Shown: one piece after another, positions 1-64,000 of the stretch
How positions within the stretch are numbered: position 1 is the first letter of the stretch
Layout of the letters: every line of letters starts with the position of its first letter
NCBI RefSeq assembly: GCF_028728065.1
Contig: NZ_CP117811.1
Coordinates: 558,001 to 622,000 of the forward strand
DNA: 64,000 nucleotides
DNA from: Lentisphaera profundi
Lineage (GTDB): Bacteria > Verrucomicrobiota > Lentisphaeria > Lentisphaerales > Lentisphaeraceae
Reading direction: 5' to 3'
Translations under genes and position numbers: made by a program
Notes under the pieces: generated by a model
Database searches by the model: none
Told to the model about the DNA's origin: nothing
What the model saw: the letters and a program-made list of their open reading frames with translations, nothing else

Positions 1-2
1 TG

Positions 3-59
3 TTTGGCCGGATTGATCCTGTAGAGAGAAGTTTGGGGCGGTTTTTCCTGGTTCCATAA
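3..59 (+). CDS. C-terminal tail of a gene entering from the left (partial)
   Basis: The frame starting at base 3 is open from the window edge and reads FGRIDPVERSLGRFFLVP before TAA at 57-59. The other two forward frames stop at once, so this is probably the last 18 codons of an upstream plus-strand gene. Nothing in so short a tail identifies a family. Confidence 0.3.
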   Translation, partial: FGRIDPVERSLGRFFLVP

Positions 60-145
60 TTTAAGGTCCTTAGCTTGAGTTGAAATAGTTTACGGCCGGT
101 AATATAATCGCTTTGTCTAATGTAACAAATTTGAGAATGGAAAAA

Positions 146-643
146 ATGAAAAAACGAATAGAAGCGACACTCATATACCTTATGGAGGGGGATCAGGTCC
201 TGATGCTTGAAAGAGTTAAGAAAAAGGGAGATATTCACATAGGTAAATGGAATGGCCTTGGGGGTAAAGTGGAGCTTGGGGAATCAATAAAAAATTGTGC
301 TATTAGAGAATTGAAGGAGGAGTCGGGTTTAAGCGCAGAGAGGTTTGAGTTCGCGGGTCACATTACCTTTCCGGAGTTTGATAAAAATGGCAATGATTGG
401 TCAGTCCATGTTTTTCGGGCATTTGGGCCGAGTGGAGAGCTTATAGAATGTGATGAAGGGCACTTGTCCTGGAAACACAAAAAGGACTTGCTTTTCTTGA
501 ATTTATGGGAGGGTGACAAGCACTTTTTGCCGTATGTTTTGTCAAATAAGACTTTTTTTGGCGAGATTCGCTATCAATCTGGTGAATTATCTTCATATAG
601 CCTTGAATTTGCGGACTACTTAAGTGGAAAAGATTTGAACTAA
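146..643 (+). CDS. Nudix hydrolase, MutT / 8-oxo-dGTP diphosphatase type
   Basis: Predicted cytoplasmic Nudix pyrophosphohydrolase of about 165 residues. The full Nudix box is visible (G-x5-E-x7-REL-KEE-SG-L), giving the Mg-binding glutamates. The segment GKWNGLGGK just before it is typical of the MutT/MTH1 branch, which cleans oxidised purine nucleoside triphosphates; the substrate is inferred, not seen. The frame is open from a TTG at 113, but ATG 137 or ATG 146 is likelier: starting at 146 gives MKKRIEATLIYL, the normal first beta strand, preceded by GAGAATGGA. The C-terminal 40 residues are not distinctive. The gene stands alone ahead of a phosphoesterase cluster. Confidence 0.85.
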   Translation: MKKRIEATLIYLMEGDQVLMLERVKKKGDIHIGKWNGLGGKVELGESIKNCAIRELKEESGLSAERFEFAGHITFPEFDKNGNDWSVHVFRAFGPSGELIECDEGHLSWKHKKDLLFLNLWEGDKHFLPYVLSNKTFFGEIRYQSGELSSYSLEFADYLSGKDLN

Positions 644-707
644 GACTTATTAAGGTCTACTTTGAGCCTATATTTTATTTAATTTTTAAAACTATTAGTA
701 GGTTGTC

Positions 708-1454
708 ATGTTATACGGTATTATTTCTGACTTGCACTCAAATTTAGAAGCTGTGCGTGCGGTAATTGAAGAAGGGAAAAAGCTAGGGATTCAAAAATAT
801 ATTTGTTTGGGCGATATCGTTGGTTACAATGCCAATCCTAAAGAAGTTATTGATATAGTTAGAGATGAGTTGCAGCCTGTTGCAATTATTAAAGGTAATC
901 ACGATGAGTATGTTTCTCAAGAAAATGAGCTTATAGGCTTTAACCCACAAGCAGCTCAAGCTGTTCAATGGACAAGAGAGCAATTAACACTCGATGATCG
1001 CCAGTGGTTATATTCTTTGCCAATGACTAAGAATTTATGGCAGTTAAAGACGACTATCGTACATGCTACCTTAGATAGTCCTGAGGCATGGGGTTACATT
1101 TTTGATAAGTACTATGCAGAAAATTCGTTTTCATACCAAAGGCTCCCTTACTGCTTTATCGGTCACTCACATGTGCCTTTCGCTTACGAGCAAATAGGTG
1201 GTGCTAAAGGAGTTATCCAAGCAGGACGTTATGAACAGATTCGATTAAATCCTAATCATAAATACTTGATCAACGTGGGGTCAGTAGGACAGCCACGTGA
1301 CGGTGATAATAGAGCTTCCTTCTGTTCTTTTGATACAGATGAGCGACTAGTTACTCTGCATCGTGTAGAATACGATATAGAAACTACTCAGAAAAAGATT
1401 TATGCAGCAGGCTTGCCTGATCGCTTAGCACTTCGTTTGCAAGTCGGCCGATAA
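708..1454 (+). CDS. Calcineurin-like metallophosphoesterase
   Basis: A 248-residue predicted dinuclear-metal phosphoesterase. All core motifs of the family are present in order: SDLH near residue 8, GDIVGY near 35, GNHDE near 63, GHSH near 152 and a closing GSVGQPRDGD. The last motif is usual in the small YfcE/diadenosine-tetraphosphatase-like branch, but the substrate cannot be read from the sequence. No signal peptide, so cytoplasmic. It lies 17 bp upstream of a membrane protein, then a Ser/Thr kinase and a second phosphoesterase, so the group may be one transcription unit. Confidence 0.88.
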   Translation: MLYGIISDLHSNLEAVRAVIEEGKKLGIQKYICLGDIVGYNANPKEVIDIVRDELQPVAIIKGNHDEYVSQENELIGFNPQAAQAVQWTREQLTLDDRQWLYSLPMTKNLWQLKTTIVHATLDSPEAWGYIFDKYYAENSFSYQRLPYCFIGHSHVPFAYEQIGGAKGVIQAGRYEQIRLNPNHKYLINVGSVGQPRDGDNRASFCSFDTDERLVTLHRVEYDIETTQKKIYAAGLPDRLALRLQVGR

Positions 1455-1471
1455 GCCTTAAGGATATTTGA

Positions 1472-2623
1472 ATGAATAGAAAGGGTGGGGAGAGTTCGGG
1501 GAGCTCAAGAACTAAGATCAAGGTAAATACGAAAGCAGGCTCAGACGCTACGAGTGCTCGAGCCATTAAAGATAGACCGAAAACAGCTGCAAGGAGCCAG
1601 ACTCGAGCAAGAACTCAGGCAAAGTCCCGAGCTAATACCCACGCTCCACAGCGAATGAAAAAATCTGGCGGCTATCTAGCTTATATAATTGTCACTTTGC
1701 TTACTTTCGGTGTAATCATATCTGATATGGCGGGGCCTTTTAAGGATTGGATGAGGCCTGTGAAGCCAGTAGAAGTTAAGTCGGCCAATGTTGAAGTAGA
1801 GCCTAAAAAAGAAATCCCTAAGCCAGTAAAAAAGCTTTCACTAAAAAAAGAGAAGACGGATAAAGTTTTTAAAGCTAGTATTAGTAAAAATATCCAAGCT
1901 GAAGAAGTGGAAGAGGCTGATGAGGAAAAACTAAAGAAAGCTCGTTACGAAGAGATTTATCAAGATCTCAGCTCGAAGATCAAAACCCCTGTACTTAAAA
2001 AGCGTGTTACAATCAAGATGAAAGATGGCAAGAAGTTGAATTGCCATGTTATCTCTATAGGTAAGCGCAGCTTATCCCTCGAAAAAATTGAACCATATAA
2101 TGGTAAGATGAATTTGGATGTAGCCAAACTCTCTGATGAGACGAGACGCTTATATTTTGGTGAACAATACGCTAGAATGAAAGCCCGTAAAATGGTCGAA
2201 AGAGAGGAACAGCAAGGTTTTTTCAAGAAAGATCCAGCAACTGAATCAGGCTTTTTTGATCCAAGTATTGAAGAAACTCCTAAGCGCTTGGTGCATGCAG
2301 TGCAAGAAGTGGGTGATTGGTTAAAGTTTCAAGCTCGACGTGGCAGCGAAAGCTCAGTAGTGCGTATGGGTGCTAAGAAAAATGGGCAGGCATGTATTTT
2401 GTATATCTATTTAGATAGAGGTTTTTTTTCTCAGACGATACCAGAAAAAACTCAATGGTTAGAAGCTGTTCGTCAGTTTTGGGCTATGCGTTGTAAAAGT
2501 AATAGTTTGGCGACAGAGGAAAATGCACATATTTGCTTGGTGATGGATGGACGCAATATAGTCGTGGGTGGAACGAAAGAAGAGAATGCTAAAAAAATAT
2601 GGTTGAAAAAAACTAGGAGATAA
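1472..2623 (+). CDS. Hypothetical single-pass membrane protein with basic N-terminus
   Basis: A 383-residue protein I do not recognise. Residues 1-65 are low-complexity and strongly basic (Arg, Lys, Ser, Thr, Ala), residues 68-86 form one hydrophobic helix (GYLAYIIVTLLTFGVIIS), then comes a Lys/Glu/Pro-rich linker to about 150. The C-terminal half looks folded: residues 165-215 include KMKDGKKLNCHVISIGKRS, which resembles a small beta domain, and 260-383 is mixed alpha/beta. The topology suggests a short cytoplasmic tail and a large extracytoplasmic region. ATG at 1472 has AAGGA 9 bases upstream. The stop is 4 bases before the kinase start, so the two are probably co-translated. Confidence 0.7.
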   Translation: MNRKGGESSGSSRTKIKVNTKAGSDATSARAIKDRPKTAARSQTRARTQAKSRANTHAPQRMKKSGGYLAYIIVTLLTFGVIISDMAGPFKDWMRPVKPVEVKSANVEVEPKKEIPKPVKKLSLKKEKTDKVFKASISKNIQAEEVEEADEEKLKKARYEEIYQDLSSKIKTPVLKKRVTIKMKDGKKLNCHVISIGKRSLSLEKIEPYNGKMNLDVAKLSDETRRLYFGEQYARMKARKMVEREEQQGFFKKDPATESGFFDPSIEETPKRLVHAVQEVGDWLKFQARRGSESSVVRMGAKKNGQACILYIYLDRGFFSQTIPEKTQWLEAVRQFWAMRCKSNSLATEENAHICLVMDGRNIVVGGTKEENAKKIWLKKTRR

Positions 2624-2627
2624 GACG

Positions 2628-3830
2628 ATGAAGGTACAGTGCGAAAATTGTTTTGGGGTAAATGCTGTAGATGAAACTGATCTGGGCGAATACCTTCAGT
2701 GTGGTCACTGTGCAGAAGCCTTTCTCGTTCCAGCAGAGCGCTTTGCTCCTGGTGTGGTTATCGACGATTATATCATTGAGAAAAAAATTGGCCAAGGTGG
2801 CATGGGTGTTGTGTTCAGGGCCCTGCAAATTAGTTTAGACCGTTATGTGGCTTTAAAAATATTAGCCTTAAGAACTCAGAGCCAGGATGCGGTTATTGAC
2901 TTCGTAAGAGAAGCGCGAGCATCAGCGAAACTACAGCATCAAAATATAGTCCAGGCTTATGCCGTGGGGCAAGCCGATGGCGGAGTTTACTACTTGGCAA
3001 TGGAACTAGTTAATGGTCAGACTCTTAAAGAGATTCTAGATGTTGAGAAAAAGATTTCCGTAGAGGCTGCACTTAATATAACTAAGCAAGTTTCAGATGC
3101 ATTGGCTTATGCATGGGCTCAGCAAAAATTAGTTCACAGAGATATTAAACCTGATAACATAATGGTTGTAGATGATATGGCGAAACTGATGGACTTGGGT
3201 TTATCGCGTTTTGCTAATGATAAATTAGAATCTACTGATGATGGTGATTCTATCATGGGGACACCACAATATATTAGTCCTGAACAGCTCATTGGTGCGG
3301 AAATGGATTTCCGTGCAGATATCTATTCACTAGGTGCAACACTTTATCACTTCGTTACAGGAGAGTTCGCTTTCGGTGGTACTTCGGTAACGGAAATTGC
3401 GCGCAAGCATTTGCAAGAGCCTTTGCGTCCAGCGCATGAGCTAAATAGTTTAGTCCCTCCGCAGGTAAGTAAGCTTCTCGAGCGCATGATGGAGAAGCAG
3501 CCAGAAGATCGTTTTCAGAGTATGCAAGACTTAAGTCGTGAAATAGATAAAACTCGCAAGGCTATTAGTACGAACACGACTTCTACTAAAAAAGGTCTTC
3601 ATTTGAGATCTAACTCTTCTCGTAGAAGAAATGTTGAAGGTGGTGGTCGAGTAGCTCATCGCCCTGTAGCAGGTGAAACACGAGCTAGGGCACGAGCCGG
3701 AGCAATTGAGCTCAGTCCAGAAGAGATCAAGTCCTATACAGATACTGCAGGCCATGGTAAGCTTAAGGCTTTGTCTGCTGCCTGCTTAGCGGGGACGATA
3801 GTCGTATCTCTGGTTTTATTACTTATCTGA
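2628..3830 (+). CDS. Membrane-anchored Ser/Thr protein kinase with N-terminal zinc ribbon
   Basis: A 400-residue Hanks-type kinase. Residues 1-38 hold two CxxC pairs (CENC, CGHC) that read as a zinc ribbon. The kinase domain (about 47-310) has the glycine loop IGQGGMGVVF, the ATP lysine in VALKIL, catalytic HRDIKPDN, DLGLSR in place of the usual DFG, and GTPQYISPEQ. A basic linker follows, then a terminal hydrophobic helix (LSAACLAGTIVVSLVLLLI) that anchors it to the membrane with the kinase facing the cytoplasm. No PASTA or other sensor repeats. Its TGA overlaps the next ATG by one base (TGATG), so it is translationally coupled to the phosphoesterase. Confidence 0.92.
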   Translation: MKVQCENCFGVNAVDETDLGEYLQCGHCAEAFLVPAERFAPGVVIDDYIIEKKIGQGGMGVVFRALQISLDRYVALKILALRTQSQDAVIDFVREARASAKLQHQNIVQAYAVGQADGGVYYLAMELVNGQTLKEILDVEKKISVEAALNITKQVSDALAYAWAQQKLVHRDIKPDNIMVVDDMAKLMDLGLSRFANDKLESTDDGDSIMGTPQYISPEQLIGAEMDFRADIYSLGATLYHFVTGEFAFGGTSVTEIARKHLQEPLRPAHELNSLVPPQVSKLLERMMEKQPEDRFQSMQDLSREIDKTRKAISTNTTSTKKGLHLRSNSSRRRNVEGGGRVAHRPVAGETRARARAGAIELSPEEIKSYTDTAGHGKLKALSAACLAGTIVVSLVLLLI

Positions 3831-4624
3831 TGAAGATCATTCATTTTTCGGATATTCATGAGGGGGCTTTTCCAGCTCCCTTATCTTTGTTCAGTAAACG
3901 CCTTTTTGGCGGTAGTAATTATGTTTTTAGACGTAAAAAATCTGTTGATTGGTCGCGTCTAGATGCACTGACTCATTTTGTGGAACAAGAGGGTTTTGAT
4001 TATGTCATCATTTCAGGCGACTTTACTTCCACGGGATCAGTAAAAGAATTTGCTATGGTGAAAAAGCGTCTGGAGGCTTTGCGGGCTATTGAGGGACTCA
4101 AGATTTTAGCGGTGCCAGGCAATCACGACAATTATATAGATTGTAAGAAGTCTCATAAAGCTATGATGGATTTTATTGCTTGGCTAACAAAAGGCTTGGT
4201 GACAAAATTTCCTTTGCGCATTGCAGATGATGGGCTTGTTTTTTATTTAAGTAATCATGCAGTTCCGAGGCCGATACAGTTGTCGAGTGGTTTTGTCGAC
4301 GAAGAAACATGTCAGAGCTTGAGTGTGTGGAGTGCTGAAGATAGCGAGAAATGTAAGATAGCTATTGGTCATTACCCGCTCTTAAACGGTGAAGGGGATC
4401 CTCTTCCCGTACATAAGCTTCTTGTTGATGGAGAGAAAGTGCATCAGCTGTTGCAAACTGGGGCGATAGACATAAATTTATGCGGGCATATTCACCATGC
4501 TTTCTTACGGGAAGAGCCCAATGGATCCAAAGAGATTTGTGCTGGTTCCTTAACGATGGGTAGAAAAGCAAATATTATAGAAATTGACGGCGGAAAAGTA
4601 GAGCAAAAATGGAAAGTTTTTTAG
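3830..4624 (+). CDS. Calcineurin-like metallophosphoesterase
   Basis: A 264-residue predicted phosphoesterase distinct from the one at 708. Metal-binding motifs: FSDIHEG near residue 6, SGDFTSTGS near 63, GNHDN near 97, GHYPL near 182 and GHIHHAF near 220, with a spacing like cyclic-nucleotide phosphodiesterases and related Mre11-fold enzymes. The substrate is unknown. No signal peptide. The start ATG overlaps the kinase stop, and its own 3' end overlaps trpE by 16 bases, so kinase, phosphoesterase and trpE probably share a transcript. Whether it acts with the kinase is only inference from coupling. Confidence 0.85.
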   Translation: MKIIHFSDIHEGAFPAPLSLFSKRLFGGSNYVFRRKKSVDWSRLDALTHFVEQEGFDYVIISGDFTSTGSVKEFAMVKKRLEALRAIEGLKILAVPGNHDNYIDCKKSHKAMMDFIAWLTKGLVTKFPLRIADDGLVFYLSNHAVPRPIQLSSGFVDEETCQSLSVWSAEDSEKCKIAIGHYPLLNGEGDPLPVHKLLVDGEKVHQLLQTGAIDINLCGHIHHAFLREEPNGSKEICAGSLTMGRKANIIEIDGGKVEQKWKVF

Positions 4625-6153
4625 AAGAGAGTCTGTTGGCCAATATACATCCTTCTAAGGATAGTATAAAAATTTTAGCAAAGAAAGGAACTTTGATTCC
4701 TATTTATACGGAGTTGATCGCAGATTTAGAGACCCCGATTTCAGCATTTAGTAAAATTGCCTACGATGAATCAGGCAAGAAAAAACCTTATGCCTTTTTG
4801 TTGGAAAGTGCCGATGGTGGAGAAAATATAGGTCGTTACTCATTTATGGGCGTTGATCCTTTGGCTTTAATTAGTCGTAGAGGTGATATTGTTGAATTGA
4901 GTGGAGCCGAGACTTCAACTCTTGAAGTGAAGGAAGATACCTTTAAATTTTTAGAGAATTACCTAAAACGTTATGACCAGGTCGAATTAGAGGGCTTGGC
5001 ACCCTTTAGCGGTGGTGCAGTAGGTTATGCGTCTTACGAAACGATTCAGGAAATAGAGCCTCGTGTACAGTGCAAAAATAAAGAGGACTTCGGCACTCCT
5101 GATGCACTCTTTGGTATTTACGAAACAATTGTTTCTTTTGATCGCTTAAAGCAGCGAATCCAGGTGATTAGTCATATTGATTTAAAAAAAGACGATTTAG
5201 AGCAGGGCTACAAAAAAGCTTTGAATAATATAGCTCAAATTGTTAAGAAGCTCGGTCAAGATCGTGTAGCAAAACCCTTGGTTTTAAATTTAGAAACTGA
5301 GCCTTTAGAGGCTCAATCAAATATGACTCGAGAAGAATTTTGTAAAAAAGTCTTAACAGCAAAAGAATATATTCGTTCGGGTGATGTCATTCAGGTGGTA
5401 CTTTCTCAGCGCTTTGAAGTGGATGTAGATCCAGAGCCTCTGGATCTAATGAGAACACTAAGGATGATTAATCCATCTCCCTATATGTTTTGCTTGCACT
5501 TAGGTGACGATTTCTCCTTAGTTGGTGCAAGTCCAGAAGTTCACGCCAAGGCTGAAGATGGGCTAGTAACAGTTCGTCCTATCGCTGGGACGCGTAAACG
5601 CGGTAGAAATAAAGCAGAAGATGATGCGCTAGCAGAAGATCTTTTGGCTGACCCTAAAGAGCGTGCAGAGCATATCATGTTAGTAGATTTAGCAAGGAAT
5701 GACGTGGGAAGAATTGCCGAGACTGGATCAGTCGATATATCACAGTTGATGATTATCGAAAAATATAGTCATGTGTTGCATATTGTTTCTGAGGTTCGGG
5801 GTAAGCTACAGCAAAACTTTGGACCTGGATCAGTGATGAGTTCAACATTCCCTGCAGGTACAGTGAGTGGCGCGCCAAAGATTCGCGCTATGGAAATCAT
5901 CTCCGAGCTCGAGCCTGATCGCCGGGGTGCTTATGCAGGCGCAGTAACTTACTTTTCATTTAATGGCAATGTTGATTCGTGCATTGCGATACGCACGGCC
6001 GTTCTAAAAGACGGAAAAGTTTATGTTCAAGCGGGTGCGGGTGTAGTAGCTGACTCAGATCCTGTTTATGAATACGAAGAAACAGGCAATAAAGCTCGAG
6101 CAATGCTTGTCGCGCTGAATACAGCAAGTAAAATGAGTGCAGAGAATAAATAA
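4609..6153 (+). CDS. trpE: Anthranilate synthase component I
   Basis: A 514-residue chorismate-using enzyme that makes anthranilate, with ammonia from a glutaminase partner, at the first step of tryptophan synthesis. It has the usual TrpE N-terminal regulatory region with an LLES motif followed by IGRYSFMGVDP, and the complete chorismate-binding domain (about 230-505): RPIAGTRKRG, DLARNDVGR, KYSHVLHIVSEV, FPAGTVSGAPK and AGAGVVADSDP. No trpG is nearby, so the amidotransferase must be elsewhere. The ATG lies inside the 3' end of the phosphoesterase gene. ilvE follows 11 bp later; pairing with ilvE is unusual for a trp gene. Confidence 0.95.
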   Translation: MESFLEESLLANIHPSKDSIKILAKKGTLIPIYTELIADLETPISAFSKIAYDESGKKKPYAFLLESADGGENIGRYSFMGVDPLALISRRGDIVELSGAETSTLEVKEDTFKFLENYLKRYDQVELEGLAPFSGGAVGYASYETIQEIEPRVQCKNKEDFGTPDALFGIYETIVSFDRLKQRIQVISHIDLKKDDLEQGYKKALNNIAQIVKKLGQDRVAKPLVLNLETEPLEAQSNMTREEFCKKVLTAKEYIRSGDVIQVVLSQRFEVDVDPEPLDLMRTLRMINPSPYMFCLHLGDDFSLVGASPEVHAKAEDGLVTVRPIAGTRKRGRNKAEDDALAEDLLADPKERAEHIMLVDLARNDVGRIAETGSVDISQLMIIEKYSHVLHIVSEVRGKLQQNFGPGSVMSSTFPAGTVSGAPKIRAMEIISELEPDRRGAYAGAVTYFSFNGNVDSCIAIRTAVLKDGKVYVQAGAGVVADSDPVYEYEETGNKARAMLVALNTASKMSAENK

Positions 6154-6164
6154 TAGGATATACA

Positions 6165-7178
6165 ATGAGCACCATCGATTGGAACGACCTCAAATTTTCA
6201 TATTTTCAAACGAAATGTTACGTTCAATATACTTTTAAAGATGGCCAATGGTCAGCTTGTGAATATGTAGAAGAACCTTATATCAAGATGCATGTGGCGG
6301 CGACTTGTCTTCATTATGGTCAGTCTGCCTTTGAGGGGCTTAAGGCCTACAGAGGTGAAGATGGTGAAGTACGGGTATTTAGGCCAGAAGAAAATGCGAA
6401 GCGTTTACAGAAATCAGCAAAACGTTTGTGTATGGAGCCAGTACCGACAGAGATTTTTCTTGATGCGGTAGATAAAGTACTTCAATCAAATATAGATTTT
6501 TTACCTCCCTATGGTTATGGCGCCTCTATGTATATGCGACCATTATTGATAGGTTCAGGTCCCCGGATAGGCGTTCAGCCTGCGGAAGAATATACTTTTA
6601 TTATGTTAGTAGTTCCTGTAGGTTCTTATTATAAAGGAGGCCTTCAGTCTGTTCCTGCTTTAGTTATGGAAGATTATGATAGAGCGGCTCCAATGGGGAT
6701 AGGGCATGTTAAAGCGGCAGGTAATTATGCAGCGGCAATGTTGCCTGGTATTATGGCTAGCGAACAGGGTTATCCAATTAATCTCTATTTAGATGCGAAA
6801 GAACATAAGTATATAGATGAATTTGGAACATCAAATTTTATTGGTATTAAGGGTAATACTTACGTGACGCCAAGTTCTTCATCGGTTTTGCCAAGTATCA
6901 CTAATATGTCTCTTATGACTTTAGCTGAAGAAATGGGCATGGCTGTTGAGAAACGCGATGTCAACTTTGATGAGATCACAGATTTCGATGGCATAGCAGC
7001 TTGTGGTACGGCAGTGGTTGTGACTCCTATTAGTCATATTGATAAATTAGGAAAAAGCTATAAGCCTGCTCAAGAAGGTATCCATCCAAGGTTTCAGGAG
7101 CTGTATGAGCGAATGCAAAAAATTCAATTAGGTCAATATCAAGATCAATATAACTGGTGTCGAATTGTCTCTTCCTAA
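6165..7178 (+). CDS. ilvE: Branched-chain amino acid aminotransferase
   Basis: A 337-residue PLP-dependent class IV transaminase, catalysing the last step of Leu, Ile and Val synthesis (and the first of their breakdown). Visible markers: CLHYGQSAFEGLKAYR near residue 48, R-P-L-L-IGSGPRIG, GHVKAAGNYA holding the PLP lysine near 184, DEFGTSNF (the conserved E-x-G-x-x-N-x-F type segment) and CGTAVVVTPI. Length and motifs fit the eukaryote-like BCAT group rather than E. coli IlvE. It is 11 bp behind trpE with an ATG after AGGATATACA, and its 3' end overlaps the frame of the acyltransferase. Confidence 0.94.
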   Translation: MSTIDWNDLKFSYFQTKCYVQYTFKDGQWSACEYVEEPYIKMHVAATCLHYGQSAFEGLKAYRGEDGEVRVFRPEENAKRLQKSAKRLCMEPVPTEIFLDAVDKVLQSNIDFLPPYGYGASMYMRPLLIGSGPRIGVQPAEEYTFIMLVVPVGSYYKGGLQSVPALVMEDYDRAAPMGIGHVKAAGNYAAAMLPGIMASEQGYPINLYLDAKEHKYIDEFGTSNFIGIKGNTYVTPSSSSVLPSITNMSLMTLAEEMGMAVEKRDVNFDEITDFDGIAACGTAVVVTPISHIDKLGKSYKPAQEGIHPRFQELYERMQKIQLGQYQDQYNWCRIVSS

Positions 7179-7950
7179 AGCAGGCATCGTCGGGGATAGC
7201 TATAAGACTGAAGAGCTATCTCGTAAGTTTATGGATAGAATCCTTAGGCTTGGCAACCTCTATTTTTATTATCATGCTTTTAAGCCTGTTAGTGATTTTT
7301 CTAAAATATGCCAAGCGGGAAAATATAACTTCCCAGAATTAACCGAGTATACTCGCCGCGTTTTACAGGCGGTTGAAGATAGTGGTGGCAAAGTTGAAAT
7401 AGATGGCTTAGATAATCTTGTTTCAGAGCCAAGAGTTTTTGTGGCCAATCACATGAGTTCTTTAGAGACCGTGAGCTTAGCTTATGTAATGAAGAATGCG
7501 GGTCCATCTATTTTTGTGATTAAAGAGAGTCTGATGACGTATCCGGTTTTTGGAGATATCATGCAAGGGATGAGTTGTATTCCAATGACGCGAACTAATC
7601 CGATTCAAGATTTAAAGACACTTCTTAAGCAGGGCTGTGAAATGCTGAATAATAATATCAGTATTATTATTTTTCCACAAAAGACTCGTGGAGTCGACTT
7701 TATCGCCGATGAGTTTAATAGTATTGGCTGTAAGTTGGCGCGTCGCGCAGGAGTTAAAATTCAGCCTTTCGCTCTAGATACAAGCTTTTGGGGTAGAGGC
7801 AAATTAATCTCTGATTACGGACCTATTACTAGAAGCTCAACAGTAAGGTATAGTTTTGGTGAAGGTATGGATGTGGATTCAAAGAATCAAAAAGAAGTCC
7901 ACGCAAAATGCGTAGACTTTATTGAATCAAAATTGAATGAGTGGAAGTAG
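7165..7950 (+). CDS. PlsC-type 1-acylglycerol-3-phosphate acyltransferase-like protein
   Basis: A protein of up to 261 residues with the acyltransferase fold of the PlsC family, which acylates lysophosphatidate or related acceptors at the inner membrane. Block I is NHMSSLE near residue 93, where the family norm is NHx4D, so Asp is replaced by Glu. Block III is FPQKTR near 170, where FPEGTR is normal. Both catalytic-site changes leave activity or substrate uncertain. No strong membrane helix. The longest frame starts at TTG 7165 inside ilvE; the first ATG (7231) has no clear ribosome site, so coupling from ilvE with the TTG is likelier. It ends 3 bp before HPr on the other strand. Confidence 0.78.
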   Translation: MSLPKAGIVGDSYKTEELSRKFMDRILRLGNLYFYYHAFKPVSDFSKICQAGKYNFPELTEYTRRVLQAVEDSGGKVEIDGLDNLVSEPRVFVANHMSSLETVSLAYVMKNAGPSIFVIKESLMTYPVFGDIMQGMSCIPMTRTNPIQDLKTLLKQGCEMLNNNISIIIFPQKTRGVDFIADEFNSIGCKLARRAGVKIQPFALDTSFWGRGKLISDYGPITRSSTVRYSFGEGMDVDSKNQKEVHAKCVDFIESKLNEWK

Positions 7951-7953
7951 TAA

Positions 7954-8226
7954 TTACTTGTCAGGGTAATCGTAAATTTCTTCAAAAAGCTCAGCAATTT
8001 TTTTTGCAGCAGCTTCTTCATCAGGCCCTTCAGCAGAGATCAATACAACGGAACCTTGGGGCAAACCTAGAGAGATGAGTTCTAGGATATTGTTGAGGCT
8101 GGCAGTTTCACCATCAGCATCGACATTTATCTGAGAGTCAAAAGTTTTCGCTCCCTTCACAATAGCGGAACTAGGACGGCAGTGAATGCCGTGGATGTTA
8201 TTAACGGTAGCTTCTATAGTGTACAT
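7954..8226 (-). CDS. ptsH: HPr-like phosphocarrier protein
   Basis: A 90-residue HPr homologue. His15 sits in the expected context (GIHCRPSS; family norm GLHARPA), so phosphate transfer from enzyme I is possible. The region of the regulatory serine reads ASLNNILELISLG; aligning the invariant Ile47 places Asn at position 46 instead of Ser, so HPr kinase could not act at the usual site. The C-terminal part (SAEGPDEEAA) is normal. No enzyme I or sugar permease is in the window. It is the last gene of a ppiD-rex-ptsH run on the minus strand, with 63 bp between rex and this gene. Confidence 0.9.
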   Translation of the reverse strand: MYTIEATVNNIHGIHCRPSSAIVKGAKTFDSQINVDADGETASLNNILELISLGLPQGSVVLISAEGPDEEAAAKKIAELFEEIYDYPDK

Positions 8227-8289
8227 ATTTACATATCCCTCTTTGGCCTTTTTTTTAATAAAAAGCCTCGGTAAACATTTACAAGTAAA

Positions 8290-8925
8290 TTAAAGTGAAC
8301 ACTTATAGGAAAGTTGCATAAAAGAGCAAATGATCTGTTCGTAATGAACTGAAACGTGCTCAGGTACCTTAAGGCGAATCCGTGAGTAGTTAAGGATGCC
8401 TTTGACGCCTGAATGAATGATTTGATCACAGGTCTTCTGGGCACGAGTGGCGGGTACGCAGAGCGCGGCCATGGTAATGTTTTTTTCTTTGAGGATATCC
8501 ATCATGCTTTCAGCGCTATAGACTTCAATACCGCCAATTTTTTTACCAACGACATCGGGGTCAATATCGAAAGTAGCGCTTAAGTTCATTCCGTATTTAT
8601 CGAAAGGGACATGAGCGGTGATTGCACGGCCTAGATTCCCCATACCAATAATACAGAGATTCTTTTCATTTTGTAGATTGAGGGCAATGCGAATATCTTT
8701 GATAAGCTCTATGCAGAGGTAGCCATGGCTCTGACTACCTTTGTGTTCGATCTGGAAGATGTCATGGCGAACCTGGCTCGAGTTGTTGCCGTAGACGGTG
8801 GCCAAGGCGCGACTCGAGACAACTTCTTGTTCTTGAGTAATAAATTGCTCAAGAATAAGAAGGTACTCACTCAGCCTTTGGATGACTGGAGGTGAGAGGG
8901 TGCCGCTGGGCCTTTTTTGAGGCAT
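8290..8925 (-). CDS. rex: Redox-sensing transcriptional repressor Rex
   Basis: A 211-residue Rex homologue. The N-terminal winged helix (about 10-75) has PPVIQRLSEYLLIL and the recognition-helix region SSQVRHDI. The C-terminal Rossmann domain has CIIGMGNLGRA near residue 93, which binds NADH, and the domain-swapped tail. Rex represses fermentation and respiration genes when NADH/NAD is low and leaves DNA when NADH rises. I found no convincing Rex palindrome (TTGTGAA-N6-TTCACAA type) at its own promoter. Its ATG comes directly after the stop of the ppiD-like gene, so it is read from that promoter. Confidence 0.93.
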   Translation of the reverse strand: MPQKRPSGTLSPPVIQRLSEYLLILEQFITQEQEVVSSRALATVYGNNSSQVRHDIFQIEHKGSQSHGYLCIELIKDIRIALNLQNEKNLCIIGMGNLGRAITAHVPFDKYGMNLSATFDIDPDVVGKKIGGIEVYSAESMMDILKEKNITMAALCVPATRAQKTCDQIIHSGVKGILNYSRIRLKVPEHVSVHYEQIICSFMQLSYKCSL

Positions 8926-8926
8926 A

Positions 8927-11233
8927 TTACTTTGAGCTTGCGATGGTCACTGATTCTCTGATAGAAGTGATGATACCATTTACTTTTTCGTAAGCTAAAC
9001 GTGATTTCTCATTCTTAAGAAGGCTTTCTAGGCTTGCGTTTACTTTCTCTTGATCACCAAGTGTGATTTTTTTGACATAGCTGAGTGAGCTATCGTTGCC
9101 AGCAGCAGAAACGTAAGCGGCATCTTTTTCTAAGATCTCATCAGTAAGGAGGCTAGCGTATTGAGCTCTATTGGCACTTGTAATAGTCTGTTCTTCTGAG
9201 AATGAATTAGCTTTGAAAAAAGCATTAGTGTCTTCGGCTTTTTCAAGATCAGCTTTGAGGCTATCAGCTTTTGCTTTCGCAAGGACTTTGCCTTCGGAGT
9301 TAGCGACTTGGAAGGAAATACCTGATTTTGCATTCTCAAAAGGGACGTAGCTAGAAGGCGTTTCTCTTTCTACGAGGAGATATTGAATATCGCCATTGTC
9401 AGTTACAGACGGGTCACTAATAGGACGTTGTGCTGAAAGAGTGGCAAGCATTTGTCCCACTTGATTGAAGGCTTCTTGTGAGAATCCACCTGGAGGAGTG
9501 AAGCCCTGCTGAATGAGTTGAAAAGCGAGCTGCATATTTTGCTGGCTACCAGACTGAGGTGATAGCGGTTGAAGTTTACGCTCAGTAAATTTTTCTTTAG
9601 CAGATTCCATAAGGAAGAGATTAAAGAAGTTTTCATTATTGCGATTCTTTGCGATGACATCTTGGAGCTTTTCGGCCGCAATTCTTGCTTTAGTGCTGGC
9701 TTTGGCGTGAATCGCTTTTTGCTCAATCTCTTTGCTAGCTTCTGAGTAAGGAGTTTCTTCACGCTTATCATTAATAAGAGTGAAAGAGAATTCCAAGTCT
9801 TTAGCTTCGATTGCGGTGGATTTTGATTTGGCTAAAGCAAACAAGTCTTTGTTAGTATCATCTGCTTTAATCCATTCAGTACTGGTGCTTTTGATATCTG
9901 TGTTTTTCTTGAGCTCATCGGCAAGGTTTTTCGCATTGCTATCAGCGAGAACTTTAATAGCTTTAAGAGTCGTTTCAGCAAGTGCTAGGGATTTATCATC
10001 TTTAGCCGTGATTGAATATTTAGTCGTTTTGATTTGAGCCACTTTGTAATCACTAATATTTTTATCGTATTCAACTTTGATTTCTTCAGGGCTAAAGGCT
10101 ACTTCAGAATAAAGAGTGCTTGGACTTAGGCTAACAAGGCTAAGTTGTAGGCTACGGGGGATGAGGAACTGGCGCTTATTTTCTTCGTTGTTGTAATAAG
10201 CTTGGAGTCTTTCAACGCCAAAGTAAGCTTCGATAACTTGTTCACGAATTTGTGTAAAGGGAAGGACTCCGCCTTTTTCTGTGAGAATGGCAACATAGTT
10301 ATGTTGGCTACCTTCAATGACTACAGAGACAGGCTTGTCAGTACTGAGTTCGATGAGGGCAGTGCTGAGTGCAAAATCATTTTCGAGTAGTTTACCGGCG
10401 TTGATGTCAGAAATACGAGTTTTAGCGAGGGTCACGAGTTCAAGTTTTTTACTCTTCGCTAAGGCATTGATATTATTGATCTTTATTTTGGATGCGGCTT
10501 CCGCAAAAGCAGTGGCAGCAGTTTTCCCTGCTGGAGTTTTTGCAAAGCGAATGATTTGACTTGAGAGCGTATCGTCGTAGGTGAACTTATCTTGGTTTTC
10601 TTTATAGTAAGTGATTAATTTTTCGTCGATGGCATCAGTAGCAGAAAAGTTTTTGCTTTGAAGCGTGATGGTACTATTTTCTTGCTGGGCACGAGCTTTA
10701 ACTTTAGCTTCATCAATAGTCACGCTCTCTTCAAAGCTTTCCATGTAGTTACGACGAGCAATAAGAGTTTTGATAGCACCGTCAAGTTCTTGACCACCGA
10801 TACCAAGGCGTGTGCGGATGGCTTTGATGATATCAGTAGTAAGTTTGTTGTCATCAGCAAATTTGCGCATGTCTTCAGGGCTGATAGCTTTTGCAGTATA
10901 AGTGCCGGCTTTGATGTCTTCTTGGATTTTTCTGTCAATAGCTGTTTGTGTCAATACTTCAGTGATGTGTTCGCTATTGCTAGAGTTCAGCTGAATAATA
11001 CTTTTGTAATTGATACTTAAGACAATGCTTTCTTTGGCAGCTAATTTTTCGTAAGTGTCTTTATCAATTTTTTCACCATTGATGGCACCTACAGAACCGT
11101 TGCTTCCTCCGCTAGCTAAATCTGTGATACTTACATCACTAAGAGTTAAGATAAAGGAGAGGGTGAGAAGACCGAAAACGATAACGAAAAGGTTTTTATT
11201 TTTGTGAAATGCGTTGTTTAAAGCTGTAAACAT
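8927..11233 (-). CDS. PpiD/SurA-like periplasmic folding factor
   Basis: A 768-residue membrane-anchored protein. One helix near residues 14-34 (LFVIVFGLLTLSFILTLSDV) is followed by a long Ala/Lys/Glu/Ser-rich periplasmic region. The segment GSVGAINGEKIDKDTYEKL is the typical opening of a SurA_N-type chaperone domain, and PpiD shares this layout. The central parvulin domain is not obvious, so isomerase activity is doubtful and a chaperone role is likelier. Large antisense frames through it are composition artefacts. It heads a run with rex and ptsH. Confidence 0.8.
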   Translation of the reverse strand: MFTALNNAFHKNKNLFVIVFGLLTLSFILTLSDVSITDLASGGSNGSVGAINGEKIDKDTYEKLAAKESIVLSINYKSIIQLNSSNSEHITEVLTQTAIDRKIQEDIKAGTYTAKAISPEDMRKFADDNKLTTDIIKAIRTRLGIGGQELDGAIKTLIARRNYMESFEESVTIDEAKVKARAQQENSTITLQSKNFSATDAIDEKLITYYKENQDKFTYDDTLSSQIIRFAKTPAGKTAATAFAEAASKIKINNINALAKSKKLELVTLAKTRISDINAGKLLENDFALSTALIELSTDKPVSVVIEGSQHNYVAILTEKGGVLPFTQIREQVIEAYFGVERLQAYYNNEENKRQFLIPRSLQLSLVSLSPSTLYSEVAFSPEEIKVEYDKNISDYKVAQIKTTKYSITAKDDKSLALAETTLKAIKVLADSNAKNLADELKKNTDIKSTSTEWIKADDTNKDLFALAKSKSTAIEAKDLEFSFTLINDKREETPYSEASKEIEQKAIHAKASTKARIAAEKLQDVIAKNRNNENFFNLFLMESAKEKFTERKLQPLSPQSGSQQNMQLAFQLIQQGFTPPGGFSQEAFNQVGQMLATLSAQRPISDPSVTDNGDIQYLLVERETPSSYVPFENAKSGISFQVANSEGKVLAKAKADSLKADLEKAEDTNAFFKANSFSEEQTITSANRAQYASLLTDEILEKDAAYVSAAGNDSSLSYVKKITLGDQEKVNASLESLLKNEKSRLAYEKVNGIITSIRESVTIASSK

Positions 11234-11369
11234 AAAATGTCCATTGAAATTGAGGTTAAAACTTGAAAGAGCCTAAGATAAAATCACAATAAATACCGTC
11301 AAGTAGTCTCGGCCACTAAGAGCTATAAAAGCCTGTAAAAAAGGGGATATCTTGAGATAGATGAAGAAA

Positions 11370-12266
11370 TCACATCATTGAGCGACGTTGACTCATGAAT
11401 TCATGGATCGCGACGTCAAAAGGATCTGCGGTGTTAACGAAGCAGCAAGTGATTTTACTTTCTTGGCAGCGGTCTTTAACTTTTTTAATAAAGTCTTGAA
11501 TAATCTTTTGATAAGTGGCACGGATTGAGTCGGGATTTGCGACTATTGTACTGGAGGGATTTTCACTATCTTGGAAGCGGGAAAGTTCTTGTTGTTTGAG
11601 TTCGATTTCCTCTGGATCTAAAAGATGAAAAAGCATAATGTCGTGTTTGCCATAGCTAAGTGTCTGAAGTGTTTCTAGAGCTTTATCAGTATCGCCTAAG
11701 AGATCACTGAAGCAAACAATGAGACCTTTGTGGCCAAGCATAGAGGCGGCGTTGGGCAATGATTGTCCAAAGTTACTGGACCTAGAGCCATCATGAGAGC
11801 CGAGAGTATGGATGATTTGCATCAGTTGCTTTTGGCCAGAACCAGGTTTGATGAAGTGACGAACATCTTCGTCAAAGGTAATGAGGCCAGGACTATCTTG
11901 TTGCTGAATAAGTATTAAGCATAAGGCAGCACAGAGGCAGGTCGCGTAATCAAGTTTACTGAGCGAATGACTGTTATAATTCATTGACTCTGAGATGTCA
12001 ACTAAGAAGGTGCATTCAATATTTGTCTCAGCTTCAAATTTTTTAATGTAGTACTTGTCTGAGCGAGCATAGACTTTCCAGTCAATATCTTTAATGGGGT
12101 CGCCTTTAATATAGGGGCGATGCTGGCTAAATTGTGTAGAAAAGCCATGTTGAGCGGAGCGATGGCGTCCACTTAAGTAGGCTTCGGCAATGGCGCGAGC
12201 TTGCAAGTCGAGACGAGCAACGGCATTGACAACTTCAGGGGTGAGATATTGGCTTAAATCTGACAT
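11370..12266 (-). CDS. DUF58 protein with von Willebrand A-like domain
   Basis: A 298-residue member of the DUF58 family. The family signature is present: H-R-P-Y-I-K-G-D then DIDWKVYARSDKYYIKKFE around residues 48-80, followed by a vWA-like fold starting FLVDISESM (a degenerate DxSxS metal site) and VCFSDLLGD. Such proteins usually sit beside MoxR-type AAA ATPases; none is adjacent here. Cytoplasmic by sequence. A 136-bp gap to the ppiD gene upstream suggests its own promoter or readthrough from 12315. Confidence 0.88.
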   Translation of the reverse strand: MSDLSQYLTPEVVNAVARLDLQARAIAEAYLSGRHRSAQHGFSTQFSQHRPYIKGDPIKDIDWKVYARSDKYYIKKFEAETNIECTFLVDISESMNYNSHSLSKLDYATCLCAALCLILIQQQDSPGLITFDEDVRHFIKPGSGQKQLMQIIHTLGSHDGSRSSNFGQSLPNAASMLGHKGLIVCFSDLLGDTDKALETLQTLSYGKHDIMLFHLLDPEEIELKQQELSRFQDSENPSSTIVANPDSIRATYQKIIQDFIKKVKDRCQESKITCCFVNTADPFDVAIHEFMSQRRSMM

Positions 12267-12314
12267 GCTCTAATCTAGTGCCAGTCAATTTTATTGAAAC
12301 CTAAAACCTAAAAC

Positions 12315-13148
12315 CTAAATGTGTTTTTCGCAGTAATCTTTATCATCGTCACCAACGCGAAAGATCATGTTCGGATCATCTGATTCGGTGAGGCCACAAG
12401 TAGTGCACTTGTGGAAAGTAGCTCGGCCTTGCTTTGGGTCGACACTTTTTTGAAATGCTTTTCGTTTTTTCCGCAAATCCGCATTTCCATAGAGGTAGGG
12501 AAGGGCAAAGCCTGCGTAATGAATGAGTGGGATTGCAAGGATAAGTGCCGTGGCAATCTTGGCTCCTAGAGCCATCATCGGATTATTAAGTTGTGAGAAC
12601 ACCATGAAAGCCACAAAAAATCCTGAAACAAAACCAAGGTATTTGATTTTCACGGGGATGATGAACATTAAGGTAATTTCTACATCGGGGAACTTGGTGG
12701 CAAAGGCCATGAATACGCCAGCATAGAGAAGGTCTATAGGGAAGGGGGCTACTCTTCCTGGGAAAATGAGGCGAATGCCTGTGAATATAGCGAGGTAGAG
12801 AAGTGCGTAAAAGAGTATGTAAAAATTGTAGCGGAATGAACCCCAGGCCTGTTCAAGGCCTCTGCCTGCCATTAAAAAGATTGAGAGCGCAAAAAATAAC
12901 CAAATGATATTCCAGCCTTGGGCCGTTTGAACAGGAGGAGTGCCTAGTGAAGCAATAAGATCTCCAATGACGTGAATATTGGCTACCTGTATACGTTCAA
13001 GAGTATTGGCATAGTCATTTGGCTGGCCATTAAAAATAAGCTGAATAGACGCAAAAACGATGACTTTTAAAATTAAAAGTTTCTTTGTGAGGTCGGGAAT
13101 GGCTAAGTGACCAAACTTCTTTTCTAGCTTATTGAGGATTTTATCCAT
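12315..13148 (-). CDS. Rhomboid-fold membrane protein, probably inactive, with C-terminal zinc site
   Basis: A 277-residue protein with about six hydrophobic helices in the rhomboid order. The helix-4 segment that carries GxSG in active proteases reads LLYAGVFMAFATKFPD, so the serine is missing, while the helix-6 histidine survives in IHYAGFALPYLYG. The soluble tail (about 245-277) has CTTCG and later CEKH, a possible CxxC/CxxH metal site. I infer a pseudoprotease or membrane-organising protein. It starts at the same base where panD ends (13148), so the two are tightly coupled. Confidence 0.72.
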   Translation of the reverse strand: MDKILNKLEKKFGHLAIPDLTKKLLILKVIVFASIQLIFNGQPNDYANTLERIQVANIHVIGDLIASLGTPPVQTAQGWNIIWLFFALSIFLMAGRGLEQAWGSFRYNFYILFYALLYLAIFTGIRLIFPGRVAPFPIDLLYAGVFMAFATKFPDVEITLMFIIPVKIKYLGFVSGFFVAFMVFSQLNNPMMALGAKIATALILAIPLIHYAGFALPYLYGNADLRKKRKAFQKSVDPKQGRATFHKCTTCGLTESDDPNMIFRVGDDDKDYCEKHI

Positions 13149-13507
13149 TACTTGAGTAATTCGATCTCATTCATTTCGTTGAGGACGGCGACAGTTGGCT
13201 TATGTCCCTTTTTGATTTCTTCGATATCGTAGTAAGCAAAATTCATGATGATGATACGATCGCCAACGGCGCCTAAACGGGCAGCTGAACCATTGAGTAA
13301 AAAACAGCGTGAGCCACGTTCTGCAGGAATGGCATAAGTTTCTAGGCGTTGACCATTGTTGAGGTTGCTGACTAAGATTTTTTCATAGGGCAAGAGTCCC
13401 ACTTTGTCCATGATATCCTGGTCAATGCCAAGGCTACCCTCATAGTTGAGGTCGGCTTGTGTGACCACAGCTTTGTGGATCTTGCTTTTTAGCACTTCGA
13501 TTTTCAT
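13148..13507 (-). CDS. panD: Aspartate 1-decarboxylase
   Basis: A 119-residue pyruvoyl enzyme that makes beta-alanine from aspartate for pantothenate. Gly24-Ser25 in LNYEGSLGID is the self-cleavage site, with Ser25 becoming the pyruvoyl group; YAIPAERGSR and LNGSAARL complete the active site. Length is normal. The other pantothenate genes, panB and panC, are about 39 kb away on the other strand. It shares its last base with the next gene downstream. Confidence 0.96.
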   Translation of the reverse strand: MKIEVLKSKIHKAVVTQADLNYEGSLGIDQDIMDKVGLLPYEKILVSNLNNGQRLETYAIPAERGSRCFLLNGSAARLGAVGDRIIIMNFAYYDIEEIKKGHKPTVAVLNEMNEIELLK

Positions 13508-13565
13508 AAAATTTCTCTATCTATTTAATTTTCGGGAAGATACACTCATAAGTGTTCTTGTAAAG

Positions 13566-14567
13566 TTAGCAGGGAAAACCAGCTGCTTTGCGGATACGAC
13601 TAATAGTGGAAGAGGCGATAGTACGAGCTTTTTCGCCACCTTCTTTAAGGATTTTATCAAGAAGTTCACGATCCTCTATGAGGGCATCATATTTTTCTCT
13701 CATAGGAGAAAATTTGCGTTCGACTGATTCGTAAAGTTCCTGTTTGGCATGTCCCCAGCCAAGGCCGCCAGCACGATAGCGAGCTGCCAGGGCGTCTTGT
13801 TCTTCTTGATTAGCAAAGAGTTTATAGAGTGAGAAAACATTACAAGTTTCGGGATCTTTCGCTTCTTCAATTTCCTGAGAATTAGTCGTGACCTTCATGA
13901 TCTGCTTACGCATTTTTTTAGGAGCTTGGAAGAGGGGGATAGTATTGTTATAACTTTTGCTCATTTTTCGGCCATCAGTACCGATGATAATATCGCAACT
14001 TTCGGAAATAATCGCTTCGGGAATGACTAATATTTCTTCGCCGTAGTTGTGATTGATTGATTGAGCGATGTCAGCGGTAATTTCAACATGTTGTTTTTGG
14101 TCACGTCCAACAGGAACAATGTTGGTATTATAAAGTAAGATATCTGCAGCCATCAAAACGGGGTAGGTATAAAGGCCCATGTTGACGCCGATGTCGGCGT
14201 CTTTTTCTGAGGCTTGATTGTCTTGAACTCTAGCTTTATAAGCATGAGCTTTGTTCATCATACTTTTCGCCGTGAAAGCCATGAGGAAAGTCGCAAGTTC
14301 GTGAGTTTCGGGGACGTCTGATTGACGGTAGATAAGTGCGTCTTGTGGATCGAGGCCACAGGCGAGCCAAGTAGCAGCGACTGCGTAGGTATGATCAATC
14401 ATCTCTTGAGGTTTTTTTACCGTGTTAAGAGCGTGGTAATCTGCAATGAAATAGCGAGCTTGATATTTTTCAGTTAATTCCAGTGCAGGATTGATTGCGC
14501 CGAAGAAGTTACCGAAGTGAGGCATGCCAGTTGGTTTTATGCCAGTGAGAGAGATTTTTTTGTCCAC
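13566..14567 (-). CDS. trpS: Tryptophanyl-tRNA synthetase
   Basis: A 333-residue class I synthetase that charges tRNA-Trp. The HIGH-type motif is MPHFGNF near residue 15 and the KMSKS loop is GRKMSKSYNN near 198. GRDQKQHVE and LMAADILLYN are typical of TrpRS. Length is normal for bacteria. ATG 14567 is preceded by AAGGTAAT. It is separated by 58 bp from panD and is probably transcribed independently. Confidence 0.96.
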   Translation of the reverse strand: MDKKISLTGIKPTGMPHFGNFFGAINPALELTEKYQARYFIADYHALNTVKKPQEMIDHTYAVAATWLACGLDPQDALIYRQSDVPETHELATFLMAFTAKSMMNKAHAYKARVQDNQASEKDADIGVNMGLYTYPVLMAADILLYNTNIVPVGRDQKQHVEITADIAQSINHNYGEEILVIPEAIISESCDIIIGTDGRKMSKSYNNTIPLFQAPKKMRKQIMKVTTNSQEIEEAKDPETCNVFSLYKLFANQEEQDALAARYRAGGLGWGHAKQELYESVERKFSPMREKYDALIEDRELLDKILKEGGEKARTIASSTISRIRKAAGFPC

Positions 14568-14649
14568 AGAATTACCTTAGAGCTAAGTTTTTTATCAGCC
14601 CTTTATTAATCCAAAACTAGCTCTTTTCAAGCTTGGCTCAAGGAATAAC

Positions 14650-15132
14650 TTAGCTGTCTTTACTTTTTATCATGGCATCGACTTTATTCTGTAACATACG
14701 ACGTTCGCGACGTTGTTCGGCCAATTGAAATCTTTCTGCTTCTTTCGGAGTTTCAGGCTCAAATTTTGGGACGACAACCGATTTACTGTCCTTGTCTACG
14801 GCAACCATTGTGAAGTAGCAGGTATTGGTGTGACGCAAGCTTTGCTGATGGAGGTCTTCGGCAATGACTTTTACACCAATTTCCATTGACGTACGTCCGG
14901 TGTAATTGACTGATGCAAGGAAAGTGAGCAGCTCGCCAATTTTGATGGATTGCTTAAAAGTTACTTGATCAACCGAGAGCGTTACGGCATATTTTCCGCA
15001 ATAGCGAGTAGCGCAGGTATAGGCAACACGATCTAAAAGTTTAAGTAGGTCGCCACCATGCATATTGCCATTAAAGTTGGCCATTTCGGGAGTGACTAAA
15101 ACTGACATTTCAGTTTGAGATTTTTTGAGCAT
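14650..15132 (-). CDS. Acyl-CoA thioesterase, hotdog fold (YciA/ACOT type)
   Basis: A 160-residue single-hotdog protein predicted to hydrolyse acyl-CoA to free acid and CoA. The conserved N-x-x-G-x-x-x-GG core is seen as NFNGNMHGGDLLKL near residue 20, followed by a strand with SVDQVTFKQSIKIGE and a charged C-terminal helix. This matches the YciA/cytosolic acyl-CoA hydrolase branch; chain-length preference cannot be told. It stands alone between trpS and rlmN with about 80-150 bp on each side. Confidence 0.88.
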   Translation of the reverse strand: MLKKSQTEMSVLVTPEMANFNGNMHGGDLLKLLDRVAYTCATRYCGKYAVTLSVDQVTFKQSIKIGELLTFLASVNYTGRTSMEIGVKVIAEDLHQQSLRHTNTCYFTMVAVDKDSKSVVVPKFEPETPKEAERFQLAEQRRERRMLQNKVDAMIKSKDS

Positions 15133-15283
15133 TTATTTGTACCTAGAAAGTTAATTAACCTTTTCAATAATGTTACATTAAAAATATATTTCAAACAATT
15201 ATGTAAAAATACTATAATTATTTACAAAATTGTTATTTTTATCGCAAGCCTAGTGCTACTGTTTTATTTTTTGAGCGTGGGAT

Positions 15284-16309
15284 TTATTGATTTTTTGCGG
15301 CGAGTTGGCCACAGGCCGCGTCAATGTCTTGGCCAAGTGAATGGCGTCGCGTGACTTGGAAGTCCTGCTCTTGTAAAACCTTTTGGAATGCGACCATTTT
15401 TTCCTCGCTACTACATTTCCAGTTGCCCATGCCCATGGAGTCATTATAGGGGATGAGGTTAATGATACAGTTTATGTCTTTTAAGAATATTGCGAGTTCC
15501 GCAGCTTGTGCTGGCGTATCATTGAGGTCTTTGATTAAGAGGTATTGAATCATGAGTTTGCCAGAAGCCTGTTCTTGCACACTGAGTAGAGTCTCTTTAA
15601 TCTTTGCCATCGGGAAGGTCTTATTGATGGGCATCAGGATGTTGCGAATTTTATCATTTGAGGCGTGCAATGAGAGCGCTAAATTGACTTCGGGGAATTG
15701 TTCGCGAAGCTTGCCAATATTTTCAGTGATGCCGATAGTAGAAACGGTGACGCGCTTAGAGCTTAAGCCCATGTAAGCAGATGAAAGCATAAGGTCTAAG
15801 GCTTCTAATACATTCTTAGTATTGCGCAAAGGTTCACCCATGCCCATAAAGACAATGTTGCGGATTTGGCGTTCTTCTTCGCGCAAGATTTGCCCAGCAA
15901 GCATCACTTGAGCAATGATTTCACCGAGGGTGAGGTTGCGTTTGAAGCCAAGTGTCGCAGTAGAGCAGAAAGTGCATTTTTCTGTACAACCAGCTTGAGA
16001 TGAGATACACAGTGAAGTACGACCAGTTCCAATGCGTAAAATGACGGTCTCTATATTTTGGCCATCATCTGTTTGCAAGAGAAGTTTGGTGGCACCATCT
16101 ATTTGAGAGTCTTGGCGTGAGATGATTTTGAGTTTTGGGATATCAAAATGATCTTTGATGAGGCTCGTTAAAGCACTGTCATCTGAGCAGTCTTCAAGAT
16201 CCATGAATTCTCTGAAAAGGAGTCGACGAAAACTACGGCGTTTACGTTCGGGGACTTGCTGTTTATTAAAAAACTTTTCTAGGTCCTGATGATTAAAAAG
16301 ACTAGGCAT
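15284..16309 (-). CDS. rlmN: 23S rRNA (adenine2503-C2)-methyltransferase RlmN
   Basis: A 341-residue radical-SAM enzyme that methylates A2503 of 23S rRNA (and A37 of some tRNAs). The iron-sulfur motif CTEKCTFC lies near residue 107, MGMGEPLRN follows, and the second catalytic cysteine is in DIDAACGQLA near the C-terminus. Its 5' end overlaps the 3' end of sixA by 8 bases, so it is translated from the transcript that starts at 17632 or above. Confidence 0.95.
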   Translation of the reverse strand: MPSLFNHQDLEKFFNKQQVPERKRRSFRRLLFREFMDLEDCSDDSALTSLIKDHFDIPKLKIISRQDSQIDGATKLLLQTDDGQNIETVILRIGTGRTSLCISSQAGCTEKCTFCSTATLGFKRNLTLGEIIAQVMLAGQILREEERQIRNIVFMGMGEPLRNTKNVLEALDLMLSSAYMGLSSKRVTVSTIGITENIGKLREQFPEVNLALSLHASNDKIRNILMPINKTFPMAKIKETLLSVQEQASGKLMIQYLLIKDLNDTPAQAAELAIFLKDINCIINLIPYNDSMGMGNWKCSSEEKMVAFQKVLQEQDFQVTRRHSLGQDIDAACGQLAAKNQ

Positions 16310-16766
16310 GGCTAATGATGCTACCGCATGTGGGGTGAATATCTTCCCATTGACTGATGTCTAATTGCATGTGGCACCAATCTGCCGGACTAAAGCCTAA
16401 GTAATCATTGCCTTTGTTGAGTTCTTCAGCTAAGTAACTTACACCAGGGTTGTGAGCGACAATTAAAACTTTTTTGGCCTCGCTTGGGATTTGGCTAAGG
16501 GCATTTAATAAGCTATTTAAGCTGCCATTATAGATTGCTTGAGGTTTTTCAATAGGGCACGATGGCCACGTCTGACTCGCGAGTTCAAATGTCTCACTAG
16601 TCCGCAGAGCAGGGCTTACTAAAGCGTAATCGGGCCATCGTTTTTGACTTTGAAAAAGTTCGCCAAGTTTAATGGCTTCTCGACGACCTTTGTCACGCAA
16701 AGGTCGGTCGAAATCGGTAAGGGCCTCACCCGCATGGGCGTGACGCAGTATGATCAGTTCTAACAT
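16302..16766 (-). CDS. sixA: Phosphohistidine phosphatase SixA
   Basis: A 154-residue histidine-phosphatase-superfamily protein of the SixA branch. The catalytic RHAHAGEA motif is at residues 8-15, the second histidine is in VAHNPGVSYL and the branch-typical LRDKGRREA is present. SixA removes phosphate from phosphohistidine, in E. coli on the PTS protein NPr. An HPr-like protein is encoded 8 kb away, so a shared pathway is possible but is inference. It overlaps rlmN and starts 2 bp after the membrane gene above. Confidence 0.9.
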   Translation of the reverse strand: MLELIILRHAHAGEALTDFDRPLRDKGRREAIKLGELFQSQKRWPDYALVSPALRTSETFELASQTWPSCPIEKPQAIYNGSLNSLLNALSQIPSEAKKVLIVAHNPGVSYLAEELNKGNDYLGFSPADWCHMQLDISQWEDIHPTCGSIISHA

Positions 16767-16768
16767 TA

Positions 16769-17632
16769 TTAGAAAGGTTGGAAGCCTTGGTTACGGCCAC
16801 GGCGCATTTTTTGTTTTTGTGGCTTTGCTTGTGGGGGTACTTCGAGGTGAAGTGAGTACCAACGTTCTGAATAAGCTTTATTAGAGAATTTCGAAGCTTT
16901 ATTATTACGTAAAACATCAAGATTGCTTTTGATGACATCATCAGCACATTTATCTAAACCTTTCGTGAGTAACTCAAGAGCCATTTTACTTTTGTCAGAT
17001 TTGTTGAGCATCCAAGCGTAAGTATTGTAGAGGAAAGCGCCTGTAGTACCTTTAGCACGAGACGTTCCCTTTTTAAATAATTTAGTAATGGGAGAAGACT
17101 GAATTTCTTTGGGGCTACTATCTTTCTTAAAAGGTGAACGCATCCATTCACGAGCCATTCTCATAGCGACGAGCTGAGGATCGAAGAGCAGGAGGTCACC
17201 TTCGAGTTTGTCAGCTTTATCAAATTGCTTGAGACTGAAGAAGAGTTGGTACTTGATGGTGCTTACTTGCTTTCTAGCGAGCAAACTCCAGCCGAATAGC
17301 TCATTGGCAGGGTCGAGCATTTTAATAGCTTCTTCAATGCCTTCTTTTTGCATGCCCTCAAGAGTTTTTTGTGCAGCAGTTTGGTTGAGTCCAGGCTTAT
17401 TCTGCATGGCATTCATTTTTTTGCGTACTTTCTCTTGTGTTGCTTGAATGTGATCTTGGCTCGCATTGACGATAAGCATGAGCTTAGAGTTGATTTTGCG
17501 GTTGATGACAAAGTAAACGGCGAGAGTGACGAGTATGCCTGTTACGCTTGCGCCCCAACTTGCATCGGGCAAAAAGCTGTAGGCGATACCACCGATAATG
17601 CCTGCAATAAAAGCAATGACAAATGATTTCAT
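16769..17632 (-). CDS. Hypothetical membrane protein with helical cytoplasmic region
   Basis: A 287-residue protein I do not recognise. Residues 3-45 form two hydrophobic helices (FVIAFIAGIIGGIAYSFLP, VTGILVTLAVYFVINRK). The rest is soluble, helical and basic, with MLDPANELFGWSLLARKQV and ALELLTKGLDKC suggesting TPR-like pairs, and a Lys/Arg-rich tail. Its stop is 2 bp before sixA, so it heads a three-gene run with sixA and rlmN. About 185 bp of non-coding DNA separate it from the divergent gene at 17817. Confidence 0.7.
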   Translation of the reverse strand: MKSFVIAFIAGIIGGIAYSFLPDASWGASVTGILVTLAVYFVINRKINSKLMLIVNASQDHIQATQEKVRKKMNAMQNKPGLNQTAAQKTLEGMQKEGIEEAIKMLDPANELFGWSLLARKQVSTIKYQLFFSLKQFDKADKLEGDLLLFDPQLVAMRMAREWMRSPFKKDSSPKEIQSSPITKLFKKGTSRAKGTTGAFLYNTYAWMLNKSDKSKMALELLTKGLDKCADDVIKSNLDVLRNNKASKFSNKAYSERWYSLHLEVPPQAKPQKQKMRRGRNQGFQPF

Positions 17633-17816
17633 GTGAATCCTTAAAATTTAATAAATATAAAAAGCTCTTGGAAAGTAACTCACAAACTAAATGCGTAAAG
17701 ACGAACTGATAATTCTTAAGGTGTATCTTAGTGATTGCTTATCGCTAAGCTTCTTAACTTTGAATAATACGCTTCAGTGCTTATACTCAATGCATTATTA
17801 ATAGAGAGAGATTTTT

Positions 17817-19199
17817 ATGAAGTATTTAGGCAACTTTTTTTGTATGAATTTGGCAAGAGATCTAGTGGCCAAGTTCACTGAACTTATGCCTGAAACAGAG
17901 TTTATTGCTCAGGGAAATGATGAGCCTAGTGACTATCATAAGAATTTACTTGATTTAAAGAATGGCCTTGTGGACTTTCTGGTGTGGCCCAAAGAAGATT
18001 TTCCTGGTTCGGTAGAAGCTGAGTACGATTACTTTACCCACGAGAAGGCAAGTATTGTTTTTTTGAAAACCAATAAGCAGCTGAGGCATTTGCGCCAAGC
18101 CTTTGCTTATCCAGTGAGTTTTGTAGGTGCAGGACCTGGTGAGCCCGAATGGATAACTGTCGAAGGCTTGAATTACCTAAAAAATTGTGATGTTTGTTTT
18201 TATGATGCCTTAGTGAACCCACAGATCCTCAATAATATTTCTCCCACGGCAGAAAAAAAATATGTCGGTAAACGCGGTGATTCAGCTTCTTTTGATCAAA
18301 GTGAACTCAATGAACTTATCTTTAAAGCAGTTCGCGATGGTCGCAAAGTCTTGCGCTTGAAAGGTGGCGATGCGGGTATTTTGGGTCGTATTCAAGATGA
18401 AGTTGATCTTTTACAAGAGCATGAATTATCATGGTCAATTAGCCCCGGCATCACTGCGGCCCAGGCTTTAGCACCTTGTACGGGAACGTACCTCACTTCT
18501 CGCGGGGTGAGCGATCGTGTGATTTTGACGACGGCAAGGCAGGCAGGCGGTGGCCTCAACCAACTTATGCACTTTGATCGTGCCACTTTGGTTATTTATA
18601 TGGGGATCCTTTCAATCAAGAAGATTTGTTCTCAGCTCTTAGAGGCGGGTTACCCCAAAGATTTACCAGCAATGCTGGCGATGAATTTGGGGAGAAGTGA
18701 TTGCCAAGAGTTGCGCGGCAAGTTGAGTAATATTGCGGAATTAGCAGAACAGAATAATTTACGCCCTCCCGGTTTAGTGGTTTTTGGCGATACTGCAGGA
18801 GTTAAAAGTTTTCCTTCTTATTCACCTTTACTTGGTAGGAGGGTTTTAGTTGTCGGCGGAAAGAATTCTCAGTGGCAAAAGGAAGAGAGTTTCTTACGTT
18901 ACTGTGGAGCAAAACCAATTTATATTGAAAAAGTAGAAGACTATAATAAGCAAGATTTGAAATTCCCCGAGTATGATGATGTTATTTTCTTGGATGCACG
19001 AGCGGTCTATGATTTTCAAGGGCTCTTTCCAAAGTATCAGTCTGAAGTCAACTACGTTTGTCTGAAGGAGGATATTTCAGTGAGCTTCGAATGTCTTTAC
19101 GAACAAAAAGCAGAGCTTGTTGGCTCTAACTTATTAGCGTCTGAATCATTACGTCAATGTATATCCCGGGATTATTTAGGTGCTCTTTTTACTCAGTGA
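17817..19199 (+). CDS. Uroporphyrinogen-III C-methyltransferase with HemC-like and truncated HemD-like flanks
   Basis: A 460-residue protein whose core (about 97-340) is a SUMT/CobA methyltransferase: VGAGPGEPEWITVEGL, LRLKGGDAGILGR (family norm GGDPFIFGR), the proline-rich SPGITAAQA and TSRGVSDRV. SUMT makes precorrin-2 for siroheme or cobalamin. Residues 1-90 look like a shrunken porphobilinogen deaminase lobe (ARDLVAKFTELMPETEF, VDFLVWPKEDFP against family ADIAVHSMKDVP). Residues 345-460 open like uroporphyrinogen-III synthase (PLLGRRVLVVGGKN) but only half its usual length. Neither flank keeps enough for catalysis. The core call is firm; the flank homologies are my inference. Its 3' end overlaps aat by 20 bases. 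Confidence 0.87.
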   Translation: MKYLGNFFCMNLARDLVAKFTELMPETEFIAQGNDEPSDYHKNLLDLKNGLVDFLVWPKEDFPGSVEAEYDYFTHEKASIVFLKTNKQLRHLRQAFAYPVSFVGAGPGEPEWITVEGLNYLKNCDVCFYDALVNPQILNNISPTAEKKYVGKRGDSASFDQSELNELIFKAVRDGRKVLRLKGGDAGILGRIQDEVDLLQEHELSWSISPGITAAQALAPCTGTYLTSRGVSDRVILTTARQAGGGLNQLMHFDRATLVIYMGILSIKKICSQLLEAGYPKDLPAMLAMNLGRSDCQELRGKLSNIAELAEQNNLRPPGLVVFGDTAGVKSFPSYSPLLGRRVLVVGGKNSQWQKEESFLRYCGAKPIYIEKVEDYNKQDLKFPEYDDVIFLDARAVYDFQGLFPKYQSEVNYVCLKEDISVSFECLYEQKAELVGSNLLASESLRQCISRDYLGALFTQ

Positions 19200-19863
19200 C
19201 GAACTGAGTTTTCCTCCAGTTGATTACGCCGATGAAAATGGTTTATTAGCTGTAGGAGGAGACTTAAGTTGCGAGCGTTTATTACTGGCTTATAAGTCGG
19301 GGATTTTTCCTTGGCACGATGAACCGCCCATGTGGTATAGCCCAGATCCACGCATGATCTTGGATTTGGAGAACTATAAACCCTCGAAGTCATTGTTAAG
19401 GCGCATCAAGCGCGGAGAGTTTGAGTTGAAATATGATAAGGCTTTTGCTGCCGTTATTCGTTCTTGTTCCATGCTTCGTGATGATACTTGGATCTCGGAA
19501 GAATTTATCGACTCGTATAGCAAGCTACATGAAATGGGAGTGGCTCATAGTATAGAGGCCTACAAAGATGGAGAATTAGTAGGGGGCTTATATGGCTTAG
19601 CTATTGGTGATGCTTTTTTTGGTGAATCAATGTTTCATACATCCACAGATGCCTCCAAAGTAACCTTTCATTATTTGGTTCGACAAGTTCAGCAATGGGG
19701 TTTTACTTTGTTGGATTGCCAAATCAATAACGATCACCTACTAAGTTTAGGCGGGGTAGATATTGATCGAGATGAGTACATAGAAATGCTCAGGCTAGCA
19801 TTGCTTAAATCCAGAAAAAACGAATCCTGGGCAAAATATTCTCCCCAGGATGTTTTTGTATAA
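19180..19863 (+). CDS. aat: Leucyl/phenylalanyl-tRNA--protein transferase
   Basis: A 227-residue enzyme that adds Leu or Phe from tRNA to N-terminal Arg/Lys of proteins, marking them for ClpAP (the N-end rule). The family signature is complete: FPPVDYADENGLLAVGGDL, GIFPWHDEPPMWYSPDPR, and later GGLYGLAIGDAFFGESMFH and DCQINNDHL. The frame starts with GTG 19180 inside the upstream gene, giving a normal N-terminus (MLFLLSDELSFPP), so the GTG is credible. It is coupled to the methyltransferase gene. Confidence 0.94.
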   Translation: MLFLLSDELSFPPVDYADENGLLAVGGDLSCERLLLAYKSGIFPWHDEPPMWYSPDPRMILDLENYKPSKSLLRRIKRGEFELKYDKAFAAVIRSCSMLRDDTWISEEFIDSYSKLHEMGVAHSIEAYKDGELVGGLYGLAIGDAFFGESMFHTSTDASKVTFHYLVRQVQQWGFTLLDCQINNDHLLSLGGVDIDRDEYIEMLRLALLKSRKNESWAKYSPQDVFV

Positions 19864-19915
19864 GCTATTAGAAAAAAAACTAAGCGTCAAAGGTTCCTGA
19901 TTCTTAGTCTCACCT

Positions 19916-19941
19916 AAACAAAAGCAAACTATGGAGTTTGC
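19916..19941 (-). terminator. Probable terminator of the sucA-sucB-lpd operon
   Basis: A perfect 7-bp stem with a 4-base loop (GCAAACT / AGTTTGC at 19924-19941) is followed on the minus strand by TTTTGTTT. It lies downstream of lpd. A second short hairpin (GCCTAG-TGTG-CTAGGC, 19975-19990) lies between it and lpd. Confidence 0.6.
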
Positions 19942-20009
19942 CCTTGAGAGCCTATAAAGTGTGTTCTTAAATCAGCCTAGTGTGCTAGGCCAATTTGTGT
20001 AGTCTTAAC

Positions 20010-21413
20010 TTAGATGTGAATCGGACGGTTACCAGTAGCCATTAACGCGGCTTCCTTTAAACATTCAGTATAAGTTGGGTGAGCGTGACATACGCGCGCT
20101 ACATCTTCTGCAGAGGCTTTGTATTCCATTGCGAGTACAGCTTCGGCAATGAGGTCAGCGCAACGTGGGCCAATCATGTGAACGCCTAAGATGCGATCCG
20201 TTTCAGAATCAGCAAGAACTTTAACAAAACCTTCAGATTCTTCAGAGGCACGAGCACGACCAGAAGCACGGAAAGGAAATTTTCCCGTTTTGAATTTGAC
20301 GCCAGCTTCTTTGAGTTGCTCTTCAGTTTTACCGACGCTTGCAACTTCAGGCCAAGTGTAAACAACACCAGGGATCAAGTTGTGATCCAATTGAGGTTTT
20401 TCACCATTCATAAATTCAACAGCACAAACGCCTTCTTCTTCAGCTTTGTGAGCGAGCATGGCGCCACCAATAACATCGCCAATTGCGAAGATATGTGGAG
20501 CAGAAGTTTGACCATATTTGTTGACAGTGATAAAACCACGGTCGCCGAGTTCTACACCAGCAGCATCAAGGTTGAGGCCATTGGTGAAAGGTTTACGGCC
20601 GACGCAAACGAGAGCGTAATCACCAGTAAAGGAAAGTTCTTGGCCTTTTTTGTTTTCAGCAGTGACGGTAACTTTGTCGCCTTCAACAGTGGCGCCAGTT
20701 ACTTTTGTCGATAGCTGGAATTTGATGCCAAGTTTCTTGAGTGAACGCTGAAGTGTTTTACCAAGCTCTTTATCCATAGGAGGAACAATGCGATCCATGA
20801 ATTCAATCACGGTAACATTTGTACCTAAACGAGCATAAACACTGCCGAGCTCAAGACCGATAACACCGCCACCAATGAGCACGAGATCTTTGGGGATTTC
20901 TTCTAAACAAAGTGCCTCAGTAGAAGTGATGATACGTTTTTTGTCACAGGGCATGAAAGGGAGATCAACAGGCTTGGAACCAGTAGCGAGAATAAATTTG
21001 TCAGCGTGGTACTGAGTTTCGCTACCATCTTGTGCCGTAACTTTAACTGTGTTAGCATCGACAAATGAACCTAAGCCTTCAAGGCGAGTCACATTGTTTT
21101 TGCTGAAGAGATAATTGATACCTTCCGTTGTATTGGAAACTACATCAGTTTTTCTTTTAATCATCTGAGTGAAATCAACTTTTAAGTCGCCGGTTTGAAT
21201 GCCATGAATAGCAAACTTCTCTTTGGCTTGATGATAGTGTTCAGATGAATCAAGAAGAGCCTTGGAAGGGATACAGCCTACGTTTAAGCATGTGCCACCG
21301 AGTGTTGAGTATTTTTCAACACAAGCGACTTTCATGCCCATTTGAGCGCCACGAATAGCTGCTACGTAACCACCAGGGCCACCACCAATGATGATTAGAT
21401 CAAATTTTTCCAT
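20010..21413 (-). CDS. lpdA: Dihydrolipoamide dehydrogenase (E3)
   Basis: A 467-residue flavoprotein disulfide reductase that reoxidises lipoyl groups of 2-oxoacid dehydrogenase complexes. FAD-binding GGGPGGYVAAIRGAQ at residue 10, the redox-active pair in GGTCLNVGCIPSK near 40, NAD-binding IGGGVIGLELGSV near 180, and the C-terminal HAHPTYTE carrying the catalytic His are all present. It is the third gene of the 2-oxoglutarate dehydrogenase operon, 11 bp behind sucB. Confidence 0.96.
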   Translation of the reverse strand: MEKFDLIIIGGGPGGYVAAIRGAQMGMKVACVEKYSTLGGTCLNVGCIPSKALLDSSEHYHQAKEKFAIHGIQTGDLKVDFTQMIKRKTDVVSNTTEGINYLFSKNNVTRLEGLGSFVDANTVKVTAQDGSETQYHADKFILATGSKPVDLPFMPCDKKRIITSTEALCLEEIPKDLVLIGGGVIGLELGSVYARLGTNVTVIEFMDRIVPPMDKELGKTLQRSLKKLGIKFQLSTKVTGATVEGDKVTVTAENKKGQELSFTGDYALVCVGRKPFTNGLNLDAAGVELGDRGFITVNKYGQTSAPHIFAIGDVIGGAMLAHKAEEEGVCAVEFMNGEKPQLDHNLIPGVVYTWPEVASVGKTEEQLKEAGVKFKTGKFPFRASGRARASEESEGFVKVLADSETDRILGVHMIGPRCADLIAEAVLAMEYKASAEDVARVCHAHPTYTECLKEAALMATGNRPIHI

Positions 21414-21424
21414 GAGTCAATTTC

Positions 21425-22672
21425 CTAGAGTTCGAGTAGTATGCGAGTTGGATCTTCGAGAAGTGTTTTGATCTTCACGAGGAAACGTACAGCATCTGAA
21501 CCATCGATGATACGGTGATCATAGCTAACTGCAAGGTACATGATAGGGCGAATTTCGACTTTGCCATTGACTGCCATAGGACGTTGCACAATGTTGTGCA
21601 TTCCGAGGATAGCACTTTGTGGGCGGTTTAAGATAGGAGTCGAAAGCATTGAGCCGAAAGAGCCACCATTTGTGATAGTGAAAGTACCACCAGTCATTTC
21701 TTCTGGAGTCAGATCCATGTCGCGACCTTTGAGCGCGAGTTCACGGATTTTCTTTTCAATGCCACTAAAATTAAGTTCGTCACAATCTCTGATAACAGGA
21801 ACGACGAGTCCTTTTGGAGTCGATACTGCAATACCCATATCTACGTAATCGTGGTAAAGGATTGTACTGCCATCAACCTGTGCGTTCATGATAGGGAATT
21901 CTTTTAAAGCAATCGCAGTGGCTTTTGTGAAGAAAGACATGAAGCCAAGACCAATTTCGTTCTTCTCTTTGAATTCGTCTTTGTGCTGTTTACGCAAGTC
22001 CATAATCGCGGACATATCAACTTCATTAAAAGTCGAAAGGATTGCAGCTTCTTGTTGCGCATCAACAAGGCGTTGAGCAATAGTACGACGCAAGCGAGAC
22101 ATTTTTTCTGTGCGAGTTCCACGAGCGCTAGTATTGGCTACAGGAGCCGGGCTAGGAGCAGCGGCAACTGGGGCAGGAGTGGCCACTTTCTTAGCGACAT
22201 CTTGAACGTTGGGGATAGAGCTTGGGATATTTAATACTTTCTCACGTTGAGCCAAGTGCTGAATGACATCTTCTTTAGTAATGCGACCATCTTTTCCTGT
22301 AGCGGGAATGTCTTGAGCACTAATGCTGTTTTCAGCAATGAGCTTGCGGGCTGCAGGAGAAGCCATCTCTGCGTTGGAAGCGTCGTCAGTTTCTTCTTCG
22401 ACTTCTTCGTCAGCAGCACTGCTAGCAGGTGAAGCGGCGCTTTCTTCGAGAATGGCAATGACATCACCGACATTCACAGTTTCGTCTTCTGCTACTTTAA
22501 TATGAAGAATACCAGCAGCGGGTGCCGTGATCGTTAATGAAGCTTTATCTGTTTCGAGTTCAACCATGGGTTCATCGAGTTCGAGGAATTCACCATCTTC
22601 TTTAAACCAACGGGCGACATCGGCTTCAGTGACTGATTCACCAGCGGCGGGAACAACTATTTCAATATTCAT
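21425..22672 (-). CDS. sucB: Dihydrolipoyllysine-residue succinyltransferase (E2 of 2-oxoglutarate dehydrogenase)
   Basis: A 415-residue E2 component. The lipoyl domain (1-80) has the modified lysine in ELETDKASL near residue 43. The peripheral-subunit-binding domain is seen in [15 protein letters not shown] near 110, and the acyltransferase domain (about 185-415) ends with the catalytic motif [16 protein letters not shown]. Assignment to succinyl rather than acetyl transfer rests on the neighbouring sucA. The spacer to sucA is 15 bp. Confidence 0.95.
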
Positions 22673-22687
22673 TTCAAAAATCCTTGA

Positions 22688-25429
22688 TTATTTTGTGCTG
22701 CTGAGGCCTTTGAAAGCCCCCTTGATAACTTTGTCCTGGAAGGCAAGTTCGCGCTTCATGAGGCCGTTTGCAGGACTCGCACTCTTCTTGCGGGAGATGA
22801 ATTTTATGTCGTGGCGTAAGTGATCCAAACGCGCTCTCATGAAATACCAACCACCCATGTTTTGCGGCTCTTCTTGAACCCAGTACCAATCTTTGCAATG
22901 ACCATACTTCTTGTGAAGGGCAAGGTCCTGCTCTTTAGGCGTGGGGTAGAATTGCTCGATACGAACGATGGCAACATTATCGTGGCCTTGTTCTTCTTTT
23001 TCAGCTAAGAGCTCATAGTAAAGTTTACCTGAGCAAAGAACGAGACGTTCGATATCTTTGGCATTAGTGACAGCGGCATCATCAATCGTTTCTTGGAATT
23101 CACCTTTAGTTAAGTCACTCACTGGTGAGATAACTTTCGGGTGACGCAATAAACTCTTGGGAGTCATGACGATGAGTGGGATTCTATAAGTGGCTTTAAG
23201 CTGACGTCTCAAGAGGTGGAAAAGGTTGGCAGGAGTTGTTGGGTTAGCAACAATCATGTTGTTTTCAGCTGCAAGAGAAAGGAAGCGCTCTAAGCGAGCA
23301 CTAGAGTGCTCTGGACCTTGGCCTTCATAGCCATGTGGTAGCATACAAACGATGGCGTTCATGCGCTGCCATTTTGATTCAGCCGAGGAAATGAACTGAT
23401 CGAAGATAACTTGTGCACCATTGGCGAAATCACCAAATTGAGCTTCCCAAATAGTTAAAGAACTTGGAAGTGTGTGGGCATAGCCATATTCAAAGCCTAA
23501 AACACCGTACTCAGAGAGATGTGAATTATAGGCTTTGTATTTAGCTTGATCTTTATCGATGGAGTTGAGTGGAACGTATTCCATTTCATCTTTTTCATCG
23601 ATCAAGTAAGAGTGGCGGTGAGAGAAAGTTCCGCGACGTGAGTCTTGTCCCGAGATTCTTACTGGGTGACCTTCGAGAAGCAAAGAACCAAAAGCAAGGT
23701 GTTCTGCAATTCCCCAATCCACATTGTAGCTATCAAAATAGAGATGGCGACGTTGGTCAATAATTTTACGTAGTTTACGTAGGATATTGAAACCCTCTGG
23801 GATGTCGGTGATACCCTTGGCGATTTTGTTGAGGGTAGCCTTCTTAATACCAGTTTTTGGTGACTTCTCAAAATCAGCTTGAGTGGCTTTGCGAATACCG
23901 CTCCATTGCTTTTTAAGGAAGTTTACTTGAATAGTTTTATCTTGAAGTTCACGAGTGGTATCAAGTGCTTTCTGAAGCTGGTTATTGAAATTCTTAACAA
24001 TTCCCGAAGCTTCTTTTTCGATAATTTCACCACCATTAACTAACTGTTTGATATACATATCTAAAACAGATGGGTGCTTGCTGATGGCATTATAAAGAAG
24101 AGGCTGTGTGAAACGAGGCTCGTCACCTTCGTTGTGACCGTGACGACGGTAACCGAGAATATCGATGTAAACATCGCAACCGAACTCTTGGCGAAGTTGT
24201 ATCGCAGTTGTACAAGCATGCACTACTGCTTCGGGATCATCGGCATTAACGTGAAAAACCGGTGAGTTGAGTACTTTTGCAATGTCAGTACAATAGAGGC
24301 TTGAACGACTCTCGCGGTAATTCGCGGTGAAGCCTACTTGATTGTTGAGTACAACATGGACGGTTCCGCCTGTCGAGTAGCCATCGAGATTTGCCATATT
24401 ACAAATTTCGTAGATGATACCTTGTCCTGAGACTGCAGCGTCACCGTGAACGAGAATAGGAACAATTTTCTTAGGATCATTTTCGTACAGTTCTTCAATT
24501 TTGGCGCGTACGCGACCAAGAACAACAGGATTTACGGCTTCGAGGTGAGAAGGGTTAGCTGCAAGTGATAAATGAAGGGGATGACCATCGTCAGTAATAA
24601 CATCTGATGAATGACCCATGTGGTATTTCACATCGCCATCGCCACCGACTTCATCGGCAATGCCATGACCTTCAAATTCTTGGAAAAGTGCTTTGTACTC
24701 TTTTTCAAAGAGATTAGCTAAAACATTGAGACGGCCACGGTGAGCCATACCCATAACAAATTCTTGAACGCCTAAACGAGCACCTTCATTAAAGAGCTCA
24801 GTCATTGCGGGGATGAAAGCTTCTAAACCTTCTAAAGAGAATCGTTTTTGACCAACATATTTAACACCCAAAAATTTCTCGAAACCCACACCCTGAGTCA
24901 GTTTCCTGAGGATGCTCATTTTTTGTGTTTTAGTGAAATTTGGTTTATTGGCGTTTGATTCCATGCGCTCATGTAACCAACGGCGCATTTCTGAGCTTGG
25001 GTTATAGCGATATTCTACACCAATGGAAGCACAATAAGTATCTTCAAGATGAGAAACGATATCTTTGAGTTTGGCACGACCGAGGCGAATTTCGTGACCA
25101 ACATCAAATTCTTCTTCTAAGTCAGCTTCAGTGAGACCAAAATAATCTAGGGTCAAGTCAGCTTGGTGAAGACGTCTAGGACGTATCGGGTTGGTATTGG
25201 AAATAAAGTGGCCACGAGATCTGTAAGCATTGATCAATTTCATGATCTTAACTTCTTTGTCTACATAAGAGGTGGCTTCGAGGGTTTCTTGCTTGTCTAT
25301 ACCTAATTCATAACCTTGAAAAAATTGCTGCCAAGAAGCGTCGACTGATTGGGGATCAGTTTTGAACTTTTGAAGCATCATTTCAATATACGCCGGATTG
25401 GCGTTGTCCGTAACGTTAGAGCTGCTCAT
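22688..25429 (-). CDS. sucA: 2-oxoglutarate dehydrogenase E1
   Basis: A 913-residue thiamine-diphosphate enzyme of the citric-acid cycle that decarboxylates 2-oxoglutarate. The N-terminal E2-binding region (PAYIEMMLQKFKTDP, WQQFFQG), FVMGMAHRGRLNVL near residue 225, GDAAVSGQGI near 328 and HGHNEGDEPRFTQP near 432 are all typical, as is the C-terminal transketolase-like half (AFGSLLLEGHPVRISGQDSRRGTFSHRH). It heads the sucA-sucB-lpd operon. The 170-bp AT-rich gap to the divergent helicase gene should hold both promoters. Confidence 0.97.
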   Translation of the reverse strand: MSSSNVTDNANPAYIEMMLQKFKTDPQSVDASWQQFFQGYELGIDKQETLEATSYVDKEVKIMKLINAYRSRGHFISNTNPIRPRRLHQADLTLDYFGLTEADLEEEFDVGHEIRLGRAKLKDIVSHLEDTYCASIGVEYRYNPSSEMRRWLHERMESNANKPNFTKTQKMSILRKLTQGVGFEKFLGVKYVGQKRFSLEGLEAFIPAMTELFNEGARLGVQEFVMGMAHRGRLNVLANLFEKEYKALFQEFEGHGIADEVGGDGDVKYHMGHSSDVITDDGHPLHLSLAANPSHLEAVNPVVLGRVRAKIEELYENDPKKIVPILVHGDAAVSGQGIIYEICNMANLDGYSTGGTVHVVLNNQVGFTANYRESRSSLYCTDIAKVLNSPVFHVNADDPEAVVHACTTAIQLRQEFGCDVYIDILGYRRHGHNEGDEPRFTQPLLYNAISKHPSVLDMYIKQLVNGGEIIEKEASGIVKNFNNQLQKALDTTRELQDKTIQVNFLKKQWSGIRKATQADFEKSPKTGIKKATLNKIAKGITDIPEGFNILRKLRKIIDQRRHLYFDSYNVDWGIAEHLAFGSLLLEGHPVRISGQDSRRGTFSHRHSYLIDEKDEMEYVPLNSIDKDQAKYKAYNSHLSEYGVLGFEYGYAHTLPSSLTIWEAQFGDFANGAQVIFDQFISSAESKWQRMNAIVCMLPHGYEGQGPEHSSARLERFLSLAAENNMIVANPTTPANLFHLLRRQLKATYRIPLIVMTPKSLLRHPKVISPVSDLTKGEFQETIDDAAVTNAKDIERLVLCSGKLYYELLAEKEEQGHDNVAIVRIEQFYPTPKEQDLALHKKYGHCKDWYWVQEEPQNMGGWYFMRARLDHLRHDIKFISRKKSASPANGLMKRELAFQDKVIKGAFKGLSSTK

Positions 25430-25599
25430 GTGATTTAGTCTTTTTTGTTATATTTATGTGGTATTAATTTATAAACTTGCTTATAATGGAACATGTATTT
25501 AAGAAATCAAAGAGATGTCATAAATTCTCAATAAAAAATGTAAATGTTTTTAAGGTTTATAACGATATTGTAAAGACATTTCTCCACGAAGGCTAAAAA

Positions 25600-27057
25600 A
25601 TGAACAAAAATGTACAGTTTCAGGACTTGGGACTCAAGAAAAGTATCCTCAATGCTATTAATACAGCAGGGTATAAAAAACCAACTCCTATCCAAAACAA
25701 ATCTTTAGGGCACATTCTACAAGGGCAAGATGCTCTAGTACGTGCCAAAACGGGCACAGGTAAAACTGCTGCCTTCGCAATTCCATCCTTACAGCATTTA
25801 CGTCCGGATGTGAAACAACCTCAAGTATTGGTATTAACACCCAGTCGCGAACTCAGTAAACAGATCTCAAGTGAGTTCATTAAGTTAGGTAAAGGATTAG
25901 AAAATTTTCGGGTGGCAGAAGTCACTGGAGGAATCCAGCTACCAGCTTTGAAAAGTAATTTGCGAGGCGCGCAAGTTATCTCCGCCACACCGGGTCGTTT
26001 AATTGATATTAAACGAAAAGACTTATTCAATAGCACCGCGATCAAAATGCTTGTTATCGATGAAGCCGATCGCTTATTCGACATGGGCTTTAGAGAGGCG
26101 GTTACAGGCATCTTAAAAGACCTGCCTCCAGGAGTTCAGACGGTTTTATGTTCTGCGACTTTTACCGATGATATAAAAACCTTTGCCAAGACACTTTTAA
26201 GAAAACCTGTGGTGATCGAAGATAACTCTAGTATTGGTGATCAAGAAAAGCTCGAAGAATGGGCCGTTTCAGTTTATCCAGAGAATCACATTGCTTTAAC
26301 TGAAAAGCTTTTGAAGAAATATAAAAATGATCAAGTTATCATTTTCTGTAATCACAAAAACCGTGTTGATGATGTAGCAGAGAAACTTGACGATCTCGGT
26401 ATAGAAGTTCATCCCTTGCATTCAGGTATGGATAAAAAAGTTCGTAATAAGGCAATGGATTACTTTAGAAACAAAGAAGTCAGAGTCTTGGTGGCGACAG
26501 ATGTGGCATCACGTGGGATCGATATTCCCGGATTACCTTTGGTGATCAATTATGATTTGCCCTACGAGTATCCAGATTACGTTCACCGTGCAGGACGAAC
26601 CGCTCGTGCTGGCAATAGTGGCCTCGTCATTTCTTACTATAATGGCCGCAAAGAAAGCACTATAAAATCTTTTGAAGATCGTACAGGCAGGGAAATGATA
26701 CGAGTCAGCTTTAATCAGGTTATGGATGAAAAGCAAATCTCGAAAAGATCTCTTCCGAGTAGCACTAAAGCGACAGAAGAAAAAGTTCGCAAGAAAGCTA
26801 ATTTGCGTGATAGCTCACGCATTATTGTCTATGGTGGTAATAAAAACGGCTTGAACCCGGGCTTAATGAAGAAATTATTGGCGAAAAATTGTGGCTTAAA
26901 CGATACGGATATCGCTTACATTGAAGTGAATGCTAAGCATACTTTGATTGGGGTTTTACGTGAAAAGTCCAGTGTCGTGATAAATACACTGCAAAAAACT
27001 AAGATTTCTGGGCAAATTATGAAAGTTGAATTGCAAAAAACACAAAAGCGCCGGTAA
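25600..27057 (+). CDS. DEAD-box RNA helicase with DbpA-like C-terminal domain
   Basis: A 485-residue ATP-dependent RNA helicase. Motifs in order: Q-motif PTPIQNKSL, AKTGTGKTAAF, TPSRELSKQ, TPGRLID, DEAD (VIDEADRLFDMGF), SAT (CSATF), DVASRGIDIPG and HRAGRTARAG. The last 75 residues (RIIVYGGNKNGLNP onward) resemble the small RNA-binding domain of DbpA and CsdA, which binds structured RNA such as 23S rRNA helix 92. A ribosome-assembly role is likely but the exact orthology is uncertain. ATG 25600 follows GAAGGC. Confidence 0.93.
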   Translation: MNKNVQFQDLGLKKSILNAINTAGYKKPTPIQNKSLGHILQGQDALVRAKTGTGKTAAFAIPSLQHLRPDVKQPQVLVLTPSRELSKQISSEFIKLGKGLENFRVAEVTGGIQLPALKSNLRGAQVISATPGRLIDIKRKDLFNSTAIKMLVIDEADRLFDMGFREAVTGILKDLPPGVQTVLCSATFTDDIKTFAKTLLRKPVVIEDNSSIGDQEKLEEWAVSVYPENHIALTEKLLKKYKNDQVIIFCNHKNRVDDVAEKLDDLGIEVHPLHSGMDKKVRNKAMDYFRNKEVRVLVATDVASRGIDIPGLPLVINYDLPYEYPDYVHRAGRTARAGNSGLVISYYNGRKESTIKSFEDRTGREMIRVSFNQVMDEKQISKRSLPSSTKATEEKVRKKANLRDSSRIIVYGGNKNGLNPGLMKKLLAKNCGLNDTDIAYIEVNAKHTLIGVLREKSSVVINTLQKTKISGQIMKVELQKTQKRR

Positions 27058-27085
27058 GTTAATTTAATTATAAGCCTCGAGAATC

Positions 27086-27901
27086 ATGAAAGAAAAACTA
27101 ATTTATTATCCACTGTTACCTGATCCGGAAGAACTTGGTTCTGAGCGATCGGATTTTGTGAGACGTTGGATTGAAGAAGATCTCTTTGATGCGGGTCTGG
27201 TAACTGATGATGAATCCAAGGCAAATGCCTACTTAGTTGCCTCAGGTGATGGTGGGATGACTCGTGCCGCGCGCACAAAGTGCGATAGTGGCAAAGTTCT
27301 TTTTGGTTTGAATTGTGGTACTTTGGGTTTCTTGATGAATCAAATTGGACAGCCACAGGAAATCCCGATTTATAAGGAAGAACTGCATCTTGTTAGCGTC
27401 AACCTAATGAAAGGCCATTTTTATAGCTCATGCGGAGAAGAGACTTCTTATTTAGCTTTCAATGATGTTTTTTGTGGAGGCAATATTGCCGACTTTATTT
27501 CTTTTGAAATCACTGGGGAACTCAGCCATTTTCGTAATCGCACGGTGAAGGGCAATGGGGTTTTTGTCTCCACGCCCCAAGGAACCACTGGTTTCGCTCT
27601 CAATGCGCGTGGATCGTCAGCGGTTTTGCCCTTGGATACACGAACTTGGTATGTGGGAGGAGTTGCTACCGGCCCTTATCCTTCGAGTGTATGCTCTCCC
27701 CAAAAAATCACCATCAAGTGTCTTTCTAGGCGCAAAATTAACGGCTACGCCGATGGTTATGAACAAGAAGCTAAAGATATCGATCAAATTATGATTGAAC
27801 CAACCAATCACGAAGTGACTCTGGCTTTCCGCAATGGTGTTGATTTTGAAGCACGCCGTGGTGAATTAGCCGAAGCAGTTGAACGTGGGCTCACTCATTA
27901 A
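27086..27901 (+). CDS. NAD kinase family protein
   Basis: A 271-residue predicted ATP-NAD kinase that makes NADP. The glycine-rich nucleotide site, GGDGT in the family, reads VASGDGGMT near residue 52; GLNCGTLGFLMN, the Asn-Asp pair in FNDVFCGG and TPQGTTGFALNARGS are close to the consensus (NE/ND and TPTGSTAY). The altered first motif leaves some doubt about activity. It follows the helicase by 28 bp and precedes a Nudix gene by 11 bp, possibly one nucleotide-metabolism unit. Confidence 0.87.
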   Translation: MKEKLIYYPLLPDPEELGSERSDFVRRWIEEDLFDAGLVTDDESKANAYLVASGDGGMTRAARTKCDSGKVLFGLNCGTLGFLMNQIGQPQEIPIYKEELHLVSVNLMKGHFYSSCGEETSYLAFNDVFCGGNIADFISFEITGELSHFRNRTVKGNGVFVSTPQGTTGFALNARGSSAVLPLDTRTWYVGGVATGPYPSSVCSPQKITIKCLSRRKINGYADGYEQEAKDIDQIMIEPTNHEVTLAFRNGVDFEARRGELAEAVERGLTH

Positions 27902-27912
27902 GGAGTTTGGCA

Positions 27913-28431
27913 ATGGAAGAAATTTATAAAGGAAAATTCCTGCATTACCGTAAAACCGGTAATTGGGAATGGGTGACGCGTCCCAATGATATTTCAGCCG
28001 CGGTAATTGCTGCTGTAACTGATAAAAAAGAACTCGTGCTCATTGAACAGTTTCGAATACCAATGAATGCCCCCGTTATTGAACTGCCAGCAGGTTTGGT
28101 GGGAGATGGTGACTATCAGGGTGAGCAAAGTTCTAATGCAGCTCAACGTGAACTCGAAGAAGAAACGGGTTACTACGCTAAGAATATCAAAAAAGTAGTG
28201 CATGGTCCTGTCTCAGCAGGCATGAGTGATGAGGCCAATGATCTCTACATTGCCTGGGACTTAGATAAAGTCTCTGCAGGTGGTGGCGTTGATGATGAGG
28301 AAATTATAACTCACCTCGTGCCCATTGATCAGCTACATCAATTTATTGACAAAAAACAGGCCGCTGGCTGTGCTCTTGATTTAAAAGTTTTTGTCGGAGT
28401 TTATTTTTTACAAAAAGAAGGATTAATCTAA
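27913..28431 (+). CDS. Nudix hydrolase, ADP-ribose pyrophosphatase type
   Basis: A 172-residue Nudix protein. The catalytic box is E-x7-RELEEETGY near residue 77, and upstream [19 protein letters not shown] matches the NudF/ADP-ribose pyrophosphatase branch, where this strand precedes the box. The first Gly of the box is displaced by one residue. ADP-ribose or a related NAD breakdown product is the likely substrate, fitting the NAD kinase upstream. The frame also opens at TTG 27907, but ATG 27913 has AAGGAG at the right distance. Its TAATG stop/start overlap couples it to the next gene. Confidence 0.88.
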
Positions 28432-29006
28432 TGGCTTTTACAATGAAATTGGGAAACGAGGCAATTGATTTTGCACTTCCCGCAACTGATGGCAAGACTT
28501 ATTCACTCGAGCATTTTAGCAAAGATTTTTTAGTTGTCTTTTTTACCTGCAATCACTGTCCCTACGTGATCGGCTCAGATGAGCAGACGCGTGAAACTGC
28601 AGAGCAATTTGCGGATGTCGCAGATTTCGTGGCGATCAACTCCAATTCAGTCAATACTTACGCTGAGGATTCTTTTGAGCATATGGTCGTACGCATGGAT
28701 GAGCTTAAATTTCCATGGACTTACCTACATGATCAAAGTCAAGACGTGGCACTAGCTTACGGTGCTTTGCGAACTCCGCATTTTTATGTTTTTGATAAAG
28801 AGCGTAAACTCGTCTACACGGGCCGTGCTATTGATAACCCTCGCAAAGGTGAGCTAGCAACAGTTAATGACCTAGAACGTACCCTTACAGAGCTTAAAGC
28901 AGGCCAAGCTGTTTCTATTCCAGAAACTAATCCCATCGGTTGCAATGTGAAGTGGGATGGCAAGGATCATCACTGGATGCCCATAGAAGCTTGTGATTTG
29001 GTCTAA
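28431..29006 (+). CDS. Thioredoxin-fold protein of the AhpC/TSA type
   Basis: A 191-residue cytoplasmic thioredoxin-like protein. [10 protein letters not shown] near residue 37 supplies a CxxC redox pair; the opening [21 protein letters not shown] and [24 protein letters not shown] are typical of peroxiredoxin/ResA-like proteins. The function may be thiol-disulfide exchange or peroxide reduction; the partner is unknown. The start overlaps the stop of the Nudix gene (TAATG). Confidence 0.85.
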
Positions 29007-29041
29007 GCTTAAATTTTGTTAATTCTCAGGGATCTAAACGT

Positions 29042-29428
29042 ATGAAAAGCATTGGCATCGAAATCAAGAGCAACACCTGCATTCTACTTGCTGTCGAATC
29101 TGCAGATGACTTATGTGCAGGCCATAAAATTGAATTAATGGATTCCTATGATGCCTTGAGCGTAAAGGAATTTTTTAAACAATTAAAAGATTGGCTCGAT
29201 ACGCAGTCTGCGGAAGTGATCAGTATAAAAAAACGTGGTGAGAAGGGCAAGTTCTCTGGTGGAGCCTGTTCCTTTAAAATTGAAGGCTTGGTACAGTTGG
29301 CAGCTTCAGTGCCAGTGAGACTTGTTGGTGGGCCAGAGCTCAATCGTTTAGCGAAGACGATCACGGCTTTTCCAGTAATGAAAAAATATCAAGAACAGGC
29401 TTATTTGACAGCACTTTCAGCGCTCTGA
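29042..29428 (+). CDS. DUF3010 family protein
   Basis: A 128-residue protein that matches the DUF3010 family as I recall it: an opening GIEIKSNTCILL, then IKKRGEKGKFSGGACSFKIEG near residue 65. The alternation resembles a small RNase H-like fold. The biochemical role is not known. It lies 35 bp after the thioredoxin-like gene in the same direction. Confidence 0.75.
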   Translation: MKSIGIEIKSNTCILLAVESADDLCAGHKIELMDSYDALSVKEFFKQLKDWLDTQSAEVISIKKRGEKGKFSGGACSFKIEGLVQLAASVPVRLVGGPELNRLAKTITAFPVMKKYQEQAYLTALSAL

Positions 29429-29476
29429 TTCTTTTTGCGAGTTTCACCATTATAAAAATTAAATGAGGTAGGATGT

Positions 29477-30175
29477 ATGACTAAGCAGATTTTATTATTA
29501 TTAAGCTTGTTATTGACTTTTCCAGTTTCAGCCGAAGAAGCCATTAATAGTAAGAAACCCGATGTTTACTTGGGGCGTCAGATTGCCTACACCATGCATT
29601 CTTCAGCTGCAAATTGGCTGACCCGTAGCAATCGTGAAAAAGAAGAGAGCACGGAAGAAATGATTGCGGCTCTAGATCTGAAAGCAGGCATGGTACTGGG
29701 TGACGTTGGTTGTGGGAATGGTTATCACGCACTTAAAATGGCAAAACTCGTGGGTGATCAAGGCAAAGTTTATTGTGTTGATATTCAATCCAAGATGCTC
29801 GAATTACTCAAGCAAAGAGCGACGAAAAATGGTATTAAAAACTGTGTCACAGTATTAGGTAAATACACCGATCCGATGCTACCAAAAAATTCTCTTGATC
29901 TGATTTTATTAGTTGATGCCTATCACGAATTTAGCGATCCAGAAAACATGTTGAAAAAAATGCGTGAAAGTCTAAAGCCCGAGGGCATCTTAGTTTTGAT
30001 TGAGTTTCGTAAAGAAGATAAAAATGTTCCCATCAAAGAAGATCATAAAATGACCAAAGCCCAGGTCACCAAAGAAATGAATGCGAATCAATTTAAATTA
30101 GTACGCTCTTACGATAAGCTCCCGTGGCAACACATGCTCTTTTATGGTAAAAATAAGCCTGAGCTAATACGCTAG
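29477..30175 (+). CDS. Exported class I SAM-dependent methyltransferase
   Basis: A 232-residue protein with a clear signal peptide (MTKQILLLLSLLLTFPVSA, likely cleavage before EEA). The mature part is a Rossmann methyltransferase: DVGCGNGYHALKMAK near residue 75, the acidic VDIQ near 99, and LLVDAYHEFSDPENML with the final strand ILVLIEFR. Methyltransferases with signal peptides are uncommon because SAM is cytoplasmic. The substrate is unknown. ATG 29477 has GAGGTAGG just upstream. Confidence 0.82.
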   Translation: MTKQILLLLSLLLTFPVSAEEAINSKKPDVYLGRQIAYTMHSSAANWLTRSNREKEESTEEMIAALDLKAGMVLGDVGCGNGYHALKMAKLVGDQGKVYCVDIQSKMLELLKQRATKNGIKNCVTVLGKYTDPMLPKNSLDLILLVDAYHEFSDPENMLKKMRESLKPEGILVLIEFRKEDKNVPIKEDHKMTKAQVTKEMNANQFKLVRSYDKLPWQHMLFYGKNKPELIR

Positions 30176-30259
30176 TTAAAGACTAAAGCAGTGACTATTT
30201 AAGATTTCCTTTTCAGAGGATTGACTTAGCTTAGAAAAACGAATTAATTAGGTTTAAGT

Positions 30260-32377
30260 ATGTCTGAACAATACGCTCTTATGAGCTCCCAATTGGGAAT
30301 CAAATCAATACAAATACAGAAAACCCTCGAACTTTTAGAGTCGGGGGCAAGTTTGCCTTTTATTGCTCGGTATCGAAAAGAAGTCACTGGTGGGCTTGAT
30401 GAAGTGGCGATTGCAAATATTCGTGACCTCAAGCAAAGCTTAGATGACTTTAATAAACGTCGCAAACTCATCCTCACTTCACTAGAGGAGAGAGGCTTAC
30501 TTGATGGAACTTTACGCCAAGCAATCACAAATACCAAAACTCTGACTGCACTTGAGGATATCTACCTTCCTTATAAGGTCAAGAAAAAAACTCGTGCATC
30601 AATGGCACGTAAAAAGGGTCTGGAAGACTTGGCCACAGAGCTGATGCAGCAAAATGGTCATCAAATAGATTTTAAGAAATATATAAATCGTGATAAGGGA
30701 GTGAAAAATCGTGATGAGGCCCTTGAGGGTGCGCGAGACATTTTAGCGGAGCAAATGAATGAAGATGCTTCCTTGCGAGCTCACTTGCGCGAAGCTTTCC
30801 AGACTCATGCCTATTTGATTTCGAAAGTCATCAAAACTAAAAAAGATGAAGCCGAAAAGTACCGCGATTACTTTGATTTAAATGAGAAATTGACGCGTGT
30901 TCCTGCCCATCGTTTATTGGCAGTTTTACGAGGCCAGAGCGAGAAGTTCTTACGGGTACAAACTCGACCAGATGAAGAAAAAACGATACGCTTAGTAGAG
31001 CGTCACTTCGTACGCGGTCGCGGTTTTTCTTCGAGCCAAGTTCAGTTAGCAGCAGTCGATTCTTACAAGCGACTGATCATGCCTTCGCTAGAGAAAGAAG
31101 TCTTAAATGTGGCGATAGAAAAAGCAGATACTGAATCCATTAGAATTTTTGTGGCTAATTTACGTGAATTACTTTTAGCTGCACCACTGGGTAAAAAGCG
31201 TGTTTTAGCTTTTGATCCAGGTTTTCGTAGTGGAGCCAAAGTAGTGGCATTGGATGAAGAAGGGAATTTATTGTTTAATTGCAATTTATTTCCCGTGGCC
31301 AGTTCATCAAGTCAAGAGCAAGAAGCGGCAGCTGAAACACGACGTCTCATCAAAGAATATAAGATCGAAGCTCTTGCGGTAGGCAATGGTACTGCCGGTC
31401 GTGAAACAGAGGCTTTTCTCAAGAGTTTAGCTTTAGATCCACCCATAATATCGGTTGACGAGAGTGGGGCATCCATTTATTCCGCAGGGGAGAGTGGCCG
31501 ATTGGAATTCCCAAATCATGACCTAACTGTTCGAGGATCGGTATCTATTGGTCGTCGTCTTCAAGATCCTTTAGCTGAATTAGTGAAGCTTGATCCGAAA
31601 TCTATTGGCGTCGGGCAATATCAACACGATGTTAATCAAAGTGCCTTGCGTCGTGGTCTGGATGACGAAGTACTTTATTGCGTAAATGCGGTAGGGGTCG
31701 ATCTCAATAGTTCCAGTGTGGAATTACTTAGTTATGTTTCTGGAATAGGACCTAAATTAGCAGCAGCCATTGTGACGTACCGTAATCAGCAGGGAAGTTT
31801 TAAAACGAGAGAAGAACTCAAGAAAGTGCCTCGCCTAGGAGGGAAAGTTTTTGAGCAAGCCGCAGGTTTTTTACGTGTATATGGTGGCAAGCAAGCTCTA
31901 GATGCCAGTGCGGTTCACCCCGAGTCTTATTCTCTTGTTTTGAGAATGGCAAAAAAGTTAAACTGCTCAATGAAAGACTTACTGAGTAAAGATAATTTAC
32001 GTCAAGAGCTTAACTTAGAAGATTATGTTTCTACTGATGTAGGTTTGCCCACACTAGAAGATATTATGAATGAATTAGAGAAGCCCGGACGCGATCCTCG
32101 CCCTTCTTTTAATGTCTTTAGTTTTGCCGATGGTGTACATAAAATCAGTGATCTTTATATCGGTATGAAACTTCCTGGCTTAGTCACCAATGTAACCAAA
32201 TTTGGGGCCTTTGTCGATATCGGTGTTCATCAAGATGGACTTGTACATGTAAGTAAGCTTAAGCAGGGCTTTGTTGCTGATCCTACGGAAGTAGTTCGCG
32301 TGCGTCAGCAGGTAGAAGTCACGGTCTTGGACGTTGACGTACCGCGCAAGCGAATTTCGCTATCCTTAATTGGCTGA
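30260..32377 (+). CDS. tex: Tex-family RNA-binding transcription accessory protein
   Basis: A 705-residue Tex/Spt6-like protein. The N-terminal helical domain has LESGASLPFIARYRKEVTGG, the YqgF-like domain begins RVLAFDPGFRSGAKV near residue 314, the helix-hairpin-helix part includes VSGIGPKLAAAIVTYR and the C-terminal S1 domain is GLVTNVTKFGAFVDIGVHQDGLVH. Tex binds nucleic acid and affects transcription in several bacteria. Slightly shorter than the usual 750-780 residues, but all domains are present. The DNA right after it carries the repeats and IS described below. Confidence 0.94.
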   Translation: MSEQYALMSSQLGIKSIQIQKTLELLESGASLPFIARYRKEVTGGLDEVAIANIRDLKQSLDDFNKRRKLILTSLEERGLLDGTLRQAITNTKTLTALEDIYLPYKVKKKTRASMARKKGLEDLATELMQQNGHQIDFKKYINRDKGVKNRDEALEGARDILAEQMNEDASLRAHLREAFQTHAYLISKVIKTKKDEAEKYRDYFDLNEKLTRVPAHRLLAVLRGQSEKFLRVQTRPDEEKTIRLVERHFVRGRGFSSSQVQLAAVDSYKRLIMPSLEKEVLNVAIEKADTESIRIFVANLRELLLAAPLGKKRVLAFDPGFRSGAKVVALDEEGNLLFNCNLFPVASSSSQEQEAAAETRRLIKEYKIEALAVGNGTAGRETEAFLKSLALDPPIISVDESGASIYSAGESGRLEFPNHDLTVRGSVSIGRRLQDPLAELVKLDPKSIGVGQYQHDVNQSALRRGLDDEVLYCVNAVGVDLNSSSVELLSYVSGIGPKLAAAIVTYRNQQGSFKTREELKKVPRLGGKVFEQAAGFLRVYGGKQALDASAVHPESYSLVLRMAKKLNCSMKDLLSKDNLRQELNLEDYVSTDVGLPTLEDIMNELEKPGRDPRPSFNVFSFADGVHKISDLYIGMKLPGLVTNVTKFGAFVDIGVHQDGLVHVSKLKQGFVADPTEVVRVRQQVEVTVLDVDVPRKRISLSLIG

Positions 32378-32379
32378 GG

Positions 32380-32396
32380 AAGATCTCTGATCTTTT
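32380..32396 (+). terminator. Weak hairpin after tex
   Basis: AAGATC-TCT-GATCTT followed by TT, four bases after the tex stop. The stem is short, so this is only a candidate terminator. Confidence 0.3.
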
Positions 32397-32452
32397 ACCG
32401 GGAAGCAGTCCTGTATCTTTGTTAAAAGCTATGAATGCCTCCGGCGGGCGGA

Positions 32453-32626
32453 CTATTAATTTGGCGACAATATAGATTGAATCTATGAGTTAAATTAAAG
32501 GACGTCATCTCAATCTAATTCATTGCTGGATTAATAGCTTAGAGACATGAAAATCATTATATATAAAAAAGGGGGCATGATTTACACCCTCGGAGAGGGT
32601 GAATGTACTTAGCCTGGGGTGAAGCC
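32453..32626. repeat. Hairpin-rich tandem repeat, copy 1, left part (split by IS)
   Basis: Non-coding. It matches the left half of copy 2 (34796 onward) with few differences: the shared order is TATAGATTGAAT, TTCATTGCTGGATTAATAGC, the hairpin CACCCTC-GGA-GAGGGTG and TGTACTTAGCCTGGGGTGAA. The match breaks exactly at 32626, where the IS begins, and resumes at 34644 beyond the target duplication. Confidence 0.85.
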
Positions 32627-32656
32627 CTGGCTTTTATACACTTTTTTGAAGGGCTA
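32627..32656 (+). repeat. Left terminal inverted repeat of the IS
   Basis: Pairs with 34605-34634; one mismatch in 30 bases. The transposase stop codon is 3 bases inside it. Confidence 0.95.
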
Positions 32657-32658
32657 GG

Positions 32659-34194
32659 TTAAAAGATATTTTGAGGATTATTTTGCAGTTCATTTAACAA
32701 GTCTTTGTGTTCTTGTTGAAATTGCAATACGGTCAAGACATCCATCATACCCCTGGATAAAATTGTTGAACCAATGGGGTCTCGCCTTCGTCCTAACCAA
32801 CCGCCTCTACGAGCGATAAGAGCAAAGAGTCTCAAATTGATGTCGATCTTATCATCATTTGGGTGTTTCATGGCTTCTTTGACTTTATGGTATTCCTCAT
32901 CGTCGAGAGAAGCTGATTGACTAATACCCGCAAGACTTCGGAGTTTCATGGTCATTTGAGCTGCAATAGTTATTAAAACTAGGTAACGGGCGACTTTGGA
33001 AGCTGAATTATAGCGTGCTTGCTCCAATTTATAAGTGGTCTTTAAGAGGCGAAAAAATTCCTCAATTTTCCACCTCAATTCATAAATTTTTCCAATATAG
33101 GTCATTTTTTCTAAGGTATCTACATCCCTGTTTGTAAAAAGAATCCACAACAAAGGTTCTTCACCTTCAGGAGGGTTAAGTTCTTTGATAACAACTAAAT
33201 TGACATCTACTGCTTGCGGGGTTTTTATATATTTATGATTTCGTTTGGCCTGACGATATAAGCTGATTGGTACACTGCCTATATGTAATTGCGCGTTACG
33301 TTTAGCATTTATCTGCTCCGTTACTCGACCGCGTCCATCTAAGGGCAATTCCTTATAAGGACTGAGTGGGATATACTTGATAAGTTCACTAATTTTTGTA
33401 CAGACATATCCATCTTTCATGGGATGTCCACCCTGTTTTTTTACAAGAGCGGATTCAGGTAACGCGTCAAAATTTGGTGTTTGAACATTCCGAATACTCT
33501 TGGCTCGCAGTACAAAATCATGGTTTTTATCCATCGTGGCTAACATGATAAAAATATCATCAAACTCCCGATCTCCTACATGAATTGGGTTCCACTCTTT
33601 CAAGTGCTCTGCACTAGCGCGAATATGAGAGACCATTTGGTGTTTATGGTTTTCTTTGATTTCTTCTAAATCATCTGTGCTCAGATATTTCTTCAGATAC
33701 GAATCTGAATAATCCACCATATCCACATCGTCAGGCCCATCACAGTTAACTAGACAATCGTGAAGAACGCCTAGGACACCTCCATCACTTGGGTTGACCG
33801 CAAGGTTACAAACATACTCATAACCTTTCCCTTTGCCGTCACCAATAGCTCGTCGATCTTCCTTGGTAGTGTGATGATAATAGTCTAATAATGAAATATC
33901 GTTCATGACTAGTACATCACTTCCTTTGGGGTGATGTGCTAAGCTGAGCTCACGACGAAAACTACGCAAAGCCTTTAAACTAATATTTTCATTATCCATA
34001 AAACGATACGTAGAAATAACTTCACTCCAAGGAAGAGTACTTGGGGACCTACCCGCTATTTGACATGATGATCCCGTAGGTGAGTTGCTATATAGCTCCA
34101 GCTGACGTAGAAAAGCCTTCTTCGTAGAAAGATGTTTCATCCCAACTTTTTGAGCAAGTTCATGCCATAGCTCCAGTTCTTTTTCCGCTATCAT
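32659..34194 (-). CDS. IS4-family DDE transposase
   Basis: A protein of 511 residues from ATG 34194 (514 from GTG 34203). The IS4 YREK signature (Y-x2-R-x3-E-x6-K) is plain in YELRWKIEEFFRLLK near residue 385. The first catalytic Asp is probably in MNDISLLDYYHH near 102, and VGDREFDDIFIML near 215 is the usual second Asp region (GDRE). The layout, including the N-terminal DNA-binding part, resembles the IS50/Tn5 branch. ATG 34194 is preferred because GGAAGG lies 8 bases upstream. No frameshift or internal stop. Confidence 0.95.
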   Translation of the reverse strand: MIAEKELELWHELAQKVGMKHLSTKKAFLRQLELYSNSPTGSSCQIAGRSPSTLPWSEVISTYRFMDNENISLKALRSFRRELSLAHHPKGSDVLVMNDISLLDYYHHTTKEDRRAIGDGKGKGYEYVCNLAVNPSDGGVLGVLHDCLVNCDGPDDVDMVDYSDSYLKKYLSTDDLEEIKENHKHQMVSHIRASAEHLKEWNPIHVGDREFDDIFIMLATMDKNHDFVLRAKSIRNVQTPNFDALPESALVKKQGGHPMKDGYVCTKISELIKYIPLSPYKELPLDGRGRVTEQINAKRNAQLHIGSVPISLYRQAKRNHKYIKTPQAVDVNLVVIKELNPPEGEEPLLWILFTNRDVDTLEKMTYIGKIYELRWKIEEFFRLLKTTYKLEQARYNSASKVARYLVLITIAAQMTMKLRSLAGISQSASLDDEEYHKVKEAMKHPNDDKIDINLRLFALIARRGGWLGRRRDPIGSTILSRGMMDVLTVLQFQQEHKDLLNELQNNPQNIF

Positions 34195-34223
34195 TTTAAT
34201 CACCTTCCATCGATTGATTTATA

Positions 34224-34271
34224 TTGAAATAATTACCGATATCACTATAGTGATATCGGTAATTATTTCAA
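34224..34271. promoter_or_regulatory. 48-bp perfect palindrome forming a mirrored bidirectional promoter
   Basis: The two 24-base arms (34224-34247 and 34248-34271) are exact reverse complements with no spacer. Reading right: TTGAAA at 34224-34229, then 16 bp, then TATAGT at 34246-34251. By symmetry the same promoter reads left, with -35 at 34271-34266 and -10 at 34249-34244, so the two -10 boxes overlap at the centre. Predicted start points near 34258 and 34237 give leaders of about 34-43 bases for the DUF6788 and transposase genes. The boxes are seen; promoter function is inferred. Confidence 0.8.
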
Positions 34272-34291
34272 CGAATAAAAGGGGCTTTATA

Positions 34292-34627
34292 ATGAGTAAA
34301 ACTGATCAGGAAATAAAAGCACGAATCGAAAGAATAAAACAGGAAATCTCTGAACTAGGAGAACTCCGACCTGGAAGTATTTCACAACAATATAATGTGT
34401 GTGGAAACCCCAGCTGTAAGTGTAAAGACAAGCAGGATCCCCAAAAGCATGGGCCATATCATAAGCTTAGTTATAGGAGAAAAGGCAAAGGATATACACA
34501 GTTCATAAAAGAAGCAGATCTACACAATGTTTCAGAGCAAATTCACAACTATAAAAAACTTAAACAATTGACTGGTGAATGGATAGACCTTTCCCTCGAA
34601 TTATTAGCTCTTCAAAAAAGTGTATAA
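34292..34627 (+). CDS. DUF6788-like IS accessory protein
   Basis: A 111-residue protein carried by the IS. It has an N-terminal coiled-coil helix, the motif RPGSISQQYNVCGNPSC followed by CKCKD (a small Cys cluster that may bind metal), then HGPYHKLSYRRKGKG and a C-terminal helix. I recall this pattern as DUF6788, often seen next to transposase genes; its role is unknown. ATG 34292 is chosen over an upstream non-ATG frame because AAAAGGGG lies just before it. The stop codon is inside the right inverted repeat, so the gene belongs to the element. Confidence 0.82.
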   Translation: MSKTDQEIKARIERIKQEISELGELRPGSISQQYNVCGNPSCKCKDKQDPQKHGPYHKLSYRRKGKGYTQFIKEADLHNVSEQIHNYKKLKQLTGEWIDLSLELLALQKSV

Positions 34628-34634
34628 AAGCCAG
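34605..34634 (-). repeat. Right terminal inverted repeat of the IS
   Basis: Reverse complement of 32627-32656 with one mismatch. It overlaps the last codons of the DUF6788 gene. Confidence 0.95.
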
Positions 34635-34643
34635 GGTGAAGCC

Positions 34644-34795
34644 TCAGGTGGAAAAATACATTATAAATTTCGTCCTCGACGAGGGCGAATTAATTGACCA
34701 TCTTCGACGATCTAATGATGGATAATCAATTCCTTGGGAGTGGGCTTCGCCGTCCCCCCAAGGCTAAAAACATAAGGCATCTTCGAAGCTATTAA
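34644..34795. repeat. Hairpin-rich tandem repeat, copy 1, right part
   Basis: Continuation of the copy begun at 32453, after the IS and its target duplication. It contains TCCTCGACGAGG and a larger CCTTGGGAGTGGG / CCCCCAAGG hairpin and ends at CATAAGGCATCTTCGAAGC. No coding potential seen. Confidence 0.85.
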
Positions 34796-35115
34796 TATAG
34801 ATTGAATCTATGAGTCAAATTAAAGGTCGTCATCTTATGTCTAATTCATTGCTGGATTAATAGCTTAGAGGCCTAAAAATCATTTTTTTTGAAAAAAGAG
34901 GGCATGATTTACACCCTCGGAGAGGGTGAATGTACTTAGCCTGGGGTGAAACCCCAGGTGGAAAAATACATTATAAATCTCGTCCTCGACGAGGGCGAAT
35001 TAATTGACCATCTTCAATGATCTAATGATGGATAATCAATTCCTTGGGAGTGGGCTTCGCCTTCCCCCAAGGCTAAAAACATAAGGCATCTTCGATGCTA
35101 TTATTTTGGCGACAA
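34796..35115. repeat. Hairpin-rich tandem repeat, copy 2 (320 bp, intact)
   Basis: Full unit from TATAGATTGAATC to the base before the next TATAGATTGAAT. Four hairpins are visible: CACCCTC-GGA-GAGGGTG, CCTGGGG-TGAAA-CCCCAGG (34940-34958, the uninterrupted form of the IS target), TCCTCGACGAGG and CCTTGGGAG...CCCCCAAGG. Base-paired positions are preserved between copies more than loops, which hints at structured RNA or a folded mobile DNA unit. No open frame. Confidence 0.88.
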
Positions 35116-35185
35116 TATAGATTGAATTTATGAGTCAAATTAAAGGTCGTCATCTCAATCTAATTCATTGCCGGATTAATAGCTT
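35116..35185. repeat. Hairpin-rich tandem repeat, copy 3 (first 70 bp only)
   Basis: Matches the first 70 bases of the unit, to GGATTAATAGCTT, then the similarity stops abruptly at about 35185. Confidence 0.85.
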
Positions 35186-35827
35186 CATCAAATGGTAGGG
35201 ATTTTAGTACTTTGAGCTCGAAGAGCTTCAGCAAGGTAGCCATGGACCTAAGTCCGTGGTGTTGGAATAACAAAAACATGCGTGCCGAAGGTACGCGGCA
35301 GAGTTTATCCTTAAGCAAAAACATAACTTTTCCCGATTAAGTAGATAAGCTATGTTTAATGCAGCTTTTTAGGTGAACTGCACCGATAGAAATTAGTGTA
35401 CACCCTAAAGTGTATGACTAAGTTACTAAGGGCCCAGCATTGGTCCTAATGAGTGGGAACTTAAAAGTATTTATATCTGCGGTTAACTTTTTTAGTAGGG
35501 CCCCGAGGGCTCCTCGGCCACCGGAGGTATTTATACTGGGGCTCCGACCCAAACTTCACTTAAGGTTCTGCTGTACGGGCCAGTGATTTTTATCCGGCTG
35601 TGTGGCAACACCGCTTAAGAATCCCTACACTCGGAGCTTCGCTCCAAGGCTTTACCGTCATACCTTCGGCATGAATATCATTTTTTTAACAATACCCCCG
35701 GATAAATCCGGTGGCTACCCTACTACATACCTTCGGCATGCGCTTAAGTTCCCACCCATTAGCATGGGTCCGAAACTCTATGTCGAACTCAGCTGAACGA
35801 TATCTCCTTGATTCTAGTTAATCAAAA
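35186..35827. other. Non-coding hairpin-dense stretch
   Basis: About 640 bp without a credible gene. Many short stems with TTCG-type loops are visible, for example GGAGCTTCGCTCC, CATACCTTCGGCATG (twice, near 35660 and 35727), CCGGATAAATCCGG and GGACCTAAGTCC. GTGGGAACTTAA near 35453 is the inverse of TTAAGTTCCCAC near 35744, which would close a large arch of about 300 bp. The one open frame (35602-35796) follows these stems and is not protein-like. It could be a decayed element or a structured RNA. Confidence 0.55.
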
Positions 35828-35860
35828 AAAAGCTTCTTTTCATTACGAAAAGAAGCTTTT
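35828..35860. terminator. Strong terminator downstream of purC
   Basis: A 14-bp perfect stem (AAAAGCTTCTTTTC / GAAAAGAAGCTTTT) with a 5-base loop, flanked by A-runs and T-runs, directly after the purC stop on the minus strand. It can work in both directions. Confidence 0.85.
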
Positions 35861-35883
35861 GAATCAAGTGAATTGAGCGAAAA

Positions 35884-36981
35884 CTAGGCTTCGATAATAC
35901 CGTAAGGCTTTAAAGCAGCGATAATTTCACTTTCAGGATCTTGAGGCAAATCAATTTTGCGACCGATGATTTTTTCGGCGATGCTCGTGTAAGTCTCAGA
36001 AACTGACATCATTAAATCGAGGGGTAATTTATTGTCGCGAGCCAGAGCTTCGCGTTCGTCCATGCGATTTTTATTGAGTAGGATATCGGGATCTGGGAAG
36101 TGGCTGAGTAGAGCTTGACGAAAGCCTTCTTTTGAGTTTTCCTGGATCTTTCCTTGGCGGTAAGCTGCGCCATCCCAAATTCTAGAGGAATCAGGCGTAC
36201 CGACTTCGTCGATATAAATGAGTTTTCTTTCGCCTTGTGCATCTTCGATATAACCAAACTCGAATTTTGTATCAACAAAAACTTGGTCAATCTTTGCGAG
36301 GGCATCGGAAATCACATTGAAGCCTTCTTTGAGCAGTTTTTCGTAGAGCGTCACATCTTGTTCAGATTCGAAGTTAAATTCTTCTAAATGATCAGTAATG
36401 TTTTTGCGAGTAATATTGACGTCATCTACGGGAGGTACATCATCCAAGCCACGAATAATACCTTTGGTGGAAGGAGTGATGATAAGTTCAGGTAATTTAG
36501 TGTTATTCTCTAAGCCTTCCGGAATCGGGAGACCACAGATTTCGCGAATGCCTTTGGCGTAATCACGCCACATGCTACCAGTGATATATTGACGGCAGAT
36601 CGCTTCAACACGCAGTGGCTTGGCTTGCTGAACAATCCATACGAGTGGGTGAGGGCAGTCAACAATATGGTTACCAGCGAGGCCATTGGCCTCAAAGAGT
36701 TTAAACCAATGAAGTGCTACGGAATTGAGTGCAGCGCCTTTGCCAGGAATACCATTGAGGCCTTCTTCACCTTTCCAAATGCAATCAAAAGCAGAGATGC
36801 GGTCAGATATAACCATCACGGCTAAACGTGAATCAGGATTTATAGCATAGTTTTTTTCTTTGATGAGGCGCGCACTATCGTCGGCACTTAACCAGTAAAC
36901 AGAGCGAACTTTACCAGAATGAACGGGGCCATCGGTACGAATAGGGAGTTTATCGTTAATTTCCAAGACTTTTGGAATCAT
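35884..36981 (-). CDS. purC: Phosphoribosylaminoimidazole-succinocarboxamide synthase
   Basis: A 365-residue SAICAR synthetase of purine synthesis, which joins CAIR and aspartate using ATP. The N-terminal ATP region [11 protein letters not shown], then [35 protein letters not shown] and [13 protein letters not shown] (the conserved D-E-x-x-T-P-D-S-S-R-x-W) are all present. The length fits the longer, eukaryote-like/fungal-type PurC rather than the 240-residue form. It is monocistronic, with its own strong terminator. Confidence 0.95.
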
Positions 36982-37128
36982 ATTTCATCCTTGCTTTATC
37001 GAATTATCATTATGCGGGAATATAGTGGAGAAAGTCAATGGCGCAAAAAGAGCAGATGATTATTATTTAGAAATCATGGCTTATTTACTGCTCTTCGGGA
37101 AGGGCTAAATTTACAAGGGATAAGAAAT

Positions 37129-37620
37129 ATGAATTGCGGAACATGTGGTCGTCCGGTAAGTCTGAAAGATGGTAGCTGCTATTACTGTAGAGATATTCCT
37201 CAAGCGGCTGAATCAGATCTTAAACTGATGCTTTTAGAGATGGAACGAAAAGAGGAAAAGGAAAAGTCGGGTAATGGCATCTATCTAGCGACTCGGGCCT
37301 TATCATTTTTCTTGGGTTTGGCCTTAGCAATCATCGCCATTACGAATGTTTTTGAAACGAAGTTTTTACTCTTTATTTGTGCACTAGTTTTTATTTTTAA
37401 TGCTTGGGTACTTGAGAATGGTTATATGAAGTCCACGGTATTCTGCATCTTCGTATCGGGGGTGACGTCAATCTATACACTCTCCCTTGGAGTCGATTTC
37501 TTGCGGGGAGATAAACAAAATTTTAGCATAGCCTTTTTTGCGGTGTTCATTAGTATACTAACTGCGATGCCAGCAATCTTAATGATTTTTCATACAGAAA
37601 TGGAGAAGAGACGAAAGTGA
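37129..37620 (+). CDS. Hypothetical membrane protein with N-terminal zinc ribbon
   Basis: A 163-residue protein. Residues 1-22 hold CGTCG and CYYC, two CxxC pairs that look like a short zinc ribbon, followed by a charged helix and four hydrophobic segments between about 55 and 157. I do not recognise the family. It overlaps the next gene, whose GTG start lies in its stop codon region (GTGA), so it is co-translated with the Mur ligase. Confidence 0.7.
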   Translation: MNCGTCGRPVSLKDGSCYYCRDIPQAAESDLKLMLLEMERKEEKEKSGNGIYLATRALSFFLGLALAIIAITNVFETKFLLFICALVFIFNAWVLENGYMKSTVFCIFVSGVTSIYTLSLGVDFLRGDKQNFSIAFFAVFISILTAMPAILMIFHTEMEKRRK

Positions 37621-38996
37621 GTGAATTTAATATTCCGCCCAAGGGCAGTCGCATATTTTTTGCAGGTCTAGGTGGCATTGGTATGAGTGCCTTGGCACAA
37701 TTTATCCGCAGCCTAGGATATGAAGTCGCGGGTAGTGACCGCGATATAAGTTCGACCAGTCAAGCACATTTATTTGCGCAACTCGCAAAGCAGGGGATTC
37801 AGCACTTTATTCAAGATGGTTCGGGAGTCAAAAGTTTTGCGCCCGACTTAATTGTCTACTCATCGGCACTGGAAGACGATAATCCGGATTTTCTAGCAGC
37901 ACCCAATACCGAGCGCATGCATCGATCTAAAGCAATGGCCGCGGCCGTGGCACAGAGTGGCCTCAAAGCAGTAGCAGTAGCAGGTAGCTGTGGCAAAACT
38001 TCCGTGACCGCTTGGATTGCGGCGACACTGCGAGCCATGGGTCAAGCACCGGTGATGATTAATGGTGGCTACTCACCAGATTTAGAGAGTGAGGTTTACC
38101 CAGGTAATTTTGGGCACGGGGATGGATTTGTTGTTTTCGAAGCAGATGAAAGTGATGGTTCATTAGTGAATTTTAACCCTGAAGTCTCCTTATTACTCAA
38201 TATGGGTGATGACCACCATAGCAAAGATAAGCTAGAAGTGATGTTTAATACTTTTTTACTGAATGGGCAAAAAGCGGTAGTTCACAAGAGCCTAGAGTAT
38301 ATCGCGAAAGGTCATGATCAGATGATGAGCTTTTTGGAAGAGGGTGACTTTACTCTGAGTCAGATCAGCCATAATGAGAAAGGGGTTCGCTTTTTATTGA
38401 ATGACAATGAAATAGCAGTTCAAACCAGTCAATGGGGAGAACACTCAGCCGAAAATGCATTGGCAGTGATTAGCACGCTATCAGCCTGTGGCTTTGACTT
38501 AGAGCAAATTGTTCCAGCCATGGCCTATTTTTGCGGTGTTCGCAGAAGATTTGAGCTTAAGGGGCGCGTTCAAGATGTTCCGCTCTATGATGATTATGCT
38601 CATAACCCTCAAAAAATCGCAGCCTGTATCTCTGCGGCTAAAGCCATTTATAGCGGTGCGGTACTTGTCTTTTTCCAACCTCATGGTTATGGACCACTAG
38701 GCTTCATGCGTGAGGCTTTACAGCGAGAGTTGAGAGCCGTATTAAATAAGCAAGATAAATTTGTGTTTCTCCCCGTATTTTATGCGGGTGGAACGACTTC
38801 CTTTCAACCGACTTCTGCTGAAGTCGCAAAACAATATAGTGAATCGGGACTTAATGTGATTGATTTAGAAGATCGTGATTTAACCGCTGCGTTACTCGAG
38901 CAGGAAGTGAAGAACTATAGCTGTGTGCTCGTGGTCGGCGCGCGAGATCCCTCGATTCCACTTTGGAGTAACAGCTTGACGGATGAATCGCTATGA
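37617..38996 (+). CDS. murC: UDP-N-acetylmuramate--alanine ligase (MurC) or close paralogue
   Basis: A 459-residue Mur ligase. The N-terminal Rossmann domain starts FFAGLGGIGMSALAQF (MurC-type), the acidic EADESDGS, DDYAHNPQKI and VVFFQPHGYGPLG-like C-terminal motif follow the MurC order. The ATP loop reads AGSCGKTSVT near residue 123, where MurC normally has GTHGKTTT, so His-Thr have become Cys-Ser. MurC adds L-Ala to UDP-MurNAc in the cytoplasm. The start is GTG 37617, overlapping the upstream stop. acpS follows with a 4-base overlap. A MurC-like paralogue with another role cannot be excluded. Confidence 0.8.
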   Translation: MSEFNIPPKGSRIFFAGLGGIGMSALAQFIRSLGYEVAGSDRDISSTSQAHLFAQLAKQGIQHFIQDGSGVKSFAPDLIVYSSALEDDNPDFLAAPNTERMHRSKAMAAAVAQSGLKAVAVAGSCGKTSVTAWIAATLRAMGQAPVMINGGYSPDLESEVYPGNFGHGDGFVVFEADESDGSLVNFNPEVSLLLNMGDDHHSKDKLEVMFNTFLLNGQKAVVHKSLEYIAKGHDQMMSFLEEGDFTLSQISHNEKGVRFLLNDNEIAVQTSQWGEHSAENALAVISTLSACGFDLEQIVPAMAYFCGVRRRFELKGRVQDVPLYDDYAHNPQKIAACISAAKAIYSGAVLVFFQPHGYGPLGFMREALQRELRAVLNKQDKFVFLPVFYAGGTTSFQPTSAEVAKQYSESGLNVIDLEDRDLTAALLEQEVKNYSCVLVVGARDPSIPLWSNSLTDESL

Positions 38997-39376
38997 TTGG
39001 CGGGGTAGGAACAGATATTTGTGAATTAGCCCGTATCCAAAAATTATTGGAGAGTAACAAGCGCCAACATTTTTTAGATAAGACTTTCACTGATGAAGAA
39101 TTGGATCTCGCTCCAGGAAGCAAAGCAGAAGTCGCATTTTATGCAGGTCGTTGGGCCGCCAAAGAAGCTTTAGCAAAGGCTTTGGGTACAGGCTTTGGCC
39201 AATTTTGCCGTTGGTCCGAAATTACCGTGGCACGAAAAGATTCTGGTGCACCTTATTTTAAAATTAGTGGCGTAACGGCCGAGACTGCTGATTCACTGGG
39301 ACTTACAAATTTTCATCTCTCAATAAGTCATGAGAAGAGTCATGCCATCGCCTTTGTGATTGCAGAAAAACTATAA
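38993..39376 (+). CDS. acpS: Holo-[acyl-carrier-protein] synthase
   Basis: A 127-residue phosphopantetheinyl transferase that moves 4'-phosphopantetheine from CoA to acyl carrier protein. GVGTDICELARI at residue 3 and FYAGRWAAKEALAKALGTG near 48 are the Mg/CoA-binding motifs, and LSISHEKSHAIAFV closes the fold. Length is normal. ATG 38993 overlaps the murC stop (ATGA). Confidence 0.95.
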   Translation: MIGGVGTDICELARIQKLLESNKRQHFLDKTFTDEELDLAPGSKAEVAFYAGRWAAKEALAKALGTGFGQFCRWSEITVARKDSGAPYFKISGVTAETADSLGLTNFHLSISHEKSHAIAFVIAEKL

Positions 39377-39405
39377 TTTTTTGCTTATTTTTCTGTTTAA
39401 ACAAC

Positions 39406-39435
39406 TTGTTTTCTACATAGGGAAAGGCATTATAT
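39406..39435 (+). promoter_or_regulatory. Candidate promoter of the tRNA-Gly gene
   Basis: TTGTTT at 39406-39411 and TTATAT at 39430-39435, 18 bp apart, ending 12 bp before the tRNA. A fair sigma-70-like match. Confidence 0.45.
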
Positions 39436-39446
39436 CCTCACAAGAC

Positions 39447-39518
39447 GCGAGTGTAGCTCAATGGTAGAGCATCTGCCTTCCAAGCAGAATGTCGTGAGTT
39501 CGAGTCTCATCACTCGCT
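39447..39518 (+). tRNA. tRNA-Gly (anticodon TCC)
   Basis: A full cloverleaf: acceptor GCGAGTG / CACTCGC, D-arm GCTC-AATGGTA-GAGC, anticodon arm TCTGC-CTTCCAA-GCAGA and T-arm GTGAG-TTCGAGT-CTCAT, 72 nt with discriminator T. CCA is not encoded. It is the last conserved gene before the cassette array. Confidence 0.95.
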
Positions 39519-39521
39519 CTT

Positions 39522-39552
39522 AAAAGACTTAGTTTCGACTAAGTCTTTTTTT
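39522..39552 (+). terminator. Terminator after tRNA-Gly
   Basis: AAAAGACTTAGT-TTCG-ACTAAGTCTTTT, a 12-bp stem with a stable tetraloop, followed by further T residues. Confidence 0.85.
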
Positions 39553-39612
39553 GTGCCCTGATTCAATCAAATGATGGCGTAGGTTCAGAGAAAACATGAT
39601 AGTCTTAACTAG

Positions 39613-39672
39613 ACTAACGACCGAGATGATTGAGATTTGAGTGAAGTGATGACTCTGTAGCTCATGGTGCGG
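39613..39672 (-). repeat. attC site A (last of array)
   Basis: ACTAACGACCGAGATGATTG and later GCTCATGG on the plus strand; R' GTTAG intact, R'' degenerate. It follows the DUF2071 cassette gene and marks the array boundary with chromosomal DNA. Confidence 0.7.
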
Positions 39673-39685
39673 TTTTTGTTTTTAG

Positions 39686-40471
39686 TCACAATGCTACAGG
39701 TGGTAGGTACACAGTAAAGTTAGTCTGATGTTGTATAAGTACACTGTGAATTTCTAAAGGTTCTGTCTTTGTTGCTAGGCCGAGTTTTTGTAGTAAGGAA
39801 ATATCAGCATTTGAGATATGACCTTCAGTTGGGTTTAATTTATCATGCCATATAGAGTAGCTACCCAATTTGCCGTTTCGTAGATAAAAGAACCCTTTTA
39901 ATGGGTGAGTTAATAAGACTAGCCCAGTCTCTAAATCTGAAAACCCTAATAATGTTTTTGGAGGTTTTCCAGTATCTTCTAATTCTATATTTAGATTAGC
40001 CCATTTACTGTGACTGTTAATTTTATAGCTCGTATATTTCTTTAAGTCATGGTCATAATTCACATCGAATTTCATTTTAGTTTTATGCCAAGGTAAGTTC
40101 CAAATATATCTAGGGAAATTGACTGAAAAAGAATCTAAACTTGTTCCAAAAAACCATGCGACGTGTTCACCTGTTATTGAGTCAGTGACATATGCACGAT
40201 AATTAGTTTGACCAAAAGATTTTTTGATCCATGGAAACTTCACTAATCTAAAATCAAGATCCCAAAATGGAACAATAGAGATCAATGCCTTTTGTTCACC
40301 TTTAGGTGTAATGATACAATCCAATTCAAACCGTTCGTGAACAAGTGGTCGTAGAAGCTTGGGGTCTACCATATATGTGATAATGGAAAAGTGAGAAAGA
40401 GTCGTTTCGACATCGAACCCACTTGGAAGTGATCTTGTTAATAACTCTTTATCAAATTGCAGATTATTCAT
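39686..40471 (-). CDS. DUF2071 family protein (cassette gene)
   Basis: A 261-residue protein matching the DUF2071 (YqjF-like) family: FSIITYMVDPKLLRPLVHERFEL near residue 27 and the acetoacetate-decarboxylase-like beta core. Function in this family is unknown. Last cassette before attC A. A second, different DUF2071 protein is encoded at 41956. AT-rich compared with the genes outside the array. Confidence 0.82.
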   Translation of the reverse strand: MNNLQFDKELLTRSLPSGFDVETTLSHFSIITYMVDPKLLRPLVHERFELDCIITPKGEQKALISIVPFWDLDFRLVKFPWIKKSFGQTNYRAYVTDSITGEHVAWFFGTSLDSFSVNFPRYIWNLPWHKTKMKFDVNYDHDLKKYTSYKINSHSKWANLNIELEDTGKPPKTLLGFSDLETGLVLLTHPLKGFFYLRNGKLGSYSIWHDKLNPTEGHISNADISLLQKLGLATKTEPLEIHSVLIQHQTNFTVYLPPVAL

Positions 40472-40481
40472 TTTTTATTAT

Positions 40482-40552
40482 TACCGAACGCTTTAAATGA
40501 GGGGAATGTTAGCCTAAGCGAAGAATATCCTCTGCGGCGTATTCGTTATATA
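40482..40552 (-). repeat. attC site B
   Basis: Contains the central TAGCCTAAGCGAAGAAT of the consensus; arms CGAACGC and GCGTATTCG pair imperfectly. R' and R'' are diverged (GTTCGGT, ATAACG). Confidence 0.65.
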
Positions 40553-40557
40553 TGGCT

Positions 40558-41027
40558 TTATATTTTTTTGAAGTACTCTCTGCCATGTATCGTAGAGATA
40601 CCGCTACTTAAATATATCCAATATGTATTATCATCTTCGAATTGAAGTGTAAATATCATTTTTCCAAATATTTCATCCGTTTTTTGAATAATAATCGATG
40701 ATTCAGTAAAACCTAAAATTTCATATTTCACCAATTCTTGGTATTCATCCATTTTATATTTTTTACCGTTGAGAACAAATGATCTTTTAGGCATAAATTC
40801 TTTTGCCGTTTTGCTATCAACATATTCAATTTTTAAATAGCCAGTTGCTTGTGATATGAATTCCATTTGTTTCGGAGGTAAAATAGCGTTTTCTTTGTTG
40901 AACTTTATGGTTCTTTTTTGATCTGATATCCATGTTCCATATAGTTTTTTTGTAATGCTTTGGGTAAAGTTTCGTGAGCTACTAACGTGTAACAAAAGAG
41001 AGTGGTAAGTAGTAAGGTTTTTATCAT
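40558..41027 (-). pseudogene. Exported lipocalin-like protein, reading frame broken at A7 run (or programmed -1 shift)
   Basis: The body frame (ending 40558) has no sensible start: it begins at a TTG and reads LYGTWISDQKRTIKFN, a lipocalin-like opening. A signal peptide, MIKTLLLTTLFCYTLVAHE, starts at ATG 41027 with AGGA upstream in the neighbouring frame, and stops 12 codons beyond the run of seven A (minus strand; 40945-40951). The two frames join at A-AAA-AAC in the upstream frame, exactly a -1 slippery heptamer. The joined product is about 155 residues. Either the gene is damaged, the sequence has an error, or expression uses frameshifting. The sibling at 41478 has the same design unbroken. 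Confidence 0.6.
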
Positions 41028-41102
41028 TTTTATTCCTGTATAATGAGCAAGATTTATGCGAAGGGAAGAAATTCCTTTGACCTCAAACTTATGTTTTTGA
41101 GT

Positions 41103-41438
41103 TCAAATCTCATCAATAATTCCTTCTATGATGACATCAATACCATGAGTACAGAATTGATCTAAGGTGGTTTCAATTGTTTCTTTTTTACCGAATATTC
41201 CAATTAAGAGAAAAAAACTTCCAAATATATAAGCGGCTATTGAATGATCGGACAAAAAGCCATAAGCAATTAAAACAGCTCCAATAATATTGATTGCGGA
41301 TCTCATCCACGGACTAATAGTTGATACTTTGGCATTCATGAGTTGTTTTTTAGTCAGTTTCTTTCTTGAGCCTTTTAGACGATTTAATTTTCGTCTGATG
41401 TTCCTTTCAATAAGTGGATTTGTTTTTTTATTATTCAT
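41103..41438 (-). CDS. Hypothetical two-helix membrane protein (cassette gene)
   Basis: A 111-residue protein: basic N-terminal 40 residues (RRKLNRLKGSRKKLTKKQL), two adjacent hydrophobic helices near 46-85 (INIIGAVLIAYGFL, IAAYIFGSFFLLIGIFG) and a short acidic tail. No family recognised. Short intergenic spaces on both sides hold degraded attC-like sequence. Confidence 0.65.
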   Translation of the reverse strand: MNNKKTNPLIERNIRRKLNRLKGSRKKLTKKQLMNAKVSTISPWMRSAINIIGAVLIAYGFLSDHSIAAYIFGSFFLLIGIFGKKETIETTLDQFCTHGIDVIIEGIIDEI

Positions 41439-41440
41439 GT

Positions 41441-41485
41441 AAAACGACCGTAAGTCCTCTGTAACTGTAACTGTAACTCATGGCT
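41441..41485 (-). repeat. attC-like site D, short form with CTGTAA triplication
   Basis: Keeps the two ends of the consensus (AACGACCG and AACTCATGG) but the middle is only about 25 bases and includes CTGTAA three times in tandem. The TGA stop of the next gene lies in its CTCATGG end. Confidence 0.5.
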
Positions 41486-41912
41486 GTTTTGTTTTATTTC
41501 TATTGAAAATAACATCGGGTTCACCGCCTCTTCTCAAACATAAAACATTTTGATCTAATAAAATGAACGACACTTTCAGGTCTATAGGAGTAGGTGTAGC
41601 ACTTTTGAATTTTAAAGTTTTATTTTCGTATGAAGTTATTTCTATTTTTGTGACATTAATAATAGTTTCTTTTTCATCCATATAACTTTTGAAGTTATCA
41701 GGTCCTATAATCATGCCAGCATGTTTCATTTGTTCTTTCATGGCATCCATTTTTTGATACTCTGATTCGGGTATTTTGTAAGCTTTAAAGTTTTTGAGCT
41801 TTTTGAAAGTAGCTTCTATGTCTATGTGCCAATTACCTAGCATCTCTTTAGGAACTTCGTTGGAATATAGATTCATACAGAGGATAAATAAGAGGGGGAG
41901 AATTTTTTTCAT
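41478..41912 (-). CDS. Exported lipocalin-like protein (cassette gene)
   Basis: A 144-residue protein from ATG 41912, chosen because MKKILPLLFILCMNLYS is a clean signal peptide; a longer frame begins 6 codons upstream. The mature part opens EVPKEMLGNWHID, similar to the start of the broken gene at 40558, then a beta-rich region with SFILLDQNVLCLRRGG. Function unknown. Its stop TGA comes from attC site D. No attC is visible between it and the DUF2071 gene at 41956, so both may sit in one cassette. Confidence 0.72.
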   Translation of the reverse strand: MKKILPLLFILCMNLYSNEVPKEMLGNWHIDIEATFKKLKNFKAYKIPESEYQKMDAMKEQMKHAGMIIGPDNFKSYMDEKETIINVTKIEITSYENKTLKFKSATPTPIDLKVSFILLDQNVLCLRRGGEPDVIFNRNKTKQP

Positions 41913-41955
41913 GATATGTGCTGGCCTCATTTTTTTTGTTAAGATAATCTAATTT

Positions 41956-42669
41956 TCATAAAGAACATAACTGACATAGATTTTCGCGGGAGACCCAACT
42001 ATGATTTATGTTTCTCATTATTATTGCACTATCAAATGTAACAGAACCTTCGGGAAATTTGGATGTGTCTGAAAAATATGAAGAATAACAATTCCTGACC
42101 TTTAATGGCTCCATTTGCCAATGAGTAGTTGCTAATTCAATAGCATCATACTTTGATTTTTTATCGCTTGGAGACCAAGCAATATTTCCTGTTTTAAAAA
42201 ACTCTGATACATCGTTTATTGTCTCAAATACTGATCCAATTGGTAACTCTTTAACAACACTTGCGTCAATGGACATTAATGTATTTTGCTGTTCATGAAC
42301 AGTTACTTTATAATTATCTCCAGATACGTTTAGATCAAATTTTGTTTTGTTATAAACGCCCGGGAATATTCTGCCACCAGATAGTGAATTAATCCATGAG
42401 TCAGTATCTCGTCTCGTAACATAGACACCTTCCCCTTTAATGGTGTCTACAGCGATTCTATGTGCGGCATTATTACTTGATGTGCCGAGTAAAGCAGGTG
42501 CTCCTTTGACGCGCATATTAGTCAAACTGACCTGACAAATTCCTGCGATACAATAGCCATTTATCACTTTAGGTTTGAATTCGATAGGTAAGATTTTTCT
42601 CATTATTTCGGGATCAACCTTAAAATTCAATAGGATTCTATGGCTGATTATTCCTGTAACTTCTTTCAT
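41956..42669 (-). CDS. DUF2071 family protein (cassette gene)
   Basis: A 237-residue protein typical of DUF2071: HRILLNFKVDPEIMRKILP near residue 10, VINGYCIAGICQVSLTNMR, SSNNAAHRIAVD, VTRRDTDSWINSLSGGR and FPGVYNKTKFD. Acetoacetate-decarboxylase-like fold, function not known. It differs in sequence from the DUF2071 protein at 39686, so the array holds two separate members. Confidence 0.85.
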   Translation of the reverse strand: MKEVTGIISHRILLNFKVDPEIMRKILPIEFKPKVINGYCIAGICQVSLTNMRVKGAPALLGTSSNNAAHRIAVDTIKGEGVYVTRRDTDSWINSLSGGRIFPGVYNKTKFDLNVSGDNYKVTVHEQQNTLMSIDASVVKELPIGSVFETINDVSEFFKTGNIAWSPSDKKSKYDAIELATTHWQMEPLKVRNCYSSYFSDTSKFPEGSVTFDSAIIMRNINHSWVSRENLCQLCSL

Positions 42670-42682
42670 TTTTTTTATTCCT

Positions 42683-42739
42683 ACTTAACAGCCGAGATTA
42701 GGGATTTCGATCGAAATTTTCACTATCGCTCATAGTGCG
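42683..42739 (-). repeat. attC site F
   Basis: CTTAACAGCCGAGATTAGGGA at the plus-strand left and TTTTCACTATCGCTCATAG at the right; R' GTTAAG intact. Centre holds GATTTCGATCGAAATT, a short palindrome. Confidence 0.7.
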
Positions 42740-42766
42740 TTTTAAGTTTTTATTTTAATATCAGAC

Positions 42767-43264
42767 TCAATGAGTAGTGATAGTCGAGACATATTGTTTT
42801 AGCTGAACTGCTAGAGCACCAGAATACTTACCAAAACCAATTAAATATCCCTTGTCTGAAATCACATAAGGCGCACCAATAGTACGATTCTGGAATGGAC
42901 CAATCACTAATTCAGTGAAGGTGATTTCTCCGCCATGACAATTAGCAGTGACAGCATCCGTAAATACGATTTTAATATGGTTTCCAACTAATGCTTTTTT
43001 GTATCCAGAGTTAATAGTCTCGAGATTAAGGTTTACCTGAGGACCAGTTCCTGATGTATTGAAATTAGAAGATTTAAGATAATCTAAGGAGAGTTTCTGG
43101 AGCTTATGATTTTGCTCTTTAGTTAAAATGATATTTTCATCTTTTACCTTAAGTTGTAATGAGCAATGGTTTTTATCCGTACTGGTGGAAGAACATGATG
43201 AAAATATCATGACGATTGTAAATATGCAGATACAGAGTTTAAATGATGTGTTTTTCATGGTCAT
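42767..43264 (-). CDS. Putative lipoprotein (cassette gene)
   Basis: A 165-residue protein with a lipoprotein signal: FTIVMIFSSC gives a lipobox at Cys about residue 24. The mature part has two more Cys (NHCSLQL and TANCHGGEIT) that may pair, and a beta-rich C-terminus. No family recognised. It ends 28 bp before attC F. Confidence 0.72.
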   Translation of the reverse strand: MTMKNTSFKLCICIFTIVMIFSSCSSTSTDKNHCSLQLKVKDENIILTKEQNHKLQKLSLDYLKSSNFNTSGTGPQVNLNLETINSGYKKALVGNHIKIVFTDAVTANCHGGEITFTELVIGPFQNRTIGAPYVISDKGYLIGFGKYSGALAVQLKQYVSTITTH

Positions 43265-43353
43265 ATTATGCTTAGACTTGGTTTTAAATTCCTATTCAAT
43301 ATTGGCGACTGTCAAAAGACCTGTAATCCACTGTTTTTTCTTCTTACTCAAGA

Positions 43354-43554
43354 TCATAGTTCTACATGTGCGAGTTTTTGTTTTCTTAAATTAGATCGGT
43401 ACAAAATATTTAGTTTCTCATTATTCGGCTTATCTCCCCATCCCATAATTTCTGAAATGGACCTATAGCAGCTGGTACAAACATCATTTTTGTTAAGTTT
43501 ACATTTGTTGATACATGGACTTACGATATTTTTATTATTTGAGATTTGCTTCAT
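43354..43554 (-). CDS. DUF1289 family small Cys-rich protein (cassette gene)
   Basis: A 66-residue protein with the DUF1289 pattern: SPCINKCKLN, then CTSCYRSISEIMGW and the helix NNEKLNIL. Four cysteines (C-x3-C ... C-x2-C) suggest metal binding. DUF1289 proteins are small and of unknown function. Followed by a short attC-like site at 43568. Confidence 0.82.
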   Translation of the reverse strand: MKQISNNKNIVSPCINKCKLNKNDVCTSCYRSISEIMGWGDKPNNEKLNILYRSNLRKQKLAHVEL

Positions 43555-43567
43555 TATTTTTCACTCT

Positions 43568-43610
43568 GTATAAGGACCGAAATGGTTCTGCAATCCATCC
43601 TTATGGTGTG
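43568..43610 (-). repeat. attC-like site H (short, weak)
   Basis: ATAAGGACCGAAATGG and TCCTTATGG form an imperfect inverted repeat at the position expected after the 43624 gene. It lacks the GCCTAAGCG centre. Confidence 0.4.
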
Positions 43611-43623
43611 TTTATTTTAGTGT

Positions 43624-44055
43624 TTATCTGTGACTTAGAGTTACATATAGTTTTTCATTTTCTATATCGTATATAACCCTTGTTCCACCATTATTACTTT
43701 CTATTTTCATATAAGTTAATGAGTGATTAATAACTACATATTCCTCATTAATTTTATACTGCATAAAACGGTGAACTCTTTTATCTTCCGCTAATTTCCA
43801 TTCGTTTTGTTCTGCAAATTCCATGAAATCACTTTTTTTCATATGGCAGTTATATACTTTTATCCACCCAAACCCTTCACGTTCATAAAAGTTTATATTA
43901 GATGCTGTATCAGGTAACCATTCAACCTTTTCCTGATTAAAAGCAGTTTCTTCTGGTGTATATGAAAAACTGATTATGAAAAGAATAATAAATATGAATG
44001 GAGTGCTGATCGCAATAATCATTAGCCATTTAATAATTTGCTTAAGAATTTTCAT
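43624..44055 (-). CDS. Hypothetical membrane-anchored protein (cassette gene)
   Basis: A 143-residue protein: one strong N-terminal helix (IIKWLMIIAISTPFIFIILFIISF) and a soluble extracytoplasmic domain of about 110 residues with WKLAEDKRVHRFMQY and a beta-rich end. No family recognised. Confidence 0.68.
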   Translation of the reverse strand: MKILKQIIKWLMIIAISTPFIFIILFIISFSYTPEETAFNQEKVEWLPDTASNINFYEREGFGWIKVYNCHMKKSDFMEFAEQNEWKLAEDKRVHRFMQYKINEEYVVINHSLTYMKIESNNGGTRVIYDIENEKLYVTLSHR

Positions 44056-44127
44056 ATTTTTCTTTATCTAAGGTTCTGAATGGGAAAGAATTGACTGAGG
44101 CAAAAATCATCGTTCGATTCTCTGATC

Positions 44128-44478
44128 CTACTTGCTCACTTTTTTATATTTATATATTCGATCATTTCCATGAATCGTAAGTATCCCATTAATTATAGAA
44201 TATGTCCCTTCGTAAGTTTTTTCATTAATGTGTACGACCAGGTCATCATCTGTTACAGTAAATATACCTGAATGTCGAATTCCATGCTCATTTACGATTT
44301 CTGTAATCGTAATTATATTTGGTGATGAAAAGGTCGTGATTTCCTTATATCCTTTATTGGAAGGGTGTTCATCTTGGATGATTCTTTCCCAGCTACCCAT
44401 TATATGCGGTGATGATTGGGTACTTTTACAGGATAGAAATAATAAGGTGATTAAGCTTATAAAAAACATTTTTTTCAT
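44128..44478 (-). CDS. Small lipocalin-like lipoprotein (cassette gene)
   Basis: A 116-residue protein with lipobox LFLSC at about residue 17. The mature part starts HIMGSWERI and runs as short beta strands (TYEGTYSIINGILTIHG), like a small lipocalin/META-type barrel. It resembles in design the proteins at 40558 and 41478. Function unknown. Confidence 0.75.
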   Translation of the reverse strand: MKKMFFISLITLLFLSCKSTQSSPHIMGSWERIIQDEHPSNKGYKEITTFSSPNIITITEIVNEHGIRHSGIFTVTDDDLVVHINEKTYEGTYSIINGILTIHGNDRIYKYKKVSK

Positions 44479-44851
44479 GTATGACTCTGTTTTTATTTTT
44501 GTAGAACAAGTGGAATACTTCTGTAATTGCTGCTGAGGCGTCGCTTTTATTGTGTATCAGATAATTAGCTATGTGCATTATAATCTAAGAATAAAGATAA
44601 GGGCAAATATAATACTAAGTACAAATAATGGAATGATCAAATATTGAGATATGTCCTGGATTCCTAAATTAGATTTAAATTCACCTAATAAATATAGCGT
44701 CACCTGGCAGGTAATAACTCAAATCATACCAACAAACCTTGAGCATTAGAGAAGAAAATCTTCTGCGATTGAGAAGGCTACTTTTTAATTTCTTTCTTTT
44801 TCTATTTTTTGGAGTTTCTTTCACTATCTAACAATCTAAAAGGTTTTACCT
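44479..44851. other. Gap with a possible gene remnant and a weak attC-like site
   Basis: No convincing gene. A minus-strand frame at 44578-44703 ends in a hydrophobic helix (ISQYLIIPLFVLSIIFALIFIL), but it opens only with GTG after an in-frame stop, so it may be a truncated cassette gene. At 44737-44793, TTGAGCATTAGAGAAGAAAATC with TCTTCTGCG forms an AGAAGA/TCTTCT stem and resembles a diverged attC. Confidence 0.4.
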
Positions 44852-45022
44852 ATGTTTTCTTTTTTGAAGTCTGATCCCGTTAAAAAGTTAAAGAAAGAGT
44901 ATGAAAAAAAAGTTGCTGAGGCAATGAATGCTCAAAGAAATGGTGATATAAAAACGTACTCTTCTTTAATTAGTGAATCAGAGAAAATGTGGTCTGAGAT
45001 TCAAAAGCTAGAAAATCAATAA
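44852..45022 (+). CDS. DUF6435-like small helical protein
   Basis: A 56-residue protein too short for most gene finders: MFSFLKSDPVKKLKKEYEKK, then EAMNAQRNGDIKTYSSLI and a final helix ending QKLENQ. The pattern (FFK-x-DP-x-KKL-x-KEY, AQRNGDI) matches DUF6435 as I remember it. It is the only gene of the array on the plus strand, so it is either inside a cassette in reverse or older chromosomal DNA. The ribosome site is weak (AAGG at 12 bases). Confidence 0.72.
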   Translation: MFSFLKSDPVKKLKKEYEKKVAEAMNAQRNGDIKTYSSLISESEKMWSEIQKLENQ

Positions 45023-45031
45023 TACCTTTTA

Positions 45032-45265
45032 TTAAATCCCATAGATGATGAATCCTGTAGTGATTAGCGCTAATTGAGTATCTACTGTGTAGCCATTACT
45101 AAATATCTGTAATAGTTCCAAAAACCATTTTAATTGAATGAATGGAACAAGTACGTCCGGTATATAGGCTATCATTCGCAAGAATGAAGGCAAGAAAAAT
45201 CTTCGCTGTAACTTATTGTTAGATATGTTTTTAGTTTTTGAAGACCTATTAAGGCTTCTCTTCAC
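45032..45265 (-). CDS. Hypothetical small membrane protein
   Basis: A 77-residue frame starting with GTG 45265, overlapping the YdeI gene by 17 bases. The N-terminus is basic; RMIAYIPDVLVPFIQLKWFLELLQ and LALITTGFIIYGI are hydrophobic. The overlap would allow coupling, but the non-ATG start and odd N-terminus leave it uncertain. Confidence 0.42.
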   Translation of the reverse strand: MKRSLNRSSKTKNISNNKLQRRFFLPSFLRMIAYIPDVLVPFIQLKWFLELLQIFSNGYTVDTQLALITTGFIIYGI

Positions 45266-45821
45266 GGATTATCATATCCATGAATTTATTAAATCTCCTC
45301 AGTCTAGTTTCTGGTTTCTTTGCACTGTCTAGTCCATGTGCAATTACATAGCGATTAGATTTATTGAGCGTTTCATAAAATTGTTTTGCTTTCGGTGTTT
45401 TCTCAAGTACTTCTATAAAGTCCGAAGGAACTGTCATTTCACTAACTACGTAAGCTTTCACCCAACGACCATCCGCTTTTGCTGCACGAACATGCACAAG
45501 TCCGGGAGCCTCCATTCGACCTTGGCTTATGAGGCGCTCAACATGTTCTGTATTTCTCTTAGACCAATTACTGGCCTTCTTTCTTGGAGTGATCCGCTGA
45601 AGATAGGCTTGGTCATCAAGTGACTTCTTAATACCATCGATCCAGCCCCAGCATAGAATCTCTATTACGACTTCGTTCCAAGTCACGCTTGGAACTCCAG
45701 ATCCCTTTTTGAAGATTTTTAGCCAGCATTCGCTTTCGATAGCATGGTTCACTTGTAGCCAATGACTCAGTTGGCCTGGCGTTTTAAAATACTCGAATTT
45801 CGCTGGATCGGGTTTAATCAT
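45249..45821 (-). CDS. YdeI/OmpD-associated family protein (cassette gene)
   Basis: A 190-residue protein of the YdeI/OmpD-associated family, some of whose members are named for bacteriocin protection. Markers: SHWLQVNHAIESECWLKIFK near residue 20, VTWNEVVIEILCWGWIDG, RITPRKKASNWSKRN and the C-terminal PETRLRRFNKFMDMI. The biochemical role is unknown. It is the longest well-conserved protein in this part of the array. Confidence 0.88.
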   Translation of the reverse strand: MIKPDPAKFEYFKTPGQLSHWLQVNHAIESECWLKIFKKGSGVPSVTWNEVVIEILCWGWIDGIKKSLDDQAYLQRITPRKKASNWSKRNTEHVERLISQGRMEAPGLVHVRAAKADGRWVKAYVVSEMTVPSDFIEVLEKTPKAKQFYETLNKSNRYVIAHGLDSAKKPETRLRRFNKFMDMIIREEKP

Positions 45822-45834
45822 GAGATTTATTTTT

Positions 45835-45906
45835 CACCATATAAGATTCCGAAATTAGTGAGCTTTGAGCCTACGCGAAAATCTTCACCGCAACTCATGG
45901 GTTAGT
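45835..45906 (-). repeat. attC site J
   Basis: Strong match: GAAATTAGTGAGCTTTGAGC, CTACGCGAAAATCTTCACCG and CAACTCATGGGTTAG. On the minus strand GTGA(A)G pairs with CTCAC, leaving an extrahelical A. Confidence 0.82.
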
Positions 45907-46158
45907 TTTTTGATTATCGCTTAAAGTCTGTTTAGCTTTAAGTTTTTTATAAAACATTTTTGGGTATACAAATATAGCTAACACAACACATGTAGCACTG
46001 ATACCTATTTGCATGAAATCTAATTGAGTTTGGTCTGTTGCAAAGCCTGACGCAAGAAACATCATGATAGTATACAGAGCCAAGGCTAATCCGATGCCAT
46101 GGAGAATGGCTTTGATAAGTAGTTTATTCATCTTGTTTGTTTGTGAGTTCTTCTTCAT
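45895..46158 (-). CDS. Hypothetical two-helix membrane protein (cassette gene)
   Basis: An 87-residue protein: basic N-terminus, two helices (LHGIGLALALYTIMMFLASGF, ISATCVVLAIFVYP), then a Lys-rich tail ending in NQKTNP. Its TGA stop is part of attC J (ACCCATGAG). No family recognised. Confidence 0.68.
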   Translation of the reverse strand: MKKNSQTNKMNKLLIKAILHGIGLALALYTIMMFLASGFATDQTQLDFMQIGISATCVVLAIFVYPKMFYKKLKAKQTLSDNQKTNP

Positions 46159-46171
46159 GATTTAATTTTTT

Positions 46172-46217
46172 CATCTAGCGACCGGGTTTAGTTGTGTTGA
46201 ACTGCTGATATAACTAG
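46172..46217 (-). repeat. attC site K (short)
   Basis: TCTAGCGACCGGGTTTAG and TGATATAACTAG; outer CTAG ends pair, 45 bp only. The TAG stop of the next gene lies inside it. Confidence 0.6.
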
Positions 46218-46783
46218 TCTTTATTTTGAATTGGTTTTTTATTAGATTGTATTAACTGAACAACACCCCAAACGGCAATCCCAAATCCTGTGAATCCAAG
46301 GATCATTGAAAGAGCGCAGCCTCCAAATATAAGTCCGATCATTAGTAATATGTCAGATTGAGAAAAAGAGAAAACTCTTTCTTTAATGTCACCTGAAATA
46401 TTAATATCTATGTCTCCTGGATTCTGGACTTCAATATAACCGATACTATTTTTTGAACTGCTCCCACTACTTGAAGATATTGAAGTATCGCTGATGAATT
46501 CAAGTTTCTCATTAGTTCCTTTATTTTGAAAAACGAATTCCATGTTATCAGGAATGTGCTCTGAACGATTATAACTCTTGCCCTCAAAAACTGTGATGTG
46601 ATCATTCCACAGGTAATACCTTCCAGGCTTGTCTATATTCACCTGAGTTGTTCCTGGAGCCCTAAATTGATCGTTGTTTGACTCTCGAAGCATGAGAGGT
46701 AAAACTATTGCCATTGGAACTATAATTGCCCCTAAAATAAACAGAGTACTTCCAATGATGATTTTTTTGATTTCAGTTCTCAT
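46214..46783 (-). CDS. Hypothetical two-helix membrane protein with exposed beta domain (cassette gene)
   Basis: A 189-residue protein: helix 1 at about 8-32 (IIIGSTLFILGAIIVPMAIV), a soluble domain of about 105 residues with a Ser-rich loop (SISSSSGSSSKNS) and GRYYLWNDHITVFEGK, helix 2-3 at about 140-175 (ILLMIGLIFGGCALSMILG) and a basic tail. The middle domain probably faces the periplasm. No family recognised. Confidence 0.7.
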   Translation of the reverse strand: MRTEIKKIIIGSTLFILGAIIVPMAIVLPLMLRESNNDQFRAPGTTQVNIDKPGRYYLWNDHITVFEGKSYNRSEHIPDNMEFVFQNKGTNEKLEFISDTSISSSSGSSSKNSIGYIEVQNPGDIDINISGDIKERVFSFSQSDILLMIGLIFGGCALSMILGFTGFGIAVWGVVQLIQSNKKPIQNKD

Positions 46784-46796
46784 ATGTTCCTTTTTT

Positions 46797-46860
46797 ACCT
46801 GATGACCGAGCTTAGTGAGCTTTGATCTGCGATAATTTCACTGCAGTTCATGGTCAGGTA
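46797..46860 (-). repeat. attC site L1
   Basis: ACCTGATGACCGAGCTTAGTG ... TTTCACTGCAGTTCATGGTCAGGT written without its centre; the outer ends CCTGA/TCAGG have changed together, so pairing is kept while sequence differs from CTAAC/GTTAG. Confidence 0.78.
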
Positions 46861-46893
46861 TTGATGTGTTATTCACCTTTTTATTTTTTGAAA

Positions 46894-46955
46894 AATAGCG
46901 GAGATTAGAGTTTTGATCGAAGCGAAGAATTTATTTGTAACTCCTGCTTATAGTT
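46894..46955 (-). repeat. attC-like site L2
   Basis: AATAGCGGAGATTAGAG, TTGATCGAAGCGAAGAAT and CTCCTGCTTATAG; follows the DUF4240 gene. Only about 35 bp separate it from L1, with no gene between. Confidence 0.6.
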
Positions 46956-47485
46956 CACCAGAATTTCCACCATGGTTTAATTTGGGATATGATTTGATCT
47001 TCAATACATTTTAGTGTAGGGAAGAGTATTTCTAGCTCATCTTCATCCCATTCTTCACCTTTGGGTTCAATAGGAAATGGTGATGTACTTTTTGGTATAT
47101 CACCTAATTGTTCTTGTAGCACATCATTGACTGCATATTCATAACCCTCATAACAAGGATCATTTTGATCAAATTTCACTTCAGATAAAGTATTGGGATC
47201 ATGAAGTGCACGGCTGTATGTGTTTTTCCCCATAGATATCAGAGTGGTGCGAAAATCTGTAAAAGAATCATCAGAGCAACCGCCATTTAACAGATATGCA
47301 GCTCCCCATAGAGGCCATGTATATGAATTGTGGTTCATTGTATCAAAATGTGAAGAAAATGCAATTAGTTGTTCATGTGATAAAGTCGATAATTTATTTT
47401 TCAAAATCCTACATTTTTTATCCATGGAACCATTCGATTCATTGTGAGCATTATCGATGATTTGCCAAAATTCATTTAGCTTCAT
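46955..47485 (-). CDS. DUF4240 family protein (cassette gene)
   Basis: A 176-residue protein from ATG 47485 (MKLNEFWQIIDNAH), the normal DUF4240 opening; the frame extends 10 codons upstream without need. FSSHFDTMNHNSYTWPLWGAAYLL and GGCSDDSFTDFRTTLISMG are the family core, a domain also found with WGR domains. Function unknown. Ends in WWKFW. Confidence 0.85.
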   Translation of the reverse strand: MKLNEFWQIIDNAHNESNGSMDKKCRILKNKLSTLSHEQLIAFSSHFDTMNHNSYTWPLWGAAYLLNGGCSDDSFTDFRTTLISMGKNTYSRALHDPNTLSEVKFDQNDPCYEGYEYAVNDVLQEQLGDIPKSTSPFPIEPKGEEWDEDELEILFPTLKCIEDQIISQIKPWWKFW

Positions 47486-47500
47486 ATAGTTTTTCTTTTT

Positions 47501-47551
47501 TAAGATAAGGACCAAGATGAGTAAAAATATTCACTGCCGATCATAAGTTAA
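47501..47551 (-). repeat. attC site M (short)
   Basis: ATAAGGACCAAGATGAG and TATTCACTGCCGATCATAAG; the TAA stop of the next gene is within its end. Confidence 0.6.
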
Positions 47552-48057
47552 TCTTTCAGACAAGATTTTAGTTGTTCTGCCATTAATTTGGCATCTTCTT
47601 GTCGTAAACCTTTTTCTGAAAGATCTTCGGCGGCACCACCAAAGGTTTCGACTAACAAACCTCCCCAAATAATTCCTTTTGTATATCTAACCGATGCAAC
47701 TCGGGTAACCTGTATTTCCTGATGATGTGTACGTAAACCCAAAAAACTCCATTTGGTTACATTAATTCTGCCATTAGATACTTTGATGATAGGAGGAAAA
47801 AATAGAGCCGTAATACTTCCTCCTGTAAATAATGCACCAACTCGAGTGGCTTGAACTTCTAGATCTAAAGTAGTCGCTAATTGTTGTTGCTGAGAAGGCG
47901 TTTTATGTTGACAGTGCGGACAATTTTCGGCACTATCAGAGTATGGTTCAATACATTTTTCACAATTTTGATAGTTCTGCACAATTCGTGTACAGGCAGG
48001 ACAGTAGTTGAAACCATCGTTTATCTGAGATCCACAATGTGGACATGAGTTATTCAT
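47548..48057 (-). CDS. Double zinc-ribbon protein with PH-like domain (cassette gene)
   Basis: A 169-residue protein. Residues 1-55 hold four CxxC-type pairs (CPHCG, CPACT, CEKC, CPHCQ), two zinc ribbons. Residues 65-169 form a beta-rich domain followed by a C-terminal helix, like a bacterial PH (YdbS-type) domain: VSNGRINVTKWSFLGLRTHH, TRVASVRYTKGI. Probably cytoplasmic; partner unknown. Confidence 0.75.
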   Translation of the reverse strand: MNNSCPHCGSQINDGFNYCPACTRIVQNYQNCEKCIEPYSDSAENCPHCQHKTPSQQQQLATTLDLEVQATRVGALFTGGSITALFFPPIIKVSNGRINVTKWSFLGLRTHHQEIQVTRVASVRYTKGIIWGGLLVETFGGAAEDLSEKGLRQEDAKLMAEQLKSCLKD

Positions 48058-48070
48058 TTTTTATTCCTTT

Positions 48071-48136
48071 CTTATAGCAACCGAGATTAGTGGAATTTGA
48101 GCATTGGCGAGAATTTTCACCGCAGCTCATGGTTCG
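48071..48136 (-). repeat. attC site N
   Basis: GCAACCGAGATTAGTGGAAT, TTGAGCATTGGCGAGAATT and TTCACCGCAGCTCATGG. Close to the consensus, with compensated stem changes. Confidence 0.8.
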
Positions 48137-48384
48137 TTTTTTTTATTTTCAATTTTCAGATAATCGGTAAATTGACTATAGAATTTAAATCCTAATAAAA
48201 TACTTCCTATGAATACAGACCAAAAACCAAAATTGAAATAGAGTTTTATGGTGTCCCAATCTCGAGATAATATTCGTCTTCCGTATTGATTTTCTGGGTC
48301 ATAAAGGTTATAGATTCCGGCTCCAATTCCTAAGAGTGTTCCCATAAATATGATAGTGAACCAGTAGATTATTTTGTCTTTCAT
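48127..48384 (-). CDS. Hypothetical two-helix membrane protein (cassette gene)
   Basis: An 85-residue protein with two helices (IIYWFTIIFMGTLLGIGAGIY, LYFNFGFWSVFIGSILLGF). Its TGA stop is formed by the ACCATGAGC end of attC N. No family recognised. Confidence 0.68.
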   Translation of the reverse strand: MKDKIIYWFTIIFMGTLLGIGAGIYNLYDPENQYGRRILSRDWDTIKLYFNFGFWSVFIGSILLGFKFYSQFTDYLKIENKKNEP

Positions 48385-48426
48385 TTTTTTCGATTCCCTC
48401 CATTCCTATCTGTTTATTTTGTTAGC

Positions 48427-48484
48427 AACTAACGACCGAGATTTGAGCCTAAGCGAGAACCTTCACTGCCGCTCATGGTTAGAG
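48427..48484 (-). repeat. attC site O
   Basis: AACTAACGACCGAGATTTGAG, CCTAAGCGAGAACCTTCACTG and CCGCTCATGGTTAG; both CTAAC and GTTAG ends are intact. The best uninterrupted site in the array, although a few bases of the L' arm are missing. Confidence 0.85.
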
Positions 48485-48491
48485 TTTATAT

Positions 48492-48872
48492 TCATTCTTC
48501 ATTTTCTAATTGTTTAAATTCTATTTCATATACTTTAACTGTCCACCGGATAGGTAGAGGTGGATTTATGTCTTCAATGATTTTTTTAAGATCATTTAAA
48601 TCTTTTTTAGTTTCTGTCCATCCTGTCACAGCAAGACAACCACCTTTCCCTGTATAAATACCTGTGTGGATATCGTGAGATTTTTGGTGTTTTTTTATCA
48701 AAGGGGATAAAGACTCTTTATTAAATTTTTCTGCAATTACGAGGTTGTTTCTTTGTTTTGCAGAAGGACTAAATAGAGCCGCCCATATCAAGCCAATAGT
48801 GCCGAGGATAAAAACGATAAATATAGTTTTTTGAAATGCTTTTGATCCAATATGTTTTTTTTCTTCTTTCAT
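48492..48872 (-). CDS. Hypothetical single-pass membrane protein (cassette gene)
   Basis: A 126-residue protein: basic N-terminus, one helix (IFIVFILGTIGLIWAALF) near 17-34, then a soluble region with HTGIYTGKGGCLAVTGWTE and PLPIRWTVKVYEIEF. Probably a small exposed domain outside the membrane. No family recognised. Followed by attC O, preceded by the split attC P. Confidence 0.68.
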   Translation of the reverse strand: MKEEKKHIGSKAFQKTIFIVFILGTIGLIWAALFSPSAKQRNNLVIAEKFNKESLSPLIKKHQKSHDIHTGIYTGKGGCLAVTGWTETKKDLNDLKKIIEDINPPLPIRWTVKVYEIEFKQLENEE

Positions 48873-48883
48873 TATTTATGCTA

Positions 48884-48936
48884 CTCTAACGACCGAGATT
48901 AGTGAGATTTGAGCCTAAGCGAGAATCTTCACTGCA
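48884..48936 (-). repeat. attC site P, left half (split by IS110-type element)
   Basis: Consensus from CTCTAACGACCGAGATTAG through GAGCCTAAGCGAGAATCTTC to ACTGCA at 48936, then unrelated DNA. The missing end, GCTCATGGTTAG, is found at 50877-50888. Confidence 0.88.
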
Positions 48937-49019
48937 CATACTATTAGAGAACTTTAAAATTTCAGTAAGATAAGCTTGAGCCATATATTTCCTCCCCAGG
49001 ATGAAAAAAAAATGGAAAG

Positions 49020-49055
49020 GAGTGTCCGTCGAAAGCATCTCCTTTCCTAACCTGT
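49020..49055 (+). other. Hairpin in the left end of the IS110-type element
   Basis: GGAAAGGAG and CTCCTTTCC pair (9 bp) around a 16-base loop about 30 bp before the transposase start. It may regulate transposase expression or belong to the recombination end. Confidence 0.5.
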
Positions 49056-49082
49056 AAGAGAACAAATCTAAGTGAGGTTAGT

Positions 49083-50399
49083 ATGAAAGTAACAGAAAAA
49101 ATCGTAGAAGTCAATGCCAACCATATCCTAAACATCGGTGTAGACGTCTCTAGTCGAAAATTAGATGTCCATTTTGAATGTGCATTACAAATCAATAAGC
49201 GTGAAGTCTATCGTGAGCAAATAAAAAATCGAAGTGATGAGATAGAAAAATCACTTAAGAAATATTTATCAGTAGCTCAAACTAAAGGATTCTTGAATCT
49301 AAGAATTGTGTGTGAACCTACGGGCCCATATTCGATTAATCTCTTAGCGATGGCCAAGCACTTGAACTGTCTTACTGCCTATGTCAGTGGCGAAGCCGTA
49401 AAGAACTCCAAAGTTATTGAGTTTAATGGAACTAATAAAAATGATCTAGTTGACGCAGAAGTTATCAATAGCTTAGCCGAGCGTAATAAGGTACTGATTC
49501 ATCGGACATATTCTGCTGAATATACGCGTTTACGAATTCTCAATAGTCATTACGAAGATATTGATAAAGCTTATGTGTCTAGCCGAAATCAAGTTCATAG
49601 TACCCTGAAGCAGCTCTGGCCCGATTGGTCGAGTAAAAAATCTATACTGTACTCTCGAACAGGTGAGGCACTCTATAAATGCTACGGCCTTAATCCCTGG
49701 AAAATAGTTAGCCATAATTACTCATATTTTGCAAAGCGTATGAGAACTCACTGCAAAGGTGTGTGGTCATCAACCCTCAAACAAATCTATCGTGATGCTG
49801 AACTGAGCGTCAAAGGTCATTGCTCGGACGCTTCAAGTACTTTGGAATCAATTTTAGGAGATCACTACGAGAACTACTTACGTGGAAAGCAGCGTAAAGC
49901 GAGTTTAAAAGATGAGATGAGTGAGATATTAAGTGAGATCCGACAAGAAGATCCCCGTATCCCTCAAGCACGTAAAAACTTCATTTCCGAGTTTCATATA
50001 GCAAGACTCTTGGCTGAAACAGGTCCGCTCAGTGATTTCAGTAATCTTGATCAGCTAAATAAATATCTAGGACTCAATCTGCGAGAGCGTCAAAGCGGTG
50101 ATTATCAGGGCAAGGTACGCTTAAGTAAACGCGGGCGTTCCTTAGCACGAAAGGTGCTATCATTAGTGACCTTATCTTTAGTAAGAAAAAAACATCTTTA
50201 TGGTCCAGATTATCACCGTATCAAAACAGAGAAAGATAAGCCAGGTAAATTGTTAATGTGCATTTTTATGAAGAAATTTCTGAAGTCATTTTTTGGCATA
50301 TATCGAAGTAATCAAAGCTTTGACCCGAGGCGCCTCTTTATCGATCGAGGGAAGTATGAAAAGTTGAACTCGCCAATAGCTCTCGAAGCCGTTATCTAA
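49083..50399 (+). CDS. IS110-family DEDD transposase
   Basis: A 438-residue transposase. The N-terminal RuvC-like domain starts NIGVDVSSRKLDVHFE (first Asp of DEDD) with CEPTGPYSINLLAMA and NKNDLVDAEVI supplying later acidic residues. The C-terminal Transposase_20 domain has LLAETGPLSDFSNLDQLNKY and the Ser-containing GKVRLSKRGRSLARKVL. Members of this family recombine DNA guided by a structured RNA from the element. Reads opposite to the cassettes. Confidence 0.95.
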   Translation: MKVTEKIVEVNANHILNIGVDVSSRKLDVHFECALQINKREVYREQIKNRSDEIEKSLKKYLSVAQTKGFLNLRIVCEPTGPYSINLLAMAKHLNCLTAYVSGEAVKNSKVIEFNGTNKNDLVDAEVINSLAERNKVLIHRTYSAEYTRLRILNSHYEDIDKAYVSSRNQVHSTLKQLWPDWSSKKSILYSRTGEALYKCYGLNPWKIVSHNYSYFAKRMRTHCKGVWSSTLKQIYRDAELSVKGHCSDASSTLESILGDHYENYLRGKQRKASLKDEMSEILSEIRQEDPRIPQARKNFISEFHIARLLAETGPLSDFSNLDQLNKYLGLNLRERQSGDYQGKVRLSKRGRSLARKVLSLVTLSLVRKKHLYGPDYHRIKTEKDKPGKLLMCIFMKKFLKSFFGIYRSNQSFDPRRLFIDRGKYEKLNSPIALEAVI

Positions 50400-50876
50400 A
50401 ACCTTAAACAAATATATTAAACCGCAAACACCGCGCAACTAAACTAAATAGGACTCTTACAATTTATCAGTTTACCTACATCAAGATGACCACCATGAGA
50501 TTATCATTCTCTATTTGAGAAATGATCACCACTGCACAATTCCTGTCACTTGGTGTAGGCCTTTTTTACATGTTCTGAAAAGTATGACCGATGGTCGAGA
50601 ATCGACACATCCTAATGGGTAGACTCGTCAGTGAAAAGGACTTTCTGAAATCTTGTTTTAATCCCTCTAAAATCGAAGTATATCTCATGCGATAATTCAA
50701 ATATCATAGAAGAAATAGACTGTTAGGTTCTTGCCCTTCGGGACATTTAGAATTTGTCCGAACTGCTAAAAACTAAGGTTTTTTTTTAAAGACAAAAGCA
50801 AAATCTACTCTGCCTCATTTACTAAGAAAAACGATTCTTTTTTAGCAACTCGCTTGGCAAAAGTAGTCTTAAGATA
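50400..50876 (+). ncRNA. Predicted bridge/seeker guide RNA region of the IS110-type element
   Basis: Non-coding and hairpin-rich. ACCATGAG at 50492-50499 equals the left half of the attC target read on the minus strand, and CACTGCA at 50530-50536 is the complement of the right half. They flank the hairpin ATCATTCTC-TATTT-GAGAAATGAT (50503-50526). A 5' guide equal to one target strand and a 3' guide complementary to the same strand is the published order for target loops of IS110-type guide RNAs. Ends of the RNA are not determined. Confidence 0.68.
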
Positions 50877-51244
50877 GCTCATGGTTAGTCTTTTGTTTTT
50901 TCATTATTTCGTCTATTAATTTTTCATCTTCTGGAGTGATATGTCGTGTTTTCTCATCTCTCCATTTAAAGACATTTACTTTTTCTTTGAATTCACCATC
51001 TTTTGAATAAACATCTATACGGTAAAGAGGCATTACATGACCTCTTTCATTTTGTTTTAATCGTGTATAATTATTGATGAACTCAATTAATAATTTTTTT
51101 TCCTTCATCATTCAAATGTACTTCAGGATATCTTTCTGCAGTTTCAAAATCTAATTTTGTTATTTTCAGATTCACATCGTTATGATTATATTTTCCACAT
51201 GAAATGAGGCACATGATTAGAGTTATTGTAAATATTATTTTCAT
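50869..51244 (-). pseudogene. Lipoprotein cassette gene, frame broken at an A8 run and tail altered by the IS
   Basis: From ATG 51244 a lipoprotein signal (MKIIFTITLIMCLISC) leads to LDFETAERYPEVHLNDEGKK and then a stop. The continuation, LLIEFINNYTRLKQNERG to the end, is in the next frame. With seven instead of eight A (T-run 51094-51101) the two join into one protein of about 125 residues. The last codons run into the IS, stopping at 50869; before insertion the frame would have met a TGA within the attC. Either a real indel or a sequence error. Confidence 0.6.
50877..50888 (-). repeat. attC site P, right half
   Basis: GCTCATGGTTAG, the missing R''-side end of the site interrupted at 48936. 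It joins without loss to the left half to give a full consensus attC. Confidence 0.85.
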
Positions 51245-51247
51245 TTT

Positions 51248-51300
51248 TTGCTTATTGACTAACATTCACATTATATGCCTAGGGCGGGAATGTGCTTGCT
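51248..51300 (-). repeat. Upstream limit of the array: CTAAC with CACATT/AATGTG stem
   Basis: GACTAAC at about 51255 sits where the R' of a preceding attC, or an attI, should be. Beyond it CACATT and AATGTG can pair around ATGCCTAGGGCGG, but the usual CATGAGC end is missing. It may be a degraded attC or attI remnant. Confidence 0.35.
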
Positions 51301-51686
51301 TATTTGGTGTTGTGATTTTTTGAGTGTTTGGATGGTGTAATTGATTTTGAAATGGCAGGCTCCGCATGAGAACTGATGGTGATCAGTTACTCGTCGAGTA
51401 TAATTAGGGTGTGTTTTTAAATCCGCCTCCCGATAGATAAGTTCATTTCCTAGCTTAATAGATGTGCTTTAATTATATCGGCAAGAGCAAGGTGAGAGGA
51501 GGTGATTAATTTTAGTTCACTAATTACTGAAATAGCTGTGATGATTTAATAATAGTAGACCTTAGAGGCATGTTTAAGTAGATTTTACTGTCCCATAAAC
51601 TGATTTTTTTTGTATGGTTCTTTTTATTAGAAGCTTATAAATAATAGTGTATTTCGTATTGAGAGAAGTAAGGAAAGGAAGCAATT
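51301..51686. other. AT-rich gap, nothing recognised
   Basis: About 385 bp with no gene, attC site or clear hairpin terminator that I can see. AAGTAAGGAAAGGAAG just before 51687 would serve as the ribosome site for the broken transposase gene. Confidence 0.5.
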
Positions 51687-52481
51687 ATGAAACGTTATTT
51701 AGATTTAGAAAGTGATTTATGTTTTTATAATGTGATCATCAAGGTGCCAGATAATACTTTTGGCAATCGTGCTTATGCTTTTAATTCCACCCACAAGAAG
51801 CGGCTGAAAGAGATCATTTTTTACATAGAAAGGGTCTATGAACTTAAATGTTTGTATTACACGATAATGAGTACCAATGCACACTTTATTATCTACTGTA
51901 ATCGAGATTCCTTGGATAACTTGAGTTTAAAAGAGGAGGCTCTACATGAACAAGAATATCGTGGGCGAAAATATACTTTGGATGCGAGAACTTGCGAAGT
52001 GCGCAAATTTAGGACTGGGCTCAATGATTTAAGTGACTTTCTGGGGAATTTAAAAAAGCGTTTTACACGCTGGTATAATTGTCAGGATGAAAAGCTTAGG
52101 TGAGGACAACTCTTTAACCACACTTTCAAATCAATTTTACTCAAAGATACAAAATCTCTGATTCGCTTATGCAATATATAGAAATGAATGCGGTTCGAGC
52201 CACGATGGTTAAACTTCCACAAGAATACATCATGGTCAGATATACTTAAGCATAATAATAGAGGCAATCGAATTAAGAGAACTATTATTTTCTTTCTGCG
52301 TCAGTTTAATGGGGGAATGAATCGAATGACGAATGCACAGGTGTTTAAGGTAGATTCTTATAGGCTCAAGTTAGTAACTAGAGTACTAACTGAATTAAGC
52401 GATTTTAAAAAAATTGAGAGAAGCGTAATCGACGAACTCTTGCAGCGCGATGTGAAATGGAGCAGGGGAAAGTTTGTTTAA
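51687..52481 (+). pseudogene. Decayed IS200-like / REP-associated (RAYT) transposase gene
   Basis: The first frame (51687-52103) reads as a Y1-type transposase: CLYYTIMSTNAHFIIYCN stands where the HUH motif should be (family MSNHFHLL), with one His lost, and NDLSDFLGNLKKRFTRWYN is typical of RAYT proteins. The match continues in other frames: FKSILLKDTKSLIRL, QYIEMNAVRATMVKLP and then WSDILKHNN in the frame ending at 52481. At least three frame breaks, so it is not functional. It lies just outside the cassette array. Confidence 0.75.
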
Positions 52482-52713
52482 TCGGTTTAAATAGGGCGAC
52501 TTATTAGTAAATCCGTAATTATAAATAATGGGGAGTAGTGATCTAGAGTGAGATGACCGAAGTAGGGTTTTGTAGAAGCTGGGGGGATAAAGGTTTTGAG
52601 CATTGTGCAAGTTTGCTTTAATTTAAATTATTGATGTGAGATGCTAATCAACTTAACTTGAAAAATGATGCTTTAGAATTAGCCTATGGCCGTAAAAAAA
52701 TTTGGAAAAATGA

Positions 52714-53511
52714 ATGATGAGAAATACCGTTAGCGATATCTGGAAGCTTTATAAGAAAGGTGAAAAGATTGCTTGTGTTACTGCTTATGATTCCACCTCA
52801 GCATTATTGGCGGATCGAGCAGCTGTAGACCTCTTGCTTGTAGGGGATTCTTTAGGTATGACTGTTTTGGGTCACGATACGACTATCCCGGTAAGTATAG
52901 ATGATTGTTTGCGCCATAGTGCAGCAGTTGTTCGGGGTTCGGAGAAGGCTTTAGTAGTAGCTGATATGCCTTTTATGTCTTATCATGGATCATCACATGA
53001 AGCGCTTAAGAATGCCAGTCGTTTTATGCAAGAAAGCCTCGTGAGTGCTGTGAAAATCGAGGGTGGAGAAGAAGTCGCCGATTTAGTTAAGAAAATGGTT
53101 CAAGGCGGAATTCCTGTGATGGGCCATATAGGTCTTTTACCACAGGCAGTTTTGGTTAAGGGTGGCTATAAAGTTCGTGGACGCACTGAAGAAGACGAGC
53201 AACAATTACTCAAAGATGGCTTAGCTTTACAAGCAGCGGGGGCCTTTGCGATTGTTATGGAGTGTGTCAAGAGTGATGCAGCAAAGAGAATTGTGACTGC
53301 ACTAGATATTCCGATTATAGGAATAGGTTCAGGCTTAGGCTGTGATGGTGAAGTTCAAGTTATGCACGATATTTTAGGTTTAAATCCTGATTTTATTCCC
53401 CGTCATGCTAAAAAGTATTTAGATTTAGCCGAGCAAATAAATGGTGCTTTTACTCAGTACAAAGATGATGTTAAGTCAGATCGCTTTCCTACACAAGAGA
53501 ATTGGTATTAA
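52714..53511 (+). CDS. panB: 3-methyl-2-oxobutanoate hydroxymethyltransferase
   Basis: A 265-residue enzyme that makes ketopantoate from 2-oxoisovalerate and methylene-THF. ACVTAYDSTSALLADRA near residue 20, VGDSLGMTVLGHDTT near 43, ADMPFMSYH near 82, KIEGGEEV near 114 and GHIGLLPQ near 137 are canonical. The substrate comes from the valine pathway, in which ilvE (6165) works. ATG 52714 or the next codon. panC overlaps its stop by one base. Confidence 0.96.
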   Translation: MMRNTVSDIWKLYKKGEKIACVTAYDSTSALLADRAAVDLLLVGDSLGMTVLGHDTTIPVSIDDCLRHSAAVVRGSEKALVVADMPFMSYHGSSHEALKNASRFMQESLVSAVKIEGGEEVADLVKKMVQGGIPVMGHIGLLPQAVLVKGGYKVRGRTEEDEQQLLKDGLALQAAGAFAIVMECVKSDAAKRIVTALDIPIIGIGSGLGCDGEVQVMHDILGLNPDFIPRHAKKYLDLAEQINGAFTQYKDDVKSDRFPTQENWY

Positions 53512-54365
53512 TGCAGCAGATTAAGACGATTGCACAAATGCAGGAGCTTTCCAAGCAATGGCATTTTTCTGGAGACAAAGTTGCAGTTGTTCCTACTATG
53601 GGCGCTCTGCATGAGGGTCACCTCTCTTTAATTCGCGTGGCGAAAAAGCATGCGCAAAAAGTCATTGTAACGATTTTTGTTAACCCCACTCAGTTTGGTG
53701 AAGGAGAGGATTTAGATGCTTATCCTCAGCCTCTAAAAGAAGATATGCGTCTGTGTGATTTGGAAGGTGCAAGTGCAGTTTTTACTCCCTCTGCAGCAGA
53801 AATGTACCCTAAAGATAGTTCGACTTGGGTAGATGAAGCTCAAGTTGGCTTAGGTTTGTGTGGAGCTAAGAGGCCAGGGCACTTTCGTGGAGTGACTACC
53901 ATAGTAACAAAACTTTTTTTAGCCGTGCTACCCGATTATGCTATTTTTGGAGAAAAAGACTTTCAGCAATTAGCCGTTATACGTCGCATGGTGCGTGATT
54001 TAAATTTTCCGGTGACAATTATTGGTGCTCCGTTAATTCGAGAAAAAGATGGTTTGGCAATGTCGTCAAGAAATCGTTACCTCAATACTGAGCAGCGCCA
54101 AGGTGCGTTGAGTCTATCATCTTCCCTGAAATATGCATGTGAAAAAATCGACGAAGATAATCAGGTCTTATTAAAAAAGCTGAAAGCTCAGATGAAAGAA
54201 ATTATAGAAGGCGGTCAAGGCAAGCTCGATTATATAGAGATTCTTCATGCTGAAAGTTTAGAGGAGCTTGCTATCCTTCCTGATTCTGGAGAAATTCGCA
54301 TTCTTGTGGCAGCTTCTTTTGGTCCAGCAAGACTGATTGATAATGTAGGCATCACTCTTGGCTAA
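53511..54365 (+). CDS. panC: Pantothenate synthetase
   Basis: A 284-residue ATP-dependent ligase joining pantoate and beta-alanine. VPTMGALHEGHLSLI near residue 28 (HxGH class motif), FVNPTQFGEGEDLDAYP, and the second motif GLAMSSRNRYL near 182 are present. The start is ATG 53511 in the TAATG overlap with panB; the frame is open 3 codons further upstream. It uses beta-alanine from PanD (13148). Confidence 0.96.
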   Translation: MQQIKTIAQMQELSKQWHFSGDKVAVVPTMGALHEGHLSLIRVAKKHAQKVIVTIFVNPTQFGEGEDLDAYPQPLKEDMRLCDLEGASAVFTPSAAEMYPKDSSTWVDEAQVGLGLCGAKRPGHFRGVTTIVTKLFLAVLPDYAIFGEKDFQQLAVIRRMVRDLNFPVTIIGAPLIREKDGLAMSSRNRYLNTEQRQGALSLSSSLKYACEKIDEDNQVLLKKLKAQMKEIIEGGQGKLDYIEILHAESLEELAILPDSGEIRILVAASFGPARLIDNVGITLG

Positions 54366-54987
54366 TAGAAAAGTACTTAAACGAAGATTTCTTGAGGATG
54401 GTCGCTTAGAATTGACCTTAGATAATAAAGAAAAGTTTGTTTTAGATCCATTTCAGTTCAAATCTCATTATCTCGATTTGGGAGCAGAAATCCCCAATGA
54501 AATCTATCAGAGTTTCTTTGATGAAAAATTACTTAGTGACTGTAGAAAGAAAGCTTCAGATTTATTATTTCGACGTTTACATAGCCGTGGTGAGCTACGA
54601 AGAAAATTACGTAATAAACAGCTGTTCTCCTTTGTCTTGATTGACAAAGTTCTCGAAGAAATGACGTCTTATGGTTATTTGGATGATAAGCGATTTGCCG
54701 AGCTCTATTGTAAAGAACTCTCAAAGAAGGGTTTTGGACCGCGAATGGTGAGTCAGAAAATGCGTTTGCGAGGCTTGGAGTCGGCTTTAGTGCAAGAAAT
54801 CATTCAAGAATTCACGTCATCTGAACTAGACACGAGTGAAGAACTATTGCGTTTGGCGCAAAAGAAGTTAAAATCTTTGCATCGAGAAGTAGATCAATTT
54901 AAAAAACGACAAAAACTTTATCGTTATTTAGCTGGGCGCGGATGGGGCTCAGGCGATATTTCGAAAGTTATTGCGAAATTATTATAG
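54358..54987 (+). CDS. recX: RecX family regulatory protein
   Basis: A 209-residue RecX homologue that would bind RecA filaments and limit their activity. The three-helix repeats are seen as LLFRRLHSRGELRRKL, YLDDKRFAELYCKELSKKG, GPRMVSQKMRLRG and a third repeat ending AGRGWGSGDISKVI. The start is TTG 54358 within the end of panC. recA is not nearby, so expression is probably tied to panC. Confidence 0.88.
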   Translation: MANRKVLKRRFLEDGRLELTLDNKEKFVLDPFQFKSHYLDLGAEIPNEIYQSFFDEKLLSDCRKKASDLLFRRLHSRGELRRKLRNKQLFSFVLIDKVLEEMTSYGYLDDKRFAELYCKELSKKGFGPRMVSQKMRLRGLESALVQEIIQEFTSSELDTSEELLRLAQKKLKSLHREVDQFKKRQKLYRYLAGRGWGSGDISKVIAKLL

Positions 54988-54997
54988 GGAAGTACAG

Positions 54998-56200
54998 ATG
55001 AAAAGTCTTTTATTAACAAATGAGTTTCCACCTAATGTTTATGGCGGCGCGGGTGTTCATATTGAGTATTTAAGTCGTGAATTAGCCAAGCTCATTCCTA
55101 CAGAGGTTCGCTGCTTTGGCGAACAAGAAGTCGAAGGTGATAATATTAGCGTCAAAGGGCATTCGCCAGAGTTTAATTTTCCTGAAGATGGCGAAGCTAA
55201 ATTCAAAGGACTTTTTAATACATTAAATCATTGCCAGTCTTTTGCGATGGCTCCGAGTGATGCAGAGGTAGTCCATTGTCATACTTGGTATACACATTTT
55301 GCTGGCCTCCTTTGTCAAAAACTTTATGGTTCGAAGCTAGTTGTTACTACTCATAGTTTAGAGCCCTTAAGACCTTGGAAAGCGGAACAGCTTGGTCGTG
55401 GCTATGATGTTTCTTCTTGGGTAGAAAAAATGGCTATTGAATCTGCAGATTTAGTGATCGCGGTATCTAAAGATACGAAAGATGATGTGATGAAGCATTT
55501 TGATGTAAAAGATGAGAATGTGCAAATTATTTATAATGGTATTGATACTGAGGAATATACGAAGACACTCGATCCAGAGCTGATGCGTTCGTACGGCATT
55601 GATCCTGATCGTCCTATTGTGCTATTTGTAGGAAGAATCACACGTCAAAAAGGGATTGTCCATTTGGTTAATTCTATTCCGAAAATCGATCCATCTGCTC
55701 AGATTATTCTGGCTGCAGGTGCACCTGATACACCGGAAATTGAGCAAGAAATGAAAGAAGCTGTTGATCGAGTGTGTGAGCATAGAGAAGGGGTTGTTTG
55801 GATTTCTGAAATGCTTGATAAACAATCAATTATTAAACTTTATTCACATGCCGATATTTTTTGTTGTCCTTCTATTTACGAACCCTTTGGTATTATTAAT
55901 TTAGAGGCAATGTCTTGCGAGACGGCCGTAGTTGCGAGCGCAGTCGGTGGTATCAAAGAAGTTGTTGTTCATCACGAAACAGGTTTCTTAGTCCCCGTAC
56001 ATCAGCTTGATGTAGCTCCGTATGAGCCGGTGAATCCACAGAACTTTTCGGATGACTTGGCAGAGGAAGTTAATCGCTTAATTGCTGATCCAGATTTGCG
56101 TGATCGCATGGCTCAAGCGGGTAGAAAACGTGCTGTGGACGACTTTAGTTGGACTTCTATTGCGGAAAAAACTGTTGAAGCTTATAGAGCTTTACTATAA
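54998..56200 (+). CDS. glgA: Glycogen synthase-like GT4 glycosyltransferase (actinobacterial GlgA type)
   Basis: A 400-residue GT-B enzyme. NEFPPNVYGGAGVHIEYLSREL near residue 6 and the C-terminal nucleotide-sugar motif CPSIYEPFGIINLEAMSCETAVV near 292 fit the GlgA group of about 400 residues first described in Corynebacterium; FVGRITRQKGIVHL begins the second domain. It probably extends an alpha-glucan from ADP- or UDP-glucose. ATG 54998 has AGGGA 8 bases upstream; a longer frame from 54971 overlaps recX and is less likely. Confidence 0.87.
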   Translation: MKSLLLTNEFPPNVYGGAGVHIEYLSRELAKLIPTEVRCFGEQEVEGDNISVKGHSPEFNFPEDGEAKFKGLFNTLNHCQSFAMAPSDAEVVHCHTWYTHFAGLLCQKLYGSKLVVTTHSLEPLRPWKAEQLGRGYDVSSWVEKMAIESADLVIAVSKDTKDDVMKHFDVKDENVQIIYNGIDTEEYTKTLDPELMRSYGIDPDRPIVLFVGRITRQKGIVHLVNSIPKIDPSAQIILAAGAPDTPEIEQEMKEAVDRVCEHREGVVWISEMLDKQSIIKLYSHADIFCCPSIYEPFGIINLEAMSCETAVVASAVGGIKEVVVHHETGFLVPVHQLDVAPYEPVNPQNFSDDLAEEVNRLIADPDLRDRMAQAGRKRAVDDFSWTSIAEKTVEAYRALL

Positions 56201-56305
56201 GAATTCCATAAATCTCCTTCTAGTAAGAAGGAAAGCGACTCTCTTAGTTAGACAGTGAGGGCTTTGAGAGTATCTTGGAATCTACTAGAACATAGGGACT
56301 GTGTC

Positions 56306-58585
56306 ATGAAACAATTTTTTAGCTGGCTCACTGTTAGCTTAAGCATAATTTTACTACCTTTGAGTGAATTAGATGCTCAAGGACTTTTTAATATAAAAGG
56401 TTCGCAAATTAATGCGGACTCGTCGGAATTTAAGCAGGGTTCCAAGCTTTTTATTCTCAGAGATAATGTGCGTATTAGCACTGGACGAGGCTTGATCACT
56501 TGTGATTATGCAGAAGTCAATACTCAGACCTTTGATTTTGAAGCTCGAGGCAATGTTGTTGCCACGGGGCTAGAAGCAGGGGAAGAGATTAAGACTGACT
56601 TAGTTACAGGTAATGTAAAGACTCGTGTTATTGATATCGGTGAATATCATGGAAAAACAGGTCCTTGGTATCTCTTAGGCGATAAGATTGAGAGTAAAGA
56701 AGATAAGACAATTACTGGCTACAACGTTAAATTCACCACATGTGACCTGGAGCATTTAGGCCATGACGCGCATTATTATTGGAAGGCGGATAAAGTTGTA
56801 TACAATGAAGATGGTTCTTATGATGCACATGGAATAAAAACTTATGTTGCCGATGTACCCATTTTTTACCTTCCTTACCTTACCAGCCATTTAGATGGTA
56901 GTGATGGTCAGTTTAAAGTTGTTCCTGGTTATAGTTCTGATTGGGGGGCATTTTTACTTGTGAGTCGTAAAATCAAAGTCACTCCGAATGTAACCGTCAC
57001 TCCGATGGTGGATTATCGTAACAGGCATGGTGTTGCTTATGGTACGACGATAGATAGTAAGGGGCCTAATCACGAGTTTAAATCTTTATTTTACTACATG
57101 TCTGAGGTGGAAGTGGATGAAGATGAATTTGAAAGATTTAATGAGCCAGAAGAGCGTTACAATGTGGATGTTTTTCATCGTTGGGACGTGATGGATAAGC
57201 TTACCTGGCGCTTGAACTTGGATTTAGTTTCTGATCATGAATATAAGGATGAATTTAATGATGCAGGAAGTTCTTATGATAAAACATTTAATTCGTCATT
57301 AAATTATATGGATCTAGAATATTTAAGTGATAATTATTCTTTGTCACTGGGTGCTAATGCTCGCTTGAATGACTTTGAGTCAAGTGTTGAACGCCTCCCC
57401 GAGCTCCGTTATGATCTTCCTAGTTACCGATTAAACAATAGTAAATTCTTTTATACCAATGAAAATAAATTGGGTTCTTATAAAGCGAAATGGCGTAATT
57501 TTGATGATGATTCTGATTTAGAGGACTATGAATCATCACGTTTCGATAGTTTGCACGCCATTCACTATAATGCCAAAATTGATAACTGGCTGAATTTCAC
57601 CCCTCGTGCAGCCTTGCGATTAACGCATTACTCCGATTCAAGTAAGGGTGAGGTCAGTGATGGAGATTTAAGTGGCTTAATAGGTGCGAATGACCCATAC
57701 AATAGTCCCAAGTCTAGTTCGAATAATTATGATGATGAGGGTGGATCACAGCTTCGATTAGTAGCGGAGCTTGGGTACGAACTGAGTTTTAAGGCTTATA
57801 AAACAAATCTAGATGTTCAGAATGAGTGGATGAATGTTAATGGACTTCGTCATGTGATTGAGCCCTATATGAACCATAATTACATTCCTTATGTCTCTGA
57901 AGATAAAGAGCATTTATACTACTTTGATGAAACGGATAGAATAGCGGAGCAGCATTGGGTACGCACTGGTGTGAAAAATAGACTTCAGACAAGAAGGGAT
58001 GGCCAAGTACATAATTTAGTGACACTTAATACTTGGGTGGATTTTCATCTTCCTAGTGATGAGGAAGACTCTCGTGAAGGGGTAGGTGACTTAGGGACAA
58101 ATATCACCTTTGATCCTCGTAGTAATCTGTCGTTTGAATCAGATGTTATTTTAGACTTAAATGAGAATGATTTAAATATCTATTCATTGACCGCCGCTGT
58201 GGGCGATCCAGATAAACTCCAGTATACACTGAACTATTTATATAGAAATGAATTTGAAAGCACCAATATGTATTCGAATGCATCATCAATATATAACTCT
58301 GTTTATGCGTCCTCATTTTCACGCTCTTATACAGAAAAGCATGCTTTGACTGCAGGTTTACGTTACCGCTTATGGTATGATAACTTCTTATCGTTTAAAA
58401 CGACTTATGATTTGGAGGAAGCAGAGATTGTTCGTTATATGGTAGAACTACAGCGTCGTTTGCATGCGTGGACTGCCGCGGTTCGTTTTGAGGAATCTAA
58501 TGATGAATACAAAGTCATGGTTTACTTTTACCTCAATGCTTATTCTGCAACTAATATCGGTTATGGACGAGGCGAAGGTGGCTAG
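56306..58585 (+). CDS. lptD: LPS-assembly protein LptD
   Basis: A 759-residue outer-membrane protein from ATG 56306, chosen since MKQFFSWLTVSLSIILLPL is a signal peptide; the frame is open 17 codons earlier. The N-terminal OstA jellyroll (about 30-200) includes GSQINADSSEF and FEARGNVVATG, then YDAHGIKTYVADVPIFYLPY leads into the beta-barrel made of alternating strands. LptD inserts LPS in the outer membrane, so the organism should make LPS. Cysteines are few compared with the E. coli protein. Confidence 0.88.
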   Translation: MKQFFSWLTVSLSIILLPLSELDAQGLFNIKGSQINADSSEFKQGSKLFILRDNVRISTGRGLITCDYAEVNTQTFDFEARGNVVATGLEAGEEIKTDLVTGNVKTRVIDIGEYHGKTGPWYLLGDKIESKEDKTITGYNVKFTTCDLEHLGHDAHYYWKADKVVYNEDGSYDAHGIKTYVADVPIFYLPYLTSHLDGSDGQFKVVPGYSSDWGAFLLVSRKIKVTPNVTVTPMVDYRNRHGVAYGTTIDSKGPNHEFKSLFYYMSEVEVDEDEFERFNEPEERYNVDVFHRWDVMDKLTWRLNLDLVSDHEYKDEFNDAGSSYDKTFNSSLNYMDLEYLSDNYSLSLGANARLNDFESSVERLPELRYDLPSYRLNNSKFFYTNENKLGSYKAKWRNFDDDSDLEDYESSRFDSLHAIHYNAKIDNWLNFTPRAALRLTHYSDSSKGEVSDGDLSGLIGANDPYNSPKSSSNNYDDEGGSQLRLVAELGYELSFKAYKTNLDVQNEWMNVNGLRHVIEPYMNHNYIPYVSEDKEHLYYFDETDRIAEQHWVRTGVKNRLQTRRDGQVHNLVTLNTWVDFHLPSDEEDSREGVGDLGTNITFDPRSNLSFESDVILDLNENDLNIYSLTAAVGDPDKLQYTLNYLYRNEFESTNMYSNASSIYNSVYASSFSRSYTEKHALTAGLRYRLWYDNFLSFKTTYDLEEAEIVRYMVELQRRLHAWTAAVRFEESNDEYKVMVYFYLNAYSATNIGYGRGEGG

Positions 58586-58587
58586 GT

Positions 58588-59121
58588 TTGAGGCCTAGAA
58601 AAAAAGATCTTCATGTTCCCATATCTCAGGAGCTGATCAAGAAGATTTTACCTTTGTTGGGTGACTCTGAAGATTTAGCTGATGTGCTTGAGAGCTTATT
58701 AAAGCAAGAAGTGGCTAAGCGGACGAGTCTAGATGTTCTGCAGTTTGATGATGTTTTAGCCGAGTTGGAGTCTTCTCCTTGCTTCCCTGAGATTTCAGAG
58801 GAAATCCCGATGAAGCCTCAGTATTCAGATTTAAAGCATATTGATCGTGGACAAGTTATTTCCTTGCTTCAATCATGTGACTATATAGATAAAGATAAGA
58901 TTGACGCTATTCCAAAAGAGCTGCAGGCTTTGATGGAGCACGATATCATGTCTTCGCACTGGTATCCTCGGGAAGACTGGGAAGACTTACTCAACGATTA
59001 TTTAGATAATGGTTCACACACAACGTTAGATAGTTGGATAGAAGCACGTAAGAAAAATCAACTTGATGATGAAGCAGCTATGTGGGTAGAGCTTAGTAGG
59101 CGTTCTTTAGACGACCACTAA
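58588..59121 (+). CDS. Hypothetical soluble protein
   Basis: A 177-residue acidic, helical protein I do not recognise. It starts with TTG 58588, only 2 bp after lptD, so coupling is likely. LIKKILPLLGDSEDLADVLESLL looks like a helical pair, and SSHWYPREDWEDLLNDYLDNG is a notable aromatic stretch. No signal peptide or membrane helix. Confidence 0.65.
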   Translation: MRPRKKDLHVPISQELIKKILPLLGDSEDLADVLESLLKQEVAKRTSLDVLQFDDVLAELESSPCFPEISEEIPMKPQYSDLKHIDRGQVISLLQSCDYIDKDKIDAIPKELQALMEHDIMSSHWYPREDWEDLLNDYLDNGSHTTLDSWIEARKKNQLDDEAAMWVELSRRSLDDH

Positions 59122-59135
59122 GTTTCCAAGAAAGA

Positions 59136-59618
59136 CTAAAAAAGTTTAAAGTCTTTTGCCTTGCCCATGAGTTTTTCTTTCTGTTCAGCAGGCATGGACA
59201 TGAACTTTTTAAATAATTCGCCTTTGTCTGTCTCGGACATCTTATCCATCATATCTTTACCCATGCTCATAATGTCGTCTTTAGATTTACCTGCAAAAGA
59301 TGCAGGATCAAAATTGAAGGGTAGGTCGCCAAGTCCATTGAGTAAATCGCCTAAGCCATCTCCAGCGGATGGTGATTCCGAAGAATCAGCTTGGTTGCTA
59401 AAGTCATCTGGTGTAGCGGCAAAAACGAGTTTATCATCTTGTTCTTGTGAGTAGATACCAGCCATGGAGAGTCTGGATAAAATCATGTCGAGCTCGAGTT
59501 CATCCTTCTCTACGATTGCTTGGATCTTGCTTAGGGGGAAGGAAACTACTTTTTCGGGGAAGCCATTCTTGCTGAGGTTGTTTTGTATTTTTTCTATGAG
59601 CGCATCTTCGGGGTCCAT
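59136..59618 (-). CDS. Hypothetical acidic protein
   Basis: A 160-residue protein I do not recognise. The N-terminal 70 residues look like a winged-helix-type fold (FPLSKIQAIVEKDELELDMI, LSRLSMAGIYSQEQDD). A Ser/Gly/Asp linker follows, then a Lys/Met-rich helical tail (DIMSMGKDMMDKMSE, MSMPAEQKEKLMGK). Convergent with the gene at 58588 and divergent from lepA, with a 244-bp AT-rich gap that should contain both promoters. Confidence 0.68.
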   Translation of the reverse strand: MDPEDALIEKIQNNLSKNGFPEKVVSFPLSKIQAIVEKDELELDMILSRLSMAGIYSQEQDDKLVFAATPDDFSNQADSSESPSAGDGLGDLLNGLGDLPFNFDPASFAGKSKDDIMSMGKDMMDKMSETDKGELFKKFMSMPAEQKEKLMGKAKDFKLF

Positions 59619-59862
59619 GGGGGTACTTCCTTAATAATTAATTATAAAACTGGCGCAATATAATGAGTTTTGCTCAAAAGTCATTATATCTAATTTGAGC
59701 ACCAATGCTTTTTTTGATTTTATGTTCATTGAGTTTGATCTACGTTAGTGTTGAATTGGTGGTTAAAACGATTATTCTCAAAGGATTAATTTAGATTAGA
59801 GTGTGCGTTAATGATTAAATGCCTATGTCGCACACAAAACAAAAAAATTTAGAGATGTAGAT

Positions 59863-61668
59863 ATGGAAAGAAAAAAAATCCGTAATTTTAGTATTATTGC
59901 TCATATTGATCATGGTAAATCAACTTTAGCTGACCGCCTTTTGCAAATGACAAATACGGTAAGTGATCGGGACATGGAAGAGCAACTTTTAGATAATATG
60001 GACTTGGAACGTGAGCGTGGTATCACGATTAAAGCTCACCCCGTCACAATGTCTTACAAAGCGAATAATGATGAGATTTATGAACTGAATTTGATCGATA
60101 CACCTGGTCATGTTGATTTTGCCTATGAAGTGAGTCGTTCTTTAGCGGCTTGTGAAGGTGCGGTATTGATTATTGATGCGACTCAAGGTGTTCAAGCACA
60201 AACAGTAGCAAATATTGATTTGGCGATGAAACAAGGTTTGACGATTGTTCCTGTATTGAATAAAATTGATTTACCTGGGACTGATCTTGCTATGTGTTAC
60301 GAGCAACTCGAAGAGATTTTGGCAATACCTGCTGAAGAAGCTTTGCATTGCTCTGCAAAATCAGGTGAAGGAATTCCTGAAATTATTGAAGCTATTATTG
60401 ATCGTATCCCTTGCCCTCCAGAAGTAGAAGAGAAAACTCTAGCTAGTTTGATTGTTGACTCAAGTTACGATTCTTATCGTGGCGTTGTGAATTACGTACG
60501 TGTTTTTTCTGGTGAAGTTCGTGCTAAGGATCAGATCACTATGTTTTCGACCGGTAAATCATATGAAGTTAAAGAAGTGGGTGTCTTTACTCCAAAAATG
60601 AAGGCGCTCGATGTGCTTTCTGAGGGCTCGGTTGGTTACTTAATTGCGAATATTAAGGATACTGCAGATTCGAAAATTGGTGATACGATTACCTCGAAAA
60701 TGGATCCAGTGACAGAGGCTCTGCCTGGTTTTGCTGAAGTTCTTCCGATGGTTTACTCAGGTGTCTATCCGATTGATAGTGCAGACTTCGAGACTTTGAG
60801 GTTGAGCATGGGTAAGTTACAGCTTAATGACCCCTCATTTGTGTATCAAGCAGAGTCGTCGGCAGCTTTAGGCTTTGGTTTTCGTTGTGGATTCTTAGGT
60901 TTATTGCATATGGAGATTGTTCAAGAGCGTTTACGCCGTCACTACGACATGGATATTATCTCAACTTATCCATCAGTTGTTTATCATGTCTACCTAAAAG
61001 ATGGCGAAATGGTGCAAGTGGATAACCCCGTTTATCTTCCAGATCCGAGTGCAATTGATTATATTGAAGAGCCTGTTATCTCAGCGAATATAATGATCCC
61101 CAATGATTATATTGGTGCGGCGATGAGCCTCATTATGGAGAAACGTGGACTTTGTGAAAATACGGTTGCAGTAGACGAACGTCATGTTATGCTTTCTGCA
61201 AGCTTACCGCTTCATGAGATCGTTATTGATTTTAATGATCGTCTGAAGTCGATGACCAAGGGTTATGGTTCAATGAATTATAAACCGAGTGGTTACCAGC
61301 AAGCTCCTCTAGTTAAACTCGAAATGAAAGTAAATGATGATCCGATTGATGCGTTTGCTTCAATTGTTCACCGTGATGCAGCTGAATCCCGTGGTCGTAA
61401 AATTGCTGAGAGATTAAAAGCAGTTGTTCCACGTCAGATGTTTACGATAGCAATCCAGGCTTATGTGGGTGGTAATATTGTGGCTCGTGAAACAATTAGT
61501 GCGATGCGTAAGAATGTTACGGCAAAATGTTATGGTGGTGATATATCACGTAAACGTAAATTGCTAGAGAAGCAGAAAGCGGGTAAGAAGCGTATGAAGC
61601 AGATTGGCAATGTAAATATCCCGCAGGAAGCTTTTGTTCAGGTACTTAAAGCCTCGACTTCGGAGTAA
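59863..61668 (+). CDS. lepA: Elongation factor 4 (LepA)
   Basis: A 601-residue translational GTPase. G1 AHIDHGKSTLADRLL near residue 10, G2 RERGITIKA, G3 DTPGHVDF, G4 NKIDLPG and the C-terminal LepA-specific domain (GYGSMNYKPSGYQQAP, VTAKCYGGDISRKRKLLEKQ) are all present. Binds the ribosome and acts under stress or in initiation. Followed 2 bp later by lepB, the classic lepA-lepB pair. Confidence 0.97.
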   Translation: MERKKIRNFSIIAHIDHGKSTLADRLLQMTNTVSDRDMEEQLLDNMDLERERGITIKAHPVTMSYKANNDEIYELNLIDTPGHVDFAYEVSRSLAACEGAVLIIDATQGVQAQTVANIDLAMKQGLTIVPVLNKIDLPGTDLAMCYEQLEEILAIPAEEALHCSAKSGEGIPEIIEAIIDRIPCPPEVEEKTLASLIVDSSYDSYRGVVNYVRVFSGEVRAKDQITMFSTGKSYEVKEVGVFTPKMKALDVLSEGSVGYLIANIKDTADSKIGDTITSKMDPVTEALPGFAEVLPMVYSGVYPIDSADFETLRLSMGKLQLNDPSFVYQAESSAALGFGFRCGFLGLLHMEIVQERLRRHYDMDIISTYPSVVYHVYLKDGEMVQVDNPVYLPDPSAIDYIEEPVISANIMIPNDYIGAAMSLIMEKRGLCENTVAVDERHVMLSASLPLHEIVIDFNDRLKSMTKGYGSMNYKPSGYQQAPLVKLEMKVNDDPIDAFASIVHRDAAESRGRKIAERLKAVVPRQMFTIAIQAYVGGNIVARETISAMRKNVTAKCYGGDISRKRKLLEKQKAGKKRMKQIGNVNIPQEAFVQVLKASTSE

Positions 61669-61670
61669 AA

Positions 61671-63038
61671 ATGAGCGACGCCTTCCTACATGTTCTTCTA
61701 GTACTAGCGATTTTCTGGGCTATTTGGTCTCATTTTCCTTTAACGGCCAAGGTGAAACGTCATCGTAAACTCAAAGAGATTTTGCGTTTTTTAAAGCATG
61801 AAACGCGGATGAATGAAGATCTTTATCCCGAAGACTTGAATGCCGAATTATTGGCTTTGAGGAATGAGACTAAGAAAGCATTAAAGGATAAAGCTATTGA
61901 CTTGCCATCCATTGAAGAAAAAGTCGATGCGGTACACAAAAAGATACCTCGTAAGAAATATGCTGATTGGGGTGCTCGTATTGAGGGCTTTGTTGTAGTT
62001 GTAGCGATTGCCTTTGCTTTTCGCGCAGTGATACTTCAGCCGTTTAAGATCCCGACAAATTCAATGCGTCCCACCCTTCATGGAATCAATGTCTACTTAG
62101 AAGATGATTCGAAGATAAAAGAGTTCCGTGAAAATTATTTATACCCAATCTACTTTGGACGCGCTTACTTTAGTAATGATGTGCCTGTTATTGGTGCCAC
62201 TGAGCAGTTAAAAGATGGTCGTAGTTTTTTGATTCAGAAATTATTCACTCGTACATTTTATACCGTAGGTGAAAGTGAGAAAAATGAATTCCCTGGGGAA
62301 ATGAAGCAGTTGGGTGAGGCTTATCAAAAATGGTCCAGTACTGAAACTCCAGAGGCAGATGAAAAGATGCAGGGCTATGTTGAAACGGGTGATAACCTCT
62401 TTGTGAATCGCTATGTTTACAATTTGCGGGAACCGCAAAGAGGCGATATTGCCGTTTTCGAAACGAAGGGTATCAGGCAGTATGATGGCAGTAAGCTTGG
62501 CGGTCAGTTTTATATCAAGCGCTTGGCAGGTACTCCTGGGGATACACTGAAAATAGACTCGAATAGAGACCTATACCTTAGGGAGAGCGGTCAAACTGAA
62601 TTTGTAAAAATGGATCAAATCCATCGTGGTTTTGCCAAAGTGATGAGCAAGGAAAATGGTTATAATGGTTATAAACGCCTGGATGCGTCGGAACGTTATC
62701 GCTACATGATCGCTTTAAATAACAAGATTAAGCCTGAAGAAAATATGGGAATGAACATTTGGAAGCTTACGACTGCTGATGCCACATTATTTTACAAAGA
62801 AGATGGATTTAATCGTTACCTTATTAAAGCTGAGTTTAGTAATGGCTATAAAATGGAGTTCACGGAGGATGCCGATATCTTCACACTTGGTGCGAGGCAA
62901 TACTTTATGCTAGGCGACAATAGCTTCAATAGTTTAGATAGCCGCTCTTGGGGTACAGTACCTAGAGAAAACTTTATGGGTACCGCATGTGCGGTCTTTT
63001 GGCCATTTTCTAAACGCTGGGGCTGGGCGGATAAATAA
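61671..63038 (+). CDS. lepB: Signal peptidase I
   Basis: A 455-residue membrane peptidase, longer than the usual 250-330. Helix 1 near 8-25, a soluble linker, helix 2 near 105-125 (GFVVVVAIAFAFRAVIL), then the catalytic Ser131 in KIPTNSMRPTLHG and Lys283 in YIKRLAGTPGDTL. The box after the serine is split by an insertion of roughly 110 residues before NLFVNRYVYNLREPQRGDIAVF. The closing motif LGDNSFNSLDSRSWG is intact. Removes signal peptides at the outer face of the inner membrane. Confidence 0.93.
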   Translation: MSDAFLHVLLVLAIFWAIWSHFPLTAKVKRHRKLKEILRFLKHETRMNEDLYPEDLNAELLALRNETKKALKDKAIDLPSIEEKVDAVHKKIPRKKYADWGARIEGFVVVVAIAFAFRAVILQPFKIPTNSMRPTLHGINVYLEDDSKIKEFRENYLYPIYFGRAYFSNDVPVIGATEQLKDGRSFLIQKLFTRTFYTVGESEKNEFPGEMKQLGEAYQKWSSTETPEADEKMQGYVETGDNLFVNRYVYNLREPQRGDIAVFETKGIRQYDGSKLGGQFYIKRLAGTPGDTLKIDSNRDLYLRESGQTEFVKMDQIHRGFAKVMSKENGYNGYKRLDASERYRYMIALNNKIKPEENMGMNIWKLTTADATLFYKEDGFNRYLIKAEFSNGYKMEFTEDADIFTLGARQYFMLGDNSFNSLDSRSWGTVPRENFMGTACAVFWPFSKRWGWADK

Positions 63039-63039
63039 A

Positions 63040-63078
63040 GCATTTTCTCATTTATCAATGAGGTGAAAAATGTTTTTC
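63040..63078 (+). terminator. Candidate terminator after lepB
   Basis: CATTTTCTCATT and AATGAGGTGAAAAATG pair with a bulge and are followed by TTTTT. Confidence 0.5.
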
Positions 63079-63126
63079 GCATTACTTTAAGTTTTTATAT
63101 TTAATAATTTTTAAGATACAGGATAA

Positions 63127-63582
63127 ATGATGAATATTCTTTTTGTCTGCAATGCCAATTCATGTCGTAGCCCTATGGCGGCGGCTTTTTTCAATCACTT
63201 ATGTGCCCAAAATAAAATTACTGATGTAGCCGCAGTTTCAGCGGGAGCTCAGGCAGTGGAAGGGGATCCAGCATCTAAGTTAGCCGTTAAACTTATGTCT
63301 AACTTGGGAGTGTCGATTGAAAATCATATTTCACGTCGCGTAACGGAAGAGATGATTAGTGACTGTGAAGCTGTTTTTTGTATGGAAAAGGCTCAATTAA
63401 ATGAATTGACCAAAGATTTTCCAGAAGCCAAAGAAAAAGCACGTCTGCTCCTAACCGTATTGGATAGTAAGTTAGGCGTAGAAGACCCACTTGATGGAGA
63501 TGAAGAAATGTATCAGCAATGTTTTCTAAACATGATGCCAGCTTTAGCTGAACTTGCCGATCGGATTATTAGATCACGATAA
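63127..63582 (+). CDS. Low-molecular-weight protein tyrosine phosphatase / arsenate reductase-like
   Basis: A 151-residue protein with the LMW-PTP P-loop VCNANSCRSPMAAAFF near residue 8 (Cys-x5-Arg-Ser) and the catalytic-acid loop VEDPLDGDEEMY near 118. The SAGAQAVEGDPA and ISRRVTEEMI segments are typical of the family. It may act on phosphotyrosine or phosphoarginine proteins; arsenate reduction is less likely without the extra cysteines. It follows lepB by 88 bp and precedes the partial gene by 3 bp. Confidence 0.9.
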   Translation: MMNILFVCNANSCRSPMAAAFFNHLCAQNKITDVAAVSAGAQAVEGDPASKLAVKLMSNLGVSIENHISRRVTEEMISDCEAVFCMEKAQLNELTKDFPEAKEKARLLLTVLDSKLGVEDPLDGDEEMYQQCFLNMMPALAELADRIIRSR

Positions 63583-63585
63583 ACG

Positions 63586-64000
63586 ATGGTCCGTTTATCT
63601 CTCCGTGCTTTAATCGCCTTGTGTGCAGCAATGGCGGTTTATGTTTCTGTTCTTAGTTGGCGCGGAGCCAGGAGTAAGGCGAAATATGATAGTAAAGAAC
63701 TAATAAATATTTCGCAATCTCTGAAGAACCCCAGCTCAAGAGTAGAGCTTAAGGCACCGGCTATTGGTGAAATAGCTGATACTGAAATTGCTGCGAATAC
63801 CGCAAATTTTAAACAAGTCCTCCTGTCTTGGGTTCGTGAAAATCCAACGGGAACTTTGGCTTGGGCCTTGAGCCTAGAGTCAAATGAACGCAAGGTTCTT
63901 GTGTTCACAGAATTTTTAGCCATTTGGATGCGTGAATCCCCACAGGAATGTGGTGATTGGTTGATCAGTAATCAAGATCAAGCTTTTGTAGAAGATGGCT
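63586..64000 (+). CDS. Unrecognised membrane-anchored protein, N-terminal 138 residues (runs off window)
   Basis: Open from ATG 63586 to the window edge. Residues 5-25 are a signal anchor (LRALIALCAAMAVYVSVLSW), then a soluble helical region including QVLLSWVRENPTGTLAWALS and FLAIWMRESPQECGDWLIS. The repeated pattern W-x-R-E-x-P-x-x-x-x-x-W suggests a helical repeat. The 3-bp spacing after the phosphatase gene and the sense strand support it over an antisense frame in the same place. Confidence 0.72.
   Translation, partial: MVRLSLRALIALCAAMAVYVSVLSWRGARSKAKYDSKELINISQSLKNPSSRVELKAPAIGEIADTEIAANTANFKQVLLSWVRENPTGTLAWALSLESNERKVLVFTEFLAIWMRESPQECGDWLISNQDQAFVEDG

What the first reader, a model, noticed from the sequence alone, without database searches (positions are those of the whole stretch)
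48884..50888. IS110-type element splits an attC site and carries a matching two-part guide in its non-coding right end
Seen: attC consensus stops at 48936 (TTCACTGCA) and its missing end (GCTCATGGTTAG) appears at 50877, so the element sits inside attC. In the 477-bp non-coding end, ACCATGAG (50492-50499) is identical to the minus-strand left target half and CACTGCA (50530-50536) is complementary to the minus-strand right half; they flank a hairpin (50503-50526). Known: IS110-family transposases use a bridge/seeker RNA whose target loop has a 5' segment equal to, and a 3' segment complementary to, one target strand; IS1111 relatives place this RNA after the transposase, and an IS1111-attC group targets cassette sites. 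Inference: this element is RNA-programmed to hit attC sites of this array. A weak donor-loop hint is AGTATG at 50581, the inverse of CATACT at the left end.
Basis: partly seen in the sequence, partly recalled or inferred. Interest (0 to 1): 0.92.

Follow-up and report, generated by a model that had tools for sequence, protein, structure and literature searches.

The report
RNA-guided jumping gene targeting integrons
A jumping gene sits precisely inside an integron's cassette-recombination site, and the RNA predicted from its tail carries two short guides matching both halves of that site; relatives in other bacterial phyla sit at the same position in differently spelled sites with guides rewritten to match, so this looks like a little-known branch of RNA-guided mobile elements that specialises on integrons.

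Summary
A 1,940-bp IS110-family element (48937-50876; transposase 49083-50399, 438 aa) precisely splits an attC site; the rejoined flanks equal intact attC sites elsewhere in the same genome. Relatives sharing 31-84% of transposase residues were found in Lentisphaeria, another Verrucomicrobiota class, and Neomarinimicrobiota, Nitrospira and Desulfobulbaceae bins. Where the attC end is readable they sit at the same place (7 bp before the GTT core, once 6), with the transposase opposite to the cassette genes. All carry a 3' non-coding end folding alike: long stem, one-base bulge, 4-bp helix, loop with guide-hairpin-guide. The stem covaries (13 of 15 pairs compensated; 0/500 shuffles). The 5' guide matches each element's own right target far better than other elements' targets (p about 1e-4; 3e-4 over whole non-coding ends; opposite-strand control 0.92). 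The left guide (p 0.02) and one donor half (p 0.009) are weaker; the other donor half is not significant. Best reading: a bridge/seeker-RNA element whose guides are rewritten to follow each host's attC. The kind is known (IS110/IS1111 bridge RNAs; IS1111-attC group). New are a separate lineage with long transposases, no significant IS1111-type inverted repeats, and documented guide rewriting. No RNA evidence exists.

The parts
48887..48936 (.). left part of the interrupted attC (left target ...TTCACTGCA)
   Evidence: member of the attC repeat family; rejoined attC identical to intact sites in the same genome
48937..50876 (+). IS110-family element, 1,940 bp (or 48936-50875: one A is shared by both junctions)
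   Evidence: empty-site comparison and homologous copies with the same ends
48937..48942 (+). left-end CATACT: donor half read by the RNA and candidate -10 of the circle-junction promoter
   Evidence: conserved in relatives; candidate -35 at 50854-50859 would lie 17 bp away in the circle
49014..49047 (+). hairpin GGAAAGGAG...CTCCTTTCC in the 5' untranslated region of the transposase gene
   Evidence: folding; function unknown
49083..50399 (+). DEDD transposase/recombinase, 438 aa
   Evidence: Pfam hits; predicted fold matches IS621 and ISCro4 bridge recombinases, E about 6e-12
50475..50559 (+). target-binding arm of the predicted bridge/seeker RNA: stem 50475-50485/50549-50559, bulged A 50486, inner helix 50487-50490/50545-50548
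   Evidence: folding z=-4.0; covariation 13 of 15 pairs; model R1 hit 50475-50586, 95 bits (the window was in the training set)
50492..50499 (+). [quoted passage not shown]
   Evidence: own-versus-other target test p about 1e-4, 3e-4 over whole non-coding ends
50503..50526 (+). hairpin between the two target guides
50530..50536 (+). 3' target guide CACTGCA, identical to the top strand of the left target (pairs with the bottom strand)
   Evidence: 7 of 7; across elements p about 0.02
50560..50639 (+). second RNA arm, candidate donor-binding arm
   Evidence: folding
50579..50586 (+). AAAGTATG, 5' donor guide complementary to left-end CATACT
   Evidence: follows the left end in two relatives, p about 0.009
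50612..50621 (+). CTAATGGGTA, candidate 3' donor guide resembling the right end
   Evidence: inconclusive: p 0.04-0.38 depending on length tested
50854..50859 (+). TTGGCA, candidate -35 that meets CATACT in the circular form
   Evidence: TTGAC-like hexamer near the right end of most relatives
50877..50888 (.). right part of attC (right target GCTCATG plus core GTTAG)
50869..51111 (-). cassette ORF whose attC was interrupted; its stop codon now lies in the element's right end

Best explanation
This is an IS110-family insertion sequence whose transposase uses an RNA made from its 3' non-coding end to choose where to insert. [quoted passage not shown] A second arm would pair with the element's own joined ends. 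Together they direct a circular form into the gene-proximal arm of attC sites, 7 bp from the AAC/GTT core, with the transposase facing opposite to the cassette genes. In related lineages the guides have changed to match the local attC sequence while position and orientation stayed the same. Shown: exact attC insertion, same position in relatives, conserved and covarying RNA fold, target-guide covariation, IS621-like predicted protein fold. Inferred: that the RNA is made, bound and used, that the circle forms, and that attC function is lost on insertion.
For: Empty sites: 70 motif sites at up to one mismatch in the genome, 3 in the control, most clustered in three arrays beside integron-integrase genes; reconstituted attC identical to an intact one. 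Same bond in G004 (two or three copies), L058, G417 and G274c with readable attC, and right-side flank consistent in G130, G319, L057, L059, L063, G274a/b. A cassette-like ORF on the opposite strand ends -14 to +29 bp from the right end in ten loci. RNA: 52 of 52 inner-helix cells canonical in 13 elements; 96% paired, 13 of 15 pairs compensated, 0/500 shuffles, slid controls 35-44%; model R1 hits four elements not used for training, E 2e-9 to 0.016, and nothing outside the elements at E<=0.001 in nine genomes. Guides. Donor half. Protein. Known mechanism: PMC11187229, PMC11208160.
Against: G004's left guide (CAATGCA) mismatches its CTCTGCA target at two of seven positions and is closer to the other attC type. 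G130's 5' guide matches only 5 of 8, L058's and G417's 6 of 8. Two relatives (G411, G293) are not in recognisable attC, although their guides still fit their flanks (6-7 of 8). The 3' donor guide is not significant. The R1 model does not detect G274's RNA, whose fold was assigned by hand. Guide segments were first picked by eye. No transcript, circle or transposition data.
Confidence: 0.9

Rival explanations
1. The transposase itself recognises attC DNA (sequence or folded hairpin), and the guide-like matches are chance or attC remnants captured in the right end.
For: attC sites are structured and conserved; protein-only target choice exists in other IS families (general knowledge).
Against: The matches lie at a fixed structural position in elements from several phyla and change with each target; the opposite-strand control shows nothing; two elements at sites that are not recognisable attC have guides fitting those sites.
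Confidence: 0.05
2. It is an ordinary member of the published IS1111-attC group.
For: attC target, downstream non-coding region and top-then-bottom guide order are shared (PMC11187229).
Against: Transposase 424-443 aa rather than 330-350; no significant sub-terminal inverted repeat in eight of nine elements; the conserved Pro in GL-P----SG is replaced, mostly by Leu. Named IS1111-attC sequences could not be obtained here, so no direct tree was made.
Confidence: 0.1
3. A chance single insertion into attC: the element has no attC preference.
For: Only one copy exists in this genome although about 70 similar attC sites are available.
Against: Same bond and orientation in copies from independent genomes.
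Confidence: 0.01

Closest known systems
IS1111-attC group (ISKpn4, ISPst6, ISPa25, ISPa21)
   Same: Inserts in attC of gene cassettes; non-coding region downstream of tnp; top-strand complement precedes bottom-strand match
   Different: IS1111 transposases are 330-350 aa with sub-terminal inverted repeats, usually 11-13 bp; the exact bond in attC could not be compared here; ISKpn4, ISPst6 and ISPa25 share the same guide matches, whereas here guides differ with each host's attC
IS621 / ISCro4 bridge-RNA recombinases (IS110 group)
   Same: Predicted protein fold (Foldseek E about 6e-12); two-arm RNA with target and candidate donor loops
   Different: RNA lies in the right rather than the left end; guide order reversed; protein about 100 aa longer
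Longer IS110 transposases (395-455 aa subgroup; Bacillota relatives L064, L065, L097, L098)
   Same: Protein length; L064/L065 share the GLNLRE..SG motif; long non-coding region downstream of tnp
   Different: Different left end (GCATTCCTGTA); no model R1 hit; no attC seen in the flanks read

Membership tests
IS110 superfamily (DEDD transposases) | DEDD RuvC-like domain plus Transposase_20 domain | tested here: met
   Pfam both above cut-off; fold match to IS621/ISCro4. NCBIfam NF033542 matched (7e-34) but below its equivalog cut-off
IS110 superfamily (DEDD transposases) | Site-specific, oriented insertion without target duplication | tested here: met
IS1111 group | Non-coding region downstream of tnp | tested here: met
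   50400-50876, and in the relatives
IS1111 group | Guide order: top-strand complement 5' of bottom-strand match | tested here: met
IS1111 group | Sub-terminal inverted repeats of 7-17 bp | tested here: not met
   longest exact repeat 4-6 nt, no better than shuffles, in eight of nine elements; 7 nt in L058
IS1111 group | Transposase 330-350 aa with GL-P----S(T)G | tested here: not met
   424-443 aa; GLNLR...SG in most, GLNI or GLNLI in others
IS1111-attC group | Insertion in attC | tested here: met
IS1111-attC group | Transposase clade and exact bond of ISKpn4/ISPst6 | not tested
   reference sequences not held; Tetu & Holmes 2008 not in the library
Bridge/seeker RNA | Structured RNA with guides to both target strands that covary with the target | tested here: met
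   strong for the right-target guide, weaker (p 0.02) for the left
Bridge/seeker RNA | Donor-binding guides covarying with the element ends | tested here: inconclusive
   left-end half p 0.009; right-end half p 0.04-0.38
Bridge/seeker RNA | RNA expressed and bound by the transposase | not testable with these tools
   needs RNA sequencing or co-purification

The most novel reading that the evidence does not exclude
A separate lineage of bridge-RNA recombinases, neither typical IS110 nor typical IS1111, specialised on integrons in several phyla: it follows the drift of attC sequence between hosts by rewriting both guides while keeping one bond and one orientation, in the attC arm next to the end of the cassette gene.
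Probability: 0.5. Interest if true: 0.7.

Novelty: new variant of a known kind. Interest (0 to 1): 0.6.

Why it matters
It gives a natural series of guide/target pairs at one functional site, useful for reading the pairing rules of RNA-guided recombinases with a downstream RNA. It also shows that integrons outside Proteobacteria have a dedicated, apparently RNA-guided parasite, which may freeze cassettes by breaking attC.

Tried and rejected
Rfam has no matching family. A protein-only scan of genome contigs and a viral-contig scan with the alignment found nothing. A generic attC scan by core motif and arm duplex energy did not discriminate. One plasmid search used an improvised IS110-like query typed by hand, not taken from a record; its result is not used. 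Named IS1111-attC elements could not be located through papers or plasmids. IS1111-type inverted repeats were looked for and not found.

Full report
Observation. The sequence at 48884-50888 is as described. The attC arm TAACGACCGAGATTAGTGAGATTTGAGCCTAAGCGAGAATCTTCACTGCA ends at 48936 and GCTCATGGTTAG resumes at 50877. Joined, they equal an intact attC of the same genome (locus L078). The element is 1,940 bp; the base A is common to both junctions, so the exact cut is ambiguous by one base.

Setting. The array at about 39.2-51.1 kb holds short minus-strand ORFs separated by attC-like repeats. No integrase gene lies near it; the genome has four genes above the integron-integrase cut-off of TIGR02249. 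The motif TGCNGCTCATGGTTA occurs 70 times (up to one mismatch; control 3), mostly in three arrays next to integrases at C1:649-653k, 1.889-1.914M and 2.782M-end/221. There are thus many possible targets and a single copy of the element. Relatives' record titles point to Lentisphaeria; the exact species was not established.

Relatives. A same-genus genome (G004) has one full copy (84% identical protein) and two copies cut by contig ends, possibly halves of one. More distant copies (31-40%) are in G130, G319, G293, G417 and G411 (same class), G274 (three copies, same phylum), and in bins labelled Neomarinimicrobiota (L057), Nitrospira (L058), Desulfobulbaceae (L059, L063) and an unclassified marine biofilm bacterium (L062). 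Bin labels of metagenome contigs can be wrong. Right ends finish in A, then 7 bp, then GTT (GAT in G274b), in all but L057 (6 bp), L062 (end not resolved) and the two elements outside recognisable attC, G411 and G293. In ten loci an opposite-strand ORF stops within 30 bp of the right end, so there the element sits in the attC arm next to the cassette gene's end, facing the other way. One G274 copy lies beside an integron integrase.

RNA. Twelve right ends fold alike: long stem, one-base bulge, short inner helix, internal loop with guide, hairpin, guide (L059 less clearly, z -1.3). In a hand alignment of 13 elements the inner helix is canonical in 52 of 52 cells with changes such as UGAC/GUCA, UCAU/GUGA, CGCU/AGCG and GGGC/GCCC. 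On the model-fitted alignment, 13 of 15 pairs have compensated changes, 0 of 500 shuffles reach this, and slid controls pair 35-44% against 96% (that alignment leans to the model and includes one weak E=0.62 hit). Model R1, trained on seven sequences, found L057 (2e-9), G293 (1.5e-5), G411 (0.001) and G417 (0.016) at the positions expected; it missed G274. In nine genomes it found no RNA outside these elements at E<=0.001.

Guides. With 8-nt right targets, own matches total 65 of 80 against 45 for permuted targets (p 1e-4); without near relatives 54 of 64 against 36 (p 1e-4). Scanning entire non-coding ends without choosing segments gives p 3e-4 (8 nt) and 0.002 (9 nt); the opposite strand gives 0.92-0.95. 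Left guide: p 0.02 with seven elements. The window's own pair of guides has a chance of about 2e-4. G004's left guide fits poorly (CAATGCA against CTCTGCA); in that genome 13 of 15 listed sites are CTCTGCA and 2 CACTGCA, while in the window's genome 10 of 19 listed sites are CACTGCA, the guide's own sequence.

Donor arm. AAAGTATG, complementary to CATACT at the left end, is conserved and changes with the left end in G417 (AAAGTAGG/CCTACT) and G293 (AAAATATG/CATATT), p 0.009; the right-end half is inconclusive. Joining the ends would place a TTGAC-like hexamer about 14-18 bp upstream of the left-end hexamer in most elements, as in the junction promoter reported for IS1111 and IS110 circles (PMC11187229).

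Protein. AlphaFold2 model, mean pLDDT 81; best solved matches are IS621 and ISCro4 bridge-RNA complexes. The clade replaces the conserved Pro of GL-P----SG, usually by Leu (GLNLR...SG) (motif from PMC11187229).

Comparison with the known. Bridge and seeker RNAs of IS110/IS1111 elements, including attC-targeting ISKpn4, ISPst6 and ISPa25, are published (PMC11187229, PMC11208160). The present clade works the same way by all evidence available, shares the IS1111 guide order and RNA position, but fails the IS1111 tests for inverted repeats and transposase length. It is best called a new variant of a known kind. What happens to attC function and whether the RNA is made remain to be shown.

Noticed in passing
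49014-49047 and 5' leaders of L038, L058, L066: A hairpin lies between the left end and the transposase start in several relatives with little sequence similarity (z -4.2 in G274, -3.4 in L058, -2.8 in G411, -2.0 here, -1.0 in G130); it may limit expression from outside transcription.
   Followed up: partly
L046 (G417), reverse strand: The same contig holds an intact attC (CCGCTGAAGTGATTGGTTA) close to the interrupted one, giving an empty-site control.
   Followed up: partly
L037 (G293) and L066 (G411): Two clade members are not in recognisable attC although their guides fit their flanks; these may be natural redirections to non-integron targets.
   Followed up: no
L033 and loci L067-L095: This genus has two attC types (...CTTCACTGCA... 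and ...ATTCCTCTGCA...) mixed in the same genomes; the elements are found in both.
   Followed up: partly
32453-35220: Several direct repeats (136, 88, 63 nt) surround a 514-aa DDE transposase gene on the minus strand and a 137-aa ORF.
   Followed up: no
51687-52103: A 138-aa ORF resembling a REP-type (Y1) transposase by eye, without a Pfam hit, lies at the edge of the cassette array.
   Followed up: no
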